From assembly GCA_013153635.1 (NCBI GenBank), contig JAADDZ010000006.1:20490-84489 (forward strand): 64,000 bases of DNA. Reading direction: 5' to 3'. The notes beneath the pieces are model-generated. The model was not told where the DNA came from and searched no databases. It saw only the letters and a list, made by a program, of their open reading frames with translations. A program made the translations under genes and the position numbers. The stretch's first letter is position 1. Each line of letters starts with the position of its first letter. This stretch comes from Aquificota bacterium (GTDB lineage Bacteria > Aquificota > Aquificia > Aquificales > Hydrogenothermaceae). Positions 1 to 64,000 of this stretch are shown here, piece by piece.

Positions 1-1727
1 TATTTATTCCTATCTTGTTTATGAAAGGGGTTATCGGAAAGTTCTTCTTTAGCTTTGCTTTTACTTTGATAACTGCTATAGCACTTTCTTTTATTGTATC
101 GTTGAGTTTTACTCCGATGATTTCTGGGAGATTAGTAAATACTGATAAAAAAAATATATTTCAAAGGTTCTATGAGAGGTTCGAGTATTATTTTGATATA
201 TGGTTAAGGTGGTCTTTAAATCATAAAGTTGTGGTGATACTGATTTCTGCTATTGTTATAGGTGCTGGGTTTAGTACTGCCAAATTTGTTAAAAAAGAGT
301 TTTTTCCGATAGTTGATGAAGGGAGGTTTTTGGTTAGATTTGAGACTCCTACCGGTTCATCTTTTAGTTTTACTGATAAAAAGGCAAGGGAGATAGAAAA
401 GATTCTATCTTATAATCCTTATATCCTAAGGTATGGACTAGCTTTTGGTGAAGGGGTGGTAGGTAGACCAGAAGTAAATGGAGGTATCTTTTTTGTAACT
501 TTAATCGAAAGAGAGAAAAGACCTCATCAAAAAGAAATTATGCATATGCTTAGAGAGGAGTTCAAAAAGTTAAAAGATGTAAAAGCTATAATAGATATAC
601 CTTCTGCGGTAGGTGTTAGAGCTGGAAGGTCAGCAGACATTACTTACATAATAAAAGGAGAAGATATAGAAACTTTAGGAGAAATATCTGAAAGGATAGT
701 AGAAAAATTAAAAAGTATTGGCGGGTATGTAGGTATTGATACAGACCTTAGGATAAACAAGCCAGAAATCAAAGTTTTTATAGATAGAGAAAAGGCTCAA
801 AAAGATGGTATCTCTGTACAGGAAATATCAACTACCATAAATATACTTTTTGGAAAGTTTAAAGTAGGTACTTACGAGAAAGGTGCAGAGAGTCATGATT
901 TTATAGTAAAGGCTTATTCTGATTTTCTAAAAAAGTTTTTGAATATAGATAAGGTCTTTATAAGAGACCAAAAAGGTACGTTAGTTCCTTTATCCAATTA
1001 TATAAAGCTCGAACCTTCTTCTGGGTACAATGTTATAAATAGATACAATAGACAGTATGCTGTCACTCTTTATGCAAATGTTGAAGGAAAAAGTCTTGGT
1101 AAAGCTACTCAAGAGGTAGAGAGCTTGTTAAGACAGATACTTCCTACTGGGTACACTTTTGAGATAGGAGGACAGACGAAAGAATTTAAGGAAGCTTTTA
1201 AATATCTAGGTATTGCATTGGTTATTGCAATAATAGCAGTTTATATGATACTTGCTTCTTTATTTGAAAGTTTAATACACCCTTTTACAGTACTGTTAAT
1301 GCTTCCTTTTTCTATATTTGGGGTATTTGGTTTTATTCTGATTACAGATACTACTTTGAATGTAGCTTCATATTTTGGGATAATTTTGTTAGTTGGAATT
1401 ATTACTAGAGATGCTGTTTTATTTATAGATAGAATAGTACAACTAAAAAAAGAAGGTCTACCAGTAAGACAGGCTATATTACAAGCTAGAAAGGAGAGAT
1501 TAAGACCTATTTTGATGACCACCTTTACTATTGTTTCGGCTTTGATTCCTGTGGCTTTTGGTCTTACTACTGGTTCTGAAATGAGACAGCCTCTTGCAAT
1601 AGCAATAATCGGTGGATTATTTACAGCTTTGCCTCTTAGTTTATTTGTTATTCCTCTGATTTATGAGATTTTCGATAAAATAGAAAGGTTTTTTGTAAAT
1701 TTAAGGAAAAAACTACCTAGTACCTAG
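1..1727 (+). CDS. RND efflux transporter permease, C-terminal part (5' end outside window)
   Basis: This is the C-terminal portion of an inner-membrane RND (AcrB/CusA superfamily) proton-driven efflux pump. The frame is open to the left edge, reading through FIPILFMKG, the usual motif after TM5, so the true start lies upstream and the TTG at 15 is not a start. About 570 residues remain: a periplasmic porter domain, then the second membrane bundle, with the signature FGIILLVGIITRDAVLFIDR near residue 450 and a closing hydrophobic helix. It ends in a short basic tail. Substrate cannot be told, because the TM4 proton-relay and the first porter half are missing. A second, complete RND pump lies at 40.7-46.8 kb. 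Family assignment is secure; substrate class is unknown. Confidence 0.93.
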   Translation, partial: FIPILFMKGVIGKFFFSFAFTLITAIALSFIVSLSFTPMISGRLVNTDKKNIFQRFYERFEYYFDIWLRWSLNHKVVVILISAIVIGAGFSTAKFVKKEFFPIVDEGRFLVRFETPTGSSFSFTDKKAREIEKILSYNPYILRYGLAFGEGVVGRPEVNGGIFFVTLIEREKRPHQKEIMHMLREEFKKLKDVKAIIDIPSAVGVRAGRSADITYIIKGEDIETLGEISERIVEKLKSIGGYVGIDTDLRINKPEIKVFIDREKAQKDGISVQEISTTINILFGKFKVGTYEKGAESHDFIVKAYSDFLKKFLNIDKVFIRDQKGTLVPLSNYIKLEPSSGYNVINRYNRQYAVTLYANVEGKSLGKATQEVESLLRQILPTGYTFEIGGQTKEFKEAFKYLGIALVIAIIAVYMILASLFESLIHPFTVLLMLPFSIFGVFGFILITDTTLNVASYFGIILLVGIITRDAVLFIDRIVQLKKEGLPVRQAILQARKERLRPILMTTFTIVSALIPVAFGLTTGSEMRQPLAIAIIGGLFTALPLSLFVIPLIYEIFDKIERFFVNLRKKLPST

Positions 1728-1754
1728 AAAAGAAATATGTACACTGCTGTAGAT

Positions 1755-2042
1755 TTAACTTTTGTATCTTTTTTTTAAGTATTGTTTTAGCTCTTCTCTT
1801 TTTTCTGTTATTACAAATGCTTCTTGAACTGTAGAACCTTTTTTCAGTAAGAGTTTAGCTCCTGTTTCTGTATCATACTGGTAGGTAATTCTATGTTTAC
1901 CACCTACCCCTTTTGGAGTGGTGGTAATTCTTCCGGGAATGGCAGATTTGATTAAATCAAGTTTTACAAGCTCTTCTAACAGTTCTTCAAATCCTTTTAA
2001 GATGTGATGTTCTCGTTTTATTCCTTTTTTTCTGTATTTCAT
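1755..2042 (-). CDS. small conserved protein, possibly DUF2103-like
   Basis: A 95-residue basic protein that starts with ATG one base after the transaldolase stop codon, so the two are almost certainly co-transcribed. It has no signal peptide or membrane segment. Visible features are an N-terminal KREHHILKGFEELLEEL segment, a central PGRITTTPKGVGGKHRITYQY stretch likely to be beta-strand rich, and a C-terminal charged helix. The HH pair and the GRI..GKHRI pattern recall the predicted metal-binding DUF2103 family, but this is recollection and not a search result. No function is assigned. It could equally be a lineage-specific nucleic-acid-binding protein, given its charge. Confidence 0.6.
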   Translation of the reverse strand: MKYRKKGIKREHHILKGFEELLEELVKLDLIKSAIPGRITTTPKGVGGKHRITYQYDTETGAKLLLKKGSTVQEAFVITEKREELKQYLKKRYKS

Positions 2043-2043
2043 T

Positions 2044-2700
2044 TTAGAAAGGTTTTTGGGGGACTTTTTCCCAATCTTGTAAAAATCTCTCTAGTCCAAT
2101 ATCTGTAAGAGGGTGTTTTGCAAGTTGGGATATAACTTTGAAAGGAATAGTAGCAACATCTGCACCTATTAGTGCTGATTCAACGACGTGCATAGGGTTT
2201 CTGATACTTGCTACAAGTATCTCTGTTTTAAAATTGTAGTTATCTTTTATTGTTTTTATCTGTCTAATTAGTTCCATTCCTTCATATGCAATGTCGTCAA
2301 GCCTTCCAACGAAAGGAGATAGATAAGTTGCACCAGCTTTCATAGCAAGAAGAGCTTGGTTAGGAGAAAAGCATAGGGTAACATTTGTTTTGATACCTTC
2401 ATCTACGAGATGCTTAACTGCCTTTATTCCATCTACAGTTAGAGGTATTTTTATTACTACATTTTCCCCAAGTTTTGCAAGATATTCTGCTTCTTTCATC
2501 ATACCTTCAAAATCTGTGCTTGCTACTTCTAGACTAACTGGTTTGTCAGGTATCTCCTTTAGGATTTCTTCAACCACTTCTAAAAATGGTTTGCCTGTCT
2601 TTGCTATGAGGGTTGGATTTGTAGTGACCCCGTCTAATAATCCCATGTCTTTTGCTTCTTTGATTTCGTTTATGTCAGCAGTATCTATAAAAAATTTCAT
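2044..2700 (-). CDS. tal: transaldolase (TalC/MipB small type)
   Basis: Class I aldolase of the short transaldolase/fructose-6-phosphate aldolase group, 218 residues, which is the usual length of this subfamily. It transfers dihydroxyacetone units in the non-oxidative pentose phosphate pathway. Visible family features are the N-terminal FIDTADI with Asp6, TTNPTL at 26-31, the Schiff-base lysine Lys84 in [16 protein letters not shown] and the SPFVGRLDD motif. The start is ATG, preceded by a good GGAGGT ribosome-binding site. It is the first gene of a two-gene unit with the 95-residue protein and diverges from tpx. Transaldolase activity is more likely than F6P aldolase in this setting, but the sequence alone does not prove it. 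Confidence 0.93.
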
Positions 2701-2834
2701 AAAAGACCTCCATATTAGAATTTTGTGATGATATTATTATACAAAAATAAACTGTTATTCTGACTTTAATCATTTAAGACTCGAATAAAAATGTATTTAA
2801 TTAATTTTGATAATAAATCAAGGAGGGTTTCATC

Positions 2835-3338
2835 ATGGCAGAGACAGTAACGCTAAAAGGGAATACAGTTACACTAGTAGGACCATCTATAAATGTAGGA
2901 GATTCTGCCCCTGTGGCTAAAGTCGTTCTAACTGATTTGTCAGAAAAAGATATTGGAGGAGCAAAAGACAAGGTGCAGTTGATAATTACTGTTCCTTCTT
3001 TGGATACACCTGTTTGTGAAACAGAAACAAAGAAGTTTAATGAGTTGGTAAAGGGTTTTGATGTTGATGTAACTGTGGTTTCTATGGATTTACCTTTTGC
3101 AGAAAAGAGATTCTGTGAGAGTTTTAGTATAGAAGATATTGATATTGGTTCTGATTTTAGGTACAAGGATTTGGAGAAGTATGGAGTATTGATTGGAGAG
3201 GGAGCTTTGAAAGGTCTTTTGGCAAGGGCTGTTTTTATAGTCGACAAAGAAGGAAAGGTAGCTTACAAACAGCTTGTTCCAGAAATCACCCAAGAACCTG
3301 ATTACGATGATGTTTTGGAAACTTTAAAAAAGTGTTAA
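2835..3338 (+). CDS. tpx: thiol peroxidase (2-Cys peroxiredoxin, Tpx type)
   Basis: Thioredoxin-dependent peroxidase that reduces H2O2 and alkyl peroxides in the cytoplasm, 167 residues, typical for Tpx. The peroxidatic cysteine is Cys61 in SLDTPVCETETKKF, including the conserved Thr58, and the resolving cysteine is Cys94 in AEKRFCES, the spacing expected for Tpx. The start ATG at 2835 has an AAGGAGGG ribosome-binding site. The gene diverges from tal across a 134-bp AT-rich spacer and is monocistronic: an intrinsic terminator follows directly. The stop codon overlaps the stop of the converging 78-residue gene. Superoxide dismutase at 24.3 kb is a functional partner in oxidative defence. Confidence 0.96.
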   Translation: MAETVTLKGNTVTLVGPSINVGDSAPVAKVVLTDLSEKDIGGAKDKVQLIITVPSLDTPVCETETKKFNELVKGFDVDVTVVSMDLPFAEKRFCESFSIEDIDIGSDFRYKDLEKYGVLIGEGALKGLLARAVFIVDKEGKVAYKQLVPEITQEPDYDDVLETLKKC

Positions 3339-3571
3339 TTTGAGGGGCGTTTAGCCCCTTTTTTTTCTTTTTGGATTAACTCTTTGATGTTTAAGATTCC
3401 CATATAGATTAAGAAAAACCCAACTCCCACAGGAATAGCGAGCATTAAAAATCTAGCTACTCCTAATGTAAAATCAGAAAAATTCAAGGTGAAAAGAGCG
3501 GGTAGGTTGTTCCATACTGCATATATCCCAATTAATATACCAAGTAGATAGAGTATTATCGCTATCTTCAT
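3335..3571 (-). CDS. small inner-membrane protein of unknown function
   Basis: A 78-residue protein with two clear hydrophobic segments, at about residues 3-24 and 39-63, and a lysine-rich cytoplasmic tail. It begins with ATG one base after the gyrA stop, so it is probably the second gene of a gyrA transcript. Its last codons encode a Lys/Arg-rich tail and coincide with the tpx terminator hairpin on the other strand, and the two stop codons overlap. No family is recognised. The overlap with a terminator means the tail sequence may be constrained by RNA structure more than by protein function. Confidence 0.6.
   Translation of the reverse strand: MKIAIILYLLGILIGIYAVWNNLPALFTLNFSDFTLGVARFLMLAIPVGVGFFLIYMGILNIKELIQKEKKGAKRPSN
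3343..3366 (+). terminator. intrinsic terminator of tpx
   Basis: Six-base-pair stem AGGGGC/GCCCCT with loop GTTTA, followed by eight T residues. It begins 5 bases after the tpx stop codon. The whole structure lies inside the last codons of the converging 78-residue gene. Confidence 0.9.
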
Positions 3572-3572
3572 T

Positions 3573-6500
3573 TTAATCTTCTTCTTTATTTTGTACTAAC
3601 TTTATAGCTTTTAGTATAAAGTCTCCTTCTATTTTTAATGCTGGGTCTCCCATCGCTGTTCTTTTTGCTATTGGGATTCTTTTTTCATCTACAGATAGTT
3701 TTAAAAATCTTCCCTTTACAGTAGATATTCCTACCAAATCTCCAAGATTAACAGGGAGCATCGAAGCTACATAATCATCTTTATTTAGTTTTACAGCCAT
3801 TATCCCTTTTTGCCCTCTTTTTTTGACAGGAAATTCTTCTTTGTTTACTAGCTTTACATATCCATGGCCTGTTATAGTCATTATGTATCTGTCAGAGTTT
3901 ACTATAAAGCCTCCAACGACTTCATCTCCTTTGTCTAGGTCTATTCCTTCTACTCCTTTTGCTTTTGGTCCTGTTACTCTAACTTGGTTTCTTTCAAACA
4001 GGAGAAGGTCTCCTTTTTTAGTGTATATAGCTAAATAAGATGGGTTGTCATCAGCAAACGCACAGACTACTTCGTTGTCTTCTTCTAGAGGGATTATGTT
4101 CATTCCTTGGGATTTGTAGAATATGTCTTCGAAAGTCATTCTTTTTATTATTCCATTTTTTGTAATTATAAAAATTCTATCTTCATTTCCTTCATTTTTG
4201 TATGCAGTACCTACTATGATTTCATCTTCACCAATCTCTATTTTTCCTTCTTCTTTTGGTAAATCAGCCGCTAAACTCCAGTAGGATTTGCCTTTGTTTG
4301 TTATGAATGCTATAGGGTTTGAGCTTTTGACTTCTTGGATAGAGATTAGAGCTTCCCTAGGTAGTATGCTGTTTTGGACTTCTAATAAAACTTTATCAAA
4401 TATTTCTCTTGAGGTTTCACCTTCGGTCTTGTCTATTCGTTTATTTATTATTCTTCCACTGCTAAAAACTGCTACGATATAGTCTTCTTCAAATGTGAGA
4501 CCTGCTTCTTCTTTTTGGAGTATAACTGTTTTTCTTTCGTCTCCATATTTTAAGAGCATCTCATCTAGTTCTTCTTTGAACACTTTTATTTTTTCTTCTT
4601 CTGAAGATAGTATCCTTTGATATTCATTTATTTTCTCTTTTAGTTGGTCTGATTCTTCTTTTAGTTTTCCTCCTTCTAGTGCTGTAAATCTTGATAGTCT
4701 CATATCTAAAATGGCTGTTGTCTGGGTATCTGATAAATCAAACTCCTTTGTGAGAATCTCTTTTGCTTCATTTGTATCTTTTGAGGCTCTAACTACTTCT
4801 ATTACTCTATCTGCATTTTCTAGAGCTTTTAGTAGTCCTTCTACTATGTGGAGTCTTTTTTCTGCCTTGTCTAGTTCAAAAAGTGTTCTTCTTGTGATTA
4901 CTTGGATTCTGTGTTTGATAAATTCCCACAGTATACCTTTTAGGTCTAGGATTTTTGGCTGTTTATTTACAAGAACTGTAAGGTTGATTGGGATACTTTT
5001 TTGAAGTGATGTACTTCTGTATAATTTTTTTAGAACTTTTTCTGGGTCTGCTTCTCTTTTAAGCTCTATTACTATTCTTATTCCTGTTCTGTCTGATTCA
5101 TCTCTAAGGTCAGATATTCCTTTTTCTTTTCCAGTTCTTACTAGTTCTGCTATTCTTTTGATTAGGTCTACTTTATTGACTTGATATGGTATCTCGTAGA
5201 TTACTATTCTGTGTCTATTACCGGGAAGTTTTTCTATTCGGGCTTTTCCTTTTACTGTTACAGAGCCTCTAGAGTTTTCATATATTTTTATGATGTCTTC
5301 TTTTGGTGTTATCAGTATTCCACCAGTTGGGAAGTCAGGACCTTTTATAAATTGGCACAGTTCCTCTACCGTTGCGTTAGGAAAATCTGCTAGATATTTC
5401 AGTGCTTCTGCTACTTCGGTAAAGTTATGAGGTGGAATGTTTGTGGACAGTCCTACCGCTATACCTGTAGCCCCATTACATATAAGATTAGGGAATTTTG
5501 CCGGTAAAACTTCTGGTTCTTCCATAGAGCCGTCGAAGTTTGGGGTCATATCTACAGTATCTTTATCTATATCTGCAAGCATTTCCATAGCCAGCTTGGT
5601 TAGACGAGCTTCTGTATTATGGTTGATGATTCCATTTGCTACAAAAGAGTGACAATAGCTATTAACTTTTATTGAATAAACTACTTTTTCTCCTGTATCT
5701 TCTACAGATTTAACCTGTGCAAAATAGTATTTATTGTCTAAAAGCTCTTTATAAAAAGCTAAGTCTTCTTTATTGAGTATTTTTTCTAAAGTATTCCACT
5801 GTTTTTCTATTTTGCTGTATCTGTCTATACTGTGTTTCGATAGCCATTTGCTAAAGTTTTTGTTTTTATATTTGTTCTTTATATATTCAAAGACAAATGG
5901 AATAAGGTCTGTTTTACTGTTTGTAGTTTCTTTTAGATTTATTTCTTTTATTGTCTTTTCTAGCTTTCTTTGTTTATCAGATAGAAATCCTATTTTTTCT
6001 GCGAATAGTTTTATATCGTGGTAGTCTGAAATAATAAGTCTGTAGTTTTGTTTATCTTTGTAAATTTTGGAGATAATCTCAAAATTTAAAAGTAAAACTT
6101 GGAGCTGTTTTATTAGTTCTTTGTTGTTTGATTGGTAGGAGATGGTAACTGTACTTTTTTCTTTGTGAATAGAGCCTTTTCCTTCAAATAAAGCTTTTAA
6201 GAAAGCTCTTTGTACCTTTTTGGAAGATTTTAAAACTATGTAAGGGATTTCTTTAACTGTATCTTTGTGATGGACTTGATGTCCTATCAAAGTTTTCCTA
6301 CTTTCTGGTTTTCTTTGATAATCTTTTATTGAATAAGCAGAAACTAAAGCAGTTTCAAGCTTTTCTGTATGTTCTTTATCTGTGGTATCTTCTTGGGATA
6401 CTAGAGAACCAAGTAAAACAGCTTCTTCTTCTGTTAATAACTCTTGAGAGCTATCTATATCATTCTTCCGACTTACTACAAGATAATCTCCAGCTTTGAC

Positions 6501-7142
6501 TTTGTCTAATGTTTTCCAAACATAGATAGGTTTTCCGTTTTTTCCTTTTTCTAATACTAAAACAGGGTGGTTTGTGCTACCTTCTATCTCAAAACCTTCT
6601 ACTGTTTCTACTTTTAATGTTTTGTGTCTTCCACTGTTAAAAAACATAGTTGCAGTGTTTATGTTTCTATTTAACGATTGGACTTTTATACGGATAGGAT
6701 TATCTGAATTTTCCTTAGAATCTGGGACAATATCTTTTATTTTTATTAATCCCTTGTCTGTGTTTACAAGAGTATCTCCAACAACGCAGTACCTCATTGC
6801 GGCAGGGGGGTCACCATCTATAGAACCAAAGTTACCTTGACCTTGAATAAGAGGATACCTAAGTGTAAAATCTTGAGCCATTCTAACAAGAGCATCATAC
6901 ACAGCTGAATCGCCATGGGGGTGATATTTGGCTATTACGTTTCCTACTGTTCTTGCTGATTTTTTAAACTGTTTGTTTGGATACATATTCTCTTCGTACA
7001 TTGCGTATAAAATCCTTCTTTGTACAGGTTTTAAGCCATCTCTTATGTCTGGGATAGCTCTACCAACGATAACAGACATTGCATAGTCTAAATATGAAGA
7101 TTTTACCTCTTCTTCAATAGGTTGCTTAACGATTTCTGACAT
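3573..7142 (-). CDS. gyrA: DNA gyrase subunit A with an in-frame intein
   Basis: Subunit A of gyrase, which cleaves and religates DNA to introduce negative supercoils. The ORF encodes 1189 residues. Removing a 391-residue intein (residues 119-509) leaves 798, a normal GyrA length. The N-terminal extein has the winged-helix domain with [21 protein letters not shown] and ends in DPPAAMRY, whose Tyr118 is the catalytic tyrosine; the C-extein resumes with [14 protein letters not shown] coiled-coil tower follows and then the beta-pinwheel C-terminal domain, which carries a degenerate GyrA-box-like KKRGQKG. Start is ATG. Because the intein sits right after the active-site tyrosine, gyrase can only work after protein splicing. 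gyrB is not in the window. Confidence 0.97.
5616..6788 (-). mobile_element. GyrA intein with degenerate LAGLIDADG endonuclease domain
   Basis: The intein is 391 residues and is inserted between Tyr118 and Thr of the GyrA active site, the same site used by mycobacterial GyrA inteins. Splicing residues look intact: Cys1 in CVVGDTLV, block B with STNHPVLV, the C-terminal block [17 protein letters not shown] ending in His-Asn, and Thr as the +1 residue. A central insertion of about 250 residues corresponds to a dodecapeptide homing endonuclease. Its two motifs read LLGSLVSQE and LKALFEGKG, where the catalytic aspartate position holds Gln and Lys. Splicing is therefore predicted to be functional and DNA cleavage lost. 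Confidence 0.95.
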
Positions 7143-7230
7143 CTATTACACCTCATAAATTTTTATGAAAACTAAAATTGTAACATATTTACAAGTGCCT
7201 AATATATACCAATAAAATTGATATTCCAGT

Positions 7231-7539
7231 TTAGTTTTTTTCTAATTTTAGGAAATATTTGAACTTTTCATAAAATTTAATCTTTTTTAGCTGACTTAAA
7301 CTTTTTATATCTGTTTTCTTTCTTATAAAGAGGATTTTTTTAACATTTTTCTTTCCTATGTAAGGCACAAACAGAAGGTCTGTTTCAGATGCAGTGTTTA
7401 TATCTATCTGTAAATCTGTTTTTTTAAAAGAAGGTTTAAAAAAGATTTCTGTAGAAAAGTTAACTAAGCTAGCAAAAATTAAGATGTATACAGCAAATAA
7501 CTTTTGAATATTTGCCAGTTCCCAGTTTATACTACTCAA
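7231..7539 (-). CDS. ComEA-like helix-hairpin-helix protein
   Basis: A 102-residue protein with an N-terminal membrane anchor (about residues 13-28) and a ComEA/T2SK-type helix-hairpin-helix domain, seen as INTASETDLLFVPYIGKKNVKKIL at about 47-70. Such domains bind DNA without sequence specificity, and in ComEA they take up transforming DNA at the outer face of the membrane. The likely start is TTG at 7539, which lies 8 bases inside the end of nurA, with a purine-rich GGGAAG upstream, so it is translationally coupled to nurA. No comEC is visible here. A competence role is plausible but not shown. Confidence 0.8.
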   Translation of the reverse strand: MSSINWELANIQKLFAVYILIFASLVNFSTEIFFKPSFKKTDLQIDINTASETDLLFVPYIGKKNVKKILFIRKKTDIKSLSQLKKIKFYEKFKYFLKLEKN

Positions 7540-8701
7540 CTACTTCCCTTCCCCTTTTTTCTAAGGTTAAGCCTAAAATAGACTCTATTAATTCCATATC
7601 TTTGTTTTTTATTCTTACGTCAGCATCAGCTTTTTTCAAGATAAAAGGGTATCCTCCTGCTGAAAGGGAAAAAAGAATATCGTTTATATACTGCTGTCTT
7701 ATTGTTTCTCTATTTGGATTTTCGTATATCTCTATGAGAGATATAACCGAGTAAGAGGAATACTTAGAGTAAAAGTATTTTATCTGTACATCTTTTAACT
7801 CTACAGCTTTTTTAGTCTCTTTTTTTTCAAAAACTTCTGAAAATTCCCACTCTTTTGTTTTACTTTTACTTTCCATATCCACGTATCTCTCTTTAGAGAA
7901 CCCGGGATTTTGAATAAATTTATAAAAAACCATAATATCAGGTATAGAGCTGTTAAACAGCTCTGTTCCTTTTGATGTTTTGGCTATACCCATAATAATA
8001 GGATTCCAGTCTAATTTGTAAAAGAGATGATGCAAAAGTAAAAAATACTCAAAATAGGCTAGTTTTGCTAATGCCGCTTCAAAAACATCTCTTTTTGATG
8101 CTGTCTCTTGTCCAAACTTTTCTATAAGTTTAGAGAATAAAAGCTCTTTTAGTTTTGTAGATTGGGAGGTTATATCATAATCAAAAAGATATTTTTCTAT
8201 ATAAGGGATTAACTCTCCAGATAGTTTTGCAAGTTCCCCTCCAAAATCTTTGTCTACAAACCATTTTGTTTTGGGAGGAGGTAATATAAATCTACCGCTT
8301 AGAGTTCCATCTAGCAGAATAACATCAGGTTTTTCTTTTGCAGAAACTTTTAGTAAAGATTTCATTTCAACTAAAAACATCAACAGCCTAAAGTAGCTCT
8401 CTGCAAACTCTTGATTTTTGATAAGAGATATACCTATATCTCCTACAAAACTCTCACTAACCATCACATTATTATCAAAACAAAGTCCGTATCCTGCAAC
8501 AGAATAAAGGTAAAATCCTAGATAAACTTTCCTATTGAAAGAACCATCAGAGGCACAAGCTTTACAGTTTATCTCTCTAGGGAAATAGTCTATCCAATGC
8601 TTTATAACATCATCTTCACTTATTTCTGAATCTAGGTGGAGTTTTATAAGTTCTAGTTCCTTTTTTAGTTTATAGGTTTTCTCTAAAAGTTCTGGTCTCA
8701 T
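7532..8701 (-). CDS. nurA: NurA-domain nuclease
   Basis: A 389-residue NurA-family nuclease. In archaea NurA is a 5'-3' exonuclease and ssDNA endonuclease that works with the HerA translocase in double-strand-break end resection. The two conserved acidic motifs are visible: Asp52 in ACASDGSF and Asp131 in VILLDGTLSGRFI, with the usual long helical middle and a C-terminal segment ending in a charged tail. Start is ATG at 8701. It overlaps and probably drives the ComEA-like gene. herA is absent from this window, so the partner must be elsewhere or be different. The family call is based on motifs and length. Confidence 0.85.
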   Translation of the reverse strand: MRPELLEKTYKLKKELELIKLHLDSEISEDDVIKHWIDYFPREINCKACASDGSFNRKVYLGFYLYSVAGYGLCFDNNVMVSESFVGDIGISLIKNQEFAESYFRLLMFLVEMKSLLKVSAKEKPDVILLDGTLSGRFILPPPKTKWFVDKDFGGELAKLSGELIPYIEKYLFDYDITSQSTKLKELLFSKLIEKFGQETASKRDVFEAALAKLAYFEYFLLLHHLFYKLDWNPIIMGIAKTSKGTELFNSSIPDIMVFYKFIQNPGFSKERYVDMESKSKTKEWEFSEVFEKKETKKAVELKDVQIKYFYSKYSSYSVISLIEIYENPNRETIRQQYINDILFSLSAGGYPFILKKADADVRIKNKDMELIESILGLTLEKRGREVVE

Positions 8702-8856
8702 AAAGTTTCATTTCCAGTAATTTTGTTTAACTATATACTAATACTAAATCTTGACATAAGCAAAATAGTGTAGTGATTTTATATAAACTTCAAATTGACA
8801 CCTTCCTTATCTATCTTTAGCTTTAATTATATATAAAACATAACAGGGGTAAAATT

Positions 8857-9345
8857 ATGAAAACAATAGCTATAGTGATAACACTGTTCTTTCTTGGTTA
8901 CAGTTACGGTTACGAAGACCATGTAAAATATGAGCATGGATACTTTTACGTAATAATAGATAAGGAAAAGTTTGGAAGCGTTAATTCTGAACTCTTACAG
9001 CAGATAGAAAATCACGGGTGGGAAGTTATCTATACAATGAATGTGGATAGAACTACAAAAACAAACACACCTTATAAAACCCATCTCCTTTGTAAAAGGG
9101 ACTATTTAAGAGAAGGTTTAGAGACCTTTAAACTTATAGGTGTTATTATCCCATGTAGGATTGCTATATTCCAAGAAAAAAACTATGTAAAAATCGCTGT
9201 AGAGGATATAAAGGAGATTGTTAAGAAATATAACCCAAATCCGAAGTTTTATAGATTTATAACAGCTATAGAGCAAGAGATGATAGATATTTTAAACAGA
9301 ACCGCAAATGAATTTTCGAAGAAACGTCTTATCCCTCAATACTGA
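8857..9345 (+). CDS. secreted DUF302-domain protein
   Basis: A 162-residue protein with a short signal peptide (about residues 1-18, MKTIAIVITLFFLGYSYG) and a DUF302 domain. The domain hallmark is the strand-turn VIIPCRIAIFQEKNYVKIAV near residues 96-117, with a single conserved cysteine. The biochemical role of DUF302 is unknown; members are often found near sulfur or redox genes. Start is ATG, with an AGGGGT ribosome-binding site 7 bases upstream. It stands alone between divergent nurA and pepA. A possible -35 TTGACA sits at 8795-8800 but no strong -10 follows. Confidence 0.75.
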   Translation: MKTIAIVITLFFLGYSYGYEDHVKYEHGYFYVIIDKEKFGSVNSELLQQIENHGWEVIYTMNVDRTTKTNTPYKTHLLCKRDYLREGLETFKLIGVIIPCRIAIFQEKNYVKIAVEDIKEIVKKYNPNPKFYRFITAIEQEMIDILNRTANEFSKKRLIPQY

Positions 9346-9399
9346 TTTTGATATAATTTTCATAACATTAAAAAAATTTGAGATAGGAGAGAGAATCAG

Positions 9400-10899
9400 A
9401 TGGAAATAAAAGCAACCAGTGGAAAGTTAGGAAATCTTAGGACAAAAGCTGTTGTTTCCTTTATGTTTAAAGAAGATAGAAAATTTAATGATGAAATTCA
9501 AGAATTAGACAAACTATTAAATGGAGGTATCTCTCTCTTAAAAAAAGAGCAAAGATTTTCTGCTGATGAAGGAAAATTCCTTGTAGTTCCTACATTTAGA
9601 AAACTCAAAACAGAATATATAATTATCGTTGGACTAGGAAGTAAAAAGAAAGCAGACCTTGATACTATTAGAAGAGCAGGAGCTTACATAATAAGAAAAT
9701 CTAAAGAGTTAAGGATAGATAAAATAGCGATAGATATTAAAAATCTAGAAGCTTTAAAAGAAAAAGAAGAAGAACTAGCTCAAGCTTTTAGCGAGGGAGT
9801 TATATTAGGTGGCTATCAGTTTGATAAGTACAAAAAGAATAAGGACAAATTTAAAGTTAAAGAAATAGATATAAGAGTATCTAGAAGGTTTAAATCTCCT
9901 ACAGAGAAAAAGATAAAGATAGGAAAGATTCTAGCCCAAGCCCAAAATTTTGCACGGGATATTGCTAACGAACCCGGTAATGTAATAACACCACAAAAGT
10001 TAGCTCAAATTGCAGAAGATTTAGCTAAAGAGTATGGTTTTGAAGTCAAAATCTACGACGAAAAAAAGATAGAAAAGCTAGGAATGAATGCCTTTTTAGC
10101 TGTAGCGAAAGGAAGTGAAAACCCTCCAAGGTTCATTCATCTTATATACAAAGCAAAAAAGCCAAAAAAAGAGATAGCTCTTGTTGGTAAAGGACTCACC
10201 TTTGACAGTGGAGGTCTTAACATAAAACCGGGAGATTTTATGAGATGGATGAAATCTGATAAATCTGGAGCTTGTGCTGTTTTAGGAATATTTAAAGCCT
10301 TAGGTGAACTAAAACCAGACATAGTTGTTCATGGAGTTATCGCGGCTTGTGAAAATATGCCTGATGGAAAAGCTTATAGACCAGACGATATACTAATTGC
10401 AAAAAATGGTGTCTCTATAGAAGTAGGAAACACTGATGCAGAAGGTAGATTGACTCTTGCTGATGCCCTTAGTTATGTATCAGAGCTTAAGCCAGATACG
10501 ATTATAGATATGGCTACCTTGACTGGAGCTTGTGTAGTAGCTCTTGGGGAGTATACCGCTGGAGTAATGGGAAATAATCAAAAACTTATAGATGAGATAC
10601 TAGATACTAGTGAAAAGACTGGAGAATGGATGTGGCAGTTACCTTTCAATGATAAACTTAGAGAACATATAAAAGCTCCAAATGCAGATGTACTAAACAT
10701 AGGAAAGACAAGATATGGAGGGGCTATTACCGCAGGTTTATTTTTAGAAAAATTTGTAGACCCTAAAATACCGTGGGCACATATAGATATTGCAGGACCT
10801 GCACATAACACTTCTGGTTGGTATTACCACCCTCCGGGAGCTACCGGATTTCCTGTAAGAACGATAACATCTTTTATATTAGAAAACTCCCAAGAATAA
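9400..10899 (+). CDS. pepA: cytosolic leucyl aminopeptidase (M17)
   Basis: Hexameric dinuclear-metal aminopeptidase of family M17 that releases N-terminal residues from peptides, 499 residues, the usual length. The N-terminal macro-like domain spans about 1-170 and the catalytic domain the rest. Metal and catalytic residues are in place: Lys264 and Asp269 in VGKGLTFDSGG, Lys276 in NIKPG, Asp287 in WMKSDKSG, and NTDAEGR at 344-350, which holds Asp346, Glu348 and Arg350. Start ATG follows TAGGAGAG. An intrinsic terminator-like hairpin overlaps the stop codon. Some family members also bind DNA; nothing in this sequence addresses that. Confidence 0.95.
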   Translation: MEIKATSGKLGNLRTKAVVSFMFKEDRKFNDEIQELDKLLNGGISLLKKEQRFSADEGKFLVVPTFRKLKTEYIIIVGLGSKKKADLDTIRRAGAYIIRKSKELRIDKIAIDIKNLEALKEKEEELAQAFSEGVILGGYQFDKYKKNKDKFKVKEIDIRVSRRFKSPTEKKIKIGKILAQAQNFARDIANEPGNVITPQKLAQIAEDLAKEYGFEVKIYDEKKIEKLGMNAFLAVAKGSENPPRFIHLIYKAKKPKKEIALVGKGLTFDSGGLNIKPGDFMRWMKSDKSGACAVLGIFKALGELKPDIVVHGVIAACENMPDGKAYRPDDILIAKNGVSIEVGNTDAEGRLTLADALSYVSELKPDTIIDMATLTGACVVALGEYTAGVMGNNQKLIDEILDTSEKTGEWMWQLPFNDKLREHIKAPNADVLNIGKTRYGGAITAGLFLEKFVDPKIPWAHIDIAGPAHNTSGWYYHPPGATGFPVRTITSFILENSQE

Positions 10900-10935
10900 A
10901 ACCCTACTTTTAGTAGGGTTTGACTTAAATTTTTT
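10899..10935 (+). terminator. hairpin terminator after pepA
   Basis: Perfect nine-base-pair stem AAACCCTAC/GTAGGGTTT with loop TTTTA at 10899-10921, followed after a few bases by a run of Ts at 10930-10936. The TTGACT -35 element of the tetR promoter begins inside the distal arm. Confidence 0.7.
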
Positions 10936-10968
10936 TATATCGTAGTATATTGATTGATGAGTCAGTCA
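10920..10968 (+). promoter_or_regulatory. sigma70-type promoter and putative TetR operator
   Basis: TTGACT (10920-10925), a 17-base spacer and TAGTAT (10943-10948) form a good housekeeping promoter. The expected transcription start is within a few bases of the tetR ATG at 10957. An imperfect palindrome TGATTGA-TGAG-TCAGTCA at 10951-10968 covers the start site and start codon and resembles operators of TetR-type efflux regulators. This layout suggests autorepression and a leaderless or near-leaderless mRNA. Confidence 0.6.
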
Positions 10969-11526
10969 GTAAATACAAAAGACAGATTAATATGGTCTGC
11001 GGTAAAAGTCTTTTCTGAAAAAGGATATTTTAATGCCAAAATATCTGACATAGTGAAAGAGGCAGGTCTTGCCCAAGGTACTTTTTATCTGTACTTCTCT
11101 AGCAAAGAAGACATCTTTTTTCAAATCATAGAGCTTATTATTGAACAGATACAAGAAGTGATAGACAGATATAAACACCAAAAACACAAGGAGGATATAA
11201 AACAAGTGATACATTCCTTTTCCAAGGAGATGTTCTTCCTGTTTAATCAGTATAGGGAAGTTGCTTATATCTATTTTTTTCAGCTTTTGTGTATGCAAGA
11301 AAAGTTCAAAGAGTTATACATATCTACATATGAAAAATTTATCCAGTTTTACATAGAGCTTTTATCTGAATATAGAGATAGAGAAATCCTTGCAGGCATG
11401 ATAGTCAGTTTTGCTGAAAAATTATTCAAATTGGACATTCTAATAAAACACAAAAATGTAGAAACCGTTATATCCGAATTTAATGAAGGAGTAGAAATCC
11501 TTCTAAAAGGAGCTGTGGAAAGTTAA
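10957..11526 (+). CDS. TetR/AcrR-family transcriptional regulator
   Basis: A 189-residue one-component repressor. The N-terminal helix-turn-helix domain reads AVKVFSEKGYFNAKISDIVKEAGLAQGTFYLYFSSKEDIF (about 15-54, shown here only as its recognisable core ISDIVKEAGLAQGT), followed by an all-helical ligand-binding domain. The ATG at 10957 is preferred to the adjacent TTG at 10954. No ribosome-binding site precedes it, consistent with the promoter placing the start of transcription at the start codon. It heads a five-gene efflux cluster and most likely represses it in the absence of a pump substrate. Ligand unknown. Confidence 0.9.
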   Translation: MSQSVNTKDRLIWSAVKVFSEKGYFNAKISDIVKEAGLAQGTFYLYFSSKEDIFFQIIELIIEQIQEVIDRYKHQKHKEDIKQVIHSFSKEMFFLFNQYREVAYIYFFQLLCMQEKFKELYISTYEKFIQFYIELLSEYRDREILAGMIVSFAEKLFKLDILIKHKNVETVISEFNEGVEILLKGAVES

Positions 11527-11586
11527 TTTAATAACATTGATTTTGCCTAGTTTAAAACCGTTTTTGACTAAAAATTGAGGTAAACT

Positions 11587-12879
11587 ATGAAAGTTTTCAT
11601 TTTTTTAATGTTAAGTTTAATATCTTTTAAGATATACGCCCTTACTTTAGAAGAAGCCGTAAATTTAGCTCTTAAAAATAATCCTCAAATTCAGATTTAT
11701 GAAAAAAATACCCAAATATCAAAACTAAATCTAAAGATAGATAGACAACTCTTCTTACCCCAATTTTTCATTCAGTATAGTCATACATGGTTATCTCAAA
11801 CTCCATACCTTAATATTCCTCCAAATCCTCCTTTGCCACCTATATCTTTTAAACAGATGGAAAAAAGTTTTAACAACTTTGAATTTGGTTTTAATTACCT
11901 ATTTTATGCAGGAGGAAAAAGACACGCAAAGCTAAAGATAGATAAAATAGATATAAAAGCCTCATTTGAAAAACTTTCAGAACAAAAAAAGCAGATAGTT
12001 ACAAAGGTAAAAAAAGCCTATGTCCAAACCCTAAAAGCCAAGGCTATTATAAAGATATATGAAAAGCAGTTAGAGGCTGTTAGAGCGCACTACCAAACAG
12101 TGAAAGGATTTTATGAAGAAGGGTATGTCTCATATGTAGAACTTTTACAAGCACGAGTAAAAATATCAGAAACCAAAAAAAACCTAAAATCAGCAAAAGA
12201 GAGTTTTTCACTCTCCAAAGCTTATCTTTTAACAGTATTAGGACAATCTCCTTATGAAGATGTAAAGCTAGAAAACATAGACATAACCCCCAAAATAACT
12301 TTTAACCTACGGTTCTTACAAAAAAAAGCACTAAAGAACAGAAATATACTTAGATTCGCCCAATACCAAAAGAAAAAATTAAAACAGCTAGAAAAGATAG
12401 AAAAAGCTGATTTCTTACCTCAACTTTTCTCTCAAGGTAAACTTATATATACAGACCAGATAGACTATTTAGACCCTAAAGCAAACTTCTCTTTAACTTT
12501 AGGGATAAAATTAAGTGTACAAGGGGTACAACCTTACTACAAAATGTTAAAAACAAAACTAGAAGAGAAAAAAGCAGAACTTCAAATCAAAGATTTAAAA
12601 AATAAAATACTTCTCCAAGTTCAAAATGCTTACCAAAAATTCATCACTGCAAAAGAAAATCTTTTAGTCTCTAAAATCATGCTAAATCAAGCAGAAGAAT
12701 ATTACAAACTAGTAGTGGAGCAGTATAAAAACCAACTAGCAACCACCACAGATGTTCTAAATGCACAAGCTCAACTCACCACAGCTAGGCAAGGGAAAGA
12801 AATATCCTATTATCAGCTTTTAGAAGCTATCTTTGAGCTAGAAAATGCCACAGGAACAAAGTTAATTGGAGGAATATGA
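11587..12879 (+). CDS. TolC-family outer membrane efflux protein
   Basis: A 430-residue outer membrane channel protein with an N-terminal signal peptide (about 1-18, ending near IYALT). Two TolC repeats are visible: LTLEEAVNLALKNNPQI at the start of the mature chain and its counterpart in the second half, each followed by long amphipathic coiled-coil helices rich in Lys, Glu and Gln. It provides the exit duct for the EmrA/EmrB-like pair encoded next. It begins 60 bases after tetR, and its last codons overlap the next gene by 4 bases (ATGA), so translation is coupled. Drug specificity cannot be inferred. Confidence 0.92.
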   Translation: MKVFIFLMLSLISFKIYALTLEEAVNLALKNNPQIQIYEKNTQISKLNLKIDRQLFLPQFFIQYSHTWLSQTPYLNIPPNPPLPPISFKQMEKSFNNFEFGFNYLFYAGGKRHAKLKIDKIDIKASFEKLSEQKKQIVTKVKKAYVQTLKAKAIIKIYEKQLEAVRAHYQTVKGFYEEGYVSYVELLQARVKISETKKNLKSAKESFSLSKAYLLTVLGQSPYEDVKLENIDITPKITFNLRFLQKKALKNRNILRFAQYQKKKLKQLEKIEKADFLPQLFSQGKLIYTDQIDYLDPKANFSLTLGIKLSVQGVQPYYKMLKTKLEEKKAELQIKDLKNKILLQVQNAYQKFITAKENLLVSKIMLNQAEEYYKLVVEQYKNQLATTTDVLNAQAQLTTARQGKEISYYQLLEAIFELENATGTKLIGGI

Positions 12880-14006
12880 TGCAAAAAAAATTAGGAGCTT
12901 TAATAATAATATTGCTTATAGTATTGTTTGCTATATTTGCTTTTAGATGGGTAAAACACAGAATAGAATACGCAGTTACAAATGCTGTATTTGTAGAATC
13001 AGATTATATATCAAATATAGGATTTCATAGAGTTTCAGGAAAAATAACCCATATGTATAAAAAAGAAGGAGATATAGTTAAAACTGGAGAACCCCTTGCA
13101 AAGCTGTACGATAAAGACTACAAGGTTGAGCTAAAATCAACCCAAGATAAAATAAAAGCTCTAACCTATAAAAAACAAGCCTTAGAAGAAAAGATAAACA
13201 GAATAAAAAAAGAACTCGACATAAATCAAGAGGTTGCTTTTCTAGGACTACAGGAGATAAATCAAAAGATAGAAGAGTTCAAATACAACATAACCCAGCT
13301 AGAGATACAGCTCGCCCAACTAAAAAAAGACAGAGATAGATTAAAAAGACTACTAGAAAAAAAGCTAATCCCCTCTAAGAGTTATGAAGAGGTACAAACC
13401 CAATACCAAGTCCTAACAGAAAAAAAACAACAACTAGAAAAAACCCTCGCCCAGTTACAAACTGTTAAGCAAAAAGCAGAGAAAAACCTATCATTAGCAA
13501 AAGTAAAAAAAGAGATACTAAAAGAACTAAAAAAAGAACTAAAAGCGGTAGATAGCCAATTAAAAGCCCTAGAAAAACAAAAAGAAGATATAGAAAACAA
13601 ACTAACATACACCCTACTGACTGCACCTTTTGATGGATACATAGGGAAAAAATTCGTTTCAGTTGGAGACTCTATAAAAGCTGGAATGCCAGTGTACTCG
13701 ATAATAAAAAAAGACAGCTTCTATATAAATGTTCTTTTAGAAGAAAATAAACTAAAAGGAATAAAAATAGGTTCAAAGGCAAAAATAAAACTAGATGCAT
13801 ATCCAGATGAAGAATTTGAAGGAGAAGTAGAAGTAATAAATTACGCAACAGCCGCAAAATATGCTCTGGTTCCTAGAGATATTTCAGCTGGAGAATTTAC
13901 AAAAGTAGTACAAAGAGTACCTGTAAAAATAAGAATAACTAAAGGGAAAAAAGAACTTCTTAGAGTTGGTCTTGGTGGAGAAGTAGAAATAAAGAGAGAA
14001 GACTAA
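12876..14006 (+). CDS. HlyD/EmrA-family membrane fusion protein
   Basis: Periplasmic adaptor of 376 residues that links the MFS pump to TolC. One N-terminal membrane anchor (about 7-25) is followed by a split lipoyl half-domain (around VSGKITHMYKKEGDIVKTGEPLAKL, positions 48-72). Then come a long coiled-coil hairpin of about 150 residues, the second lipoyl half beginning LTAPFDGYIGKKFVSVGDSI, and a beta-barrel domain. This domain order is that of EmrA rather than RND adaptors. It overlaps tolC by 4 bases and the MFS gene by 1 base (TAATG). The coiled coil is exceptionally lysine-rich, fitting a thermophile. Confidence 0.92.
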   Translation: MMQKKLGALIIILLIVLFAIFAFRWVKHRIEYAVTNAVFVESDYISNIGFHRVSGKITHMYKKEGDIVKTGEPLAKLYDKDYKVELKSTQDKIKALTYKKQALEEKINRIKKELDINQEVAFLGLQEINQKIEEFKYNITQLEIQLAQLKKDRDRLKRLLEKKLIPSKSYEEVQTQYQVLTEKKQQLEKTLAQLQTVKQKAEKNLSLAKVKKEILKELKKELKAVDSQLKALEKQKEDIENKLTYTLLTAPFDGYIGKKFVSVGDSIKAGMPVYSIIKKDSFYINVLLEENKLKGIKIGSKAKIKLDAYPDEEFEGEVEVINYATAAKYALVPRDISAGEFTKVVQRVPVKIRITKGKKELLRVGLGGEVEIKRED

Positions 14007-15565
14007 TGGAACAATCACAAATACCCCTTTATAAAAGGGTATCTTTTTGGGAAAGGATTTTAATAACCTATATAGTTATGACAGGAGCCTTTATGGCTAT
14101 ACTAGATACAACTATAGTCGATATTATAGTTCCAAAATTGATGGCACCTTTGAAAACAGATTTATACGGTGTTCAATGGGTTATTACCGCCTATATGATT
14201 GCCTCTGCAACAGGACTTATCCTTTCTGATTGGTTAGACAAAAAATTTGGTCTAAAGAATATATATATAGCTGGAATTGTCCTTTTTACCTTTGCCTCTT
14301 TTATGTGTGGACAATCAGAATCGCTAGAAGAGATGATTCTGTTTCGAGTTCTTCAAGGAGTAGGAGAAGCTTTTATTATGGTTACAGCTCAAACTATTTT
14401 GTTTTCTGTATATCCACCAGAACAAAAAGGACTTGCTATGGGTATATTTGGTCTTGGAGTTAGTTTTGCACCAGCTTTGGGTCCCACTCTTGGAGGTTAT
14501 ATTACCGAATACATTAATTGGAGATGGGTTTTTTATATAAACATACCATTTGGAATACTCACTACTATTTTGGCTATTTTCTATCTACCAAAATCAAAAA
14601 TCTTTGAAAAACCAAAGCTAAACTTTATCTCATTTTTCTTCTTGTCTATGTTTACAGTAACCCTCCTTATTATACTCTCGAAGGGGCAACAGCTAGGGTG
14701 GTTTTATTCAGAAACGATAATATACCTCACCATCGTTTGTGTATTTTCTTTGCTCTTTTACGCTTTATCCGAAATACTTTCTAAAGAACCTTTACTAGAC
14801 TACTCAATCTTTTTAAACAAAGACTACTTAACAGGATTTTTACTTTTCTTCTTACTTTTAGGATTTTCTCTATATCAGCTTTTTTATCTATTACCCCTTT
14901 ACTACGAGCAGTTAAAGGGTTTATCTACTCTAGATGCTGGAATACACATTCTAGCCCTTGCCATCTTTATAGCTATCTTTTCTCCGATAGCAGGCATATT
15001 AAGTGATAAAATTGGAGAAAAATATGTACTTTATATAAGTGTAGCCATATATCTGTTTAGCTCTCTTTATCTACTCCCCAAATTTAACTATTACACACCC
15101 TCCACGCAAGCGGCTATCATGACTATACCCTTAGGCATTGCCATGGGAATGTTTTTTGCTCCCACAACTACAATGGCTCTAAGGAATCTTAATGAAGAAC
15201 TTGCCACCTTAGGAACAGGTCTTATGCATTATGCTAGATTTGTAGGAGGTTCTTTTGGAACAGCCATAGCAACAAACGAACTTCTAAAAAACCAAGCTGA
15301 ACATTTTGACGGTATAGTAGGACAACAAAACATATCCTATGTAGCAATGTTTTTAGAAAAACTCAAAAGCTTTGCACAAAATTTTATTCCAGAAAACTTA
15401 GTAGAGTTAAAGATGAAAGCCCTTCTTTACTATGTACAATCACTGCACAGCTATTCTTATTCTTTCCAAGACACTTTTTTTATTGCAGGAATTTTTGGGA
15501 TAATAGGAAGTATACCAATCATCATTTATCTACTTGCAGATATAAAAAGGGGGTTAAAACTGTGA
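14006..15565 (+). CDS. DHA2-family MFS drug transporter (EmrB-like)
   Basis: Inner-membrane proton-coupled multidrug transporter of 519 residues with about 14 hydrophobic segments, the number expected for the 14-TM DHA2 subfamily. Motif D1-like LDTTIVDIIVPKL is in TM1. Motif C, GLGVSFAPALGPTLGGYI, marks antiporters and lies near residue 150. The sequence WRWVFYINIPFG is a DHA2 hallmark. It works with the adjacent EmrA-like adaptor and TolC protein as a tripartite pump. It starts with ATG, overlapping the adaptor stop by one base, and overlaps the next gene by 4 bases. Confidence 0.94.
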   Translation: MEQSQIPLYKRVSFWERILITYIVMTGAFMAILDTTIVDIIVPKLMAPLKTDLYGVQWVITAYMIASATGLILSDWLDKKFGLKNIYIAGIVLFTFASFMCGQSESLEEMILFRVLQGVGEAFIMVTAQTILFSVYPPEQKGLAMGIFGLGVSFAPALGPTLGGYITEYINWRWVFYINIPFGILTTILAIFYLPKSKIFEKPKLNFISFFFLSMFTVTLLIILSKGQQLGWFYSETIIYLTIVCVFSLLFYALSEILSKEPLLDYSIFLNKDYLTGFLLFFLLLGFSLYQLFYLLPLYYEQLKGLSTLDAGIHILALAIFIAIFSPIAGILSDKIGEKYVLYISVAIYLFSSLYLLPKFNYYTPSTQAAIMTIPLGIAMGMFFAPTTTMALRNLNEELATLGTGLMHYARFVGGSFGTAIATNELLKNQAEHFDGIVGQQNISYVAMFLEKLKSFAQNFIPENLVELKMKALLYYVQSLHSYSYSFQDTFFIAGIFGIIGSIPIIIYLLADIKRGLKL

Positions 15566-16416
15566 ATAAAATCCTTTTTTTTCTTTTAATCATTACAAAT
15601 TTAGGTTATGGAGCTGTGTTTGATTTAGAATTTTCTAAAAACAACATATTTATCTCTGGAAAATTAGACATTATAGACAGAAAAACTAAACTAGACATAT
15701 CCAATCATCAAATAAAAGACAGTTTTAGCCTCCAACTGATTCATTTTGTACCTCTTTTACCGAACCTTAGATTTGACTACATTCCTTACTCTTATACTGC
15801 ATCTGGTAAAGTAGAGATAAACATGATTGATGTTCTAGAAGAAGCAGACTTTCCTATATTCTTCGGTACATCAGGATTGGTTGTAGATAGCTTTTTCTTT
15901 GGAGATTTTTTTATCTTTGATTTCTTTGGAGATAACGATACAGTAGACCTAGACATAGATATAAACATAAAAGAGTACAATTTGACACTTTTTTATCAGC
16001 CTTTCTATGATGCAAAAATTTCTCCTAAATACGGTGTATATCTAAAATACATAAAATCCGATGTAAAAAGAACAATAGAAACCCAGCTCAAAGACATAAA
16101 AGATTCTTCAACAAGCTCGCGAATAGTACCATTTTTATTCTTAGGCTTAGATATAAATGTACCCTTTCCTGCCCTAAACCTCTTATTTAGAACATCAACA
16201 GAAACCAGATTTTTAAAATACAAAGATACCATCTACTATCAGATAGAAATTATGGAAACACTATACTTTACAGATATAAAGTATCTAAATCATACATATA
16301 TATCTGTAGGTTATAGACACTGGCGTCTAAAAACAGATTACGAATCAGACGGTTATCAAGTAGAACAGCGACTAAGATGGAATATATCTTTTATACAAAT
16401 CGGTCTAAGGTTTTAA
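15562..16416 (+). CDS. putative outer-membrane beta-barrel protein of the efflux operon
   Basis: A 284-residue protein of no recognised family. A signal peptide covers about residues 1-17 (FFLLIITNLGYGA). The mature part is rich in alternating polar/hydrophobic strands with aromatic girdle residues, and the chain ends in SFIQIGLRF. A C-terminal phenylalanine preceded by alternating hydrophobics is the typical BAM signal of outer-membrane barrels. The start is GTG, overlapping the MFS stop by 4 bases, so it is translationally coupled to the pump. It might form an extra pore, or have a sensory or lipid-related role. It is not a normal part of Emr systems. Confidence 0.65.
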   Translation: MNKILFFLLIITNLGYGAVFDLEFSKNNIFISGKLDIIDRKTKLDISNHQIKDSFSLQLIHFVPLLPNLRFDYIPYSYTASGKVEINMIDVLEEADFPIFFGTSGLVVDSFFFGDFFIFDFFGDNDTVDLDIDINIKEYNLTLFYQPFYDAKISPKYGVYLKYIKSDVKRTIETQLKDIKDSSTSSRIVPFLFLGLDINVPFPALNLLFRTSTETRFLKYKDTIYYQIEIMETLYFTDIKYLNHTYISVGYRHWRLKTDYESDGYQVEQRLRWNISFIQIGLRF

Positions 16417-16440
16417 GACGGGAAAGACCCGCCTTTAAAA
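16411..16440. terminator. bidirectional terminator between efflux operon and cytochrome gene
   Basis: Long near-palindrome: TTTTAA-GACGGG, loop AAAGA, CCCGCC-TTTAAAA, with one mismatch and one bulged base. AT-rich arms give a T tract on both strands. It lies exactly between two convergent genes and can serve both. Confidence 0.75.
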
Positions 16441-16764
16441 CTAGTGAGACAATATATAATCGGCAAGAGCCTTAATCTGCTCATCAGAAAGACTTTTTAA
16501 AGGTCTTAAATAATTTTTCATCATTGCGGCTTTTTTAGGGTCAACTATAGCATCAGCTTGCCCCTTTAAGTACGCTACTAAATCTCCATTCTTCTGTTTG
16601 TAAACCTCTGCTATATGTTTTAGAGAAGGACCTACTGTGTTTACATTAGGTTTGTGACATGTTCCACAACCTTTTGATTTGAAGATTTTTTCCCCTTCTG
16701 ATGCCAAAACGGTGGAAACTGATACTGCTACTGTGGCTATGACCATTACTGCTAATTTTTTCAT
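16441..16764 (-). CDS. periplasmic class I cytochrome c
   Basis: A 107-residue monohaem cytochrome c. A signal peptide spans about 1-21 (cleavage after VLA). The haem site is Cys33-Gly-Thr-Cys36-His37 followed by KPNVNTVGPSLKHIA, the usual class I context. The distal methionine is most likely in the AAMMKNYLRPLKSL segment. It probably shuttles electrons between the bc1 complex or sulfur-oxidising enzymes and a terminal oxidase. It starts with ATG after AGGAGG and is monocistronic, diverging from arsC. Its specific redox partner cannot be told from this window. Confidence 0.94.
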   Translation of the reverse strand: MKKLAVMVIATVAVSVSTVLASEGEKIFKSKGCGTCHKPNVNTVGPSLKHIAEVYKQKNGDLVAYLKGQADAIVDPKKAAMMKNYLRPLKSLSDEQIKALADYILSH

Positions 16765-16906
16765 TGCAAAACCTCCTTTAGAGTTTTATATTTTTTATGT
16801 TTATATATGTTAACTATACTTAAGATAATTTATTATCAATAAACTTGTCAAATAGAAGTACAAATTTGATTATAATTTTTAGAAAAAAGATAATAATAAA
16901 GCTGTA

Positions 16907-17332
16907 ATGAAAAGAAAAAATATAGGATTTATCTGTACAGGAAATTCAGCAAGAAGTCAAATAGCGGAAGGTTTTGCCAGATACTATACAGACAAATATA
17001 AAAGACCTATAGAAATTTATTCAGCTGGTTCTAACCCAACAGGTTATATCCATAAGTTAGCTATAGAGGTTATGAAAGAAAAAGGTATAGATATATCAAA
17101 ACAAAAATCTAAAAGTATAAAAGATATACCATACAAAAATTTAGACATTATTGTTACTCTATGTAGTGAAGCATCTGAAACCTGCCCAAACTTTTCTAAT
17201 CAAAAGGTTCTGCACTGGAATCTCCTTGACCCAGCCTCATATAGAGCCTCTAAAACAAAGCAATTAGAAATATTTAGATATGTAAGAGATATAATAGAAG
17301 AGAAAGTTAAAGATTTAATCTTTGAACTATAG
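16907..17332 (+). CDS. arsC: arsenate reductase, thioredoxin-coupled LMW-phosphatase type
   Basis: A 141-residue protein of the low-molecular-weight tyrosine phosphatase fold. The P-loop CX5R is Cys10-TGNSA-Arg16, and the two extra cysteines needed for the intramolecular relay in thioredoxin-type ArsC are Cys86 and Cys93 in VTLCSEASETCPNF. Asp109 in LLDPAS is the general acid. It reduces arsenate to arsenite. A TATAAT -10 at 16871-16876 fits its own promoter. No arsR or arsB is adjacent; the ArsB/NhaD-superfamily transporter at 25 kb is distant. The gene sits immediately left of the accessory island. Confidence 0.9.
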   Translation: MKRKNIGFICTGNSARSQIAEGFARYYTDKYKRPIEIYSAGSNPTGYIHKLAIEVMKEKGIDISKQKSKSIKDIPYKNLDIIVTLCSEASETCPNFSNQKVLHWNLLDPASYRASKTKQLEIFRYVRDIIEEKVKDLIFEL

Positions 17333-17344
17333 ATTCCAATTTCC

Positions 17345-17377
17345 TTAAATTCAATAATTGAAATTTTGGTTGAGGGG
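17345..17377 (+). repeat. left candidate attachment-site remnant of the island
   Basis: Contains TAAATTCAA (17346-17354) and TTTGGTTGAGGGG (17365-17377). The same two words occur in the same order and orientation at the tRNA-fMet 3' end, where they read TAAATTCAA and TTTGGTTGCGGGG directly joined. Here they are separated by 10 extra bases. It lies just after arsC at the left edge of the island. Chance similarity is not excluded. Confidence 0.4.
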
Positions 17378-17471
17378 CTAGCCCGGAAACCGATTTTAAC
17401 TTCACATATTCAAAACGAGAACGCTTTTTCATCAAAAGCGGATAATGATATATAAAACCTGAATGGGAATG

Positions 17472-18479
17472 TCAAGGGGTGTTATTTAATTCTCTGTATA
17501 TATCAAATGTTAATTTTGACAGTGGTCTTTTTAAGAAGATAAGAGAATCTTCTTCAGATGTTGGGATATAATTTGCAAAAATTAATCTATAAATTTCTTC
17601 AAACCCTTCTAAACTGTCAAAAGCTTTTTCATCGAAAACTTTTCTTATTTCTGGAAAAGCCCTTTTCTTAAGCTCAATCTCTGCTACAATATCTTTATGC
17701 AATTGATATAGCTCTTTTAAATAGAGCTTTTCAATATTACTCCCTTCAGCTTGTTCTACAATTATTTTTTCTATTGAAGATTCTATAGCATCTAAAGAAT
17801 TAGTATTACCAATTTTTCCTCCATTACATTCTATTGAGAAGCTAACCCTTATATCCTCGTAGGGACTAAGAAATTCTTCACCTAAAACATCTATAGTTCC
17901 TTTCCTTTGATTACAGGACTTACAGGAAGGAAGAAGATTAGCTAAACTTATAGAAAAAATCCAATATTTACTTTTGTGAAAATGATGTTCGAAATCAAAA
18001 GTTCTTTCAGTATCATTAAATACATCTATATATTGCCTATTGCAGTAAGGACAAACTTTAATTTTCTTATAGAAAACATTCAAAATATTTCCTATGAAAT
18101 AGGAATATTCTCTTTTGTTATAGAGTTTATTATAGTTGAAAATCTCTCTACAAATTTTTTTAATTTCCTCATTTATAGATATTTCATTAAATCTCCTAGC
18201 TAGTTCTTTTATTTCGTTAAAATTTCCTACCAAAATGGTTTCTATATTCTTGTCTACAAATTTAAAAAATTCTTTGACAGTTTCGTTGGAATGATTTTCT
18301 TTTATCCATGTGATCACATCATTTAAGCTTTTATCACCTGACTTATCAAACTTTACTTCAGAATTACGAATCTTAAACCTATATTTTTCTCCATTCCATT
18401 CCTTACCATATAAAACAAATTCCTTATATTTAGATAAGAACTTTGTGTCAAAAATATTTTCAAATCTTATAGGTATCAT
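17472..18479 (-). CDS. HNH endonuclease of an ATPase-nuclease defence pair (Septu PtuB-like)
   Basis: A 335-residue protein with a zinc-supported HNH nuclease centre: Cys143-Pro-Tyr-Cys146, then FEHHFHKSKYW at 163-173, then the LANLLPSCKSCNQRKG segment, with Cys186, Cys189 and Asn190. This C..C, EHH..K..Y, NL..SC..CN..KG pattern is typical of HNH partners of AAA/ABC-like ATPases, as in PtuB of Septu and of Ptu-type retrons. Its ATG overlaps the stop of the upstream ATPase by 4 bases, so the two are coupled. It is probably the toxic nuclease effector. The family match is by motif and gene context; a related unnamed ATPase-HNH system is equally possible. Confidence 0.75.
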   Translation of the reverse strand: MIPIRFENIFDTKFLSKYKEFVLYGKEWNGEKYRFKIRNSEVKFDKSGDKSLNDVITWIKENHSNETVKEFFKFVDKNIETILVGNFNEIKELARRFNEISINEEIKKICREIFNYNKLYNKREYSYFIGNILNVFYKKIKVCPYCNRQYIDVFNDTERTFDFEHHFHKSKYWIFSISLANLLPSCKSCNQRKGTIDVLGEEFLSPYEDIRVSFSIECNGGKIGNTNSLDAIESSIEKIIVEQAEGSNIEKLYLKELYQLHKDIVAEIELKKRAFPEIRKVFDEKAFDSLEGFEEIYRLIFANYIPTSEEDSLIFLKRPLSKLTFDIYRELNNTP

Positions 18480-20458
18480 TGGTTTTTCCTCTGAATTTTT
18501 TCCAAGTAAATTTCAAACCTCTTCTTGTAAATTTCATCACCAATTTGAGAAACTAATTTTCCATAAAATTCATAATCTTTGTTGCTCTTTTTAAGCATTT
18601 CCAACAATTTAAGCCTTATATATTCCCCAATTCCTTTTTCCATAAAGAAACCATCAGCCAATAAGTAGTAAATATTTTGAGCCAATGTATTATGAATTTC
18701 TTCTTTCGGTTTAACAATAGTTCTATATTCTTCAACTTTTCCGTTTCCATCCTCTTTTACATATAAATCTAAAAATACACAATTTCCTTTTGGTATATCA
18801 GAAAGCATAAAGGGAGAGTGTGAGGCTATAATTGTGTGTATTTTTTTCTTTGGATACTTTTTCTTTACAAACTCTGTTAGGAAATAAATAAACAGTCTTT
18901 GCCATTCTGGGTGGAAATATACATCAGGCTCGTCAAGTAATAATATTACATTTTCTTTATTGTCTCTTTGTGAACAGTCTTCTCCATCAAGCACTTCTGA
19001 TATATCTGCGAATACAGAAAGTAATGCTTTTTGACCAGAAGAAAGCGGCGGGTGGAAGTCAAAGTTGATTGGATTAAACTCATATAGTTTTAAAGCTAAA
19101 TAGCTATCAACCAAATCCGCAACTTTCTTTAAAAAAGGACTATCATTTTTGAATTTATCAATTTCCATTATTATATAAATTTGGTTTTTATCTTTTACTT
19201 TTGCTTTATCTTTATCTTTCAATAACTCTTCTAAATTTAATAAAAATGATTCTATACTCTTCAGAGATTCATTAATTATATGGGTATAAATAACATTACC
19301 TATTTTCAATTTTATATTTTTATAATGTTCATATAAATCTTTGATTAAATCCTTGGTTTTATCATATTTTTTTTCTAAATTCTCTATGCTTTCAAGTTTT
19401 TCAAAAAGTTTTCCAAATTCTTCACTTTCAACAAAATCTTCCCAACCTTCATAAACTCCTATCATATTATTTATGTATCTTAAAAATGCGTGAATAAAAA
19501 GAATTACTTTAATCCTTACAATTGGCTCTAATTCTTTTCCAAAAATAATTTTGTGAAAAGTTTCTAATTTTCTTATTAAGTTTTCAATCAATTTTTTCTT
19601 ATCTTCTGGGAGATTTGGGTCTTTTATTTCCTCTAAAAACTTTCTGAAATCATAAGATTTCCCATCTTTCATAAGATTTTCGTAAGGAATTGTTATAATA
19701 AAATAATCAGGGAATTTAGCATATTTGTCTATGGATAGTATTCCACTAATTATGTTTATATTCCCGCATTTAAATAAATTCCGTAAAAAAGAATGGTTAT
19801 CTTTTACATAATTGCTTTTGAATTCTTCTCCCCAAGAATTTCCTAGGGGCTTTTGATACCATTTTTTAAATTCTTTGGATATAAGAGGTGCTCTAAATTT
19901 AGGAGGAAGGGAAAAAAAGCTATATTTTAATTCTCTTTTTTCCTCTTGCGTATTTACTTTTGGAGGTGGAAGTTCCAAAAGTAGTTCATCATCTTTTGAT
20001 AGTTGATTGAGTTTTATTCTGGTGGTTTTTCCATTTTTTTTATTTACTTTTGCTCCCCAAAAAATAAATTCCTTATTTTCTTTTTCAAAGAAAATACAAT
20101 AAAATCTATCTTCAAAATAGAATGATATATCACTACTAATATGTTTGATATATCTATCTTTTTTTTCTAAATCCTCTAATAATTCCAAAACACTACTCTT
20201 CCCTGTTCCATTCTTGCCAACAATCAAAGAAATAAACTGGTTTGGGAAATATTCATTTATAAAATCATCATCAGGGTTAAACTTTTTTATTTTTAATTTG
20301 CCTTCTATAACACTTTCTTTCTCTTCCCCATTTGGGAGTTCAAATTTTTGTGTTTTAATAGGCTCAAACTCAAACTCAAAATTAGAATGGAAGTTAAGAT
20401 TGACTTCTTTTAAAATCTTTCTAAAATCCTCTATCCACATATAAATTAGCTGAAGCAA
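18476..20458 (-). CDS. SMC/ABC-like ATPase of the defence pair (Septu PtuA-like)
   Basis: A 660-residue ATPase from the chosen TTG start at 20458, which has a GGGGGAG ribosome-binding site 5-6 bases upstream; an open frame extends 10 codons further. It has Walker A GKNGTGKSS (81-89), a long helical middle, the ABC signature LSSGQ (472-476), Walker B VILLLDEPD (about 504-512), and the H-loop ASHSP near 547. This is the layout of overcoming-lysogenisation/PtuA-type ATPases that sense invasion and control a partner nuclease. It is followed, with a 4-base overlap, by the HNH gene. The pair diverges from a truncated nuclease-like ORF across an 8-base inverted repeat. Confidence 0.8.
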   Translation of the reverse strand: MLQLIYMWIEDFRKILKEVNLNFHSNFEFEFEPIKTQKFELPNGEEKESVIEGKLKIKKFNPDDDFINEYFPNQFISLIVGKNGTGKSSVLELLEDLEKKDRYIKHISSDISFYFEDRFYCIFFEKENKEFIFWGAKVNKKNGKTTRIKLNQLSKDDELLLELPPPKVNTQEEKRELKYSFFSLPPKFRAPLISKEFKKWYQKPLGNSWGEEFKSNYVKDNHSFLRNLFKCGNINIISGILSIDKYAKFPDYFIITIPYENLMKDGKSYDFRKFLEEIKDPNLPEDKKKLIENLIRKLETFHKIIFGKELEPIVRIKVILFIHAFLRYINNMIGVYEGWEDFVESEEFGKLFEKLESIENLEKKYDKTKDLIKDLYEHYKNIKLKIGNVIYTHIINESLKSIESFLLNLEELLKDKDKAKVKDKNQIYIIMEIDKFKNDSPFLKKVADLVDSYLALKLYEFNPINFDFHPPLSSGQKALLSVFADISEVLDGEDCSQRDNKENVILLLDEPDVYFHPEWQRLFIYFLTEFVKKKYPKKKIHTIIASHSPFMLSDIPKGNCVFLDLYVKEDGNGKVEEYRTIVKPKEEIHNTLAQNIYYLLADGFFMEKGIGEYIRLKLLEMLKKSNKDYEFYGKLVSQIGDEIYKKRFEIYLEKIQRKNQ

Positions 20459-20506
20459 CTTTACTCCCCCGTTCGTATAAAAAACCATTACACTTTTTGA
20501 TTTATA

Positions 20507-20527
20507 ATTTTACCATGGGGGTAAAAT
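20507..20527. repeat. perfect inverted repeat between divergent island genes
   Basis: ATTTTACC (20507-20514), spacer ATGGG, GGTAAAAT (20520-20527). It lies between the divergent ATPase and 69-residue genes, overlapping the ribosome-binding site and start codon of the latter. It may be an operator shared by the two units or an RNA hairpin that masks translation. Confidence 0.5.
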
Positions 20528-20735
20528 GAAAAAATTAGATTTGGATTTTAGAGAATTAAACATCTTATTCAATAGTAAAGAAGAAAGTTTTAAGGAATTT
20601 TGTTGTCATCTTGCTTATGAGTTAGAAGAGGTTCCTGATGGTATTAGATATTTTCGTTTTAGAGGTGCTGGTGGAAACGGTGGAGTTGAATATATTTTGG
20701 AATTACCTAGAGGAGCTAAAGATTTTGAGAAATAA
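20526..20735 (+). CDS. short nuclease-like N-terminal fragment
   Basis: A 69-residue ORF with ATG start after GGGGGT. The sequence VPDGIRYFRFRGAGGNGGVE..LELPRG strongly recalls the opening of large defence nucleases, where a GAGGDGGVE-LPDG stretch is followed by GWQAKYF with the catalytic lysine. That second half is missing here: the frame stops after KDFEK. It is therefore probably a truncated remnant. However, a downstream gene starts inside it with its own ribosome-binding site, so the short product may still be translated as a coupling cistron. No independent function is proposed. Confidence 0.5.
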   Translation: MKKLDLDFRELNILFNSKEESFKEFCCHLAYELEEVPDGIRYFRFRGAGGNGGVEYILELPRGAKDFEK

Positions 20736-21351
20736 TAACATTTATAGTTTAACTAAATTACTAGTCAAAACTTATAAAAACTTACGAAAAGAAATACCAA
20801 GTACACATAAGTTTTTGGCAAAGGCAAGGAATTTATTTTTTGCCTCTAAAGAATTTCATCTTGCCGATTCAGATATAGAGTTTTTAAACAAAGAAATGGA
20901 TTTTCTTGAAGAAGCTTATAATAAAATTTTTGAGAAGGATTATCGTTTTTTAAATTTAACAGAAACTGAATTGGAGGATATCAAGAAAAATCTTGAGTTT
21001 TTTACCCTAAAATATGATAACTATTATGAATATTTAAAATTTGCAAGAGAAATATTTAGAAGATTCCTAATTTTTATGTTTTCTTCCTTAATTTCTATAA
21101 TAGCTGGTAAAAAAATTATACAAAATTTTCCATTTTCAAATAAAAATAATATGGAAGGCATAAATAATACAATTAATTTAAACATCACAGATATTATATT
21201 GTATATTTCTATAGCTTTTATCTTTGTATATATGATTTATGCCTCTTTCCCGCAAATGATAGTAAATATACAAGCCAAAAGAGAAATATTAAAAGAAATA
21301 GAAATATTAATAGATAAAAGGATTTCCCAGCTAAAAACTAAAAGTTTTTAA
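20725..21351 (+). CDS. island membrane protein of unknown function
   Basis: About 208 residues if translation begins at TTG 20725, which has AGGAG 9 bases upstream; the open frame extends left to 20638 inside the 69-residue ORF. The N-terminal 110 residues are charged and helical, with an acidic stretch LNLTETELEDIKKNLEFF. Two hydrophobic helices follow, near residues 113-131 (FLIFMFSSLISIIAGKK) and 158-180 (IILYISIAFIFVYMIYASF), then a short basic-acidic helical tail. It overlaps the 69-residue ORF in another frame. No family is recognised. The membrane helices and location suggest an effector or immunity role, but that is inference only. Confidence 0.5.
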   Translation: MRNNNIYSLTKLLVKTYKNLRKEIPSTHKFLAKARNLFFASKEFHLADSDIEFLNKEMDFLEEAYNKIFEKDYRFLNLTETELEDIKKNLEFFTLKYDNYYEYLKFAREIFRRFLIFMFSSLISIIAGKKIIQNFPFSNKNNMEGINNTINLNITDIILYISIAFIFVYMIYASFPQMIVNIQAKREILKEIEILIDKRISQLKTKSF

Positions 21352-21358
21352 ATGAGCT

Positions 21359-21448
21359 TTAATAATCAGTATCAGCACCTTCAGGAAGATTAATTTGTGC
21401 CTTTTTAACAACCATGTTCCTATCCCTATAATTTGAAATTCTAACTGG
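21359..21448 (-). pseudogene. decayed coding remnant
   Basis: A short minus-strand open stretch reading PVRISNYRDRNMVV and ending in NLPEGADTDY before a stop at 21359-21361. Upstream it is closed by a stop, and a plausible continuation lies in another frame. It looks like the frameshifted C-terminus of a lost gene. Family not recognised. Confidence 0.3.
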
Positions 21449-21499
21449 TCATTGAGTTCAAATTCCATCTGAAATATCTTCTAACAAAGACTTCATTAT

Positions 21500-21646
21500 C
21501 TACCCTTTTTTAAATCTTGAATCATTCTTCTTTATAAAATTTTCAAGTTCGGGTAAATTTTCATTTAGAATGGATATTATTATTTCTATATCAATCCCCC
21601 AATAATTATGAATTAGTATATCTCTAAACCTTGAAAAAACTCCAAA
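21500..21646 (-). pseudogene. C-terminal relic of a HepT (HEPN/DUF86) toxin gene
   Basis: Minus-strand translation of 21646 down to the stop at 21500-21502 gives about 48 codons including FRDILIHNYWGIDIEIII and NLPELENFIKKN. The Arg-Asp-Ile-Leu-Ile-His motif is the HEPN RNase signature RX4-6H, and the following YWGID.EII..ILNENLPEL is characteristic of the HepT C-terminus. The frame is closed by TGA immediately upstream, and no MntA nucleotidyltransferase antitoxin is present. It is therefore a dead fragment left behind after deletion or replacement by the vapBC module. With the remnant at 21359-21448 it accounts for the 337-base gap between annotated genes. Confidence 0.7.
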
Positions 21647-21669
21647 TCAGTAGTAATGTATATATACAT
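21631..21669 (+). promoter_or_regulatory. vapBC promoter with palindromic operator
   Basis: TTGAAA (21631-21636), a 17-base spacer and TAATGT (21654-21659) form a sigma70-like promoter. A perfect 14-base palindrome ATGTATA/TATACAT (21656-21669) overlaps the -10 element. Ribbon-helix-helix antitoxins such as VapB bind such sites as VapBC complexes, so autoregulation is expected. Confidence 0.65.
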
Positions 21670-21688
21670 CACAAATAGGAGACTTGTT

Positions 21689-21937
21689 ATGAAAAGAACG
21701 CAAATTTATTTAGATGAGGAAGTTTACAAATATCTAAAGGCAGAAAGCAAAAGAACCGGTAAAAGTGTATCTGAAATTATAAGAGAGAAATTAAGAGCAG
21801 AAATAAACCAATCGAAAGAAAATCTCGTAAAGGCTATAGATGAAACAGCTGGTATATGGCAATACAAAACTGAAAACGTTGAAGAAACTATAAGAAATAT
21901 AAGGAAAGGGAAGAGAATTGATAATATTCGATACTGA
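21689..21937 (+). CDS. vapB: VapB-type antitoxin (ribbon-helix-helix)
   Basis: An 82-residue antitoxin from ATG 21689 (TAGGAG ribosome-binding site 6 bases upstream; a longer frame to 21656 has no such site and would start within the promoter). The N-terminal ribbon-helix-helix domain is MKRTQIYLDEEVYKYLK with KRTGKSVSEIIREKL, a DNA-binding fold that recognises the palindrome upstream. The C-terminal tail (ETAGIWQYKTENVEE) would wrap and inhibit VapC. The last 20 bases overlap the start of the toxin gene, the normal coupling for such modules. Confidence 0.88.
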   Translation: MKRTQIYLDEEVYKYLKAESKRTGKSVSEIIREKLRAEINQSKENLVKAIDETAGIWQYKTENVEETIRNIRKGKRIDNIRY

Positions 21938-22292
21938 TGTTCTTATCTGGATTTTAAGAGGAAAAGAAGAAGTCATTGAAAAGGCTAAACAAATTATAGA
22001 GGATACTAATGGTTATGTTTACATAACCCCTATTCAAATCGCAGAAATTTATGCTGGAGCAAGAAAAAGAGAAATACCAAGTATAGAAAGATTACTAAAT
22101 AGCTTTAAGCATATAGAAATAAATAGTGAAATCGGTAAATTAGCAGGAGAGCTTTTGAACAAATATAGAAAATCTCACAACGTGGAACTTGCGGACAGTT
22201 TAATAGCTTCTTGTTGTATTGTTTGTGGTTTTAAACTCTGGACGTTTAATAAAAAACATTATCCAATGATAAAAGATGAAAATATATTATGA
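21918..22292 (+). CDS. vapC: VapC-type PIN-domain toxin
   Basis: A 124-residue PIN-domain endoribonuclease toxin, which in known systems cleaves tRNA or rRNA. The acidic active site is present: Asp5 in IFDTDVLIW, Glu43 in QIAEIYAG and Asp93 in ELADSLIA. The fourth position holds Asn111 in LWTFNKKHY, which is common in the family. The start is TTG at 21918, inside vapB and preceded by a purine-rich AGGAAAGGGAAGAG, giving tight translational coupling. All key residues are intact, so the module is likely active, unlike its decayed neighbour HepT. Confidence 0.9.
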   Translation: MIIFDTDVLIWILRGKEEVIEKAKQIIEDTNGYVYITPIQIAEIYAGARKREIPSIERLLNSFKHIEINSEIGKLAGELLNKYRKSHNVELADSLIASCCIVCGFKLWTFNKKHYPMIKDENIL

Positions 22293-22399
22293 GGTCTATT
22301 AAGTTATTAGATTTTTTTATACAATGTTTTAAATCTTTTAAAGACTACAGTAGGATTCGCAAAAAAGGATTTTAGTTAATTAATTAGGATAATATTGAT

Positions 22400-22903
22400 A
22401 TGTACGAAAATTTCCTTGAAGAATTGATTTATGAGTATTTTGAGTTCAAAAATTTTTTTGTAAAAAGAAATATTAAACTCCGTAAGCGAACAAGAGGAGG
22501 ATATGATAGAGAAATTGATATTTTGGCTTTATGCCCTCGAAACAATCATCTCTATCATATAGAATCTTCATTTGCTGCAGATAGCTGGGAACAAACAATT
22601 TTAAACTTTAAGAACAAAAAATTTGATATTACACAAGAAGAATATGCAAATTTGATAGGGTTAAGTGCTGATAAAATAAAAATTTTTAAAGTTGCCATTC
22701 TCTTAAATGTACCTAAAAAAAATAGAAAGCAGAAAAAAGAGGATTTTAAAATTAAGACAGGAGCAAAATTGTTATCCATTGGAGAATTCATGAGAATAGT
22801 TAAACATTCTATAAAGTTTAGGGAACCATTGAAGAAAGCTGTCCCTGAGAAATATCCATTGTTACGAACTATTCAATTTCTTCTTTTTTCAGAAAAATTA
22901 TAA
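22400..22903 (+). CDS. PD-(D/E)XK-like nuclease-fold protein
   Basis: A 167-residue protein with features of the restriction-endonuclease fold: Glu-rich N-terminal helix, Lys/Arg-rich strand, then GYDREIDILAL with Asp40 and LYHIESSFAADSW with Glu55. The usual ExK lysine is replaced by Ser57. I recall related chromosomal proteins with HIExS..A.SW in this place, so this may be a recognised variant. The C-terminal half is basic and probably binds nucleic acid. It sits alone after vapBC with an ATG start and a weak ribosome-binding site. It might be a DNA nuclease of the island or an inactive nucleic-acid-binding protein. Confidence 0.6.
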   Translation: MYENFLEELIYEYFEFKNFFVKRNIKLRKRTRGGYDREIDILALCPRNNHLYHIESSFAADSWEQTILNFKNKKFDITQEEYANLIGLSADKIKIFKVAILLNVPKKNRKQKKEDFKIKTGAKLLSIGEFMRIVKHSIKFREPLKKAVPEKYPLLRTIQFLLFSEKL

Positions 22904-22960
22904 TTAAATTTGGTTTAAGGGTTGTTTTAATATAGGGTTTGTTTAGGTTTTAATAGATAG

Positions 22961-23062
22961 TATAAAGCAGATGAGCAGTATGTAGAAAGCATCAGGAAGA
23001 ATACTTGGAGAGGGTTTTATGGCAGATTACAACAATGTAAGGCAGTATTTAGTGCAAAATAA
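22961..23062 (+). pseudogene. short decayed coding stretch
   Basis: Thirty-three sense codons (YKADEQYVESIRKNTW, then RGFYGRLQQCKAVFSAK) bounded by stops on both sides, immediately before the recombinase tail. Amino-acid composition looks protein-like, but no family is recognised. A second frame gives MADYNNVRQYLVQNKV. Probably part of the decayed left portion of the mobile-element gene set. Confidence 0.3.
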
Positions 23063-23069
23063 AGTTTAA

Positions 23070-23348
23070 ACAAAAAACTCCAGAGCTTCCTTAAGTTATT
23101 TGAAGGAAAATCCAAGTAAGACTATAGCTAAAAAGATACGGGAATACGAGGAGCAAATAAGGCTTTTAGAGCTGGAACTTACATCTTTTGAGGAAATAGA
23201 GAGTGTGGAAGTTGATGATGAAGTGATAGATATATTCTTTGAGCAGATAGATAATGTACTGAATATGGACATTTCACAGGCAAGGGAAATAATAAAAAAT
23301 CTCCTTGAAGAAGTTAAGATAGAGAAAAACAAAATAGAGGGCTTTTAA
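23070..23348 (+). pseudogene. C-terminal remnant of a large serine recombinase
   Basis: An open stretch of 92 codons with no credible own start (first possible initiator TTG at 23100). The sequence has SYLKENPSKTIAKKIREYEEQI, a coiled-coil segment, and then NMDISQAREIIKNLLEEVKI. This matches the C-terminal part of large serine integrases, where a leucine-rich coiled coil is followed by a conserved helix ending the protein. The catalytic serine domain and zinc ribbon are absent. It ends 15 bases from the 3' end of tRNA-fMet, the position expected of an integrase gene next to its attachment site. It is most likely the relic of the enzyme that inserted the island. Confidence 0.6.
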
Positions 23349-23351
23349 TCG

Positions 23352-23373
23352 TAAATTCAATTTGGTTGCGGGG
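23352..23373 (+). repeat. right candidate attachment site at the tRNA-fMet 3' end
   Basis: TAAATTCAA directly joined to TTTGGTTGCGGGG, the latter being the encoded CCA and 3' acceptor strand of tRNA-fMet read on the plus strand. It is the counterpart of 17345-17377 in the same orientation, about 6 kb away. Confidence 0.4.
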
Positions 23374-23439
23374 GGGGGATTTGAACCCCCGACCTCCGGG
23401 TTATGAGCCCGGCGAGCTACCAGACTGCTCCACCCCGCG
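23363..23439 (-). tRNA. tRNA-fMet (CAT), initiator
   Basis: A 77-nt cloverleaf with encoded CCA. Initiator features are present: C1 unpaired with A72 and the three G-C pairs GGG/CCC in the anticodon stem around loop CTCATAA. The T arm reads GGGGGTTCAAATCCCCC. It is the last of three tRNAs in one minus-strand cluster (Pro, Arg, fMet), and its 3' end marks the right border of the island. Confidence 0.97.
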
Positions 23440-23469
23440 CAAGATTATTGACATAAAGGGTATTTGTAG

Positions 23470-23546
<77 letters not shown>

Positions 23547-23562
23547 TGCATATTCTATTAAA

Positions 23563-23635
23563 TCGGAGTGGCAGGACTTGAACCTGCGACCCCGTGCTCC
23601 CAAGGCACGTGCTCTGCCACCTGAGCTACACTCCG
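23563..23635 (-). tRNA. tRNA-Pro (TGG)
   Basis: A 73-nt cloverleaf without encoded CCA. The acceptor stem CGGAGTG pairs with CACTCCG, the anticodon loop is CTTGGGA with anticodon TGG, and the T arm is GCAGGTTCAAGTCCTGC. First gene of the minus-strand tRNA cluster. Confidence 0.97.
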
Positions 23636-23674
23636 ATAAACAGAAGAATAATATATCACTAAAGGATTATTTTT

Positions 23675-24205
23675 TCAAGCTTTTGAGGTGTACCTTTTTA
23701 CCGCTTTTTGAATATCTTTTAGTGCTTCTTCTTTTGATTTGAATTCTCTTACTTTTACCCATTTACCCGGTTCTAGTTCTTTGTAATGTTCAAAGAAATG
23801 TTTTATTTTGTCTAGAGTTGCTTGTGGTAGGTCTGTGACTTCTTTTATGTCGTCAAATGTTTTATCTAGTTTTGATACAGGGACGGCAATTATTTTTGTA
23901 TCTATACCTTCTTCGTCTTCCATCTCGAGCATTCCTATTGGTCTACATCTTATCACACTTGCAGGTACTACTGGTTGTGAAGATACTACAAGAACGTCTT
24001 CAGGGTCTCCATCGTCAGCTAAGGTATTAGGTATAAATCCATAATTAAAAGGGTAATACATCGCTGTATATAAAAATCTATCTACAAATACTGCACCGCT
24101 TTCTTTGTCTACTTCATATTTTATAGAGCTTCCTTGAGGAATTTCTATTACCACATTGATGTCTTCTGGTGGATTTTTTCCTGCTGGTATTTTTGACAAA
24201 TCCAT
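23675..24205 (-). CDS. ppa: inorganic pyrophosphatase (family I)
   Basis: Soluble Mg-dependent pyrophosphatase of 176 residues, the normal length of bacterial hexameric enzymes. It hydrolyses PPi to drive biosynthetic reactions. The signature is [11 protein letters not shown], with its three aspartates (about residues 63-70). Upstream are [30 protein letters not shown] and downstream KYKELEPG-type [15 protein letters not shown]. Start ATG is preceded by AAAAGGGGA. It lies between the tRNA cluster and sod and appears to be independently transcribed. Confidence 0.97.
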
Positions 24206-24270
24206 TTTTGTCCCCTTTTGATATATTTTTAGTGAAAATATTATATCAAAGGATTCAAAAAAGTTATTGG

Positions 24271-24891
24271 TTATTTGGCTAATTTACATGCTTTTTCAAA
24301 CCTATTGTTTATTATTTCCCAGTTTAGATTTTGGAAGAATGCATCGATATAAGGGGGTCTTTTGTTTTTTTGGTCTATGTAGTATGCATGTTCGTATACG
24401 TCTAAAACTATAAGAGGTATACTATTTACAAAACCTAATTGGTTGTGTGCATCTAAACCATTTACTACAAGCATATTATTGTACAAGTCATAGGATAATA
24501 ATGACCAACCTCTACATGCTATACCGGTTGCTTTGATTTCTGTTTGGCAGTTTTCGACAGAGCCGAATGTTTCTTCTATCAGTTTTTTTAACTGTGAGGA
24601 AGGTTCATCTTTTCCTCCACTTATAAGATGTTCAAAATAAAGTTCGTGTAAAACAACTCCCATGTAGTTGAAGCTTTCTTCTACTTTTAAGGCTCTGTAT
24701 TCTGAATAATTCTGGTTTGCTTTTGACCTGTCTGCAAAATTTTGGTCTGCAAGTTTTTCTTGTATTTCGTTATATTTGGTAACGTATCCTTTGTAGTGAG
24801 CCTCAAAATGTATTTCTATCTGTTCGTCTGATATTCCCTGTAGTCCTTTTGGCTTGAGGTGGTCTTTGGGTTGTAGTTTTGTGATTTTCAT
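24271..24891 (-). CDS. superoxide dismutase (Fe/Mn family)
   Basis: A 206-residue Fe/Mn superoxide dismutase that converts superoxide to peroxide and oxygen. Metal ligands are His28 in [14 protein letters not shown], the histidine in [12 protein letters not shown] (about 80), and the Asp and His of [12 protein letters not shown] (about 160-165). The second-sphere residues His32 and Tyr36 are also present. Iron versus manganese cannot be settled by eye. No signal peptide, so cytoplasmic. ATG start with a GGGAAAC-type weak ribosome-binding site. It complements the thiol peroxidase at 2.8 kb. Confidence 0.95.
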
Positions 24892-25000
24892 AGTTTCCCT
24901 CCATTAACTATTTTATATTTAGTATGCTTTTTTATAGAAAATATAATTATGATTTATGTCAAGTATAGATTCGTGCAGTTTGGTAGGGGGGGTATAGGGG

Positions 25001-26338
25001 TTATATCCCAAAGATGAGATATTTGAGATATAAAAGTAGGAGAGCTATTATTACTGTTATTATTGTTACTGGGGTACCTGCCTTTAGAAAGTCTATAAAG
25101 GATATTGGGTAGCCTTCTCGTGCTGATAAACCAGAGGCTACTACATTTGCAGATGCTCCAATTATTGTTAGGTTTCCTCCAAGACATGCTCCAAGGGCTA
25201 AAGCCCACCATAAAGGTTCTGTGTTAAAGGTTACTTCTTTAGAGAAGTCTGCTAGGACGTAAGCCATTGCCATTGTAAATGGGATATTGTCAACGATTCC
25301 TGATATTATTGCTGATAGAGGTCCTAATATTAAAATCCCAGATAAAGGCTCTTTTATTAGAGAGGCTGTAAATTCTGCAAGGGTATCAAATACTCCTGTG
25401 CTTTCCATTCCTCCTATGACTATAAATAATCCGATAAAGAACATTAGTGTTGTCCATTCTACTCGTTCGAATATTTTTTCTGGAGATTCTCCAGACCATA
25501 AAAGTAGTATAGATGCCATAAATAAAGCTACTGTTCCCGGTTCTAGATGTAGGGTATGATGTAGGAAGAAGAGTATTATTGTTATTCCAAATATTATTAA
25601 TCCTTTTCTCATGAGGATAACGTCGAATTCTGCTCTTTCTGTTTTTATTATTTCTTCTAACTCTTTTGGGTCTGTTATTCTTGGGTCTAGTTCACCTTTC
25701 CATTTCATCATGAGGGTGAAAACTATAGTCCCTACTATGTGAGTTACTATTACTATTGGTGCAAGATTTATAATAAAGTCATTGAAGGTAAACTTCCCTA
25801 TTGACCCGATTATTATGTTTGGGGGGTCTCCTATTAATGTGGCTGTCCCTCCTATATTGGAGGCTAGTATGGTAGCGATTACGTATGGTACTGGAGGGAG
25901 TTTGAGTCTCTTAGTTATTCCAATTAGTATCGGTATCATAAACAGTACTGTTGTAACGTTGTCTAAAAAGGCAGAGAGAAAAGCGGTTAAAAATGTGAAT
26001 GTGAGTAAGATGTTTATTGGTTTACCTTTTGTTATTTGGAGTGCTTTTATTGATAATATAGAGAAAAACCCGCTCTCTATAAGGACAGAGACGATTATCA
26101 TCATACCTAGTAGTAAAAATATGGTGTTGTGGTCTATAGCTTCCCATGCGTGTGTGGAGGATTCTATGCCTATAAATACTGCTAAAGCTCCTCCAAATAG
26201 GGCGGCGGCTACTCTGTCAAAGAATTTTTCTAGGATAATCATCGCATAAGTGCCTACGAATACAGCTATAGATAGCCAATAAAGAAATGTTTTTGATACT
26301 TCTATTCCAAGTATGCTAAATAATGTATGATGCTCCAC
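25001..26338 (-). CDS. NhaD/ArsB-superfamily ion transporter
   Basis: Inner-membrane transporter of 445 residues with 11-12 hydrophobic helices. Two inverted repeats each hold a helical hairpin: FLDNVTTVLFMIPI with ASNIGGTATLIGDPPNIII, and IVDNIPFTMAMAYVL with GACLGGNLTIIGASANVV. This is the ion-transporter superfamily that includes NhaD sodium/proton antiporters, ArsB and P-protein. The substrate cannot be assigned by eye. The start is GTG with AGGAG 6 bases upstream. The preceding Usp gene ends 15 bases away in the same direction, so they form an operon. A sodium/proton role is the most probable. Confidence 0.85.
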   Translation of the reverse strand: MEHHTLFSILGIEVSKTFLYWLSIAVFVGTYAMIILEKFFDRVAAALFGGALAVFIGIESSTHAWEAIDHNTIFLLLGMMIIVSVLIESGFFSILSIKALQITKGKPINILLTFTFLTAFLSAFLDNVTTVLFMIPILIGITKRLKLPPVPYVIATILASNIGGTATLIGDPPNIIIGSIGKFTFNDFIINLAPIVIVTHIVGTIVFTLMMKWKGELDPRITDPKELEEIIKTERAEFDVILMRKGLIIFGITIILFFLHHTLHLEPGTVALFMASILLLWSGESPEKIFERVEWTTLMFFIGLFIVIGGMESTGVFDTLAEFTASLIKEPLSGILILGPLSAIISGIVDNIPFTMAMAYVLADFSKEVTFNTEPLWWALALGACLGGNLTIIGASANVVASGLSAREGYPISFIDFLKAGTPVTIITVIIALLLLYLKYLIFGI

Positions 26339-26353
26339 TTTTCACTCCTCTTT

Positions 26354-27127
26354 TTATCCTTTAAAAAGTCCTATTGATATTTCTGAATTTTCTATAAATG
26401 ATTTTTTGTCTTCATGATGTATATTTATCGCTAATAGGTCATACCCGTTTTTTAGTGCAAAGAAAGGTACTTCTTTTTTAGGGTCTCCTTTTATTACTTT
26501 TAGGGTAACTTCTTTGTTTAAGGCTTTTGCAATGAGCTGTTTACTTTTTTCTATACCTTCTTGATATAGTTCTTTTATTATTCTTTTTGCTTCGTCTTCT
26601 GGGTGTGTTTTTATAAGTGAGTATTCAAAGTATTCTTCGTGGAATGCATATATGAATTCTGTATGGCTTACTTTAGATAGTATCTCAAAGGAAGCTTTTA
26701 TGTATTGTTCGTTGTCGCTGTCTGGGTCTATATATATGATTGATTTTTGTATATCTTTTGCTTCTATTATTGGGAATAGAATATGGGTTTTGTCAAATTT
26801 TTCTACAAATTTTTCTGTTGCTGGGTGTTTGAATATATGAACCATTGGGTCTATCTTTTCATGAGGGATTATTATTAGGTCAGGTAAATATTTATCTACG
26901 TATTGGTTTATTTTGTCCTTTATCCCGTTTTTTTCTATAAATAATTGATAGTTTAGGTTTAACTGATTTAGCTTCATTTTAATAGTTTCTTCATTTTGGT
27001 GTTCTTTTTTCTCTAAAATTAGTATTATCAGCTTTGAGTTAAAGGCTTTTGTAAATTTTGATGCTAGGTATAGTGTGTTTTCAACTACTTGTTCTGGGAA
27101 AACTAGCAGTATAGTGTTTAATTCCAC
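26354..27127 (-). CDS. tandem universal stress protein-like protein
   Basis: About 257 residues with two Usp-like alpha/beta domains. In each, a beta1 strand (NTILLVFPEQ; KSIIYIDPDSD) is followed by a helix, and each ends in a conserved block near PDLIIIPHE and GYDLLAINIH. The canonical G-2X-G-9X-G(S/T) ATP loop is not clear in either half, so nucleotide binding is uncertain. The GTG at 27127, 5 bases after GGAGG, is chosen rather than the TTG at 27139, which lies on the ribosome-binding site. It is co-transcribed with the antiporter and may regulate it, as other Usp domains do for transporters. Confidence 0.72.
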   Translation of the reverse strand: MELNTILLVFPEQVVENTLYLASKFTKAFNSKLIILILEKKEHQNEETIKMKLNQLNLNYQLFIEKNGIKDKINQYVDKYLPDLIIIPHEKIDPMVHIFKHPATEKFVEKFDKTHILFPIIEAKDIQKSIIYIDPDSDNEQYIKASFEILSKVSHTEFIYAFHEEYFEYSLIKTHPEDEAKRIIKELYQEGIEKSKQLIAKALNKEVTLKVIKGDPKKEVPFFALKNGYDLLAINIHHEDKKSFIENSEISIGLFKG

Positions 27128-27182
27128 TGTTCCCTCCAATTTTATCTTTATTAGATATTATCGTTTTCCAGTTGTATAATCT

Positions 27183-27812
27183 TTAATTTTTATCCTTTTT
27201 GCAGTTTTTTATACATATTTTCTTTACATCAATTTTACCACCACAATTAGAAAAACATATATCAAAATCGTTGGTACATGTACAGTCTTTTTGGCATGCT
27301 TTTTTCTCTTTCTCTAAAATTTTTTCAAAGTTTGGAGGAAAGGGTCTGTCTGGAGGACGAGGCTTTAGTATCCTTAGGTGTTCTAATTCTAGGCTTAATT
27401 GACGGTATCTTTCACAGGAATATTTATCTTTTCTATCCCTTAGGCATCTGGTTTTGTAGTGTAGATAGGTATCGTAAATTAGCCTATACCTTGAGAACCA
27501 TTGATCATAATGGTATAGGTAATCTCTATAAAGAGTGTTGTATATTTCGAGGTTTTCTTTGTACCTTTTCTCTAATAGAGAATATATCTGCTTTGCTCTA
27601 TTGTAAGCTTGGTCTATACATTTCTCATATTCTAGTTTGCATCTGTTTTCACATTCTATTTTTTCTTTTTTGCAATTTTCTATACACTGCTTGTCTCCAC
27701 CTATATATACTTTTCCTATTTTATATTTGGCAGTACTACAAGATATTAAATAGACAGAAAGGAAGACAAGGAGCAGATACTTAAATCTGCCCCATCTTTT
27801 TTGCCAGTTCAT
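27183..27812 (-). CDS. cysteine-rich putative lipoprotein
   Basis: A 209-residue protein with a basic N-terminus, a hydrophobic core and lipobox LISC (acylated Cys at about residue 25). The mature chain has 14 further cysteines in two clusters: [16 protein letters not shown]-type spacing near the start and a dense [18 protein letters not shown] block at the end, with a long Tyr/Arg-rich helical middle and a proline-rich [10 protein letters not shown] hinge. The even number suggests seven disulfides or metal binding. Its first 32 bases overlap the end of htpX. No family recognised. Confidence 0.7.
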
Positions 27813-28650
27813 ATAATCTTTTTATCCTTTCTTGTGTTGGAGGGTGGGTGGAAAATAAAGAAGCGATAAAGTCTCCTCTAAGAGGATTTACTATCATTAA
27901 ATGGGCTGTTCCCGGGTTTATCTCTTGAGATGCTACAGGAGCTAGTTCTTTTGCGGCCATTTCTAATTTTTCTAAAGCTCTTGCTAAGGCTAATGGACAA
28001 CCACATATTTTTGCTCCTGTCTCATCTGCCGCATATTCTCTAGAACGAGAAATCGCCATCTGTACTAACATTGCGGCTATTGGAGCTAATACCATAAGTA
28101 AAACAGCTGATATGATTCCTCCTATGCCATTGTCTTCATCGTCTCTGCCTCCAAAGAAGCTAGACCAAAAAGCCATCTCTGCTATCATGGAGATAGCTCC
28201 TCCTATAGTTGCGGCTATCGTAGAGATGAGAATATCTCTATTTTTTATGTGGGCTATCTCATGAGCTAGAACACCTCTTAGCTCTTCTCTATCTAGTATT
28301 TTAAGGAGACCTGAAGTAACTGCTACTGCCGCATGTTCAGGGTTTCTTCCTGTTGCAAAGGCGTTTGGTACATCTATAGGTGCTAGGTAAATTTTGGGTT
28401 TGGGTATATTTGCTCTTCTTGCTAAATCTTCTACAATATCATGAAGCCATGGAGCTTCTTCATAAGGGACTTCTTTGGCTCCGTACATAGCCAAAACCAT
28501 CTTGTCAGAAAACCAATAGGCGAAGAAGTTCATAGCCATAGCTATGAAAAATGCTATGACCATACCAGTTTGACCGCCTAATAGTTTACCTATCGCCAAG
28601 AACAGCCCTGTTAATATTCCAAGGAGAAGGACTGTTTTTAAGTTGTGCAT
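27781..28650 (-). CDS. htpX: membrane zinc protease HtpX (M48)
   Basis: A 289-residue inner-membrane metalloprotease that degrades damaged membrane proteins. Two N-terminal membrane helices lie at about 7-45, the zinc site HEIAH is at 130-134, and the third ligand Glu is in [14 protein letters not shown] near residue 205. Two further hydrophobic segments lie between them (about 145-195). The C-terminal [14 protein letters not shown] motif is typical. ATG start after GGAGGT. It is followed, with overlap, by the cysteine-rich lipoprotein gene, implying co-expression, perhaps in envelope stress. Regulation is not visible. Confidence 0.95.
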
Positions 28651-28737
28651 ATTATATTGACCTCCTTAACTTTTTAAAATTTTTTCTTATTATTAAGTAA
28701 AGTAAGATATATTTTATCAAAGTTTGTGGTATGAATT

Positions 28738-29967
28738 ATGTCAGAAAATAAATATTTCCAGTATAAAACTATAGTAGAGCTTGCAGGGGAAGCGGTAGTT
28801 ATTATTCAAGATGAAAAGATTGTTTATACCAATCCTAAATGTTCACAGTTAACAGGTTACACACGGGAAGAGATAATGTCTACACCTTTTATAGAGTTTA
28901 TATATCATGAAGACAGAGATAGAGTTATGAAAAATTTCCAAAATAGAATTAAGGGTTTGCCTGCAGAAAAAGAGTACGATTTTCGGATAGTGCATAAAAA
29001 TGGGAGTATAAAGTGGTTTCATATTAGACCTGTGATAATACAGTGGAATGGTAGACCAGCTGTTTTAGATTTCTTGGTAGATGTAACAGAAAGGAAATTT
29101 TTAGAAGAGAAATTAAAACAGTCTTTAGCTATTTTGAAGGCTACAATAGATTCTACTGAAGATGCTATATTAGTTATAGACAAAAATGCTAATGTTTTGA
29201 CTTATAATAAATCTTTTTTAAAGCTTTGGAATCTTGTTGACAAAGATATGCAGTTAGACGGAAAAAAGCTGTTAAATAAGATAAAACACAATCTAAAAGA
29301 TTCTCAAAAGTTTGTAGTTGCTATTCAAGAAATCCATAAAAATCCAAATAGAGTGATAAAAGATACTTTTGAGTTAAAAGATGGAAGGGTTTTTTCTAGA
29401 TATTCATATCCATTTAAGATAGATGGGAAAATCTATGGAAGGGTTTGGTACTCAAAAGATATTACAGAAAGTATAAAGTATGAAAAGGAGTTGGAAAAGT
29501 TAGCCTCTACAGACCATCTAACAGGTTTGTTCAATAGAAGAAAGTTTATGTCAATACTAGAGAGTTTTGTAGAGAAGAACGCTGTTCCTTTTTCTCTTAT
29601 AATGTTTGACATAGATAACTTTAAAAGTATAAATGATACGTATGGACATCATACAGGGGATACTATCTTAAAAGAAGTTTCAAATCGGGTTAGCAGTCTT
29701 TTAGATGATAGATGTATCTTTTCTAGGTGGGGTGGAGAAGAATTTATGATTTTGTTCTCTGGTGCAAAACTAGGAGATGGTCTGTTTTTGGCAAAGCTCA
29801 TACTAAAAAGTATCAATAAGATACGCTACAACTCTAAATATGTAAGTGCTAGTTTTGGGATAACAGAATTTAAAAAAAATGAAACTATTTTTGAACTGTT
29901 AAAAAGAGTAGATGAAGCGATGTATATAGCAAAGACAACGGGAAAAAATAAAGTGGTGGCTCTATAA
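28738..29967 (+). CDS. PAS-PAS-GGDEF diguanylate cyclase
   Basis: A 409-residue cytoplasmic signalling enzyme. PAS domain 1 covers about 8-120 (IVYTNPKCSQLTGYTREEI; ends FLVDVTERK), PAS domain 2 about 128-246 (ends YSKDITE), and the GGDEF domain about 255-409. The active-site loop is GGEEF at 332-336, a functional variant, with DHLTGLFNRR and MFDIDNFKSINDTYGH. The RxxD inhibitory site five residues upstream is absent (DDRCIFSR), so product inhibition is not expected at that site. It should make cyclic di-GMP in response to a PAS ligand or redox state. No membrane helices; no EAL domain nearby. Confidence 0.94.
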   Translation: MSENKYFQYKTIVELAGEAVVIIQDEKIVYTNPKCSQLTGYTREEIMSTPFIEFIYHEDRDRVMKNFQNRIKGLPAEKEYDFRIVHKNGSIKWFHIRPVIIQWNGRPAVLDFLVDVTERKFLEEKLKQSLAILKATIDSTEDAILVIDKNANVLTYNKSFLKLWNLVDKDMQLDGKKLLNKIKHNLKDSQKFVVAIQEIHKNPNRVIKDTFELKDGRVFSRYSYPFKIDGKIYGRVWYSKDITESIKYEKELEKLASTDHLTGLFNRRKFMSILESFVEKNAVPFSLIMFDIDNFKSINDTYGHHTGDTILKEVSNRVSSLLDDRCIFSRWGGEEFMILFSGAKLGDGLFLAKLILKSINKIRYNSKYVSASFGITEFKKNETIFELLKRVDEAMYIAKTTGKNKVVAL

Positions 29968-29974
29968 GCCACCA
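29954..29974. terminator. bidirectional terminator between the GGDEF gene and dnaK
   Basis: Stem TGGTGGC (29954-29960), loop with the cyclase stop codon, GCCACCA (29968-29974). T-rich tracts follow on both strands (ATTTTGTT on plus, CTTTATTTTTT on minus). It lies exactly between the two convergent genes. Confidence 0.85.
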
Positions 29975-29979
29975 TTTTG

Positions 29980-31869
29980 TTATTGAACTTCTGGTTCTAT
30001 TACATCGTCATCTCCACCTTCTTTCTTTCCTGAAGATGCAGTTTGAGAACCTTGTTCGTAGAGTTTTTGAGCTATTTTGTTTGCTACTGAAGTTACTTTG
30101 TCTATAGCTAGCTGTATCTGATTTCTATCATTAGATTGTAGAGCTTGCTTTGCTTCTGCTATCGCCGATTCTGCTTCTTTTATTTCTTCTTCTGTTAGCT
30201 TGCCTTTGTTTTCATTTATTGTTTTTTCTAAACTATATACAAGAGCATCTAGCTGATTTCTAAGCTCCACTGTTTCTTGGAATTTTAGGTCTTCTTCTTC
30301 ATGTTTTTTAGCTTCTTCTATGATTTTTTGAATTTCGTCTTCAGTTAATCCACTTGTTGGTTGTACAGTTATAGATTGAGCTTTACCTGTTGCTTTATCT
30401 GTAGCAGTTACATGGAGAATACCATCAGCGTCTATATCAAAACATACCTCGATTTGAGGAACACCTCTTGGAGCAGGTGGTATATCTGTGAGGAAAAATC
30501 TTCCAAGAGATTTGTTCTCTTTTGCCATTTTTCTTTCACCTTGTAGAACATGGATTTCTACTTGTGTTTGATTATCCGCGGCTGTTGTAAATACTTCACA
30601 TTTCTTAGTTGGTATAGGAGTGTTTCTCGGTATAAGTACAGTCATAACACCTCCAAGAGTCTCTATCCCAAGAGATAGAGGAGTTACATCTATCAAGAGT
30701 ACATCTTTCACTTCTCCTGCAAGTACACCACCTTGGATAGCCGCTCCAACCGCTACAACTTCGTCAGGGTTCACACCTTTATGAGCTTCTTTTCCAAAGA
30801 ACTCTTTTATTCTTTGCTGTACCATTGGTATTCTTGTAGACCCACCTACTAACACTACATCATCAATGTCTTGAGGAGTTAATTTTGCTGTTTCTAATGT
30901 TCTTTTGACAATGTCCATAGTTTTGTCTATAAGGTCTTTTATCATCTCTTCTAGTCTTGCTCTAGTGAGCTTCTTTTGAAGATGTAGAGGCTGATTCGTT
31001 TCTGGGTCTATAGTAATAAATGGTAGATTTATCTCTGTTTCAAGTTTAAATGAAAGCTCTTTTTTGGCTTGCTCTGCGGCTTCTTTGATTCTTTGGAATG
31101 CTGTTTTATCTTCTCTAAGGTCGATGTTGTGTTCTTTTTTAAATTCATCGATTAGCCAATTTATGATGCGTGCGTCAATATCAGCACCACCTAGATGTGT
31201 ATCTCCATCTGTTGCTTTTACTTCAATAACACCATCTCCACCTTCAAGTATAGATACGTCAAAAGTACCTCCTCCAAAGTCATAAACAAGTATTTTTACG
31301 TCAGATTTTTTATCTAATCCATAAGCTAATGCGGCGGCTGTAGGTTCATTTATAATTCTTTTAACTTCTAATCCAGCTATTTTCCCAGCATCTTTGGTCG
31401 CTTGTCTTTGTCTTTCGTTGAAATATGCTGGTACAGTAATTACCGCTTCTGTAACTTCTTCTCCTAAGTATGATTCAGCCGCTTCTTTTAGCTTTTTTAA
31501 AATTTGGGCGGCTACTTCTTCAGGTCTTACGACTTTTCCTGCATTAGGGACATCAAAAGCCGCATCTCCTTTTTCATCAGCTACTACTTTATAGGATACA
31601 TTTCTTGCTTCTTCTTTTACTTCATCAAATTTTCTTCCGATAAATCTCTTTGATTCATATATAGTATTTAGAGGGTCTAATACCGCTCTTCTTTTTGCTG
31701 GTTCTCCTACTAATATCTCTTTTTCTTTTGTCCATGAAACTACAGATGGAGTAGTTCTAAAACCTTCTTGGTTTGCTATGACTATAGGTTCTCCTCCTGC
31801 CATAACTGAAACAACAGAGTTTGTAGTTCCTAAGTCAATACCTATTATTTTTTTTGCCTTTTCTTTCAT
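29980..31869 (-). CDS. dnaK: molecular chaperone DnaK (Hsp70)
   Basis: Hsp70 chaperone, 629 residues. The N-terminal ATPase domain has [14 protein letters not shown], the phosphate motif [15 protein letters not shown] and [14 protein letters not shown]. The interdomain linker is [17 protein letters not shown], and the beta-sandwich substrate domain and helical lid follow, ending in the acidic EPEVQ-type tail. Start ATG after CGGAGGT. It folds nascent and stressed proteins with DnaJ and GrpE, which are not in this window. Expression is expected from the strong sigma70 promoter upstream; no CIRCE element is seen. Confidence 0.98.
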
Positions 31870-31903
31870 TTCGTAACCTCCGAGGCAATTTATTTCACTA
31901 ATA

Positions 31904-31932
31904 ATGATATTTCTTTAGTTTAATTTTGTCAA
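31904..31932 (-). promoter_or_regulatory. sigma70-type promoter of dnaK
   Basis: On the minus strand TTGACA (31927-31932), 17-base spacer, TATCAT (31904-31909). Near consensus. No CIRCE inverted repeat (TTAGCACTC-N9-GAGTGCTAA) occurs nearby, so HrcA control is not indicated. Confidence 0.8.
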
Positions 31933-32029
31933 GATTTTTTATAAGGAAGTTATAAGATTTTTATGTGGAATGAAATTATAAATAGGCATAAAATATATTG
32001 TTTAGATATAACAAAGTTAAGAGGTATTT

Positions 32030-33340
32030 TTGATGAAATATTACATAAGAACTTTTGGTTGCCAGATGAATATATATGATTCTCAAAAAATGGCAGGTAT
32101 TTTGAAAAATCTTGGATATGAGCCTGCTGAAGATTGGAAAGATGCTGATGTTATCCTTGTGAACACTTGTTCTGTTAGAGAAAAACCAGACCAAAAGGTT
32201 CTATCAGCTCTTGGAGAATTTAAAAAAGTCAAGAAAGATAATCCTAATGCGATTATAGGAGTTTGTGGCTGTCTTGCCCAAAGAGCTGGTTATGAGATTT
32301 TGCAAAAAGCACCTTTTATAGATATGGTTTTTGGGACAACTAATATTCATCATCTACCAAAACTTCTTGAAGAGGCAAAGTCAGGAAACAAAGCTGTAGA
32401 AATTATAGAGGAAATAGACCAAGGAGAGGTTGAGCTAGATAAATACCCTACAGTGAGAGAAAATGAATATACTGCTTATGTAACAATAATCAGAGGTTGT
32501 GATAAAGCTTGTACTTACTGTATTGTTCCTTATACAAGAGGTAAAGAAAGAAGTAGACGTATAGGAGAGATATTACAAGAGGTACAGTTTTTAGTTGAAG
32601 ATGGTGTAAAAGAGATTCATCTAATAGGACAGAACGTTACTGCTTATGGTAAGGACTTAGGAGACGTGAAGTTCTGGGAGCTATTGTATGCGGTAGCCAA
32701 TGTAAAAGGTGTTGAAAGAATTAGGTTTACTACTGGACACCCAAGGGATTTAGATGAAAGCATAATAAAAGCTATGGCTGATATACCTCAAGTTTGTGAA
32801 GCTTTACATCTGCCGATACAGGCAGGTTCGGATAAGATACTGTCTGCAATGGATAGGGGATACACTCAAAAAGAGTACCTCAAAAAGATAGAATTACTTA
32901 AAAAGTATATACCTAATATAGCCTTATCCACAGACATAATAGTTGGATTTCCCGGGGAAACTTACCAAGATTATCTCCAAACGGTAAAAGTTATAAAAGA
33001 GGTGGAGTACGACCAAGTTTTCGCTTTTAAATATTCTCCAAGACCGGGTACCCCTGCGGCAGATTTAGATATAACTGAAAACCCAGAAATTGTTAGTAAA
33101 AGGTTAAGTGAGCTTATAAACATACAAAAAGATATTTCTTTAAAGAAAAACCTCCAATACGAAGGAAAAATAGTAGAAGTTTTGGTAGAAGAAGATAAAG
33201 GAAATGGTGAATTAGTTGGAAGAACAAGAACAAATAAGCTTGTTCATTTGATTGGAAGGAATAACTTATTAGGTAGATTAATTGATGTAAAGATTTCACA
33301 AGCAAACAGGTTTTCCCTAGTAGGAGAAATAATCGAATAA
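32030..33340 (+). CDS. miaB: tRNA-2-methylthio-N6-dimethylallyladenosine synthase
   Basis: Radical SAM methylthiotransferase that modifies A37 of tRNAs reading UNN codons, 436 residues. The N-terminal UPF0004 domain carries the auxiliary cluster cysteines Cys10, Cys46 and Cys80; the radical SAM motif is Cys156-X3-Cys160-X2-Cys163 in RGCDKACTYCIVPYTRG. A C-terminal TRAM domain begins near IVEVLVEEDKG. These match MiaB rather than RimO or MtaB, in particular the FGCQMN opening. ATG start after AAGAGG. The DUF151 gene follows by 36 bases and is probably co-transcribed. Confidence 0.96.
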   Translation: MMKYYIRTFGCQMNIYDSQKMAGILKNLGYEPAEDWKDADVILVNTCSVREKPDQKVLSALGEFKKVKKDNPNAIIGVCGCLAQRAGYEILQKAPFIDMVFGTTNIHHLPKLLEEAKSGNKAVEIIEEIDQGEVELDKYPTVRENEYTAYVTIIRGCDKACTYCIVPYTRGKERSRRIGEILQEVQFLVEDGVKEIHLIGQNVTAYGKDLGDVKFWELLYAVANVKGVERIRFTTGHPRDLDESIIKAMADIPQVCEALHLPIQAGSDKILSAMDRGYTQKEYLKKIELLKKYIPNIALSTDIIVGFPGETYQDYLQTVKVIKEVEYDQVFAFKYSPRPGTPAADLDITENPEIVSKRLSELINIQKDISLKKNLQYEGKIVEVLVEEDKGNGELVGRTRTNKLVHLIGRNNLLGRLIDVKISQANRFSLVGEIIE

Positions 33341-33376
33341 TTATAAATTTCTTTGGAGAGAAAGGAGGAGCCTATT

Positions 33377-33859
33377 ATGATTGAGGTTTTTGTCCAAGGT
33401 ATAACCTTAGACCCGATTACAAATATGCCTATAGTTGTTTTAAAAAGCAAAGAAGGAAAAGATATTTTGCCTATTTGGATAGGTGTTTTTGAAGCAAATG
33501 CCATCGCTATGGAGTTAGAAAATGTTGAAAGACCAAGACCTATGACTCATGACCTTATTGGCTCTCTTTTATGTAATCTTGGTGCTTCTGTTGATTATAT
33601 AGTTATTCACACTCTAAAAGATAATACTTATTACGCAGATATTGTTTTGACAATAAATGGAGAACAGATAAGGATAGATTCGAGACCTAGTGATGCTATA
33701 AATATAGCTTTGCGTTCTAACGCCCCTATCTATGTGGAAGAGCAAGTTTTAAAAGCTTCTTTAGAAGATGTAGAAGAAAAAACAAAAATGGAAGAAGATG
33801 AGATAAAAGAATGGTTAGAATCTTTAAAACCAGAAGATTTTAAAAAATTGGAGCATTAA
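33377..33859 (+). CDS. bifunctional nuclease family protein (DUF151/BFN)
   Basis: A 160-residue protein from ATG 33377, which has an excellent AAAGGAGG 8 bases upstream; an open frame 8 codons longer would lack one. It carries the DUF151 domain: [50 protein letters not shown], and [19 protein letters not shown]. Plant and bacterial members have been reported to have RNase and DNase activity, though the physiological role in bacteria is unclear. The C-terminal UvrB/UvrC-type tail region is acidic and short. Stop overlaps fabH stop by 4 bases (convergent). Confidence 0.9.
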
Positions 33860-34788
33860 ATCTTAATAGTTAATGCTCCCCATGTTAGACCGCCGCCAAA
33901 TGCAGTTAAAAGTAAATAATCTCCAGAGTGAAATCTACCTTCTTCTTTAGCTTCATACATAGCTATCGGAATTGATGCGGCACTAGTATTTCCGTATCTA
34001 TGTATATTTGAAAATACTTTTTCCTCTGGTAGTTCTAGTCTCTCTGCAATGGCTTTTATAATTCTTATGTTAGCTTGATGAGGGATAACAAGTTTTATAT
34101 CATCTAAGCTAAGATTCGCTTTTTCTAAAGCTTTCATAGAGGCATCTGCCATATTTTTAACAGCGAGTTTAAAGGTTTCTCTTCCTCTCATCTTTATCTT
34201 CTCTCCTACTGGACAGTATAAAGAACCCCAATGAGAGCCGTCAGAATGCATAACCGCAGATAATATACCTTTGTCGTTATTAGTTCTAGATAGAACTACC
34301 GCTCCTGCTCCATCTCCAAAGAGTACAGCAGTTGTCCTATCGTTCCAATCTACAATTTTGGAAAAAACTTCTGCACCTACTACAAGTACATTTTCAGCCT
34401 GTCCAGAGGCTATAAAAGTTTTAGCAAGAGTAAGAGCATATATAAAACCACTACACGCGGCGGAGATGTCAAAAGCCATAGGTTTATTACACTTTAGTTT
34501 GTCAGCTAAAAAACATGCGGTTGATGGAAAAATCATATCAGGTGTAGACGTTGCTACGATTACTACGTCAATATCTCTTGGGTGCATTTTTGCTTTTTCC
34601 AATGCCTCTTTTGCCGCATAAAAACCGAGGTCGCTTGCTTTTTCCCATTCTTCAGCGATTCGTCTTTCTTTTATTCCTGTTCTGGTTGTTATCCATTCAT
34701 CAGAGGTGTTTAAAAATTTTTCTAAATCTTCATTTGTAAGGACACGAGGAGGAACATACATTCCAAACCCAACAAGTTCACAAGCCAT
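33856..34788 (-). CDS. fabH: beta-ketoacyl-ACP synthase III (FabH)
   Basis: Condenses acetyl-CoA with malonyl-ACP to start fatty acid synthesis, 310 residues. The active-site triad is Cys112 in DISAACSGF, His in [10 protein letters not shown] (about 237) and Asn in [11 protein letters not shown] (about 267). The last gene of the yceD-rpmF-plsX-fabH cluster on the minus strand, 11 bases after plsX. ATG start after AAGAGGTC. It overlaps the convergent DUF151 gene by 4 bases at its end. No fabD or acpP is adjacent. Confidence 0.97.
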
Positions 34789-34799
34789 AATGACCTCTT

Positions 34800-35825
34800 T
34801 TAAGATAATTCTTCTTTAAGTTCTTCAGGGAGAAGGTGATTAATATTATCATAAAGTTTTTCGTTAAAATGGGTTTTTTCAAATTCTGTGGCAACTCTAA
34901 GGGAGTTTTTGATAGCTTTAGCATCAGCTCTACCGTGAGTTATTATGCAAGTACCTTTTGTTCCAAGTAGGGGGGCTCCTCCATGTTCAGCATAGTCAGC
35001 TTTCTTTTTAAATCTTTTTACAGCTGGATAGATTAGTAAAGCCCCTATTTTTGTTATAATACTTTTTTTGATTTCTTGTTTTAGCATATCTAAAATAACT
35101 AGACCTAAACTTTCACTAGTTTTTAGTACTACATTTCCCACAAATCCATCGCACACAATAACATCAAAATCCCCTGTAAATATATCTCGTCCTTCTGCAT
35201 TTCCAACGAAGTTTAGTTTTGTCATTTTTAGGAGAGGATATGTATCTTTTACTAGCTCATTTCCTTTTCCTTCTTCTTCTCCTACGCTAAGTATACCAAC
35301 TTTTGGATTTTTAGAGCTTTTTAAAATCTCTTTTACATAGGTATGTCCCATTACTGCAAAGTAAACAAGATGCCTTGGACGGGAATCTACGTTAGCTCCT
35401 GCATCTATTAGTACTGTAGGTTTTCCTTTTTTTGTAGGGAATGCAACACCTATTGCTGGTCTTTCTATACCCGGAGAAGCTCCTATTATAAACTTTGCTA
35501 CAGCCATTGCCGCTCCAGTATTTCCCGCTGAAACAAAAGCTTTTGCCTTTCCTTCTCTAACGAGTTTTCCAGCAATGTGCATAGAAGATTTTCTTTTTTT
35601 TCTAAAAGCTATAGAAGGAGGTTCATGCATTTGGATAACGTCATCTGCATGGACTATCTCTATAGGTAGGTTTTCTCCTTTGTACTTTTTTAGAAGTTTC
35701 TGTAGAATGTCCTTTTTCCCTACTAGATATACACCTACTTTGTACTCTTTAACGAATTCGATTGCACCTTTTACAGTACTGGAAGGGGCATAGTCCCCTC
35801 CCATAGCGTCTAATGCTATATACAA
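34800..35825 (-). CDS. plsX: phosphate acyltransferase PlsX
   Basis: Makes acyl-phosphate from acyl-ACP for phospholipid synthesis, peripherally on the membrane, 341 residues. The opening is [20 protein letters not shown], and [32 protein letters not shown] and [12 protein letters not shown] are typical. Start is TTG, directly after the rpmF stop codon; the ribosome-binding site lies inside the end of rpmF (AGAGGT), so initiation may depend on coupling. Gene order rpmF-plsX-fabH is widely conserved. Confidence 0.96.
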
Positions 35826-36008
35826 TTAGACAACCTCTATAACCTCTTTATCTTTGTAGTACCCACAATGAGGACAAACTTTGTGAGGTGGTTTAGGTTG
35901 GCTACATTCAGGACATAAAGAGTATCCGGGGATAGATAGTTTTTTCATCCATTGAGCCTTTCTCATTGCTGTTTTTGCTTTTGATTTTTTTCTTTTTGGA
36001 ACAGCCAT
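35826..36008 (-). CDS. rpmF: 50S ribosomal protein L32
   Basis: A 60-residue ribosomal protein with an N-terminal MAVPKRKKSKAKTAMRK motif and a zinc ribbon, Cys32-X2-Cys35 and Cys45-X2-Cys48 (LCPECSQ..HKVCPHCGYY). The cysteine-plus form is retained, so this is the zinc-binding paralogue type. ATG start after GGAGG. Between yceD and plsX in the conserved cluster. Confidence 0.97.
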   Translation of the reverse strand: MAVPKRKKSKAKTAMRKAQWMKKLSIPGYSLCPECSQPKPPHKVCPHCGYYKDKEVIEVV

Positions 36009-36081
36009 ATATGTACAACCTCCTTCTTTCGTTGAATAAACAAACTATAATTATATCAGATTTGTTTCTTTTTTCTAAGTG

Positions 36082-36621
36082 TTACTTTTTGTCAAGTAGA
36101 TGTTTTAACTGGGAGAAGGGAGACATCTCTCTTTTTTGTTTTTCTTCACAGTTACATGGATTTTCATTCTTATTATTTCCACAGACTTGGCATATACCTT
36201 TGCAATTTTCACTACATAGAGGCTTCATAGGTGTTTGGACTATTATCTCTTCTCTTACTAGATTGTTCACATTAAACTGTTCTTCATTTTCTAGGTATTC
36301 TACGTTTAAATCTTTTTCTTTCAGTTCTTGGGTGTTTTTTCTCTTTTTAGAGAGAACCACACTACTAGAGCCTACCAAGTCCATATTAAAAGGTTCGAGG
36401 CATCTACTACATTCTACCTGTATGTCACTGTTTATATCCAAGGAGACTATATAGTCTCCCTTGTCTTTTATTATGTAAAGGTTTATATCTACATCGTTAC
36501 CTGTGGAACTATACTCCTGTGGTAAATCGAGGCTTTCAAAAGGTAACTTTGCACTTTTTTGTATAAAGTTTTCATGTTTTAATTCTTCTTTTAAGTTTAA
36601 TATGTACTGTTTTTTTCTCAT
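36082..36621 (-). CDS. yceD: YceD/DUF177-family protein
   Basis: A 179-residue protein of the YceD family that precedes rpmF in most bacteria; in plants the homologue is needed for 23S rRNA accumulation. The conserved VECSRCLEPFNMDL motif is at about 100-113 and a C-terminal CSENCKGICQVCGNNKNENPC-like cysteine cluster probably binds zinc. First gene of the yceD-rpmF-plsX-fabH unit, with a 73-base gap to rpmF. ATG start after AAGGTGA. Identification rests on the motif and its position. Confidence 0.92.
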   Translation of the reverse strand: MRKKQYILNLKEELKHENFIQKSAKLPFESLDLPQEYSSTGNDVDINLYIIKDKGDYIVSLDINSDIQVECSRCLEPFNMDLVGSSSVVLSKKRKNTQELKEKDLNVEYLENEEQFNVNNLVREEIIVQTPMKPLCSENCKGICQVCGNNKNENPCNCEEKQKREMSPFSQLKHLLDKK

Positions 36622-36680
36622 GATTATTCACCTTATTTGTTTTGAATTTCGGCTTTAATTTATGCAAAAAATGTCTGTCT

Positions 36681-37412
36681 TCAATTTTTATATCTATAGT
36701 ATTCTTGTGGTATTAGTTCAATTATTTTCTTTACTGCATCGTTTAACATAACCATAATCGCTTTTTCCATAGGTGTGTTTTTGTATTTAGATAACCCAAC
36801 TCCTAAAGGTATGTGTAATATACCGCCAATGATAGCTCCCACATTAAAGCTTGATGCTTTCCCTTCTACAATGGTTGAATTTATGATTCTTCCTGTTCTT
36901 ACATCTATAAGTCTTATGTTCATAGCTATGTACGCTTCTTTTATTTTTCCTGTTACTCCTCCGATTAGAGGAACTTTTCTTATAAAACCTCCTATAGTTC
37001 CGCCTATACCTTCAGCATTTGGTTCAAAAGCGATAATAGAACCTACTACTAGTATATCTGCTCCTTCCATTAGACCTTTCTGTGGGGCTTTTTCTTTTTG
37101 TATATAACCACTTTCGGCTAAGCTCATCTCTTTTTTTATAGCTTCTAGACCTTCGGTTCTCTCTAAAACTATGAATCTACCAGTTTTTACTAGAGCGTCT
37201 ATTAACATATCTCTTATCCCTTCTCCTATTCTTCCGTAACATTTTGCGGCTTTGCATTCAAAAGATGCTACTGCGATTCTTGCTTTTGGTCCTTCGTATT
37301 TTACTATCTCGTTTACAGATTTTTCTGTAGTAGATATAGATGTAGTTTGGACTTCTGCACAACCAGCTATAAATAGATAAGCACTTATAAAGATAAAAAT
37401 AAATTTTTTCAT
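36681..37412 (-). CDS. CsgG-family outer-membrane lipoprotein
   Basis: A 243-residue protein with lipobox FIAGC (Cys18) and a CsgG/HfaB-type domain: RIAVASFECKA, IGEGIRDMLIDALVKTGRFIVLER, GADILVVGSIIAFEP, and IRLIDVRTGRIINSTIVEGKA. CsgG forms the curli secretion pore, but many CsgG-fold proteins serve other envelope roles and no other curli genes are here. The gene is alone between yceD and dcd. ATG start after AGGAGGA. Pore formation is plausible, substrate unknown. Confidence 0.85.
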   Translation of the reverse strand: MKKFIFIFISAYLFIAGCAEVQTTSISTTEKSVNEIVKYEGPKARIAVASFECKAAKCYGRIGEGIRDMLIDALVKTGRFIVLERTEGLEAIKKEMSLAESGYIQKEKAPQKGLMEGADILVVGSIIAFEPNAEGIGGTIGGFIRKVPLIGGVTGKIKEAYIAMNIRLIDVRTGRIINSTIVEGKASSFNVGAIIGGILHIPLGVGLSKYKNTPMEKAIMVMLNDAVKKIIELIPQEYYRYKN

Positions 37413-37510
37413 CTTATCCTCCTTTTTGTGGTGATTCTTTATTTTATGGAATAAAATAATGTAATTAAAATTCTAATTTAAAACCATTATAAATTATTGG
37501 GGTCAAGCAG

Positions 37511-38050
37511 ATGATACTAAATGATAAAACATTGAAAGATTTGATTAAAGAAAAAGAGCTAATTATAGAACCTTTAGATAATATACAGATACAAGCTTCT
37601 TCAGTTGATTTAAGACTTGGGAATGAGTTCCTTGTGTATAAGGGAAATATTGGTATTATTGATGTTAGGAGCATAAATTTAAATAATATGATAGAGAAAA
37701 AGAAGGTAGATGATTTTTTTGTTATAAATCCAAAGGAGTTTGTTTTGGCAACAACTTTAGAGTATGTAAAACTGCCAGATGATATTACCGCTTTTGTAGA
37801 GGGGAGGTCTTCTTTAGGTAGATTAGGATTATTTATAGAAAATGCTGGCTGGGTTGATGCAGGTTTTGAAGGTAATATAACGTTGGAATTCTTTAACGCT
37901 AATCATGTACCGATAAAGATATATCCGGGTATGCGTATCTGTCAGCTTGTTTTTGCAAAGATGGTACAAAAAGCCCAAAATCCATATAGAGGAAAATATT
38001 TTGGGCAAAGGGGAACAACTATGTCCAAGATATATATGGACAAATATTAG
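37511..38050 (+). CDS. dcd: dCTP deaminase
   Basis: Deaminates dCTP to dUTP, the main source of dTMP precursors, 179 residues. Family motifs are ASSVDLRLGNEFLVY, EGRSSLGRLGLF, and NAGWVDAGFEGNITLEFFN, which contains the catalytic Glu. Monofunctional Dcd and bifunctional dCTP deaminase/dUTPase differ by one residue here, which I do not assign. ATG start, with a weak upstream ribosome-binding site. The next gene begins 16 bases after the stop, so an operon is likely. Confidence 0.95.
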   Translation: MILNDKTLKDLIKEKELIIEPLDNIQIQASSVDLRLGNEFLVYKGNIGIIDVRSINLNNMIEKKKVDDFFVINPKEFVLATTLEYVKLPDDITAFVEGRSSLGRLGLFIENAGWVDAGFEGNITLEFFNANHVPIKIYPGMRICQLVFAKMVQKAQNPYRGKYFGQRGTTMSKIYMDKY

Positions 38051-38066
38051 AAAGAGAGGGAATGTT

Positions 38067-39734
38067 ATGAAAAAGCTGTTATTTTTAGGAATATTAACGT
38101 CGGCGTTTGTTTTTTCTTCAGGTTTTGATTGTAATCTTGATGACAGCAATAACGATAATGGTACAGATACGGTAGAAGAAGAGGTACAATCTTCTTATCT
38201 GTTTTACAAAACAGACCTGAATCAATATTTTGTGGTAGACCCAAACAACCCTTTACCTGTGCAGGTTGAAGAGAATATAACAGATAACTCTCTTCAGCTA
38301 ATTGCTGGTGGTGATTTTGAAGATGAGAAGATAAAAAATATCCAAAATCAGTATGTAGTTTACATTAAAAATGGAAAAATCTATAAGATAGACTTAAGTA
38401 TAAATTCTGACCTAGCTCCTGAAAGGGTATCATCTGAAGATGATGTAGATTTTGTATGTGAGTCTAAAGGTTTTACAGATTTTCTTCTTAATAGAAAATC
38501 TGCTTATCTGTATAAAGTAGCTGATAATCTTTCTGACTGTGAAGATGATTATGATTGGTATTATGTTTATCTGGATATGTCTTTAGATGATAACCCAGTT
38601 AAAATAGGAGAGAAAGATATAATTATGCCTCTTTATGATAGGGATAGTGGGACTATCGTTGGGTGGCTGATAAGAGATGGAGATAATCTAAGGTATTGTG
38701 ATGAAGAGTTTGACGATTGTGATAAGGTTAAATACCTTGAGGATAACTTAGATGAAGATTATTTACCAAATATAAAATATTTAGGCTCTTTTACATATGT
38801 AGAAGAAGGAAATGAAGGAGGTCTTTTTAATAAAGACCTATTTGTGGTCAAAGATAGATTGTATCTATTTATTTACAATATAAACCAAACAGAAGAGGCA
38901 GTGTTCTTTGAGATACCTTCTTACCAATTCAGATATGATTATGAAAATATAGTACACCATCAAGAAGGAAACACTATCTATTTCACAGATGGCGGAAGAA
39001 TAATAAAAGTAGATATAAAAGAGATAGAAGATGACAAAGTTATAGAGATAGTTGCCGAAGTTGGTAACGCAAGGATAAAAGATTTTGTGATAACAGATAA
39101 CAGAATAGTTTTTGTTGCTAGCATCGAAAATCCAGATTTAGGAGATATAGATGCCCTTTATTCTGTGAAAAAAGATGGAGAAGATTTAAAGACTCTCATT
39201 CCTATATTAGGAGATAGGATAAGAACAATAGATATTGTTACCGCCTCTTCAGATAAAGTTTACTACAACGTAAAAGAAACATTACTTATTAATAACGAGC
39301 AAAGGACTATAGCAGGATACCTAAAGGACGATGATATTGCTACGATAAAGGAGTTTGAGTATGCGTATTGGGGGGGAGGTACATACTTGAAAGATGTTGA
39401 AGTTTTTAAACAACCAAGATTGTACAGAATATTGAAAATAGAGCAATGTGTTCACGGTGATGATTGTGCAAATAACGGAGCTATTTTCTCTTTTGAGGTG
39501 GAAGATTATAACAATCAGATTTCTATAGGGTTTGTACCTCTTGATATAAAAACTCATGAAGTTATGTATGGTTTTGGAAGTGTTCAGTTAGGAACTGGAT
39601 ACACTCAAGATTTAAAAGGAGATATTTTTTATCTAGATGTACAAGATGAGGATTCTCTATTGAGACTAACAAATAGCCCAAGTACTGATGAAAAAGCGGT
39701 TAGAATAGAAACAATCCCGTTTATTCTTAATTAA
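38067..39734 (+). CDS. secreted acidic protein, probable beta-propeller, unknown function
   Basis: A 555-residue protein from ATG 38067, chosen because GAGAGGG precedes it and a signal peptide follows at once (MKKLLFLGILTSAFVFSSG); the frame extends into dcd but has no start there. The mature chain is rich in Asp and Glu and begins with DCNLDDSNNDNGTD. Repeated strand patterns such as VVYIKNGKIYKIDL, NTIYFTDGGRIIKVDI and IDALYSVKKDG suggest a WD40/PQQ-like propeller of 5-7 blades. The cysteine of DCN does not fit a lipobox (Asp at -1). Acidic, Ca-binding-like surface. It overlaps the converging radical SAM gene by 8 bases. Confidence 0.6.
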   Translation: MKKLLFLGILTSAFVFSSGFDCNLDDSNNDNGTDTVEEEVQSSYLFYKTDLNQYFVVDPNNPLPVQVEENITDNSLQLIAGGDFEDEKIKNIQNQYVVYIKNGKIYKIDLSINSDLAPERVSSEDDVDFVCESKGFTDFLLNRKSAYLYKVADNLSDCEDDYDWYYVYLDMSLDDNPVKIGEKDIIMPLYDRDSGTIVGWLIRDGDNLRYCDEEFDDCDKVKYLEDNLDEDYLPNIKYLGSFTYVEEGNEGGLFNKDLFVVKDRLYLFIYNINQTEEAVFFEIPSYQFRYDYENIVHHQEGNTIYFTDGGRIIKVDIKEIEDDKVIEIVAEVGNARIKDFVITDNRIVFVASIENPDLGDIDALYSVKKDGEDLKTLIPILGDRIRTIDIVTASSDKVYYNVKETLLINNEQRTIAGYLKDDDIATIKEFEYAYWGGGTYLKDVEVFKQPRLYRILKIEQCVHGDDCANNGAIFSFEVEDYNNQISIGFVPLDIKTHEVMYGFGSVQLGTGYTQDLKGDIFYLDVQDEDSLLRLTNSPSTDEKAVRIETIPFILN

Positions 39735-40635
39735 CACACATAAAAACGATATTGCCTATCTTTTTTTCTTTTAAAAGACCTCTCTTTTTGAGGTCTTTTA
39801 ATTTGTTTATAGTACCTATATCAAAAAGCTCTAATATATCTTCTTTAGGTAGAGGTCTTAATTTTAGAGTTTTTAAGAGGTCTTTTTCATCTAGGCTGAA
39901 TTTCTTTAAATTAGACTGTTTTCTTTTTATAACAAAAACATTTAATCCATAGAAATATTCTGCTAATTCTTCGAGCTTTTGGCTTGACACAGCATCTACA
40001 TTATAGGCAGGTGGTCTATCTATCGTTCCAATATCTACTCTATCTGGTTTTATCTCTCTTAGGATTTGGGCTATATTCTTTATCTCTTCTATATCATCAT
40101 TAATATTTTTAACTATAAGAACCTCTATAATAAGCTCTCCATTGAAAATCTTCCTAAAAGATTTAATACCTGAAATTATCTGTGTTATAGATATATTTTT
40201 TAATGGTCTATCTACTTTTTTAAATATAGTATCAGATACAGCGTCCACAGAGAGTTTTACCATATCTAATTTAGATAGAGTTTTTCTTATTTTTGGGTTT
40301 GGGATAGTTGAAGCGTTAGATAGTATTAGAGTTTTTGAGCTTTTTTTTATTGAATTTAGCAAATCTATAAGGGTATCCAACTTTGTATAAAGGGTAGGTT
40401 CTCCGTTTGCTGTGATAGTTATAACATCAGGATATGGATTTTTAGAGAAGAATTCTTTTAGTTCTTGGATTATCTCTTTTGGAGATGGTTCGTTTTGGAT
40501 ATAGTCTGTTTTTTTCCCTTTTTCTAGTTCACAGTACAGACAGTCAAAATTACAGCTTTTTATCTTAGGAGATAAATCTATTCCAACAGATACTCCAAAT
40601 CTTCTAGATTTAACTGGTCCAAATATATATCTCAT
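39727..40635 (-). CDS. radical SAM protein (COG0731-like)
   Basis: A 302-residue radical SAM enzyme with the cluster motif Cys28-X3-Cys32-X2-Cys35 in SCNFDCLYCELEKG. The opening is YIFGPVKSRRFGVSVGIDL, SAM-binding residues are in ITANGEPTLYTKL, and a conserved LSVDAVSDTIFKKVDRP follows. This matches a widespread group of uncharacterised Fe-S oxidoreductases related to tRNA wybutosine enzymes. A C-terminal winged-helix-like tail (LELFDIGTINKLKDLKKRGLL) may bind nucleic acid. ATG start. Function unknown. Confidence 0.85.
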   Translation of the reverse strand: MRYIFGPVKSRRFGVSVGIDLSPKIKSCNFDCLYCELEKGKKTDYIQNEPSPKEIIQELKEFFSKNPYPDVITITANGEPTLYTKLDTLIDLLNSIKKSSKTLILSNASTIPNPKIRKTLSKLDMVKLSVDAVSDTIFKKVDRPLKNISITQIISGIKSFRKIFNGELIIEVLIVKNINDDIEEIKNIAQILREIKPDRVDIGTIDRPPAYNVDAVSSQKLEELAEYFYGLNVFVIKRKQSNLKKFSLDEKDLLKTLKLRPLPKEDILELFDIGTINKLKDLKKRGLLKEKKIGNIVFMCVN

Positions 40636-40701
40636 GTATATTTCCTAACTTAATTTTGCTTTTAAAGTTAGATGGTTTATAAGATTTTGCAAATTTTGAT
40701 A

Positions 40702-40728
40702 TAAAAAGAGAGCCTCTTTAGAGGCTCT
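40702..40728 (-). terminator. intrinsic terminator of the RND operon
   Basis: Perfect eight-base-pair stem AGAGCCTC/GAGGCTCT with a four-base loop, followed on the minus strand by CTTTTT. It begins 8 bases after the stop of the RND permease. Confidence 0.9.
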
Positions 40729-40735
40729 TTAGGTA

Positions 40736-43700
40736 CTATTGTTCTTCTTCACCTTTTTCTTTTTTTATCATGTCTTCTAGTTCTTTGATTCTCTCTTCTA
40801 GTTCTTTGATTCTTTCTACTTCTGGTTTTTCTTCTTCAGGTTTAGCTTCTAGTGGAACTGCTGGCATCATGTTCAATGCTCTTTCTCTTTCCATCATGTA
40901 GTAAAGCACCGGTATAGCTACTATAGTAAGAAGAGTAGATGCAAAAGTCCCAAATATGAGAGATATAGCAAGTCCATTGAATATTGGGTCAAAGATAATA
41001 ACAAAAGCTCCAACTATTAAAGCTCCAGCTGTTAAAAGTATTGGTCTTGTTCTTATGATTCCAGCTTCTAATAGAGCCTGTTCTACAGAGTAACCTTCTT
41101 TTAGTTTCTCTTCTGCAAATTCTACTATAAGGATTGAGTTTCTAAGGATTATCCCAGCTAACGCTATAAATCCTATCATAGAGGTTGCTGTAAAGAACGC
41201 CCCCATTAACCAGTGTCCCGGAACGATACCAACTAATGTAAATGGGATTGGTGACATTAGAACTAATGGTGCGCTAAACGATTTAAACCAACCAACAAGT
41301 AGTACATAAAGACCTACTAAGGCTAAAGCAAAGGCAATACCCATGTCTCTGAAAGTTTCGTAAGTAATCTGCCACTCTCCGTCCCATTTTAAGAAATATC
41401 TGTCGACAAAGGTTGGTACGCTTGTAAGTAGATGTTTTATACCTTTTCCGTCTGGAGTCTCTAGATTTTTTATTGTGTCCCACAGGTCTATAATTGGATA
41501 AACTGGACTACCGTAAGACTCGTCAACATTAGCTATAACGTATACGACTCCTTGGAGATTCTTTCTATATATATCTTTTTCTGTATTTTTTTCATCTATG
41601 AAAATTAAACTTCTAAGAGGGATAAGAGTTCCTTTTGGAGTGAGAACTTTTAGAGAGAGTATCTTTTCTAATGAGTTTCTAAACTCTTCCTCTAGTCTAA
41701 CAACTATCTCTATTGGGTATATGCTGTCGTATCTATGTACTAGACCAATTGGGTCTTCTGCAAGGGCTAATCTAAGTAATTTAACAAGCATATCTTCAGT
41801 AAAACCGTATCTTTTTGCCATTCTACTGTTTATTCGAACAGTGTATTCCCTTTGAGGGTGATTGTCATATATCCCAACATCAACTATACCCGGAGTTTTC
41901 TCAAAAATGTCTCTTATTTTATAAGCTAGTAATAGTCTACCTTCTAGTTCTGGTCCATATATTTCAGCGACTATAGGAGATAATACTGGAGGACCTGGTG
42001 GAGGTTCTACGATAGCTATGTATTTAGCACCATATTTTTTTGCTATTTTTGCTATTGAAGGTCTTATCCTTTCTGCTATTTCGTGAGACTGCTGTTCTCT
42101 ATGGTACTTACCTACAAGGTTTATCTTTATCATAGCTTGGTTTTTACCTTCTCTTAGGTAGTAGTGTCGCACCAATCCATTAAAGTCAAATGGTGCAGGA
42201 GTACCTACATATAAGACGTAATTTTCTACCTCTTTTACAGTTCTAATGTAAGAAGCTATATCTTTTACTACATCGTAGGTGCCTTGTAACGTAGTACCTT
42301 CTGGCATGTCAAGTACAACAAATAGTTCACTTTTGTTATCGTAAGGTAGCATTTTGACTAGAACTGTCCTGCTTACGAGAAGCCCAACAGATACTATCAT
42401 CAGTATAGCTATAAACCCAAGGAATATCCATCTTTTTAGACGGCTTTCAAATAGTGGGAGATAGATTTTTTCTAACAGCAATGCGATTATTCCTGCTCTT
42501 GCCTCGTACTCCTTTGCTGTTTCTTCAGAAGAGGCTGTTTTGTAAACATTTTTTAGTAGTCTCAAAGCCATATAAGGGGTTAATATAAAAGCAACTATCA
42601 TCGAGAAAAACATCGCTACTGAAGCATTAATAGGTATCGGTCTCATGTAAGGACCCATCATTCCAGTTACGAAAGCCATAGGCATAAGAGCAACGATAAC
42701 TGTGAAAGTTGCAAGTATAGTTGGGTTTCCTACTTCATCAGTAGCTTTTATTGCCGCTAGTTCTGGGTCATCTTCTTTTCCTTCTTCAAACCATCTATGA
42801 ATATTCTCTATAACTACTATAGCGTCATCAACTAAGATACCAATTGCAAAGATTAGAGCAAACAATGTAACCCTGTTTAGGGTAAAGCCATACATCTCAC
42901 TTAGGAATAGAGCTATAGATAAAGTAGTAGGAACTGTAAAGGCTATGATAATTGCTTCTTTCCACCCAAGAGCAAAAGCTATCAGTAAAACAACAGAAAA
43001 GGTTGCGATTAGTAAGTGTTCTATTAGTTCTATAGCTTTTTCGTTGGCTGTCTCTCCATAGTTCCTAGTGATTTTTACATGAATGTCGTGAGGTATAACC
43101 TCTCCTTTCATCTCTTCTAGTTTTTCTATAACTTTTTCAGCTATAACAACTGCATTACTTCCTTTTTTCTTTGCTATCGCTATTGTTACTGCATTGTATA
43201 GCCTATTAACGTCTCCTTCTCCTTGAGGTCCCCACCCAAATTGGACGTAGTTATCTATCTCTCCTTCTCCTTCTACTACCGTAGCAACGTCTTTTAGGTA
43301 TATCGGTCTATTGTGGTAAACAGTGACGATAAGATTCTCTATATCTCTTTTGTTTTTAAAGAACTTTCCAGCTCTAAGTTTGAATCTGTAGTTTGTTTTA
43401 TCAAACTCTCCAGCTATGAGAGATACATTTGCAGTTCTTATCGCTTCTACTAATTGAGGTAGGAGAATCTTATAAGCGTTTAACTTTGCAGGGTCAAAGT
43501 ATATGATATATTTTTTGGATTCTGAACCTAGTATAAAAGACCTTGAAACATTCGTCAGTTTTTTTACTTCGTCTTCGACTACTTCTGCGACTCTTCTTAC
43601 TTCATAAGAGGTGTATTTATCACTGTATAAAGTTATGGCTAGTATAGGAACGTCGTTGATTGAGTAATCTTGGACTATTGGGTTAAGAGCTCCCGGGGGC

Positions 43701-44071
43701 ATTTTGTGGTAGTTTGACATGAGTTTACTGTACAGTCTTACAAGAGCATATTCAGGGTCAGTACCAACGAAGAATCGGACAGTAGTCATACCAAAACCTT
43801 CACCTGCATATGAATAAACATATTCAACTCCGGGAATTTCCCACATGAGTTTTTCTAGAGGTTTAACTACTAGCTGATTTATCTCTTGTGCTTCCCCTCC
43901 GGGAAAGGGTACAAGTATATCAATCATAGGAACAACGATTTGAGGTTCTTCTTCTTTTGGAGTAGTTACTACAGCAAATATCCCCAGTAGTATAGCGGTA
44001 AATCCAAGTATTGGAGTTAACTTTGACTTTATAAAGAATTTAGCGATACTTCCTGCTAATCCTAATTTCAT
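40736..44071 (-). CDS. RND efflux transporter permease (complete)
   Basis: Inner-membrane RND pump of 1111 residues with the expected 12 helices and two periplasmic porter halves. The proton-relay motif FAIGILVDDAIVVIENIHR (two Asp in TM4) is at about 410-430. The opening GKLTPILG-type LAGSIAKFFIKSKLTPILGF places it with the large group of uncharacterised RND permeases. It ends in an unusual tail after about residue 1070: proline/glutamate spacer, then KELEERIKELEDMIKK, a heptad coiled coil. Third gene of a tolC-adaptor-pump operon read right to left, 2 bases after the adaptor. Substrate (drug, metal or lipid) unknown. Confidence 0.95.
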   Translation of the reverse strand: MKLGLAGSIAKFFIKSKLTPILGFTAILLGIFAVVTTPKEEEPQIVVPMIDILVPFPGGEAQEINQLVVKPLEKLMWEIPGVEYVYSYAGEGFGMTTVRFFVGTDPEYALVRLYSKLMSNYHKMPPGALNPIVQDYSINDVPILAITLYSDKYTSYEVRRVAEVVEDEVKKLTNVSRSFILGSESKKYIIYFDPAKLNAYKILLPQLVEAIRTANVSLIAGEFDKTNYRFKLRAGKFFKNKRDIENLIVTVYHNRPIYLKDVATVVEGEGEIDNYVQFGWGPQGEGDVNRLYNAVTIAIAKKKGSNAVVIAEKVIEKLEEMKGEVIPHDIHVKITRNYGETANEKAIELIEHLLIATFSVVLLIAFALGWKEAIIIAFTVPTTLSIALFLSEMYGFTLNRVTLFALIFAIGILVDDAIVVIENIHRWFEEGKEDDPELAAIKATDEVGNPTILATFTVIVALMPMAFVTGMMGPYMRPIPINASVAMFFSMIVAFILTPYMALRLLKNVYKTASSEETAKEYEARAGIIALLLEKIYLPLFESRLKRWIFLGFIAILMIVSVGLLVSRTVLVKMLPYDNKSELFVVLDMPEGTTLQGTYDVVKDIASYIRTVKEVENYVLYVGTPAPFDFNGLVRHYYLREGKNQAMIKINLVGKYHREQQSHEIAERIRPSIAKIAKKYGAKYIAIVEPPPGPPVLSPIVAEIYGPELEGRLLLAYKIRDIFEKTPGIVDVGIYDNHPQREYTVRINSRMAKRYGFTEDMLVKLLRLALAEDPIGLVHRYDSIYPIEIVVRLEEEFRNSLEKILSLKVLTPKGTLIPLRSLIFIDEKNTEKDIYRKNLQGVVYVIANVDESYGSPVYPIIDLWDTIKNLETPDGKGIKHLLTSVPTFVDRYFLKWDGEWQITYETFRDMGIAFALALVGLYVLLVGWFKSFSAPLVLMSPIPFTLVGIVPGHWLMGAFFTATSMIGFIALAGIILRNSILIVEFAEEKLKEGYSVEQALLEAGIIRTRPILLTAGALIVGAFVIIFDPIFNGLAISLIFGTFASTLLTIVAIPVLYYMMERERALNMMPAVPLEAKPEEEKPEVERIKELEERIKELEDMIKKEKGEEEQ

Positions 44072-44073
44072 TC

Positions 44074-45243
44074 TTATCCTCCCAATTTACATCCATCACA
44101 GGCTTTTTCTACATTTCTTATTATGATAACGTCACCTTCTTCTAGACCGGCTATTACCTCTACTTCATTTCCATAGTCTTCACCTAATTTTACATAGGTG
44201 AGTCTTATTATATTGTCTGTTCCTACTTTATATACAGCTTTTAGCTGGTTCCATTCTATTACTGCTGATTTAGGAATGATGATTTTTTCTCTTCCTTTGA
44301 TTGTTAGATTCAAAACGCCGTACATTCCAGAGGATAACCCTTGTAATTGAGGGACTTTTACTTTTATAGAGAAACTTCTATTTTTAGGGTCTATGTTTGG
44401 ATTAAGCTCTATTATTTTTCCTTTTACAGTTTTTCCAAGATTTACAATGTGAACTGTTACTTCTTGTCCGTGTTTAACATATGGTAGTAGAGATTCGTCT
44501 AGCTGTGCATAGTATACAAAGTCGGTATTTCCTATGACGAATATGGGATAACCGGGAGTTGCCATATCTCCAACGTCTTTTAATTTTTTTAGGACATAAC
44601 CGTCAAAGGGAGACCTAACTATTGTATATCCTAGCATTACTTTCGCTAATTTTAACTGGGCTCTGACTTGTTTTTCTTTCGCATCTAGTTGTTTTAGTTT
44701 TGCAAGGATAGCATCTAGTTGTGATTTAGCTCCTATCATTTTTGTTTCTATTTCTTCTAGTTGCTGTTTTGATATGGAATTTTGTAAATAAAGGTTTTTG
44801 AATCTTTCGTAGGTTCTTTTTGCAAATCTATATGCTTGTTCTGCGGCTCTTTTTCCAGCTAAGGCTTCTTGTCTTGCTTTTGCGATTTCTTCTAATCCTG
44901 CTTCAGCTTGTTTTATCCTTTGGACTATATCACTGTCATCTAGGATAGCTAAAGTCTGTCCTTTTTTAACAAAATCGCCTTCGTCTACTTCTATCCTTTC
45001 TATTTCAGCCATCACTTTAGTGGCTACTTTTGCATTTTCGTCAGATGTAATCATACCGTCGGCTTGGTACAGCTCTGGAAGTCTCACTGTTTGGATTTTC
45101 ATCGTTTCAACGCCTGTTACTACTTTTATGTATTTTTTCTCTTCTCCGGGAGAGACTTTTTCATGGAAGAACCCTGCCAACCAAAGAACAAAAAAGCTCA
45201 CTGGTATAAAAAAGATTATTAGGAATTTAAGTATTTTCTTCAT
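44074..45243 (-). CDS. RND membrane fusion protein
   Basis: Periplasmic adaptor of 389 residues with an N-terminal anchor (about 5-24), lipoyl half-domain (AKVMAEIERIEVDEGDFVKKGQTLAIL), coiled-coil hairpin of about 90 residues, the matching half (VRSPFDGYVLKKLKDVGDMATPGYPIFVIG), a beta-barrel and a membrane-proximal domain. It joins the RND pump to TolC. Its ATG overlaps the TolC stop codon (45240-45243). It has a CDGC motif close to the C-terminus (EKACDGCKLGG), which is unusual in adaptors and could bind a metal or form a disulfide. Confidence 0.94.
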   Translation of the reverse strand: MKKILKFLIIFFIPVSFFVLWLAGFFHEKVSPGEEKKYIKVVTGVETMKIQTVRLPELYQADGMITSDENAKVATKVMAEIERIEVDEGDFVKKGQTLAILDDSDIVQRIKQAEAGLEEIAKARQEALAGKRAAEQAYRFAKRTYERFKNLYLQNSISKQQLEEIETKMIGAKSQLDAILAKLKQLDAKEKQVRAQLKLAKVMLGYTIVRSPFDGYVLKKLKDVGDMATPGYPIFVIGNTDFVYYAQLDESLLPYVKHGQEVTVHIVNLGKTVKGKIIELNPNIDPKNRSFSIKVKVPQLQGLSSGMYGVLNLTIKGREKIIIPKSAVIEWNQLKAVYKVGTDNIIRLTYVKLGEDYGNEVEVIAGLEEGDVIIIRNVEKACDGCKLGG

Positions 45244-46760
45244 TGCTCAAAACCCTCCATAAGCATTCCTGATTGATACTTAAGTTCTAACACGGCAACC
45301 TGACAATCGTGGTTCGCTTTTGCATAGTCAAACTTGATTTTATCATACATAGTTTGTGTGTCTAGTAAGTCTATAATAGAAATTAGTTGATTTCTATAGC
45401 TGTTCTCTGTGATTTTTAAAACTTCTTTTGCGTAGTTTAGATTTTCTTTTGCGGTCATGAGTTTCTTTTTGTGGATTAACATCTCTTCGTAAGCTTTATA
45501 CACATTAAATTTGATGAATTCTTCAAAACCTTTTTCTCCATGTCTGTATCTTTTGTACGTAGATTTTGCGGCTTTGTATTTGTATACTCTTTGAAGTCCA
45601 TTAAACACTACCCAGTCTAATCCTATTCCATATGTATGGTATCCTGTTCTTCTATCTATTCTCCCTATAACATTACTGTAAGTTTCATAGTTATAGAACA
45701 GTCCAACTTCTGGTTTGAAAGAGGCTAATTCCATTTTTATCATATCTTTAGAGATAGCTACTTTTTTTCTCATTGCAAGAAGGTCTGACCTGTGTTTTAT
45801 TGCGTAATCTTGATAGTAGGTGACAGGTTGCTTTATGGTTTCACATATAAGTTTACCTTGTACATCTATATCTTTTGGGTTCATATTGTCTACACCCATA
45901 GCTAGGAGAAGACCTCTTTTTGCTATTAGGTAGTTATTCTTAGCTTCTGTAATTCTACTTCTTGCTTCTAGCATGTATACTTTGGCTCTTAGAACATCGG
46001 CAAATACAGCAAGCCCATTTTGATGCATCTGCAAGGCGGTTCTATAATGTCTCTCTGCTGATTTGTAGGCTTGTCTTGCCAGCTCTATAGCTTCTTTTGC
46101 TAACAATGCTCCGTAGAAAGCTTTTGATGTATCGTATATAGCTTTTTCTCTAGACCTTACTAACTCTCTTTTTGTAGCTAGATAGTCTTTTTTTCTTATA
46201 CTTAGCCCTGTTAGTAACTTTCCACCTGTGTATAGAGGTTGTTTTATTTCAAATTTTATTGAAAAGTTCCCTGTCCATGGATAGTCTGGTTCTGTTTTTA
46301 CTATTTCGTAACCTTGTTGAAAGTCGGGTAGTACATCTCCAAAAAAGCCTCCAAATACTGGAAAGCCTTCTACAAAGGTACCAAAGCCCATGTTAGGTAT
46401 CTGTACTAGAGCCTTTGCATCTCTCATGTCCATATATCTTCCAAAGGTTTGCAAACTTACATCTTTTTGTAGAACTTTGTAAAATGCTCCCCAAGCTGGG
46501 TTGTTTGTTTTTAGTGCGAGGATTGAGAAGGTTATTTTTGGAAAGAGATTCCCAAAGACCGCTTTATATTCGTATCTTTTGGATTTTACTTCTTTTTCTT
46601 TTGCACGAAGTTCATAGTTGTTTCGTAGAGCTTGGTTTATGGCTTCTTCCAGCGTCAGCTTCACCGGTGAAACTCTCTGGATATTTTGCTTCTGCTGGGC
46701 AAAAGAGATGCTATTTACTATCAGGGCTAAGGTTATGATTAATGCCCATTTACACTTCAT
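45240..46760 (-). CDS. TolC-family outer membrane efflux protein
   Basis: Outer-membrane channel of 506 residues with a signal peptide (about 1-21, SFAQQ) and two TolC repeats: VKLTLEEAINQALRNNYELRAKEKEV and the second around YAIKHRSDLLAMRKKVAISK. Long coiled-coil helices flank each. First gene of the operon: it starts with ATG after GGAGGT and its 3' end overlaps the adaptor by 4 bases. A 46-residue insertion around residues 85-150 rich in aromatic residues and Gly probably extends the barrel. Substrate unknown. Confidence 0.93.
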   Translation of the reverse strand: MKCKWALIITLALIVNSISFAQQKQNIQRVSPVKLTLEEAINQALRNNYELRAKEKEVKSKRYEYKAVFGNLFPKITFSILALKTNNPAWGAFYKVLQKDVSLQTFGRYMDMRDAKALVQIPNMGFGTFVEGFPVFGGFFGDVLPDFQQGYEIVKTEPDYPWTGNFSIKFEIKQPLYTGGKLLTGLSIRKKDYLATKRELVRSREKAIYDTSKAFYGALLAKEAIELARQAYKSAERHYRTALQMHQNGLAVFADVLRAKVYMLEARSRITEAKNNYLIAKRGLLLAMGVDNMNPKDIDVQGKLICETIKQPVTYYQDYAIKHRSDLLAMRKKVAISKDMIKMELASFKPEVGLFYNYETYSNVIGRIDRRTGYHTYGIGLDWVVFNGLQRVYKYKAAKSTYKRYRHGEKGFEEFIKFNVYKAYEEMLIHKKKLMTAKENLNYAKEVLKITENSYRNQLISIIDLLDTQTMYDKIKFDYAKANHDCQVAVLELKYQSGMLMEGFEQ

Positions 46761-46786
46761 CTTTAAAACCTCCAGCGTGTTAAAAC

Positions 46787-46828
46787 ATATTCTTATTACT
46801 CTGTAATATAATATTAGTATATTCTTAT
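46787..46828 (-). repeat. paired direct repeats upstream of the RND operon
   Basis: ATATTCTTAT at 46787-46796 and again at 46819-46828, 32 bases apart (about three helical turns), with a one-mismatch copy ATATTCTAAT at 46985-46994 near the divergent TauE gene. They could be a regulator box. The 46761-47023 spacer is otherwise AT-rich and contains a 7-base inverted repeat ATTGTTT/AAACAAT at 46898-46917. Confidence 0.35.
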
Positions 46829-47023
46829 ATTCTTTACAATACTTTTTAATACTTACTTATCTTAAATAACTAAACTATTTTCAAACTAGCATAAATCATT
46901 GTTTAAGAAAAAACAATATTATTCGGTTATTATAATTAAACTTTAATAATGGATACTATAAAATAAATTTATTAATAATAATACATATTCTAATAAGAAA
47001 ATGTAAATATTTTTGAGGTACTT

Positions 47024-48067
47024 ATGGAAATATTATTACCGATAGCAGGGGTAAAAGTAAATATTTTTGTGATTCTTTCTTTGGGAATTTTTGTTGGATT
47101 CTTGTCTGGTTTGTTAGGTATTGGTGGAGGTATTATTCTAAATCCAGCACTTATAAAACTTGGTATTCCTCCTATAGTGACAGTAGGAACTTCTATATCC
47201 CAAATGGTAGGGGCTACTGTTTCTGGCTTCTTGGCTCATCTTAAGCTAAAAAATATTGATATAAAGCTTGGTATATATATGGTAATTGCTGGGTTTATCG
47301 GGGGTGGTATCGGTGTTTATCTAACAAAAGTTCTAGAAGATGCAGGAATGTTTAGAGAGGTGTTATTGAGTCTGTACTCTTTTTATTTAGGCTTTACAGG
47401 ATTAACTATGCTTATCGATGTTATAAAAGGGAAGAGGGAAAAAAAAGGTTCAAAACTATTAAAACTGTTAGAAAACTTACCTTTTAAAGTATCTTTTGAA
47501 TCAGGAACCATTTCTGTGTTTATTCCTATAGGTATAGGGTTTATTGCTGGGTTTTTAGCGGCTGTCATGGGCGTAGGTGGAGGGTTTGTAATAATTCCTG
47601 CTTTGATATATCTAGCAGGATTTCCTGTTCATAAGGCTGTAGGAATGAGTCTGTTTCAGATGATATTTGTTACTTCTTTTCTTACTTATTTCCATGCAAC
47701 GATAAATTTTGGAGTGGATATTGTGCTTAGTTTGTTGCTTATGTTTGGTTCTTCTTTTGGAGCAGTATTTGGTGCGGCTTTTGGTCAGAAGATAAAAAAA
47801 GAGTATACCAAGTTTATACTGGCTGTTATTGTCACTTCTGTTGCTTTACTTAGTATGTATCAGCTGTTTTTTGAGAAAGGTAATGAAAAAAAGGTAGATA
47901 CGATGGTACTCCTTGATAATCCTATAGCAAAGTTTGCGTATGAAAATCCTTCTTTGTACGCTATTTTAACAATATTTGTTAGTATAGTTTTTGGGACTAT
48001 AATTAGTATACTTACCCACAGATTGAAAGTTTTAGTAGAGATAAAATTAGAAAGGTTAAGAAGGTAG
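47024..48067 (+). CDS. TauE/SafE-family sulfite/anion exporter
   Basis: Inner-membrane exporter of 347 residues with about 8-9 helices and the two family repeats FLSGLLGIGGGIILNPALIKLGI and GFLAAVMGVGGGFVIIPALIYLAG. TauE/SafE proteins export sulfoacetate, sulfite or other organic anions; a sulfur role is plausible for a sulfur-oxidising thermophile but not shown. A C-terminal extra helix (about 300-335) follows a soluble segment. ATG start after TGAGGT. mqnA begins 8 bases later. Confidence 0.9.
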   Translation: MEILLPIAGVKVNIFVILSLGIFVGFLSGLLGIGGGIILNPALIKLGIPPIVTVGTSISQMVGATVSGFLAHLKLKNIDIKLGIYMVIAGFIGGGIGVYLTKVLEDAGMFREVLLSLYSFYLGFTGLTMLIDVIKGKREKKGSKLLKLLENLPFKVSFESGTISVFIPIGIGFIAGFLAAVMGVGGGFVIIPALIYLAGFPVHKAVGMSLFQMIFVTSFLTYFHATINFGVDIVLSLLLMFGSSFGAVFGAAFGQKIKKEYTKFILAVIVTSVALLSMYQLFFEKGNEKKVDTMVLLDNPIAKFAYENPSLYAILTIFVSIVFGTIISILTHRLKVLVEIKLERLRR

Positions 48068-48074
48068 TTTTCCG

Positions 48075-48821
48075 TTGAAAATCGGGTGGATAGATTATCT
48101 AAATACGGTTCCTTTTAGAAAAGCGATTGTTAATCGTAACGGTAAAGTCATTATAAAAGGAGTTCCTTCCTTTTTAAATAAGCTCATATACGAATCTAAA
48201 ATAGATATAGGTATTGTTTCTTCTGCTGAATATATTGAACATTTTAATAGATACTTTCTTTTTTCTGATGTTTCTATATCTTCTTATAAAAAAGTTTATT
48301 CTGTGGTTTTAGTTTCAGATGTTCCTATGGAGCGTTTGGAATATATATATCTTTCTAAAGAGTCAAAAACTTCCAACCTTCTTATAGAGATTATTCTAAG
48401 AAAGTTTCTATCTAAAGATACACAGATTGGGTTTGATATACCATCAAAAATGAAAACAGGTTTTTTGCTTATCGGTAATAAGGCTTTAGAAGAAAAACAG
48501 AAATTCAAGTATGTTTATGACTTGTCTGATATTTGGTTTTCTTATACTAAACTACCGTTTGTGTTTGCACTTTGGTGTGTAAGAAGGGAGTTTTACTATC
48601 AGTCTTTAGATAGTGTTGAAAGATTTAAACTAAACTTAAAAAGTAGTGTAAATGAGTTTTTTAAAAAGGATATAAAGTATCTAAAACCTGATGTGAGAAA
48701 TTACCTCCAAAATCTAGATTTTTCTCTTACAAAAGAGCATATTTTGAGCTTGGAGCGTTTTTCTTCTTATCTAAAAGAGTTAAACTTAATAGATAAAATG
48801 CCGAATTTTGAGTTTGTTTAG
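48075..48821 (+). CDS. mqnA: chorismate dehydratase MqnA (futalosine menaquinone pathway)
   Basis: First enzyme of the futalosine route to menaquinone, 248 residues. MqnA/MqnD fold features are IGWIDYLNTVPFRKAI, PSFLNKLIYESKIDIGIVSSAEY, SKESKTSNLLIEIILRKFL and YDLSDIWFSYTKLPFVFALW. TTG start at 48075 with AAGGTAG upstream. It may be co-transcribed with the TauE exporter (7-base gap) and with the methyltransferase (5-base gap). Other mqn genes are not in the window. A related periplasmic-binding fold protein is possible but the motifs fit MqnA. Confidence 0.88.
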   Translation: MKIGWIDYLNTVPFRKAIVNRNGKVIIKGVPSFLNKLIYESKIDIGIVSSAEYIEHFNRYFLFSDVSISSYKKVYSVVLVSDVPMERLEYIYLSKESKTSNLLIEIILRKFLSKDTQIGFDIPSKMKTGFLLIGNKALEEKQKFKYVYDLSDIWFSYTKLPFVFALWCVRREFYYQSLDSVERFKLNLKSSVNEFFKKDIKYLKPDVRNYLQNLDFSLTKEHILSLERFSSYLKELNLIDKMPNFEFV

Positions 48822-48826
48822 AAGCT

Positions 48827-49693
48827 ATGAAAAAGATAATTACAAGAGATGGTTCTGAAACTTTGTTTAATACGGATTTTAATGAAGCTTATCATTCTAC
48901 AAAGGCAGGGGCGTTAACAGAAAGTCTATATAAGTTTATTTATCCTTGTAAAATCGATAGATTAGCAGAACAAGAAAGGACTATTAATATTTTAGATGTG
49001 GGGTTTGGTTTGGGTTATAATGTAGCGACCGCTATCTTTGTGTCAAAAGAAAAGAACCCAAATTTTCATCTAAATATACTGTCTGTAGAGAGTGATAAAG
49101 ATATTCTACAGAAGATAAAACTTGTGGATTTTCCCTCTGCTTTAAAAGAGATATACAAAGGTCTGTTAACAGGAGTTTTTAGTCATAGTCTCATAGGTGA
49201 TAAAGTCTATAGAGTATATAAAGTTAAAAGTACACATTTTTCTTTGAATATTGTGTTTGGAGATGGTAGAGAAGTTATGCAAGATTTCTTAAAACAGAAA
49301 TATGTTTTTGATGCTGTTTTCTATGATGCTTTTTCTCCAAAAGTGAATGCTGAAATGTGGACTTTAGAGATTTTTAGGGTTGTTTATAGGCTCATGACTC
49401 AAAAAGCTATCTTAGCTACTTATAGTGCTTCTCTATCTGTAAGGAAAGCTCTACTAAGGGCAGGTTTTAAGATTGGTTTAGTTCAACCTATAGGAAGAAA
49501 GAGCTTTTCTACCGTAGCAACGAAAAACGGTGATATTCCTCCTCTACCAGAAGAAGAAAGAGTACGGATAGAAAATTCCCCTTATGCTTGTGTTATGAGA
49601 GATAAAGGGTTAAAAACCCCTCGTCATGTTATATACGAAAACTGGCTGAAAGAAGTGGAAATTAAAAAAGCCTTAATCTCTCAACGCATTTAA
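48827..49693 (+). CDS. MnmD-like SAM-dependent methyltransferase
   Basis: A 288-residue methyltransferase of the DUF752/MnmC N-domain family. The SAM site is ILDVGFGLGYNVATA (about 50-65), the family hallmark FYDAFSPKVNAEMWTLEIF lies near 165-183 and LATYSASLSVRKALLRAGF follows. In E. coli the homologous domain methylates the aminomethyl group of wobble uridine 34. The FAD-oxidase half of bifunctional MnmC is absent, as in stand-alone MnmD. The last 21 bases overlap the converging PNPOx-like gene. Confidence 0.85.
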   Translation: MKKIITRDGSETLFNTDFNEAYHSTKAGALTESLYKFIYPCKIDRLAEQERTINILDVGFGLGYNVATAIFVSKEKNPNFHLNILSVESDKDILQKIKLVDFPSALKEIYKGLLTGVFSHSLIGDKVYRVYKVKSTHFSLNIVFGDGREVMQDFLKQKYVFDAVFYDAFSPKVNAEMWTLEIFRVVYRLMTQKAILATYSASLSVRKALLRAGFKIGLVQPIGRKSFSTVATKNGDIPPLPEEERVRIENSPYACVMRDKGLKTPRHVIYENWLKEVEIKKALISQRI

Positions 49694-50107
49694 GACGATA
49701 GTATCAAACTCTAAAGCTTTTTGGATATTTCCTGTATGTTCAAATGGTATCTCTCCTGTTATTGTAGCTCCCGGGAAGAGGTTGTTATTTACTTCTTCTA
49801 CTTTTACTTCTATAACTGATACAGGGAAAGGAAGTTCTTCTATTTTTTCTTTTATGATTTTGGCTTTTCCTAGAATGCTCGCCGCTATCTCTGGTCCAAA
49901 GACTTCTATGCTTGTGTATGGGTTGTTTCTAATATTGTCTGCTGTTCGAGAATCACTACTTATAGCAAATCGGATAGTGCTTTCGTCCAGTGCTATAAGC
50001 CAAGATACAAATGTAGTGTATGGCTTATTGTCTGGTGTTACAGTAGCAACTACAGATGGAGTTAAATCTTTAAGTAAATCTAGTAGATTTTTATCTAATC
50101 TATCCAT
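49673..50107 (-). CDS. PNPOx-like split-barrel flavin protein
   Basis: A 144-residue protein of the pyridoxamine-5'-phosphate oxidase-like FMN-binding split barrel. Visible features are LDLLKDLTPSVVATVTPDNKPYTTFVSW, IRFAISSDSRTADNIRNNPYTSIEVFG and the C-terminal beta strands. The substrate pocket residues of true PdxH are not evident, so it may reduce a flavin-dependent substrate or bind haem or coenzyme F420. ATG start after GGAGGATA. Overlaps the methyltransferase at its 3' end by 21 bases. speD lies immediately upstream on the same strand. Confidence 0.8.
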   Translation of the reverse strand: MDRLDKNLLDLLKDLTPSVVATVTPDNKPYTTFVSWLIALDESTIRFAISSDSRTADNIRNNPYTSIEVFGPEIAASILGKAKIIKEKIEELPFPVSVIEVKVEEVNNNLFPGATITGEIPFEHTGNIQKALEFDTIVLNALRD

Positions 50108-50148
50108 AGTTATCCTCCAAGCTCTTTTTGAAATAATAATAACTTATT

Positions 50149-50559
50149 TTAACTGGAGGATACAGGTTCAAGTTCTATTTTTTCTATATTTGTCTTAGCT
50201 TCGCTTATCGGTACTACGCCTCTTTCTGCAATCTTTTCGTCTACTCTCTTTGGTTTTAATACTTTGAGTATATATTCCATAGCTTTGAAGGTTTTTTCTT
50301 TTCCTCCGCATGTGTAAACATCTATAGCCGCATAGCCGTGTTCTGGCCATGTATGTATTGAGATGTGGGACTCTTCAAGGAGGATAACTCCTGTTGCTCC
50401 GTGAGGGTAAAATTGATGAAAGTGAGATGATAGTTTACTAAGGTCTGCGTATTTCACAGCTCCCTCTAAAAGGGATTTAACGTCTTCTACATGGTCTATT
50501 TTATCGAACGCTATACCATAAAGGTCAGCTAGGATATGCAGTCCGAGGGTTTTTTCCAT
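50149..50559 (-). CDS. speD: S-adenosylmethionine decarboxylase proenzyme (SpeH type)
   Basis: Makes decarboxylated SAM for spermidine synthesis, 136 residues. It is a pyruvoyl enzyme that cleaves itself between Glu63 and Ser64 in LLEESHISIHTW; Ser64 becomes the pyruvoyl group, with His69 and Cys84 completing the active site. ATG start after AAGGAGGATAG. A small leader ORF overlaps the start codon (see 50529-50612). Spermidine synthase is not in this window. Polyamines are abundant in thermophiles. Confidence 0.96.
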   Translation of the reverse strand: MEKTLGLHILADLYGIAFDKIDHVEDVKSLLEGAVKYADLSKLSSHFHQFYPHGATGVILLEESHISIHTWPEHGYAAIDVYTCGGKEKTFKAMEYILKVLKPKRVDEKIAERGVVPISEAKTNIEKIELEPVSSS

Positions 50560-50612
50560 TTTCTATCCTCCTTTCTTATTTTTCTTAAGATGTTCGGGCT
50601 TATCTTGCCCAT
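50529..50612 (-). CDS. leader ORF overlapping the start of speD
   Basis: Twenty-seven codons, MGKISPNILRKIRKEDRKWK then KPSDCIS and stop, with a perfect AAAGGAGG 10 bases upstream. It ends 31 bases inside speD in a different frame. Its own Shine-Dalgarno can pair with an upstream AACCT in a hairpin (around 50623-50638). It might regulate speD by coupling or by stalling, and no function is established. It is too short to prove as a gene from one genome. Confidence 0.45.
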   Translation of the reverse strand: MGKISPNILRKIRKEDRKWKKPSDCIS

Positions 50613-50657
50613 GACAGAAAAACCTCCTTTAAAGGTTATTTGTTTGAAAGAGCAAAC

Positions 50658-50687
50658 ATTATAATACATAAACAACCAACGAATCAA
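50658..50687 (-). promoter_or_regulatory. candidate speD promoter
   Basis: TATAAT (50658-50663 on the minus strand) with TTGATT (50682-50687) at an 18-base spacing. It would place transcription start about 40 bases upstream of the leader ORF. Confidence 0.5.
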
Positions 50688-50799
50688 TAAAAATTTCACA
50701 ATTATTTATAATATTAGAATTTTATAAATTTGCAAATATTTTATCTTCTCAAAAAGAGGTAAAATATTCATAGTAATAATACTGGTTAAGGAGTTTTTA

Positions 50800-53043
50800 A
50801 TGGACGAAAAACTTTTGTCTGCTCACGGGTTGTCTTTGGAAGAATATAAAAGGATTATTCAATTGATAGGGAGAGAGCCTAATGAAATAGAACTAGGAAT
50901 TTTCGGGGCGTTGTGGAGTGAACACTGTTCTTATAAATCTTCAAAACCTTTTTTAAAAAATTTTCCAACTCAAGCTCCTTGGGTACTTCAAGGTCCCGGA
51001 GAAAATGCAGGGGTTGTCGAAATAGACGATAAGTATGCAGTAGCTTTTAAGATAGAGAGTCATAATCACCCTTCTTATATAGAGCCTTTTCATGGTTCAG
51101 CTACAGGAGTAGGAGGTATTATTAGAGACGTTCTATCTATGGGGGCTAGACCTGTATGTGCTTTTGATAGCTTGAGATTTGGAGACCCGAGAGAAGATGG
51201 TAAAAGGGAATTCATAAAAGACGCAAAACCTATCGTTCAAGGAGTCGTAAAGGGAATAGGTTTTTATGGAAACTGTATTGGAGTTCCTACCGTAGGAGGA
51301 GAAGTAGTTTTTGATGAGGTCTATGCAGGAAATCCATTGGTGAATGCTTTTTGTCTTGGTATCTTAAGAAAAGATAGGATATTCAGGGCTAGAGCTACTA
51401 AGGTAGGTCAAAAGATGATTTTGGTTGGTTCAGCTACAGGAAGAGATGGTATACATGGAGCTACAATGGCTTCTGCTGAATTTTCAAAAGATACAGAAGA
51501 GAAAAGACCAAATGTTCAAATAGGAGACCCTTTTTATGGAAAAAGACTTATTGAATGTACATTAGAAGTGATGGATAAGAATCTTATCGTTGGTTGTCAA
51601 GATTTTGGTGCGGCAGGGCTAGCAGGGTCTACTTCAGAGCTAGGTTCTAAGTCAAATATGGGTGTAAAAGTTTACTTAGATAGAGTTCCTCTTAGAGAAG
51701 AGGGAATGACTCCTTATGAAATTCTCCTCTCTGAATCCCAAGAGAGAATGCTGTATGTAGTAGATGATGATAAGGTTGAATCTGTTTTGAGTACCGCTAG
51801 ATGGTACGGATTAGAGGCGGCGGTTATTGGAGAAACGACAGATACAAAGCGCATGGAGGTATTTTTTAAAAATCAAAAGGTAGCTGATTTACCAATATCT
51901 GCTATCGTTGATGAGGCTCCTGTGTATGAAAGACCAAGAAAGAAGCCAGCATATCTAGAGAAGACAAGAGCTTTTAATCAAGATACCCTTGAGGAAGTGG
52001 ATATTTTAGATGCGATAAAAAAGGTGTTATCTTCTCCAACTATATCTAAAAAAGAGTGGGTGTATAGCCAGTATGATTACGAAGTTGGTATAAATACTGT
52101 AATTAAACCCGGAAGCGATAGCGCTGTTTTGAGAGTGAAATGGGCGGTAAAACCACAAATCGATAGTGAAAAGGCTATAGCTATCTCTAGTGATGGAAAT
52201 GGTAGATGGGTGTATCTAGACGCTTATGAAGGAGGAAAAAGGGTTGTAGCTGAATCTGTTAGAAATGTTTATATTACAGGGGCAAAACCTCTAGCTATAA
52301 CAGACTGTCTTAATTGGGGTAATCCTGAAAATCCAGAAATAATGTGGCAGTTTGAACAGGCAACGAAAGGAATGGCTGATGCTTGCAAAATATTAGATGT
52401 TCCGGTGATAAGTGGGAATGTCTCTCTTTATAACGAGACTGTACTTTCGGATAAAAGGATAAACATCTACCCTACACCTATCGTTGTTACAGTAGGGGTT
52501 TTAGATAGTGTACAAAATGCTATACCGTCATTTTACCAAGAGGAAGGGGATTTGGTAGTTCTAGTTGGTGAGGTGGATAAGTCTCCTATGGTTGATGCAA
52601 GCGAATATCTAAAAGAGGTACATGGAAAAGTCCTAGGTAAAATACCTCCTGTTAATCTAGAGTTAGAAAAGAAGCTTGGTGATTTTATAAGAGAAAACCG
52701 TCATATAATAAAATCTAGTCATGATGTTTCTGATGGAGGTTTAATAACCGCTTTACTAGAGTCAGCTTTTTTAGATGAAAAAACTTTTGGACTAGAGATT
52801 AGTATAGATTCAAAATATAGAGTAGATTTTGAGCTTTTTGATGAACTTAGAACTATTATAGTTTTATCTGTATCTCCTGAAAATCTCGATGATTTGGTAA
52901 ACTCCTTAGAGGAGAAAAACATATCTTATAAAGTTGTAGGAAAGGTTCTAGGAGAACCTTCCCTAAGGTTAAATGTGGGCAGTATCTCTTTAGAGGAAGA
53001 TATGGAGGTTCTCAAGTCTATCTGGAAAAATGTATCTTTATAA
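50800..53043 (+). CDS. purL: phosphoribosylformylglycinamidine synthase large subunit
   Basis: ATP-dependent FGAM synthetase of purine biosynthesis, small-type PurL of 747 residues that works with PurQ and PurS. The AIRS-like core contains ALWSEHCSYKSSKP, KIESHNHPSYIEPFHGSATGVGGIIRD, GVPTVGGEVVFDEVY, GCQDFGAAGLAGSTSEL and SSHDVSDGGLITALLE. ATG start after AAGGAG. purQ and purS are not adjacent. Its 3' end overlaps the converging FAS1 gene by 6 bases. The 240-base spacer from speD contains no riboswitch that I recognise. Confidence 0.97.
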   Translation: MDEKLLSAHGLSLEEYKRIIQLIGREPNEIELGIFGALWSEHCSYKSSKPFLKNFPTQAPWVLQGPGENAGVVEIDDKYAVAFKIESHNHPSYIEPFHGSATGVGGIIRDVLSMGARPVCAFDSLRFGDPREDGKREFIKDAKPIVQGVVKGIGFYGNCIGVPTVGGEVVFDEVYAGNPLVNAFCLGILRKDRIFRARATKVGQKMILVGSATGRDGIHGATMASAEFSKDTEEKRPNVQIGDPFYGKRLIECTLEVMDKNLIVGCQDFGAAGLAGSTSELGSKSNMGVKVYLDRVPLREEGMTPYEILLSESQERMLYVVDDDKVESVLSTARWYGLEAAVIGETTDTKRMEVFFKNQKVADLPISAIVDEAPVYERPRKKPAYLEKTRAFNQDTLEEVDILDAIKKVLSSPTISKKEWVYSQYDYEVGINTVIKPGSDSAVLRVKWAVKPQIDSEKAIAISSDGNGRWVYLDAYEGGKRVVAESVRNVYITGAKPLAITDCLNWGNPENPEIMWQFEQATKGMADACKILDVPVISGNVSLYNETVLSDKRINIYPTPIVVTVGVLDSVQNAIPSFYQEEGDLVVLVGEVDKSPMVDASEYLKEVHGKVLGKIPPVNLELEKKLGDFIRENRHIIKSSHDVSDGGLITALLESAFLDEKTFGLEISIDSKYRVDFELFDELRTIIVLSVSPENLDDLVNSLEEKNISYKVVGKVLGEPSLRLNVGSISLEEDMEVLKSIWKNVSL

Positions 53044-53469
53044 TAAGCTGTTTATGATATGCAGTATACCATTTGTACATTGAATATCTGGTATCTGTAT
53101 TTTTGCATTTTCTACGAAGATACTATCTCCTTCTTGTTTTATTGTAAATTCATCTCCTTTGAGAGATTTTACTTTTTTGCGTTTTAGAAGTTCTTCTGTC
53201 GTACATGAACCATTTATAAGGTAGGTTCTTAACAGTTTTCTTGCTGATACAGGGTCTTTTAGAGCTTCTTGGAATTGGTGTATTTGGTCTTGGGACATTG
53301 TTTCAAATGCTTCATCTAACGGGGCAAGAACTGTATATTTTCCTCCTGTTATCAGCTCTTCTTTTATACCTGTTGCCTCTATTAGGGCTACAAATTGGCA
53401 TAACTGGTCTGTTTCTAGTAGTTTGCTGAATATATTTGATTTTGTTTCACTAAGATTTAGTAAGCTCAT
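53038..53469 (-). CDS. fasciclin (FAS1) domain protein
   Basis: A 143-residue protein made of one FAS1 domain: NIFSKLLETDQLCQFVALIEATGIKEEL, GKYTVLAPLDEAFETM and the closing IQCTNGILHIINSLL. FAS1 domains are normally extracellular adhesion modules, but there is no signal peptide or lipobox, so this one appears cytoplasmic unless exported in another way. ATG start after AGGCAAA-type weak site. Function unknown; it is isolated between purL and the mod operon. Confidence 0.88.
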   Translation of the reverse strand: MSLLNLSETKSNIFSKLLETDQLCQFVALIEATGIKEELITGGKYTVLAPLDEAFETMSQDQIHQFQEALKDPVSARKLLRTYLINGSCTTEELLKRKKVKSLKGDEFTIKQEGDSIFVENAKIQIPDIQCTNGILHIINSLL

Positions 53470-53500
53470 TTTTGCCTCCTAGTTTTAAATTTTATATATT

Positions 53501-54373
53501 TTACATTGTTCGTAGTACAAATGGGTTAAATCCTTTGGTTGCTATGATTACATTGTCCCCTATGTTTAGCTCTTTTATCTCTTCTTCCACAGCTACTATT
53601 TTGATAACATTGTTCCCTATAAGGACTGTTATTATATACATAATATCTTCTTTTTCTATGTTTAGAATCTGACCTGTTAGTTTTACTTTTCCGCTTAATT
53701 TTTCTTGGATAAATATATCTTCTGGTTTTCCATGTTTTTTTATCTTTCCTTTTTCTAAGAGGAAAACTCTATCAGACAGCCTGAATATCTCGGAAAAATC
53801 GTGGCTTACTAAGATTGTTGTTAGGTTAAACTCATCATGTATTTTTTTTAACTCTTCTTGTAATTTTTGTCTAGTTTCTAAGTCTAGAGAGGAAAAAGGT
53901 TCATCTAGTAATAAAAGTGTAGGTTTTCTAGCTATTGCTCTAGCTAAAGCAACTTTTTGTTTTTGTCCTCCTGACAGGGTGTCTGGTTTTTTATGTTTTA
54001 TGTTTTCTATCTCGGTAACTTCTAGTACCTTTTTTAAAAAGTTTTTATCCTTTTTTGCCATAGCAAAAGCTATATTTTGTTCAACTGTCATGTTAGGAAA
54101 CAACGCAAAATCTTGGAAAACAAAACCTATCTTTCTTTTTTGAGGAGGGAGGTTTATATTTTTTTCAGTATCAAGCCAGATTTGGTCATTTATCTTTATA
54201 AATCCGTAATCTACTTGTATTAATCCAGCTATTATCTTGAGTAAACTAGTTTTCCCAACCCCTGACTTTCCAAAAATGGTGATGAATTCTCTATTTTTTA
54301 TTGTTATATCTACATCTAATTTGAAAGTTTCTTTAACACTAGATAGCTCTTTTTTTACTTTTATTTCTATCAT
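53501..54373 (-). CDS. modC: molybdate/tungstate ABC transporter ATPase (ModC-like)
   Basis: ABC ATPase of 290 residues. Walker A is FGKSGVGKTSLLK, the signature is DTLSGGQKQKVALARA, Walker B is LLLDEPFSSLD and the H-loop is VSHD. A C-terminal TOBE/Mop-like beta domain (about 220-290: GQILNIEKEDIMYIITV) may bind the oxyanion and gate transport by trans-inhibition. Last gene of a five-gene operon, it overlaps modB by 4 bases (ATGA). Molybdate versus tungstate cannot be told. Confidence 0.9.
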   Translation of the reverse strand: MIEIKVKKELSSVKETFKLDVDITIKNREFITIFGKSGVGKTSLLKIIAGLIQVDYGFIKINDQIWLDTEKNINLPPQKRKIGFVFQDFALFPNMTVEQNIAFAMAKKDKNFLKKVLEVTEIENIKHKKPDTLSGGQKQKVALARAIARKPTLLLLDEPFSSLDLETRQKLQEELKKIHDEFNLTTILVSHDFSEIFRLSDRVFLLEKGKIKKHGKPEDIFIQEKLSGKVKLTGQILNIEKEDIMYIITVLIGNNVIKIVAVEEEIKELNIGDNVIIATKGFNPFVLRTM

Positions 54374-55065
54374 AGCTTATCTGCCCTTACTATTTTTTTG
54401 TTTATATAAAATAGAGAAAGCAGTATTAAAAAGGAAATGATAAATAAGATTATGGAGTATAGGTGTGCTTTATCGTAGTTTAGAGCTTCTACTTCTTCAT
54501 ATATTGCTATAGAGGCTACTTTTGTTTCTCCGGGTATAGAACCTCCTACCATAAGAACAACTCCAAACTCTCCTATAGTATGAGCAAAAGATAGAACTAT
54601 TCCTGTAAGTATAGATGGTTTTATGTTTGGAATAAGAACCCTAAAAAACGTTTCTATACGGGATTTTCCTAAGGTAAGGGAAGCTTCTATCAAAGATTTT
54701 GGTACTGATAAAAATCCTGACTGTACAGGGTGTACCATAAAAGGTAGACTATATATAACTGATGCAACTACTAAACCTTCAAACGTAAAAATCAGTTTTA
54801 AATCTAATACTTTTTCAAAAAATCCGCCAATAATCGTATCTGGAGAAAAAACTATTAAAAAATAAAAGCCTATAACAGTAGAAGGAAGTACAATAGGCAT
54901 TGCTATTAATGTTTCTAGTATTGGTTTTAGTTTATGTTTAGAGTAAGCAAGGAAGTATCCTATAGGAACTCCAATTATTACTAAAATTAAAGTTGTCAAA
55001 GTAGCTAGTTTGAACGTGATAGTTAATGTTTGAATAAATTCTGTATCGACGAAAAACACTATCAA
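54370..55065 (-). CDS. modB: molybdate/tungstate ABC transporter permease (ModB-like)
   Basis: Inner-membrane permease of 231 residues with five or six helices and the EAA loop IEASLTLGKSRIETFFRVLIPNIKPSI. The motif FAHTIGEFGVVLMVGG is typical of ModB/CysT-type permeases. TTG at 55065 is the first start, overlapping the mop-protein stop; a GTG two codons later is possible. It partners the ATPase and ModA in the same operon. Confidence 0.92.
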   Translation of the reverse strand: MIVFFVDTEFIQTLTITFKLATLTTLILVIIGVPIGYFLAYSKHKLKPILETLIAMPIVLPSTVIGFYFLIVFSPDTIIGGFFEKVLDLKLIFTFEGLVVASVIYSLPFMVHPVQSGFLSVPKSLIEASLTLGKSRIETFFRVLIPNIKPSILTGIVLSFAHTIGEFGVVLMVGGSIPGETKVASIAIYEEVEALNYDKAHLYSIILFIISFLILLSLFYINKKIVRADKL

Positions 55066-55457
55066 ATCTCCATAATAGAAATCTCGTTTGTTTTAACAAA
55101 GGCAGTTACTTGGTCTTCAATCTTTAGGTCTAATCTCTTAGCAGAACTAGTGGTTATTATTGATTTTATGGTGTTATTATTCCAAGTCAGAGTAACTTGG
55201 GTTAGTAGTTTTCCCATATTTATGTCTGATATTTTACATTTAAATTGATTTTTTAGGCTTATCTCTCCAGAGAAGTTTTTTGCTATAGATACTTCTGTTT
55301 CTTTAAAGATTACAAAAACCTCTTTTCCTAATTTTAGGAAATCTTCTCTGTCCCCAATTATTATAGAAAATAGTTTTTCATGGTCAACATCTATCTCTAC
55401 TATAGAGATGTTTCCGCTGGTTTCGATTTTTGAGATGAACCCTTTTATCTTATTCAT
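55062..55457 (-). CDS. stand-alone di-Mop (TOBE) protein
   Basis: A 131-residue protein consisting of two tandem Mop-like beta-barrels (NKIKGFISKIETSGNISIVEI and KNQFKCKISDINMGKLLTQVTLTW; second ends TAFVKTNEISIMEI). Mop domains bind molybdate or tungstate and store or buffer it in the cytoplasm. It lies between modA and modB with 4-base overlaps on both sides, so it is part of the operon. It could be an intracellular oxyanion store or a transport co-factor. Confidence 0.8.
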   Translation of the reverse strand: MNKIKGFISKIETSGNISIVEIDVDHEKLFSIIIGDREDFLKLGKEVFVIFKETEVSIAKNFSGEISLKNQFKCKISDINMGKLLTQVTLTWNNNTIKSIITTSSAKRLDLKIEDQVTAFVKTNEISIMEI

Positions 55458-56209
55458 TGCTTTATTAAATATCCGTACTTTTCAAAGATTTTCTTTCCTT
55501 TGGAAGAGAACAAAAATTCAAAGAATGTATAGGCAGATTTTTTATCTTTTGCTGTTTTTAGTAAAACAGCTCCTTGCTCAATAGGTTTGTATAGATTTTT
55601 GTCTACTTCTACCCAGATTCCTTTATTTTTCATTTTTGGTGATAGTACAGAGGATTTTGAAGTAAACCCTACATCTACGAGTTTCTTTATTATGTAATAA
55701 TTCACTTGTGAGATACTCTCTCCAAAGATTATTTTAGTTTTTATCTGCTCCAGAATACCTAATTTTTTAATTATGTTTATACTCTCTCTCCCGTAAGGAG
55801 CTGTCCTTGGATTAGCTACAGCTATTTTCTTTACTTTTTGAAGTATATTTAGTTTTTCTTTTTTTAAGGGAAGTGGTTTTAAAGTCCACAAAACTATTAG
55901 ACCGTATGCATATACTTTTGGTTTATTTATTGTGTACCCTTTCTTGTATAGATAGTTTGGGTATTTCATGTCAGCAGATAAAAAAATATCAAAAGGAGCT
56001 CCCTTTATTATCTGGTTTGTTAGCTTTCCAGAAGAAGATACTACCTTTTTAATGTCTACTTTGGGATTTTCTTTTTTGAATGTATTTATTATTTCATCTA
56101 CAGCATATTGAGCATTTGCAGACACAGCGATTATTATGCTTTTGGCAAAGGAAGTAGTTATCATCAGTAAACATAACATCAAAGGTACGATATTTATCAC
56201 TTTATACAA
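55454..56209 (-). CDS. modA: molybdate/tungstate-binding periplasmic protein (ModA)
   Basis: Substrate-binding protein of 251 residues with a signal peptide (about 1-22, LCLLMITTSFA) and the ModA fold: SANAQYAVDEIINTFKKENP, SSGKLTNQIIKGAPFDIFLSAD, ANPRTAPYG and VGFTSKSSVL. Start is TTG at 56209, with a GTG three codons inside as an alternative. Overlaps the upstream YIP1 gene by 8 bases. Whether it prefers tungstate, common in thermophiles, is not decided by the sequence. Confidence 0.92.
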   Translation of the reverse strand: MYKVINIVPLMLCLLMITTSFAKSIIIAVSANAQYAVDEIINTFKKENPKVDIKKVVSSSGKLTNQIIKGAPFDIFLSADMKYPNYLYKKGYTINKPKVYAYGLIVLWTLKPLPLKKEKLNILQKVKKIAVANPRTAPYGRESINIIKKLGILEQIKTKIIFGESISQVNYYIIKKLVDVGFTSKSSVLSPKMKNKGIWVEVDKNLYKPIEQGAVLLKTAKDKKSAYTFFEFLFSSKGKKIFEKYGYLIKQ

Positions 56210-56747
56210 CCACCTTTTTAATTATTGGGTTTTGGACTATACTTTCTGCAATTAAAGAATTTAATCCATAAAGTACAGAAAAAACAGCTAACATAAAGAT
56301 TATATATCTAAAATCTTTCTTTAAAATTTCTCTAAAAACTATGTACATAAGGTACATGCTGTAAAAAAAGCCAAATATACTTAAAGGTCTAAGGTATTGA
56401 TATATATCTACAATGTCTGAAAGCCAGATTCCTGTACTTCCAAAAGCAGAAATCTTCAAGGCTGTTTCATAATTTATCCCTCTATCAAAAGATTTAATGA
56501 GAACTCCATATATATACACACTCAAAATATCAAGCACAAAAGTAACTACACAGTATACAAGGGTTTTTTGGAGGGAAATATTCTCTAAAATGTACATACT
56601 AAAAAAGGAAAGTACAGGTCCAATTGATGCAAGAGTAAATACGTAACTGAATATAAATCTTTTTGTTACCTTTGAGTAAAGCAACCTCTGCCAAGTTTCC
56701 CTTGGAGAGAAAAGTAAAGAAAAAGCTAATCTAAATATATCCTTCAC
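56202..56747 (-). CDS. YIP1-family membrane protein
   Basis: A 181-residue membrane protein with about five hydrophobic helices and an N-terminal FRLAFSLLFSPRETWQRLL amphipathic stretch, a hallmark of bacterial Yip1-domain proteins. The GTG start at 56747 heads the mod operon and the gene overlaps modA by 8 bases. Yip1 proteins in bacteria have no defined function; a chaperone or assembly role for the transporter is conceivable but unsupported. Confidence 0.75.
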   Translation of the reverse strand: MKDIFRLAFSLLFSPRETWQRLLYSKVTKRFIFSYVFTLASIGPVLSFFSMYILENISLQKTLVYCVVTFVLDILSVYIYGVLIKSFDRGINYETALKISAFGSTGIWLSDIVDIYQYLRPLSIFGFFYSMYLMYIVFREILKKDFRYIIFMLAVFSVLYGLNSLIAESIVQNPIIKKVVV

Positions 56748-56812
56748 AGTTAATAATTACAAATTTTGATATAATATATAGTCTATCATTATACACCAGT
56801 GGAGGTAACTAG

Positions 56813-57181
56813 ATGGAACTGTGGGCTAAGATTGGAGAAGATAAGATAAAATTTCAAGGAAGCTTTAAATCTGTGATGGAACAACTATTAGAAAAATCAC
56901 AGGATAAAGATGCTACATTACTATCTTTCCATACGAACCAAAAGGAAAGAAGAAGATTCAAAAGAGAGTACAGAGCTGTAGGTAAAAACCTAGTTCAGCT
57001 AGCACAGAACTATCTAGCATGGAGCTATTTGGTAGAGATTAGAAGACTAAATAGGAAGATAAAAGAGTTAAATAAGAGAAAAAGGGTAGAGCCAAAAAGA
57101 GCTACTTTCTACGAAAACCAAATAAAAGAGATAAGAAAGCAGATAGAAGAACTGGAAAATAAATTAAACAATCTGTGTTAA
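56813..57181 (+). CDS. small coiled-coil protein of unknown function
   Basis: A 122-residue basic protein with a short N-terminal beta-like region (MELWAKIGEDKIKFQG) and a long helical C-terminal half containing QIKEIRKQIEELENKLNN, a clear heptad coiled coil. ATG start after GGAGGT. No signal peptide or membrane segment. Upstream of tRNA-Cys on the same strand; no family recognised. Confidence 0.7.
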   Translation: MELWAKIGEDKIKFQGSFKSVMEQLLEKSQDKDATLLSFHTNQKERRRFKREYRAVGKNLVQLAQNYLAWSYLVEIRRLNRKIKELNKRKRVEPKRATFYENQIKEIRKQIEELENKLNNLC

Positions 57182-57192
57182 CTAACTATACA

Positions 57193-57201
57193 TGGTATAA
57201 T
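57193..57201 (+). promoter_or_regulatory. extended -10 promoter of tRNA-Cys
   Basis: TGGTATAAT, an extended -10 element 11 bases before the tRNA 5' end. The -35 region is weak, as allowed with an extended -10. Confidence 0.65.
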
Positions 57202-57211
57202 TAAACATTAA

Positions 57212-57283
57212 GGCGGGGTAGCCAAGTGGTAAGGCAGGGGACTGCAAATCCCTTACACGCGGGTTCGATTCCCGCCCCCGCCT
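57212..57283 (+). tRNA. tRNA-Cys (GCA)
   Basis: A 72-nt cloverleaf. The acceptor GGCGGGG pairs with CCCCGCC, discriminator T73 is as in tRNA-Cys, anticodon loop CTGCAAA has anticodon GCA, and the T arm is GCGGGTTCGATTCCCGC. CCA is not encoded. Confidence 0.97.
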
Positions 57284-57303
57284 TTTTGATTTTGTGAGGA
57301 CTT

Positions 57304-57537
57304 ATGTGGAAATGGTTTCTTAGAAAGGTTTTGCTTATAACTCTTATCTTTCTTATTTTTCTGTTTGTACTTACGCTACTATTTATGATGGGTTCTATTC
57401 CATCTCAAAAAGTTGTACAGATAGTAGGTGAGTTTCTAGGAAGTATTATAATCTCTAATCCTTTGTTAGCGTCAGGATTGTTATTTGTTTTTATGATAGT
57501 CGTCTCTATATTGTTAAAACAGTTAAAAAATCTATAG
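57304..57537 (+). CDS. small two-helix membrane protein
   Basis: A 77-residue membrane protein with hydrophobic segments at about 8-31 and 50-72, joined by a short QKVVQIVGEFLGS loop. ATG start with GAGGAC upstream; it lies between tRNA-Cys and ychF and could be co-transcribed with ychF (19-base gap). No family recognised. Confidence 0.6.
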   Translation: MWKWFLRKVLLITLIFLIFLFVLTLLFMMGSIPSQKVVQIVGEFLGSIIISNPLLASGLLFVFMIVVSILLKQLKNL

Positions 57538-57556
57538 GAGGTGTATCTAGCGACTT

Positions 57557-58669
57557 ATGAAGCTAAATATAGGAATAGTTGGACTGCCAAATGTTGGAAA
57601 ATCTACGATATTTAATGCATTAACAGAAACAGCAAAAGCAGATGTAGCAAATTATCCTTTTTGTACTATAGACCCAAATGTAGGAGTAGTGAATGTTCCT
57701 GATGAAAGACTGTACAAATTAGCACAGATTTCTAACTCAAAAAGTATAGTTCCAGCTACTATAGAATTTGTAGATATTGCTGGTCTTGTAAAAGGAGCTA
57801 GTAAAGGAGAAGGTTTAGGAAACCAGTTTTTATCAAATATAAGAAATGTATCGGCGATAGCCCATGTTGTAAGATGTTTTGATGATGAGAATGTGGTACA
57901 TGTAGAAGGTTCTGTAAACCCAGTTAGAGATGCAGAGATAATAGAAACAGAGCTTATCCTGTCTGATTTACAATCAGTTGAAAAAAAGTTAGAAAAGTTA
58001 GAAAAAGTTGCTAAAACAGGGGATAAAGAAGCAAAACTAGGAGTGTCCGCTTTACAAAAAGCAAAAGAGGTTTTAGAAGATTTAAAACCGTTGAGAGCTA
58101 ATTTGGATAGATTTTCTGAAGAAGAGATAGATTGGCTAAAAAAGAATATATTTCCAATAACGATAAAACCTCTTATGTATATAGCTAACATAGCAGAAGA
58201 AGACCTCCCAGAAGGGGAGAATAATAAATATGTACAGGCTATAAAAGAAAAGGCAAAAAAAGAAAATGCACCTGTAGTAGTACTTTCTGGAAAGGTAGAA
58301 CAAGAGGTTATAGAGTTAGACCCTGAAGATAGATTAGAGTTTTTACAGTCTCTTGGCTTAAAAGAACCATCTTTAAATAAGATGATAAGAGAGGGTTACA
58401 AACTATTAGACCTTATAACCTATTTTACTACTGGAGAAAAAGAGACAAGAGCATGGACTATTAAAAGAGGAACCAAAGCACCTCAAGCGGCTGGAGAGAT
58501 TCATTCAGATATAGAAAGAGGATTTATCGCCGCTGAAGTGATTCCCTATGAAAAACTTATACAGATAAACTCAATGACTAAAGCCAAAGAACAAGGAGCG
58601 GTAAAGATAGAAGGAAAAGATTACCAAGTCAAAGACGGAAATGTTATCTATTTTAGATTTAATGTCTAA
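57557..58669 (+). CDS. ychF: Obg-like ATPase/GTPase YchF
   Basis: Ribosome-associated P-loop NTPase, 370 residues. G1 is GLPNVGKSTIFNAL, G3 is DIAGLVKGASKGEGLG, the G4 position NMQE-like is YIANIAEED, typical of the ATP-preferring YchF branch, and the TGS domain at the C-terminus contains RGTKAPQAAGEIHSDIERGFI. ATG start after AGGAGGT. Its last 4 bases overlap the converging recO gene. Confidence 0.97.
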   Translation: MKLNIGIVGLPNVGKSTIFNALTETAKADVANYPFCTIDPNVGVVNVPDERLYKLAQISNSKSIVPATIEFVDIAGLVKGASKGEGLGNQFLSNIRNVSAIAHVVRCFDDENVVHVEGSVNPVRDAEIIETELILSDLQSVEKKLEKLEKVAKTGDKEAKLGVSALQKAKEVLEDLKPLRANLDRFSEEEIDWLKKNIFPITIKPLMYIANIAEEDLPEGENNKYVQAIKEKAKKENAPVVVLSGKVEQEVIELDPEDRLEFLQSLGLKEPSLNKMIREGYKLLDLITYFTTGEKETRAWTIKRGTKAPQAAGEIHSDIERGFIAAEVIPYEKLIQINSMTKAKEQGAVKIEGKDYQVKDGNVIYFRFNV

Positions 58670-59364
58670 AGGTGATGAGATAGGTATACCTTACAGAATT
58701 TTTCTATTTTGTTTAGTTGTGATTTTGGTATATTGATATTTTTCAATTTTTGGAAACTTATATTTTTCATTGTATTTATATCTCTTATTAAAGAGAATGG
58801 GTATCTTTGGTGGTTTTTCATAATACAGTCTTTGCATAAACAGCCTGTTTTTTCTATAGACACAGTACCGAAGTTCTTTTGATTTATCTTGACGTTACAT
58901 ATCTGGCATTTATCTAATTGGGGGAATATACCACTTAGGTAGATGAGTTTTACTATAAAATTTGTTTTTATGATATGTGGTGCTGAATCTTGAGAAAGAT
59001 AGTAAAGAGTCTTTTTCAGTAGTATAAAAAATCTATCATCAGGGAATATTACGTATCTATTAAAAGTTATGTTTATATCAAAGGCTGTATAAAACCTCTC
59101 TAAATCTTTTGTTATAGGTAAAGCGAGATTTCTAAAACTGTCTATCTCTTGTAAGTAAAGTTTACCTTTTATATGTCTAAATACACCCCTAAACCAGTTA
59201 AAAGGTTCACTAACAGTTATAAGATTTGATTTGATGACTTGTCCTTTTGGTAGATATATGTTTTCTTTTCCTGTTTGTTTAGTATAAACTGTTATAGATA
59301 GGTCAATATCTCCAACAGGAGATTTTCTAAGGACTATTGCTTCGTCTTTGAATATTGTTTCCAT
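58666..59364 (-). CDS. recO: DNA repair protein RecO
   Basis: RecO of 232 residues, which loads RecA with RecR onto SSB-coated DNA. The N-terminal OB-fold starts MET-IFKDEAIVLRKSPVGDIDLSITVYT, followed by a helical middle, and a zinc ribbon CQICNVK..CLCKDC is at about 162-186. A recO gene from another family is not expected. ATG start immediately before the polA stop codon on the same strand (0-base gap). recR is not in the window. Confidence 0.93.
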   Translation of the reverse strand: METIFKDEAIVLRKSPVGDIDLSITVYTKQTGKENIYLPKGQVIKSNLITVSEPFNWFRGVFRHIKGKLYLQEIDSFRNLALPITKDLERFYTAFDINITFNRYVIFPDDRFFILLKKTLYYLSQDSAPHIIKTNFIVKLIYLSGIFPQLDKCQICNVKINQKNFGTVSIEKTGCLCKDCIMKNHQRYPFSLIRDINTMKNISFQKLKNINIPKSQLNKIEKFCKVYLSHHL

Positions 59365-61125
59365 CTATTTTTCTGCCCAACTATTTACAATTTCTATCTC
59401 AAACTCTATAGGGACTTTTTTTAATAGTAATTTCCCTGATTTTTCCATACTTTTTGCAAGTATATCTTTAATATCGCCAGCTATATCTTCGTCTGTTTCT
59501 ACTATAATTTCATCGTGTATGAGATTTACCACGTTGGCGTTTAGATTCTTTTTCAGTTTTTTAAACATAGCTACCGATATTTTTAACAAGTCACTTCCGC
59601 TTCCTTGGATAGGGTAGTTTACAGCGTCAGTGAATCTTCTGGTGTTTATTTTTCTTCCTAGTATAGTTTCTACCGTTATTTTGTAATTTTTCTTCAAGTT
59701 CTCTTTTACAGTTTCGTGCCAGATTTTAAAATTTTTGTAAATACTGAAGAATTTTTCGTGGAACTGCTGTGCTTCCTTCAGAGTTATTTCAATACCATAG
59801 TTATTTTTTGCGTATTCCATAAGTGAAGAAGGAGATATTCCATAAATAAGTCCAAAATTGATAGCTTTTGCTAGCTGTCTTTCTTCTTTTGATATTTGGT
59901 TGTAATCTTTGCCAGTGAGTAATGATGCAGTATAGCGGTGAAGGTCTTTTCCTTCTTGGAAAGCTTTTATCATTGTTTCATCATCTACGTATTCTGTGGC
60001 TATCCGCAGTTCTATCTGGGAAAAATCTGCTACAATTAGCTTTTTGTTTTGGGGACTTTTAAAAAGGTCTCTAAGTTGGCTAGGTATGTTTTGTAAGTTT
60101 GGACTCTTAGATGCCATTCTTCCTGTAGGGGCGGCTATCTGTTTAAAGTTACTGTGAATCCTGCCATTTTTTTCGTATTTCTTTAGTTCTTTGAGTTTGT
60201 CTATAAGTTTTTTTTCTGCTCTAATTGCTGTTAAGGTTTTTACTTCTTCTCGATTTATATATCTTCTTAAGGCACTGTCTTGGGAAGATAGAGAACCTTT
60301 TTGGGTTTTTGGGAGTTTTAGACCTAATTTGGTCAACCATTTTGTTACTTGCTGTGGAGAAAAAGGGTCTACTCCGTATTTTCTTACAAACTCTATATAT
60401 TTTCTTTGATACTCTCTTTGTATTTGGTTTAATCTGTGGGTTAGCAGATTAGAATCTATAGGCATACCTACTAGCTCCATATTAGCAACCTCTGGTAAAA
60501 AACTCATCTCTACAGCTACTACTGGATTTTCTATACCAAAGATTTCTTTTATATTACCAGTGGCCTTATGTGGAGTAGGTATGCTGTTTAGTTTTTGTTT
60601 TAAAATAGGGAAAATCTCTCTTAATACATAAACATCGTTTGCAGAGTATACTAACTGCTCCTTTGTCAAATTCTCTATATGCCAAGCCGAGCTTTGCTGG
60701 GATTTGTCTATCGTTTTACCTGTAAGCCTATAAATCAAGGCAGAAAGGGAATGTTTTTCTTCTTCTCCTTGAGATAGGATTTGAGAAGCAATCATCGTAT
60801 CAAAAACTGTACTTGGGAATATGTCAAAGTTCGTTTTTAAAAACTTTATATCGAATTTTAGATTGTGACCTATTAAGCCTTTTTCTTCTAAGATAGGTTT
60901 AAGTAGACTAGCTGTTTTTGGGATTTTGTACATATCAAAGATATAAATATCTTCTTTAGTTCCTATCTGGATTAATCTTATCCTGTCTGAAAAATAATCT
61001 ATTTCTTTTATTGATTTTATAGATACTTCTGTATCTATAAACAGATACTTTTCTTCTTTTAAACTGTTTAGAACCTGTACAGCTTCAGAGCTTGATGTTA
61101 TGTAATGAAAATCTAACTTTTCCAA
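59365..61125 (-). CDS. polA: DNA polymerase I without 5'-nuclease domain
   Basis: Family A DNA polymerase of 586 residues with a 3'-5' exonuclease and polymerase domain only. Exonuclease motifs: LFIDTEVS (about 30), IGHNLKFDIKFL (about 93) and YSANDVYVLR (about 155). Polymerase motifs: A VADFSQIELRIA, B KAINFGLIYG, C LIHDEIIVE. The 5'-nuclease (about 290 residues in E. coli) is absent, as in other Aquificota Pol I. TTG start at 61125. It is co-transcribed with recO, a repair pairing. The plausible role is replication and repair gap filling with a separate flap nuclease. Confidence 0.95.
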   Translation of the reverse strand: MEKLDFHYITSSSEAVQVLNSLKEEKYLFIDTEVSIKSIKEIDYFSDRIRLIQIGTKEDIYIFDMYKIPKTASLLKPILEEKGLIGHNLKFDIKFLKTNFDIFPSTVFDTMIASQILSQGEEEKHSLSALIYRLTGKTIDKSQQSSAWHIENLTKEQLVYSANDVYVLREIFPILKQKLNSIPTPHKATGNIKEIFGIENPVVAVEMSFLPEVANMELVGMPIDSNLLTHRLNQIQREYQRKYIEFVRKYGVDPFSPQQVTKWLTKLGLKLPKTQKGSLSSQDSALRRYINREEVKTLTAIRAEKKLIDKLKELKKYEKNGRIHSNFKQIAAPTGRMASKSPNLQNIPSQLRDLFKSPQNKKLIVADFSQIELRIATEYVDDETMIKAFQEGKDLHRYTASLLTGKDYNQISKEERQLAKAINFGLIYGISPSSLMEYAKNNYGIEITLKEAQQFHEKFFSIYKNFKIWHETVKENLKKNYKITVETILGRKINTRRFTDAVNYPIQGSGSDLLKISVAMFKKLKKNLNANVVNLIHDEIIVETDEDIAGDIKDILAKSMEKSGKLLLKKVPIEFEIEIVNSWAEK

Positions 61126-61189
61126 ATTCTACCTTGTATCAAAAAGATTTTTGATAAAACTATGCAGTAGAGAAAATATTTCAAATATT

Positions 61190-61942
61190 TTATGCTTCTA
61201 TTACATGTGAGATAATATTGAAGAACTTATCTGGGTCTAAACTAGCTGTACCTACAAGAAAGCCGTTGATGTCAGGCTCTTTTATAAGTTCACTAGCGTT
61301 TTTGTCGTTAACACTTCCACCATACAGTATCCTAGTTTTTTCATCGTTTCCTTTGGATATGTCACTTATAAGCTCTCTTATAAATCTGTGTACCTCTTGA
61401 GCCTGTTTGGGAGTAGCATTTACACCAGTACCTATAGCCCATACTGGTTCGTAAGCAATATCTATATAAATCATATCTTTTTCTATACCAGCAACGGCAG
61501 TTCGTATCTGTTTTTCTACTACATTTAGGGTCTTTCCTAGCTCCCTCTCTTCAAGAGTTTCTCCAACACACAAAATAGGTCTTATACCATGCTCTACAGC
61601 TGAAATCATCTTTTTATTGATAAGGTCATCTTTTTCACAAAATAGGTGTCTTCTTTCTGAATGTCCTAAGATTACATAGTCCACATCAAGTTCTGTAAGC
61701 ATAAGGGGAGAGATTTCTCCTGTAAAGGCTCCCTTGTCCATGTAATACATATTTTGGGCGCCAAGATATACATGGGAATGCTCTAGTTTTAATGAAGCAG
61801 AAGCCAAAGCTGTAAAAGAAGGAGCTATCATAATATCAACCGCTGTAATGTCTTCTACTTTTGGTAGAAAAATCTCTAGATACTCTAAGGATTCGGCTAC
61901 TGTTTTATTCATTTTCCAGTTGGCAGATACTAGATACCTCAA
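61190..61942 (-). CDS. tpiA: triosephosphate isomerase
   Basis: Glycolytic/gluconeogenic TIM-barrel isomerase of 250 residues. N-terminal SANWKMNKTVAESL, catalytic His in ILGHSERRHL, catalytic Glu in AYEPVWAIGTG, and loop 7-8 LYGGSVNDKNASELI are in place. TTG start at 61942 with AGGGAG 8 bases upstream. It lies one base after gpmA, so the two glycolytic genes are translationally linked. Confidence 0.97.
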   Translation of the reverse strand: MRYLVSANWKMNKTVAESLEYLEIFLPKVEDITAVDIMIAPSFTALASASLKLEHSHVYLGAQNMYYMDKGAFTGEISPLMLTELDVDYVILGHSERRHLFCEKDDLINKKMISAVEHGIRPILCVGETLEERELGKTLNVVEKQIRTAVAGIEKDMIYIDIAYEPVWAIGTGVNATPKQAQEVHRFIRELISDISKGNDEKTRILYGGSVNDKNASELIKEPDINGFLVGTASLDPDKFFNIISHVIEA

Positions 61943-61943
61943 C

Positions 61944-62555
61944 TTATTTTAACTCCCTTATCTCTTTATTTAATATTTTTGCATTTTCATCAAGCTCGTA
62001 TACTATAGGCGTCCCAGTAGGTAGCTCTACTTTTATTATCTCTTCTGGAGACAGTTTCTCGAGATACATCACTATAGAACGGTTTGAATTACCGTGAGCT
62101 ACTACAAGAACATCATTCCCTAATCGTATGTCTCCGAGAATCGCTTTTTCTAAAAAGGGGATAGTACGCTGTGCTGTATCTTTTAGAGATTCTCCTTGGG
62201 GAGGAGGTATATCGTAGCTTCTTCTCCACAGTTTTACAATCTCTGCTCCCCATTTTTTTCTAGCTTCGTCTTTGTTCATACCTTGGAGCGCACCGTAATG
62301 TCTTTCGTTTAGGGCTTGATCTTTTATAATTGGGATATTTAATCCTACTACTTCTAATATGATTTTTAAAGTGTCTTGGGCTCTTGTTAGTGCAGAAGTA
62401 TATGCCACTTCAAATCTTATATCTTTTAAAAGTTCTCCAGCTTTAAAAGCTTCTTCTTTTCCTTTTTCAGTTAAAGGTACATCTATCCAACCGGTAAATC
62501 TATTTTGGAGATTCCAGATTGACTGACCATGCCTTACCAAAACTAGTTTAGGCAT
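61944..62555 (-). CDS. gpmA: 2,3-bisphosphoglycerate-dependent phosphoglycerate mutase
   Basis: Histidine phosphatase fold mutase, 203 residues. Active-site LVRHGQSIWN (His9), RFTGWIDVPLTEKGK, LNERHYGALQGMNKDEA and VVAHGNSNRSI are typical of dPGM. It interconverts 3- and 2-phosphoglycerate, and its operon neighbour tpiA supports this. Shorter than the E. coli enzyme by about 45 residues, which is common. ATG start after AGGGGGA-type site. Confidence 0.93.
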   Translation of the reverse strand: MPKLVLVRHGQSIWNLQNRFTGWIDVPLTEKGKEEAFKAGELLKDIRFEVAYTSALTRAQDTLKIILEVVGLNIPIIKDQALNERHYGALQGMNKDEARKKWGAEIVKLWRRSYDIPPPQGESLKDTAQRTIPFLEKAILGDIRLGNDVLVVAHGNSNRSIVMYLEKLSPEEIIKVELPTGTPIVYELDENAKILNKEIRELK

Positions 62556-62600
62556 AAAATCCCCCTAAAACAAAGATTTTACCTAATTATAGCATAGGTA

Positions 62601-63188
62601 TTAATCTTTATTTGATTGTAAAACCTTATAGACATAAAAAATCCTTTGGAGGGCTGTTATATGAGAGCCTACAGCTATAAGTACAATTCCTATCTCTAAG
62701 TAACCAGTGAGTAAAGATACTATAAGGATTGTAGACCTTTCTGGTCTTTCTAAAATACCTACATTACACTCTATACCTAATCCTTCTGCTCTTGCTTTTG
62801 AATAGCTAACTAAAAAAGAACCTGCTATAGCAAAGACAGAGAGCAGAAGCATATAAGGTTTTGAATGAAAATAAAAAACACTTGCGGCAAAGGGCAGAAA
62901 ATCAGAATATCTATCTACAACAGAGTCTAAAAAAGCTCCGAATTTAGAGCTTTTTTGATACTTCCTTGCCAAAGCTCCATCAACAGCGTCACATAGGTTT
63001 CCAATTAAAATTAGTATTCCTGCAGTAAAAAAACTTCCAATAGCTATAAAAAAAGAGCCTATCCCTGTAATAACTAAACCTAGTATAGTTAAAAAATTAG
63101 GGGTAATGTTTATTTTGTAGAAAATATCGATGATTGGAGAAATCGTTTTTTCGAACATAGGTTTAATATTTTTTATCAAGGCACTCAT
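62601..63188 (-). CDS. CDP-alcohol phosphatidyltransferase
   Basis: Integral membrane enzyme of 195 residues with about six helices and the family motif DX2DGX2ARX8GX3DX3D: Asp67, Asp70, Gly71, Ala74, Arg75, Gly84, Asp88 and Asp92 (in LCDAVDGALARKYQKSSKF and AFLDSVVDRYSD). It transfers a CDP-linked phosphatidyl or alcohol group in phospholipid synthesis; phosphatidylglycerophosphate or inositol-type head groups are possible. It overlaps trpF by 4 bases (ATGA), probably only by gene packing. Confidence 0.92.
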   Translation of the reverse strand: MSALIKNIKPMFEKTISPIIDIFYKINITPNFLTILGLVITGIGSFFIAIGSFFTAGILILIGNLCDAVDGALARKYQKSSKFGAFLDSVVDRYSDFLPFAASVFYFHSKPYMLLLSVFAIAGSFLVSYSKARAEGLGIECNVGILERPERSTILIVSLLTGYLEIGIVLIAVGSHITALQRIFYVYKVLQSNKD

Positions 63189-63817
63189 CTATCTAAATCT
63201 CCCAGCTTGTATTTTGCTATTTTAATAAACTTTTTTACTTTTTCCAAATTTTTTACTCCGGGAGATATTTCTAATTTTGAAGAGGCATCTACTCCGTAAG
63301 GTTTTACACTTGTTATCATTTTTTCGATATTTTCCTCTGATAAACCTCCAGAAAGGACAAATTTTTGGATTGTGTCCTTTAGATGTCTTAGGATAGAGTC
63401 TTTTATCTGTTTTCCTGTACCTCCATAAGCTTCTTTTGAGTAAGAATCAACTAAGATTAAGTAACCTTCCTCTGAAAATTTTTTTATTTTGGATAGCTCT
63501 TTTTGAGAACCAAGCCTAAAAGCTTTAATAACTTTCTCTTTTGGGAAGTTTTTAATAAACTGTATCGTTTCATCTCCGTGGAATTGGACTAGGTCTACCG
63601 TTTTAAGCAGTTTGTCAACAGTGCTAATATCAGGATTTACTGTGACTGCAACTAATTTTGTGGGTTTAGGGAGGGTGTTTTTTATATCTTTTATCTGGTC
63701 TAGGGATATATGACGGGGACTTTTTTCATAGAAGATTACTCCGATGTGTGTAGCTCCATATTTGGAAATCTCATATGCCTGTTCTGGTTTTGTTATTCCA
63801 CAGATTTTTATAAACAT
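63185..63817 (-). CDS. trpF: phosphoribosylanthranilate isomerase
   Basis: TIM-barrel enzyme of tryptophan synthesis, 210 residues. N-terminal IKICGITKPEQAYEISKYGATHIGVIFYEKSPR, catalytic Cys6 region, KLVAVTVNPD, VQFHGDE and FVLSGGLSEENI, then PYGVDASSKLEISPGVKN are all in place. ATG start after AAAAAATG-poor site. It overlaps the phosphatidyltransferase; other trp genes are not in the window. Confidence 0.96.
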   Translation of the reverse strand: MFIKICGITKPEQAYEISKYGATHIGVIFYEKSPRHISLDQIKDIKNTLPKPTKLVAVTVNPDISTVDKLLKTVDLVQFHGDETIQFIKNFPKEKVIKAFRLGSQKELSKIKKFSEEGYLILVDSYSKEAYGGTGKQIKDSILRHLKDTIQKFVLSGGLSEENIEKMITSVKPYGVDASSKLEISPGVKNLEKVKKFIKIAKYKLGDLDR

Positions 63818-63826
63818 TTTTTAAAA

Positions 63827-63900
63827 TGGTCGGTGGAGGATTCGAACCTCCGACCTCCTGCGTGTCGGGCAGGCGCTCTAGCCAACTGAGCTAACCGACC
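63827..63900 (-). tRNA. tRNA-Val (GAC)
   Basis: A 74-nt cloverleaf without encoded CCA. Acceptor GGTCGGT pairs with ACCGACC, anticodon stem CCTGC/GCAGG, loop CCGACAC giving anticodon GAC. Position 33 reads C instead of the nearly universal T. The T arm is GGAGGTTCGAATCCTCC. Confidence 0.92.
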
Positions 63901-63924
63901 TAAAATTTGATTACAAAATAAAAA

Positions 63925-63999
<75 letters not shown>

Positions 64000-64000
64000 A

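Follow-up and report, generated by a model that had tools for sequence, protein, structure and literature searches.

A GyrA intein of the Hydrogenothermaceae that keeps its splicing residues and has a decayed LAGLIDADG homing endonuclease

The gyrA gene in the window analysed here, a 64,000-nt stretch of DNA from a heat-loving member of the Hydrogenothermaceae (genome G000 in our survey), almost certainly carries a class 1 cis-splicing intein whose homing endonuclease has been lost and which is now inherited with its host gene. The splicing domain retains every residue that is invariant among intact relatives at the same site, while the endonuclease region between its two halves has accumulated substitutions and in-frame deletions.

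Anatomy of the intein and dependence of gyrase on splicing

As computed from the window sequence, the gyrA open reading frame (3573-7142, minus strand) encodes 1189 aa, of which residues 119-509 form an in-frame intein of 391 aa (Table 1). Its Cys1 directly follows Tyr118 of GyrA, its C-terminal end consists of a penultimate His390 and a terminal Asn391, and the next extein residue is Thr+1, so that the predicted spliced protein is 798 aa long; all of this had been claimed in the original prediction and could be read again from the sequence. The insertion lies between the Tyr and the Thr of MRY/TEAR and is orthologous to other inteins found there. Block B is of the TxxH type, and here the original prediction was right about the histidine (His74) and slightly wrong about the motif, which is Ser-x-x-His (S71-T72-N73-H74) with its Thr one residue later; the His is invariant, and Ser occupies the Thr position of TxxH in 25 of the 29 sequences compared. 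Pfam recognizes Intein_splicing and LAGLIDADG_3 in the precursor, together with DNA_topoisoIV in the N-extein and DNA_gyraseA_C in the C-extein, and among the NCBIfam models intein_Nterm scores above its cut-off and GyrA_w_intein, which spans both extein-intein junctions, scores below its own.

Table 1. Features of the gyrA gene and its intein, in window coordinates
Feature	Position	Strand	Basis
gyrA N-extein, residues 1-118, ending in catalytic Tyr118 (codon 6789-6791)	6789..7142	-	sequence; DNA_topoisoIV match
GyrA intein, 391 aa, Cys1 to Asn391	5616..6788	-	sequence; Pfam; NCBIfam; alignment of relatives
N-terminal splicing region, intein residues 1-111, blocks A and B (Ser71, His74)	6456..6788	-	0 invariant columns changed; fold; block B
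Decayed LAGLIDADG homing endonuclease region, intein residues 112-352	5733..6455	-	14/60 invariant columns changed; rates; model
First dodecapeptide LLGSLVSQE, Gln132 (codon 6393-6395) replacing Glu; followed by 9-residue beta-hairpin deletion	6390..6416	-	sequence; alignment
Second dodecapeptide LKALFEGKG, Lys204 (codon 6177-6179) replacing Asp	6174..6200	-	sequence; alignment
C-terminal splicing region, intein residues 353-391, blocks F and G, Cys379 (codon 5652-5654), His390-Asn391	5616..5732	-	sequence; invariant columns
gyrA C-extein, starting at Thr+1 (codon 5613-5615), stop codon included	3573..5615	-	sequence; DNA_gyraseA_C match

Only two cysteines occur in the intein, Cys1 and Cys379, and all sequences compared share them. 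Cys1 is the ordinary nucleophile of class 1 inteins and is needed for splicing in any case. Class 3 inteins are without a Cys1 nucleophile and have a Trp/Cys/Thr motif, with a Cys at block F position 4; a class 3 mechanism using the conserved cysteine of the CHSF segment is ruled out here, as Cys1 is present, block F position 4 is Ser372, and Cys379, which sits in CHSF, occupies a different block F position. From the complete conservation of the relevant residues and from the predicted fold, we infer that splicing by the class 1 route is intact. The open reading frame implies translation as a 1189-aa precursor, in which an N-S acyl shift at Cys1, with participation of the block B His74, and attack by Thr+1 would give a branched intermediate; cyclization of Asn391 with His390 would then free the 391-aa intein and join Tyr118 to Thr119, giving the 798-aa GyrA.

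No second GyrA- or ParC-like gene was found at E<=1e-10 in the genome, which is 96.3% complete, and gyrase therefore very likely depends on splicing, as had been suggested. For the same reason, the reading frame and the splicing domain would be expected to stay under constraint. The genome contains one gyrA and one intein; no others were found in it. Upstream of gyrA (window 7231-8701, minus strand) are genes for a small helix-hairpin-helix protein and a NurA-domain nuclease that overlap by a few bases, and at 8857-9345 on the plus strand an open reading frame of 162 aa with a signal-peptide-like start and no Pfam match lies just before an M17 aminopeptidase gene.

Decay of the endonuclease region

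The original prediction of conserved splicing residues alongside a dead LAGLIDADG endonuclease is supported by invariant columns, substitution rates and the fold model, which make loss of activity very likely. Across 20 intact relatives, 41 columns of the splicing domain and 60 of the endonuclease region are invariant, and the window intein retains 41/41 of the former and 46/60 of the latter (Fisher p 0.0006), whereas intact inteins in a leave-one-out control change 0-4 columns per region. The corresponding counts are 41/41 and 45/60 for its sister species G074, 41/41 and 43/60 for G104, 41/41 and 50/60 for G111, and 39/41 and 14/60 (46/60 changed) for G107, whose intein is 274 aa long.

Among the changed residues are those at the eighth, catalytic, position of both dodecapeptides, where an active LAGLIDADG enzyme is expected to have an acid and the window intein has Gln132 and Lys204, as originally noted. 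Whether a corrected alignment might restore Asp in both motifs had been posed as a test; the alignment of relatives again gives Gln and Lys. Intact members of the family read SEG/GDG where the window reads SQE/GKG, so that the ancestral acid of motif 1 was Glu rather than Asp, and Glu is found there in 43 of the 47 same-site inteins of a wider set in which a simple pattern located the motif. The original account of decay, correct as to these point changes, overlooked three in-frame deletions that remove 9, 2 and 14 residues when the window intein is aligned with the 416-aa relatives, and that should be no less harmful to the endonuclease than the point changes.

In a relative-rate test of the window intein against its intact sister G068, with G082 as outgroup, the splicing domain gave 7:7 changes (p=1), as opposed to 18:5 for LAGLIDADG repeat 1 (p 0.007), 14:1 for repeat 2 (p 0.0008) and 10:0 for the subdomain after repeat 2, and the faster evolution of both repeats was upheld with other choices of sister and outgroup. 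Similarly, the ratio of dN in the endonuclease region to dN in the splicing domain is 2.6-2.7 when the window is paired with each of three intact sisters and 1.2-1.8 when these sisters are paired with one another.

Modelled with AlphaFold, the window intein (mean pLDDT 86.8) has a splicing domain mostly above 90 and a segment, residues 155-177, below 50. Its splicing domain superimposes on the Mycobacterium xenopi GyrA intein (1AM2) with Z 24.8 and an rmsd of 1.9 Å over 179 residues at 37% identity, a match that points to a HINT fold. The first LAGLIDADG repeat is modelled as two helices and no beta-strands, while the model of the intact relative G075 (mean pLDDT 93.2) has helix-strand-strand-helix-strand-strand-helix there, with all four strands at high confidence; repeat 2 and the C-terminal subdomain of the window intein are still predicted to fold with good confidence. 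The strandless first repeat of the model, together with the deletions, means that the two alpha-beta-beta-alpha repeats with intact DNA-binding sheets expected of a working enzyme are not both found. Consistent with this, Foldseek matched the intact relative to 99 solved chains at E<=0.001, free-standing homing endonucleases among them (I-WcaI, E 2.4e-7; I-DmoI, E about 1e-5), versus 22 for the window intein, which reaches such enzymes only at E about 1e-3 or weaker.

Sequence, model and rates thus show that the endonuclease has evolved under relaxed constraint, and since both catalytic acids are gone, as is the DNA-contacting beta-sheet of the first repeat, we infer that it no longer cuts.

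What the remnant does now, if anything, allows more than one reading. It might be retained as a scaffold for the splicing domain, with cutting gone and folding or the timing of splicing dependent on it, so that the intein would be partly domesticated; we consider this unlikely. The pairwise dN/dS of the endonuclease region between the two decayed inteins G000 and G074 is ~0.26 (0.264/0.999), above that of intact pairs and well below 1, and the modelled folding of repeat 2 and the subdomain after it would fit such a role. There are also inteins in which splicing can reportedly suffer when the endonuclease is removed or mutated, such as Mja TFIIB (reviewed in PMC7765530) and, according to a reference given in PMC10643990, Haloferax PolB-c. 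However, recent decay would account for the same dN/dS, G107 has lost most of the region and keeps nearly all of its splicing columns, and the M. xenopi GyrA intein splices with no endonuclease at all. The ratio tells somewhat against our main reading and means either that decay is recent or that the remnant has stayed under partial constraint, perhaps through support of splicing or folding. About as unlikely is a broader proposal in which the GyrA inteins of the phylum are a graded decay series whose remnant, partly constrained because it supports the splicing of an essential gyrase or regulates it through Cys1/Cys379, is partly domesticated and not a passive relic.

The original prediction also raised the possibility of temperature- or redox-sensitive splicing through Cys1. 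A redox or temperature switch on gyrase, with Cys1 paired with Cys379, seems to us very improbable: no sign of regulation was seen, Cys1 has to be kept for splicing anyway, and relatives whose endonuclease is active retain Cys379 just as well, so that its conservation is not tied to fixation. That these are the only two cysteines, conserved throughout, is in its favour, as is the oxidation-sensitive splicing reported for a mycobacterial DnaB intein (PMC6195587), but nothing beyond the conserved cysteines points to conditional splicing. An endonuclease that still cuts by means of non-canonical residues is barely conceivable and was rejected on motif, structure and rates; the open reading frame is intact and repeat 2 is still matched by LAGLIDADG_3, but both catalytic acids are gone, one of them replaced by Lys, the hairpin of the first repeat is deleted and substitution is accelerated. 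It is just as hard to believe that splicing too is defective, with gyrase coming from an intein-free gyrA that escaped detection (the completeness of the genome leaves room for a missed second copy) or functional with the insert in place, given the full set of invariant splicing columns, their normal rate, the single gyrA found and an insert directly after the catalytic Tyr.

Distribution, transfer and loss

A survey of 136 genomes of the phylum Aquificota found gyrA in 124. An intein at exactly the same gyrA codon as in the window, whole or cut by a contig end, is present in 32/136 genomes, so that the insertion is not due to chance. Empty alleles, which the original prediction suggested looking for, do exist: in the window's family, 19 genomes have the Tyr-site intein and 13 have a clean intein-free gyrA, two of the latter in the neighbouring genus g2, whose other species carry the intein. 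Intein-free gyrA genes of the family, 77-90% identical, align across the insertion site as expected for an in-frame insertion. Inteins at the site are graded in length (416, 402, 391, 368, 363 and 274 aa), and the wider same-site set extends to Bacteroidota, Campylobacterota, Armatimonadota, Patescibacteria and several archaea. In the wider contig search, a scan with the window protein alone, whose patterns came from its degenerate stretches, gave no matches, while one with an alignment of intact inteins did.

Three contigs labelled viral in IMG/VR (L102, L103, L148) have a type IIA topoisomerase gene interrupted by an intein at the corresponding tyrosine, and Staphylococcus jumbo phages are annotated as having a GyrA intein, known here from that annotation rather than from its insertion site; both are possible vehicles for movement of the intein between bacteria.

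Named matches assign the host to the Hydrogenothermaceae: the same-genus genome G075 matches L182, a contig of a Hydrogenothermaceae MAG, and further relatives are Hydrogenothermus and Persephonella MAGs. The extein tree gives the window's genus as (G075,(G000,G074)); the trio is fully supported and the pair has 98/88. In the intein tree, G000 and G074 instead join genus g2 (100/100), away from G075. Strict vertical inheritance of one intein in the genus is rejected (AU p 0.0007 for the whole intein, 0.0022 for the splicing domain alone), and the conflict between the trees therefore indicates that inteins have moved between genera of the family. It seems likely from this transfer, from the intact relatives and from the empty alleles that the central LAGLIDADG domain formerly cut intein-free gyrA and drove homing. 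The claim that the intein was fixed in this lineage holds only in part: all three species of the genus, at one genome per species, carry a Tyr-site intein, but that of G075 is intact and of different ancestry, while those of G000 and G074 are decayed.

Both trees pair G000 with G074, although their placement as sisters in the intein tree (88/84) could have been helped by long branches. Their deletions overlap but are not identical, and they share one derived residue, G280D (G075 numbering), while their other changes differ. A single loss of the endonuclease before the two split, with each copy eroding on its own afterwards, is plausible, with two independent losses also compatible with these data. 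As the losses in G104, G111 and G107 are separate from these, there have been at least four in the phylum. The intein of G107 (L092) has only scraps of the endonuclease left, and that of G111 (L091) is ~51 residues shorter than that of its near-identical neighbour G110 (L090), which is intact, so decay can be fast.

A second GyrA intein, of 431-442 aa and with acidic residues in both dodecapeptides, was observed in L067, L068, L069, L070, L071, L072, L073, L074 and L075. It interrupts the quinolone-resistance region at SARIVGE^C...HN/CLGKYHPHGD, and several gyrA genes have both inteins, giving open reading frames of 1615-1660 aa; among the papers searched, none was found that links a gyrA intein insertion site with quinolone resistance. 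The intein-free gyrA of G065 (L034) reads ARIVGECLGK, a motif that in this survey is otherwise confined to carriers of the second intein and that differs in the genus-mates examined. It resembles the trace of a former intein, acquired with co-conversion of its flanks and then precisely lost.

Comparison with known inteins

Mycobacterial GyrA inteins, that of M. xenopi included, interrupt GyrA at this very position behind the catalytic Tyr, in keeping with a GyrA_w_intein model that spans both junctions. The original comparison with them is borne out: the M. xenopi GyrA intein (PDB 1AM2, 4OZ6) is the best match by sequence among solved structures and shares the splicing fold, Cys1 and the His-Asn end. 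It differs in being minimal (198 residues, 1AM2 numbering) and having no endonuclease, whereas the window intein retains ~200 residues of a decayed one, and in having Thr where block B of the window has Ser and Asp where the window has Cys before the block F His. The full-length Hydrogenothermaceae GyrA inteins (L185 from a Hydrogenothermus sp. MAG, L183 from a Persephonella sp. MAG, and L182) are orthologous, at the same site and about 66-77% identical to that of the window, but unlike it are 416 aa long, retain the catalytic acid of each motif (SEG, GDG) and have their repeats intact. PI-PfuI, PI-PkoII and TliVMA (PDB 1DQ3, 2CW7, 7QSS) have the same architecture of splicing domain plus LAGLIDADG endonuclease, from which the window intein departs in lacking the first-repeat beta-sheet and both catalytic acids. 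Among the papers searched, no earlier report was found on Persephonella inteins or on the homing endonucleases of Aquificae GyrA inteins.

The homing cycle of Goddard and Burt (reviewed in PMC1654191) predicts that once an intein is fixed its endonuclease will decay, with selection continuing to act on splicing. The window intein is a case of such decay at an intermediate stage, an instance of a known process and individually expected. Under the cycle, alleles in intact, decaying, minimal and empty states should occur side by side, although intermediates are not always found; here one bacterial site shows all of its stages among close relatives, and the natural variants at the GyrA Tyr site make the order of decay, its rate and any help of the remnant to splicing directly testable. 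The closest parallel is provided by the fungal PRP8 inteins (PMC1508164), where likewise a single site has intact-endonuclease, endonuclease-less and empty states in close species, but where no intermediates with endonuclease remnants, of which the GyrA set has several (402, 391, 368, 363 and 274 aa), are reported.
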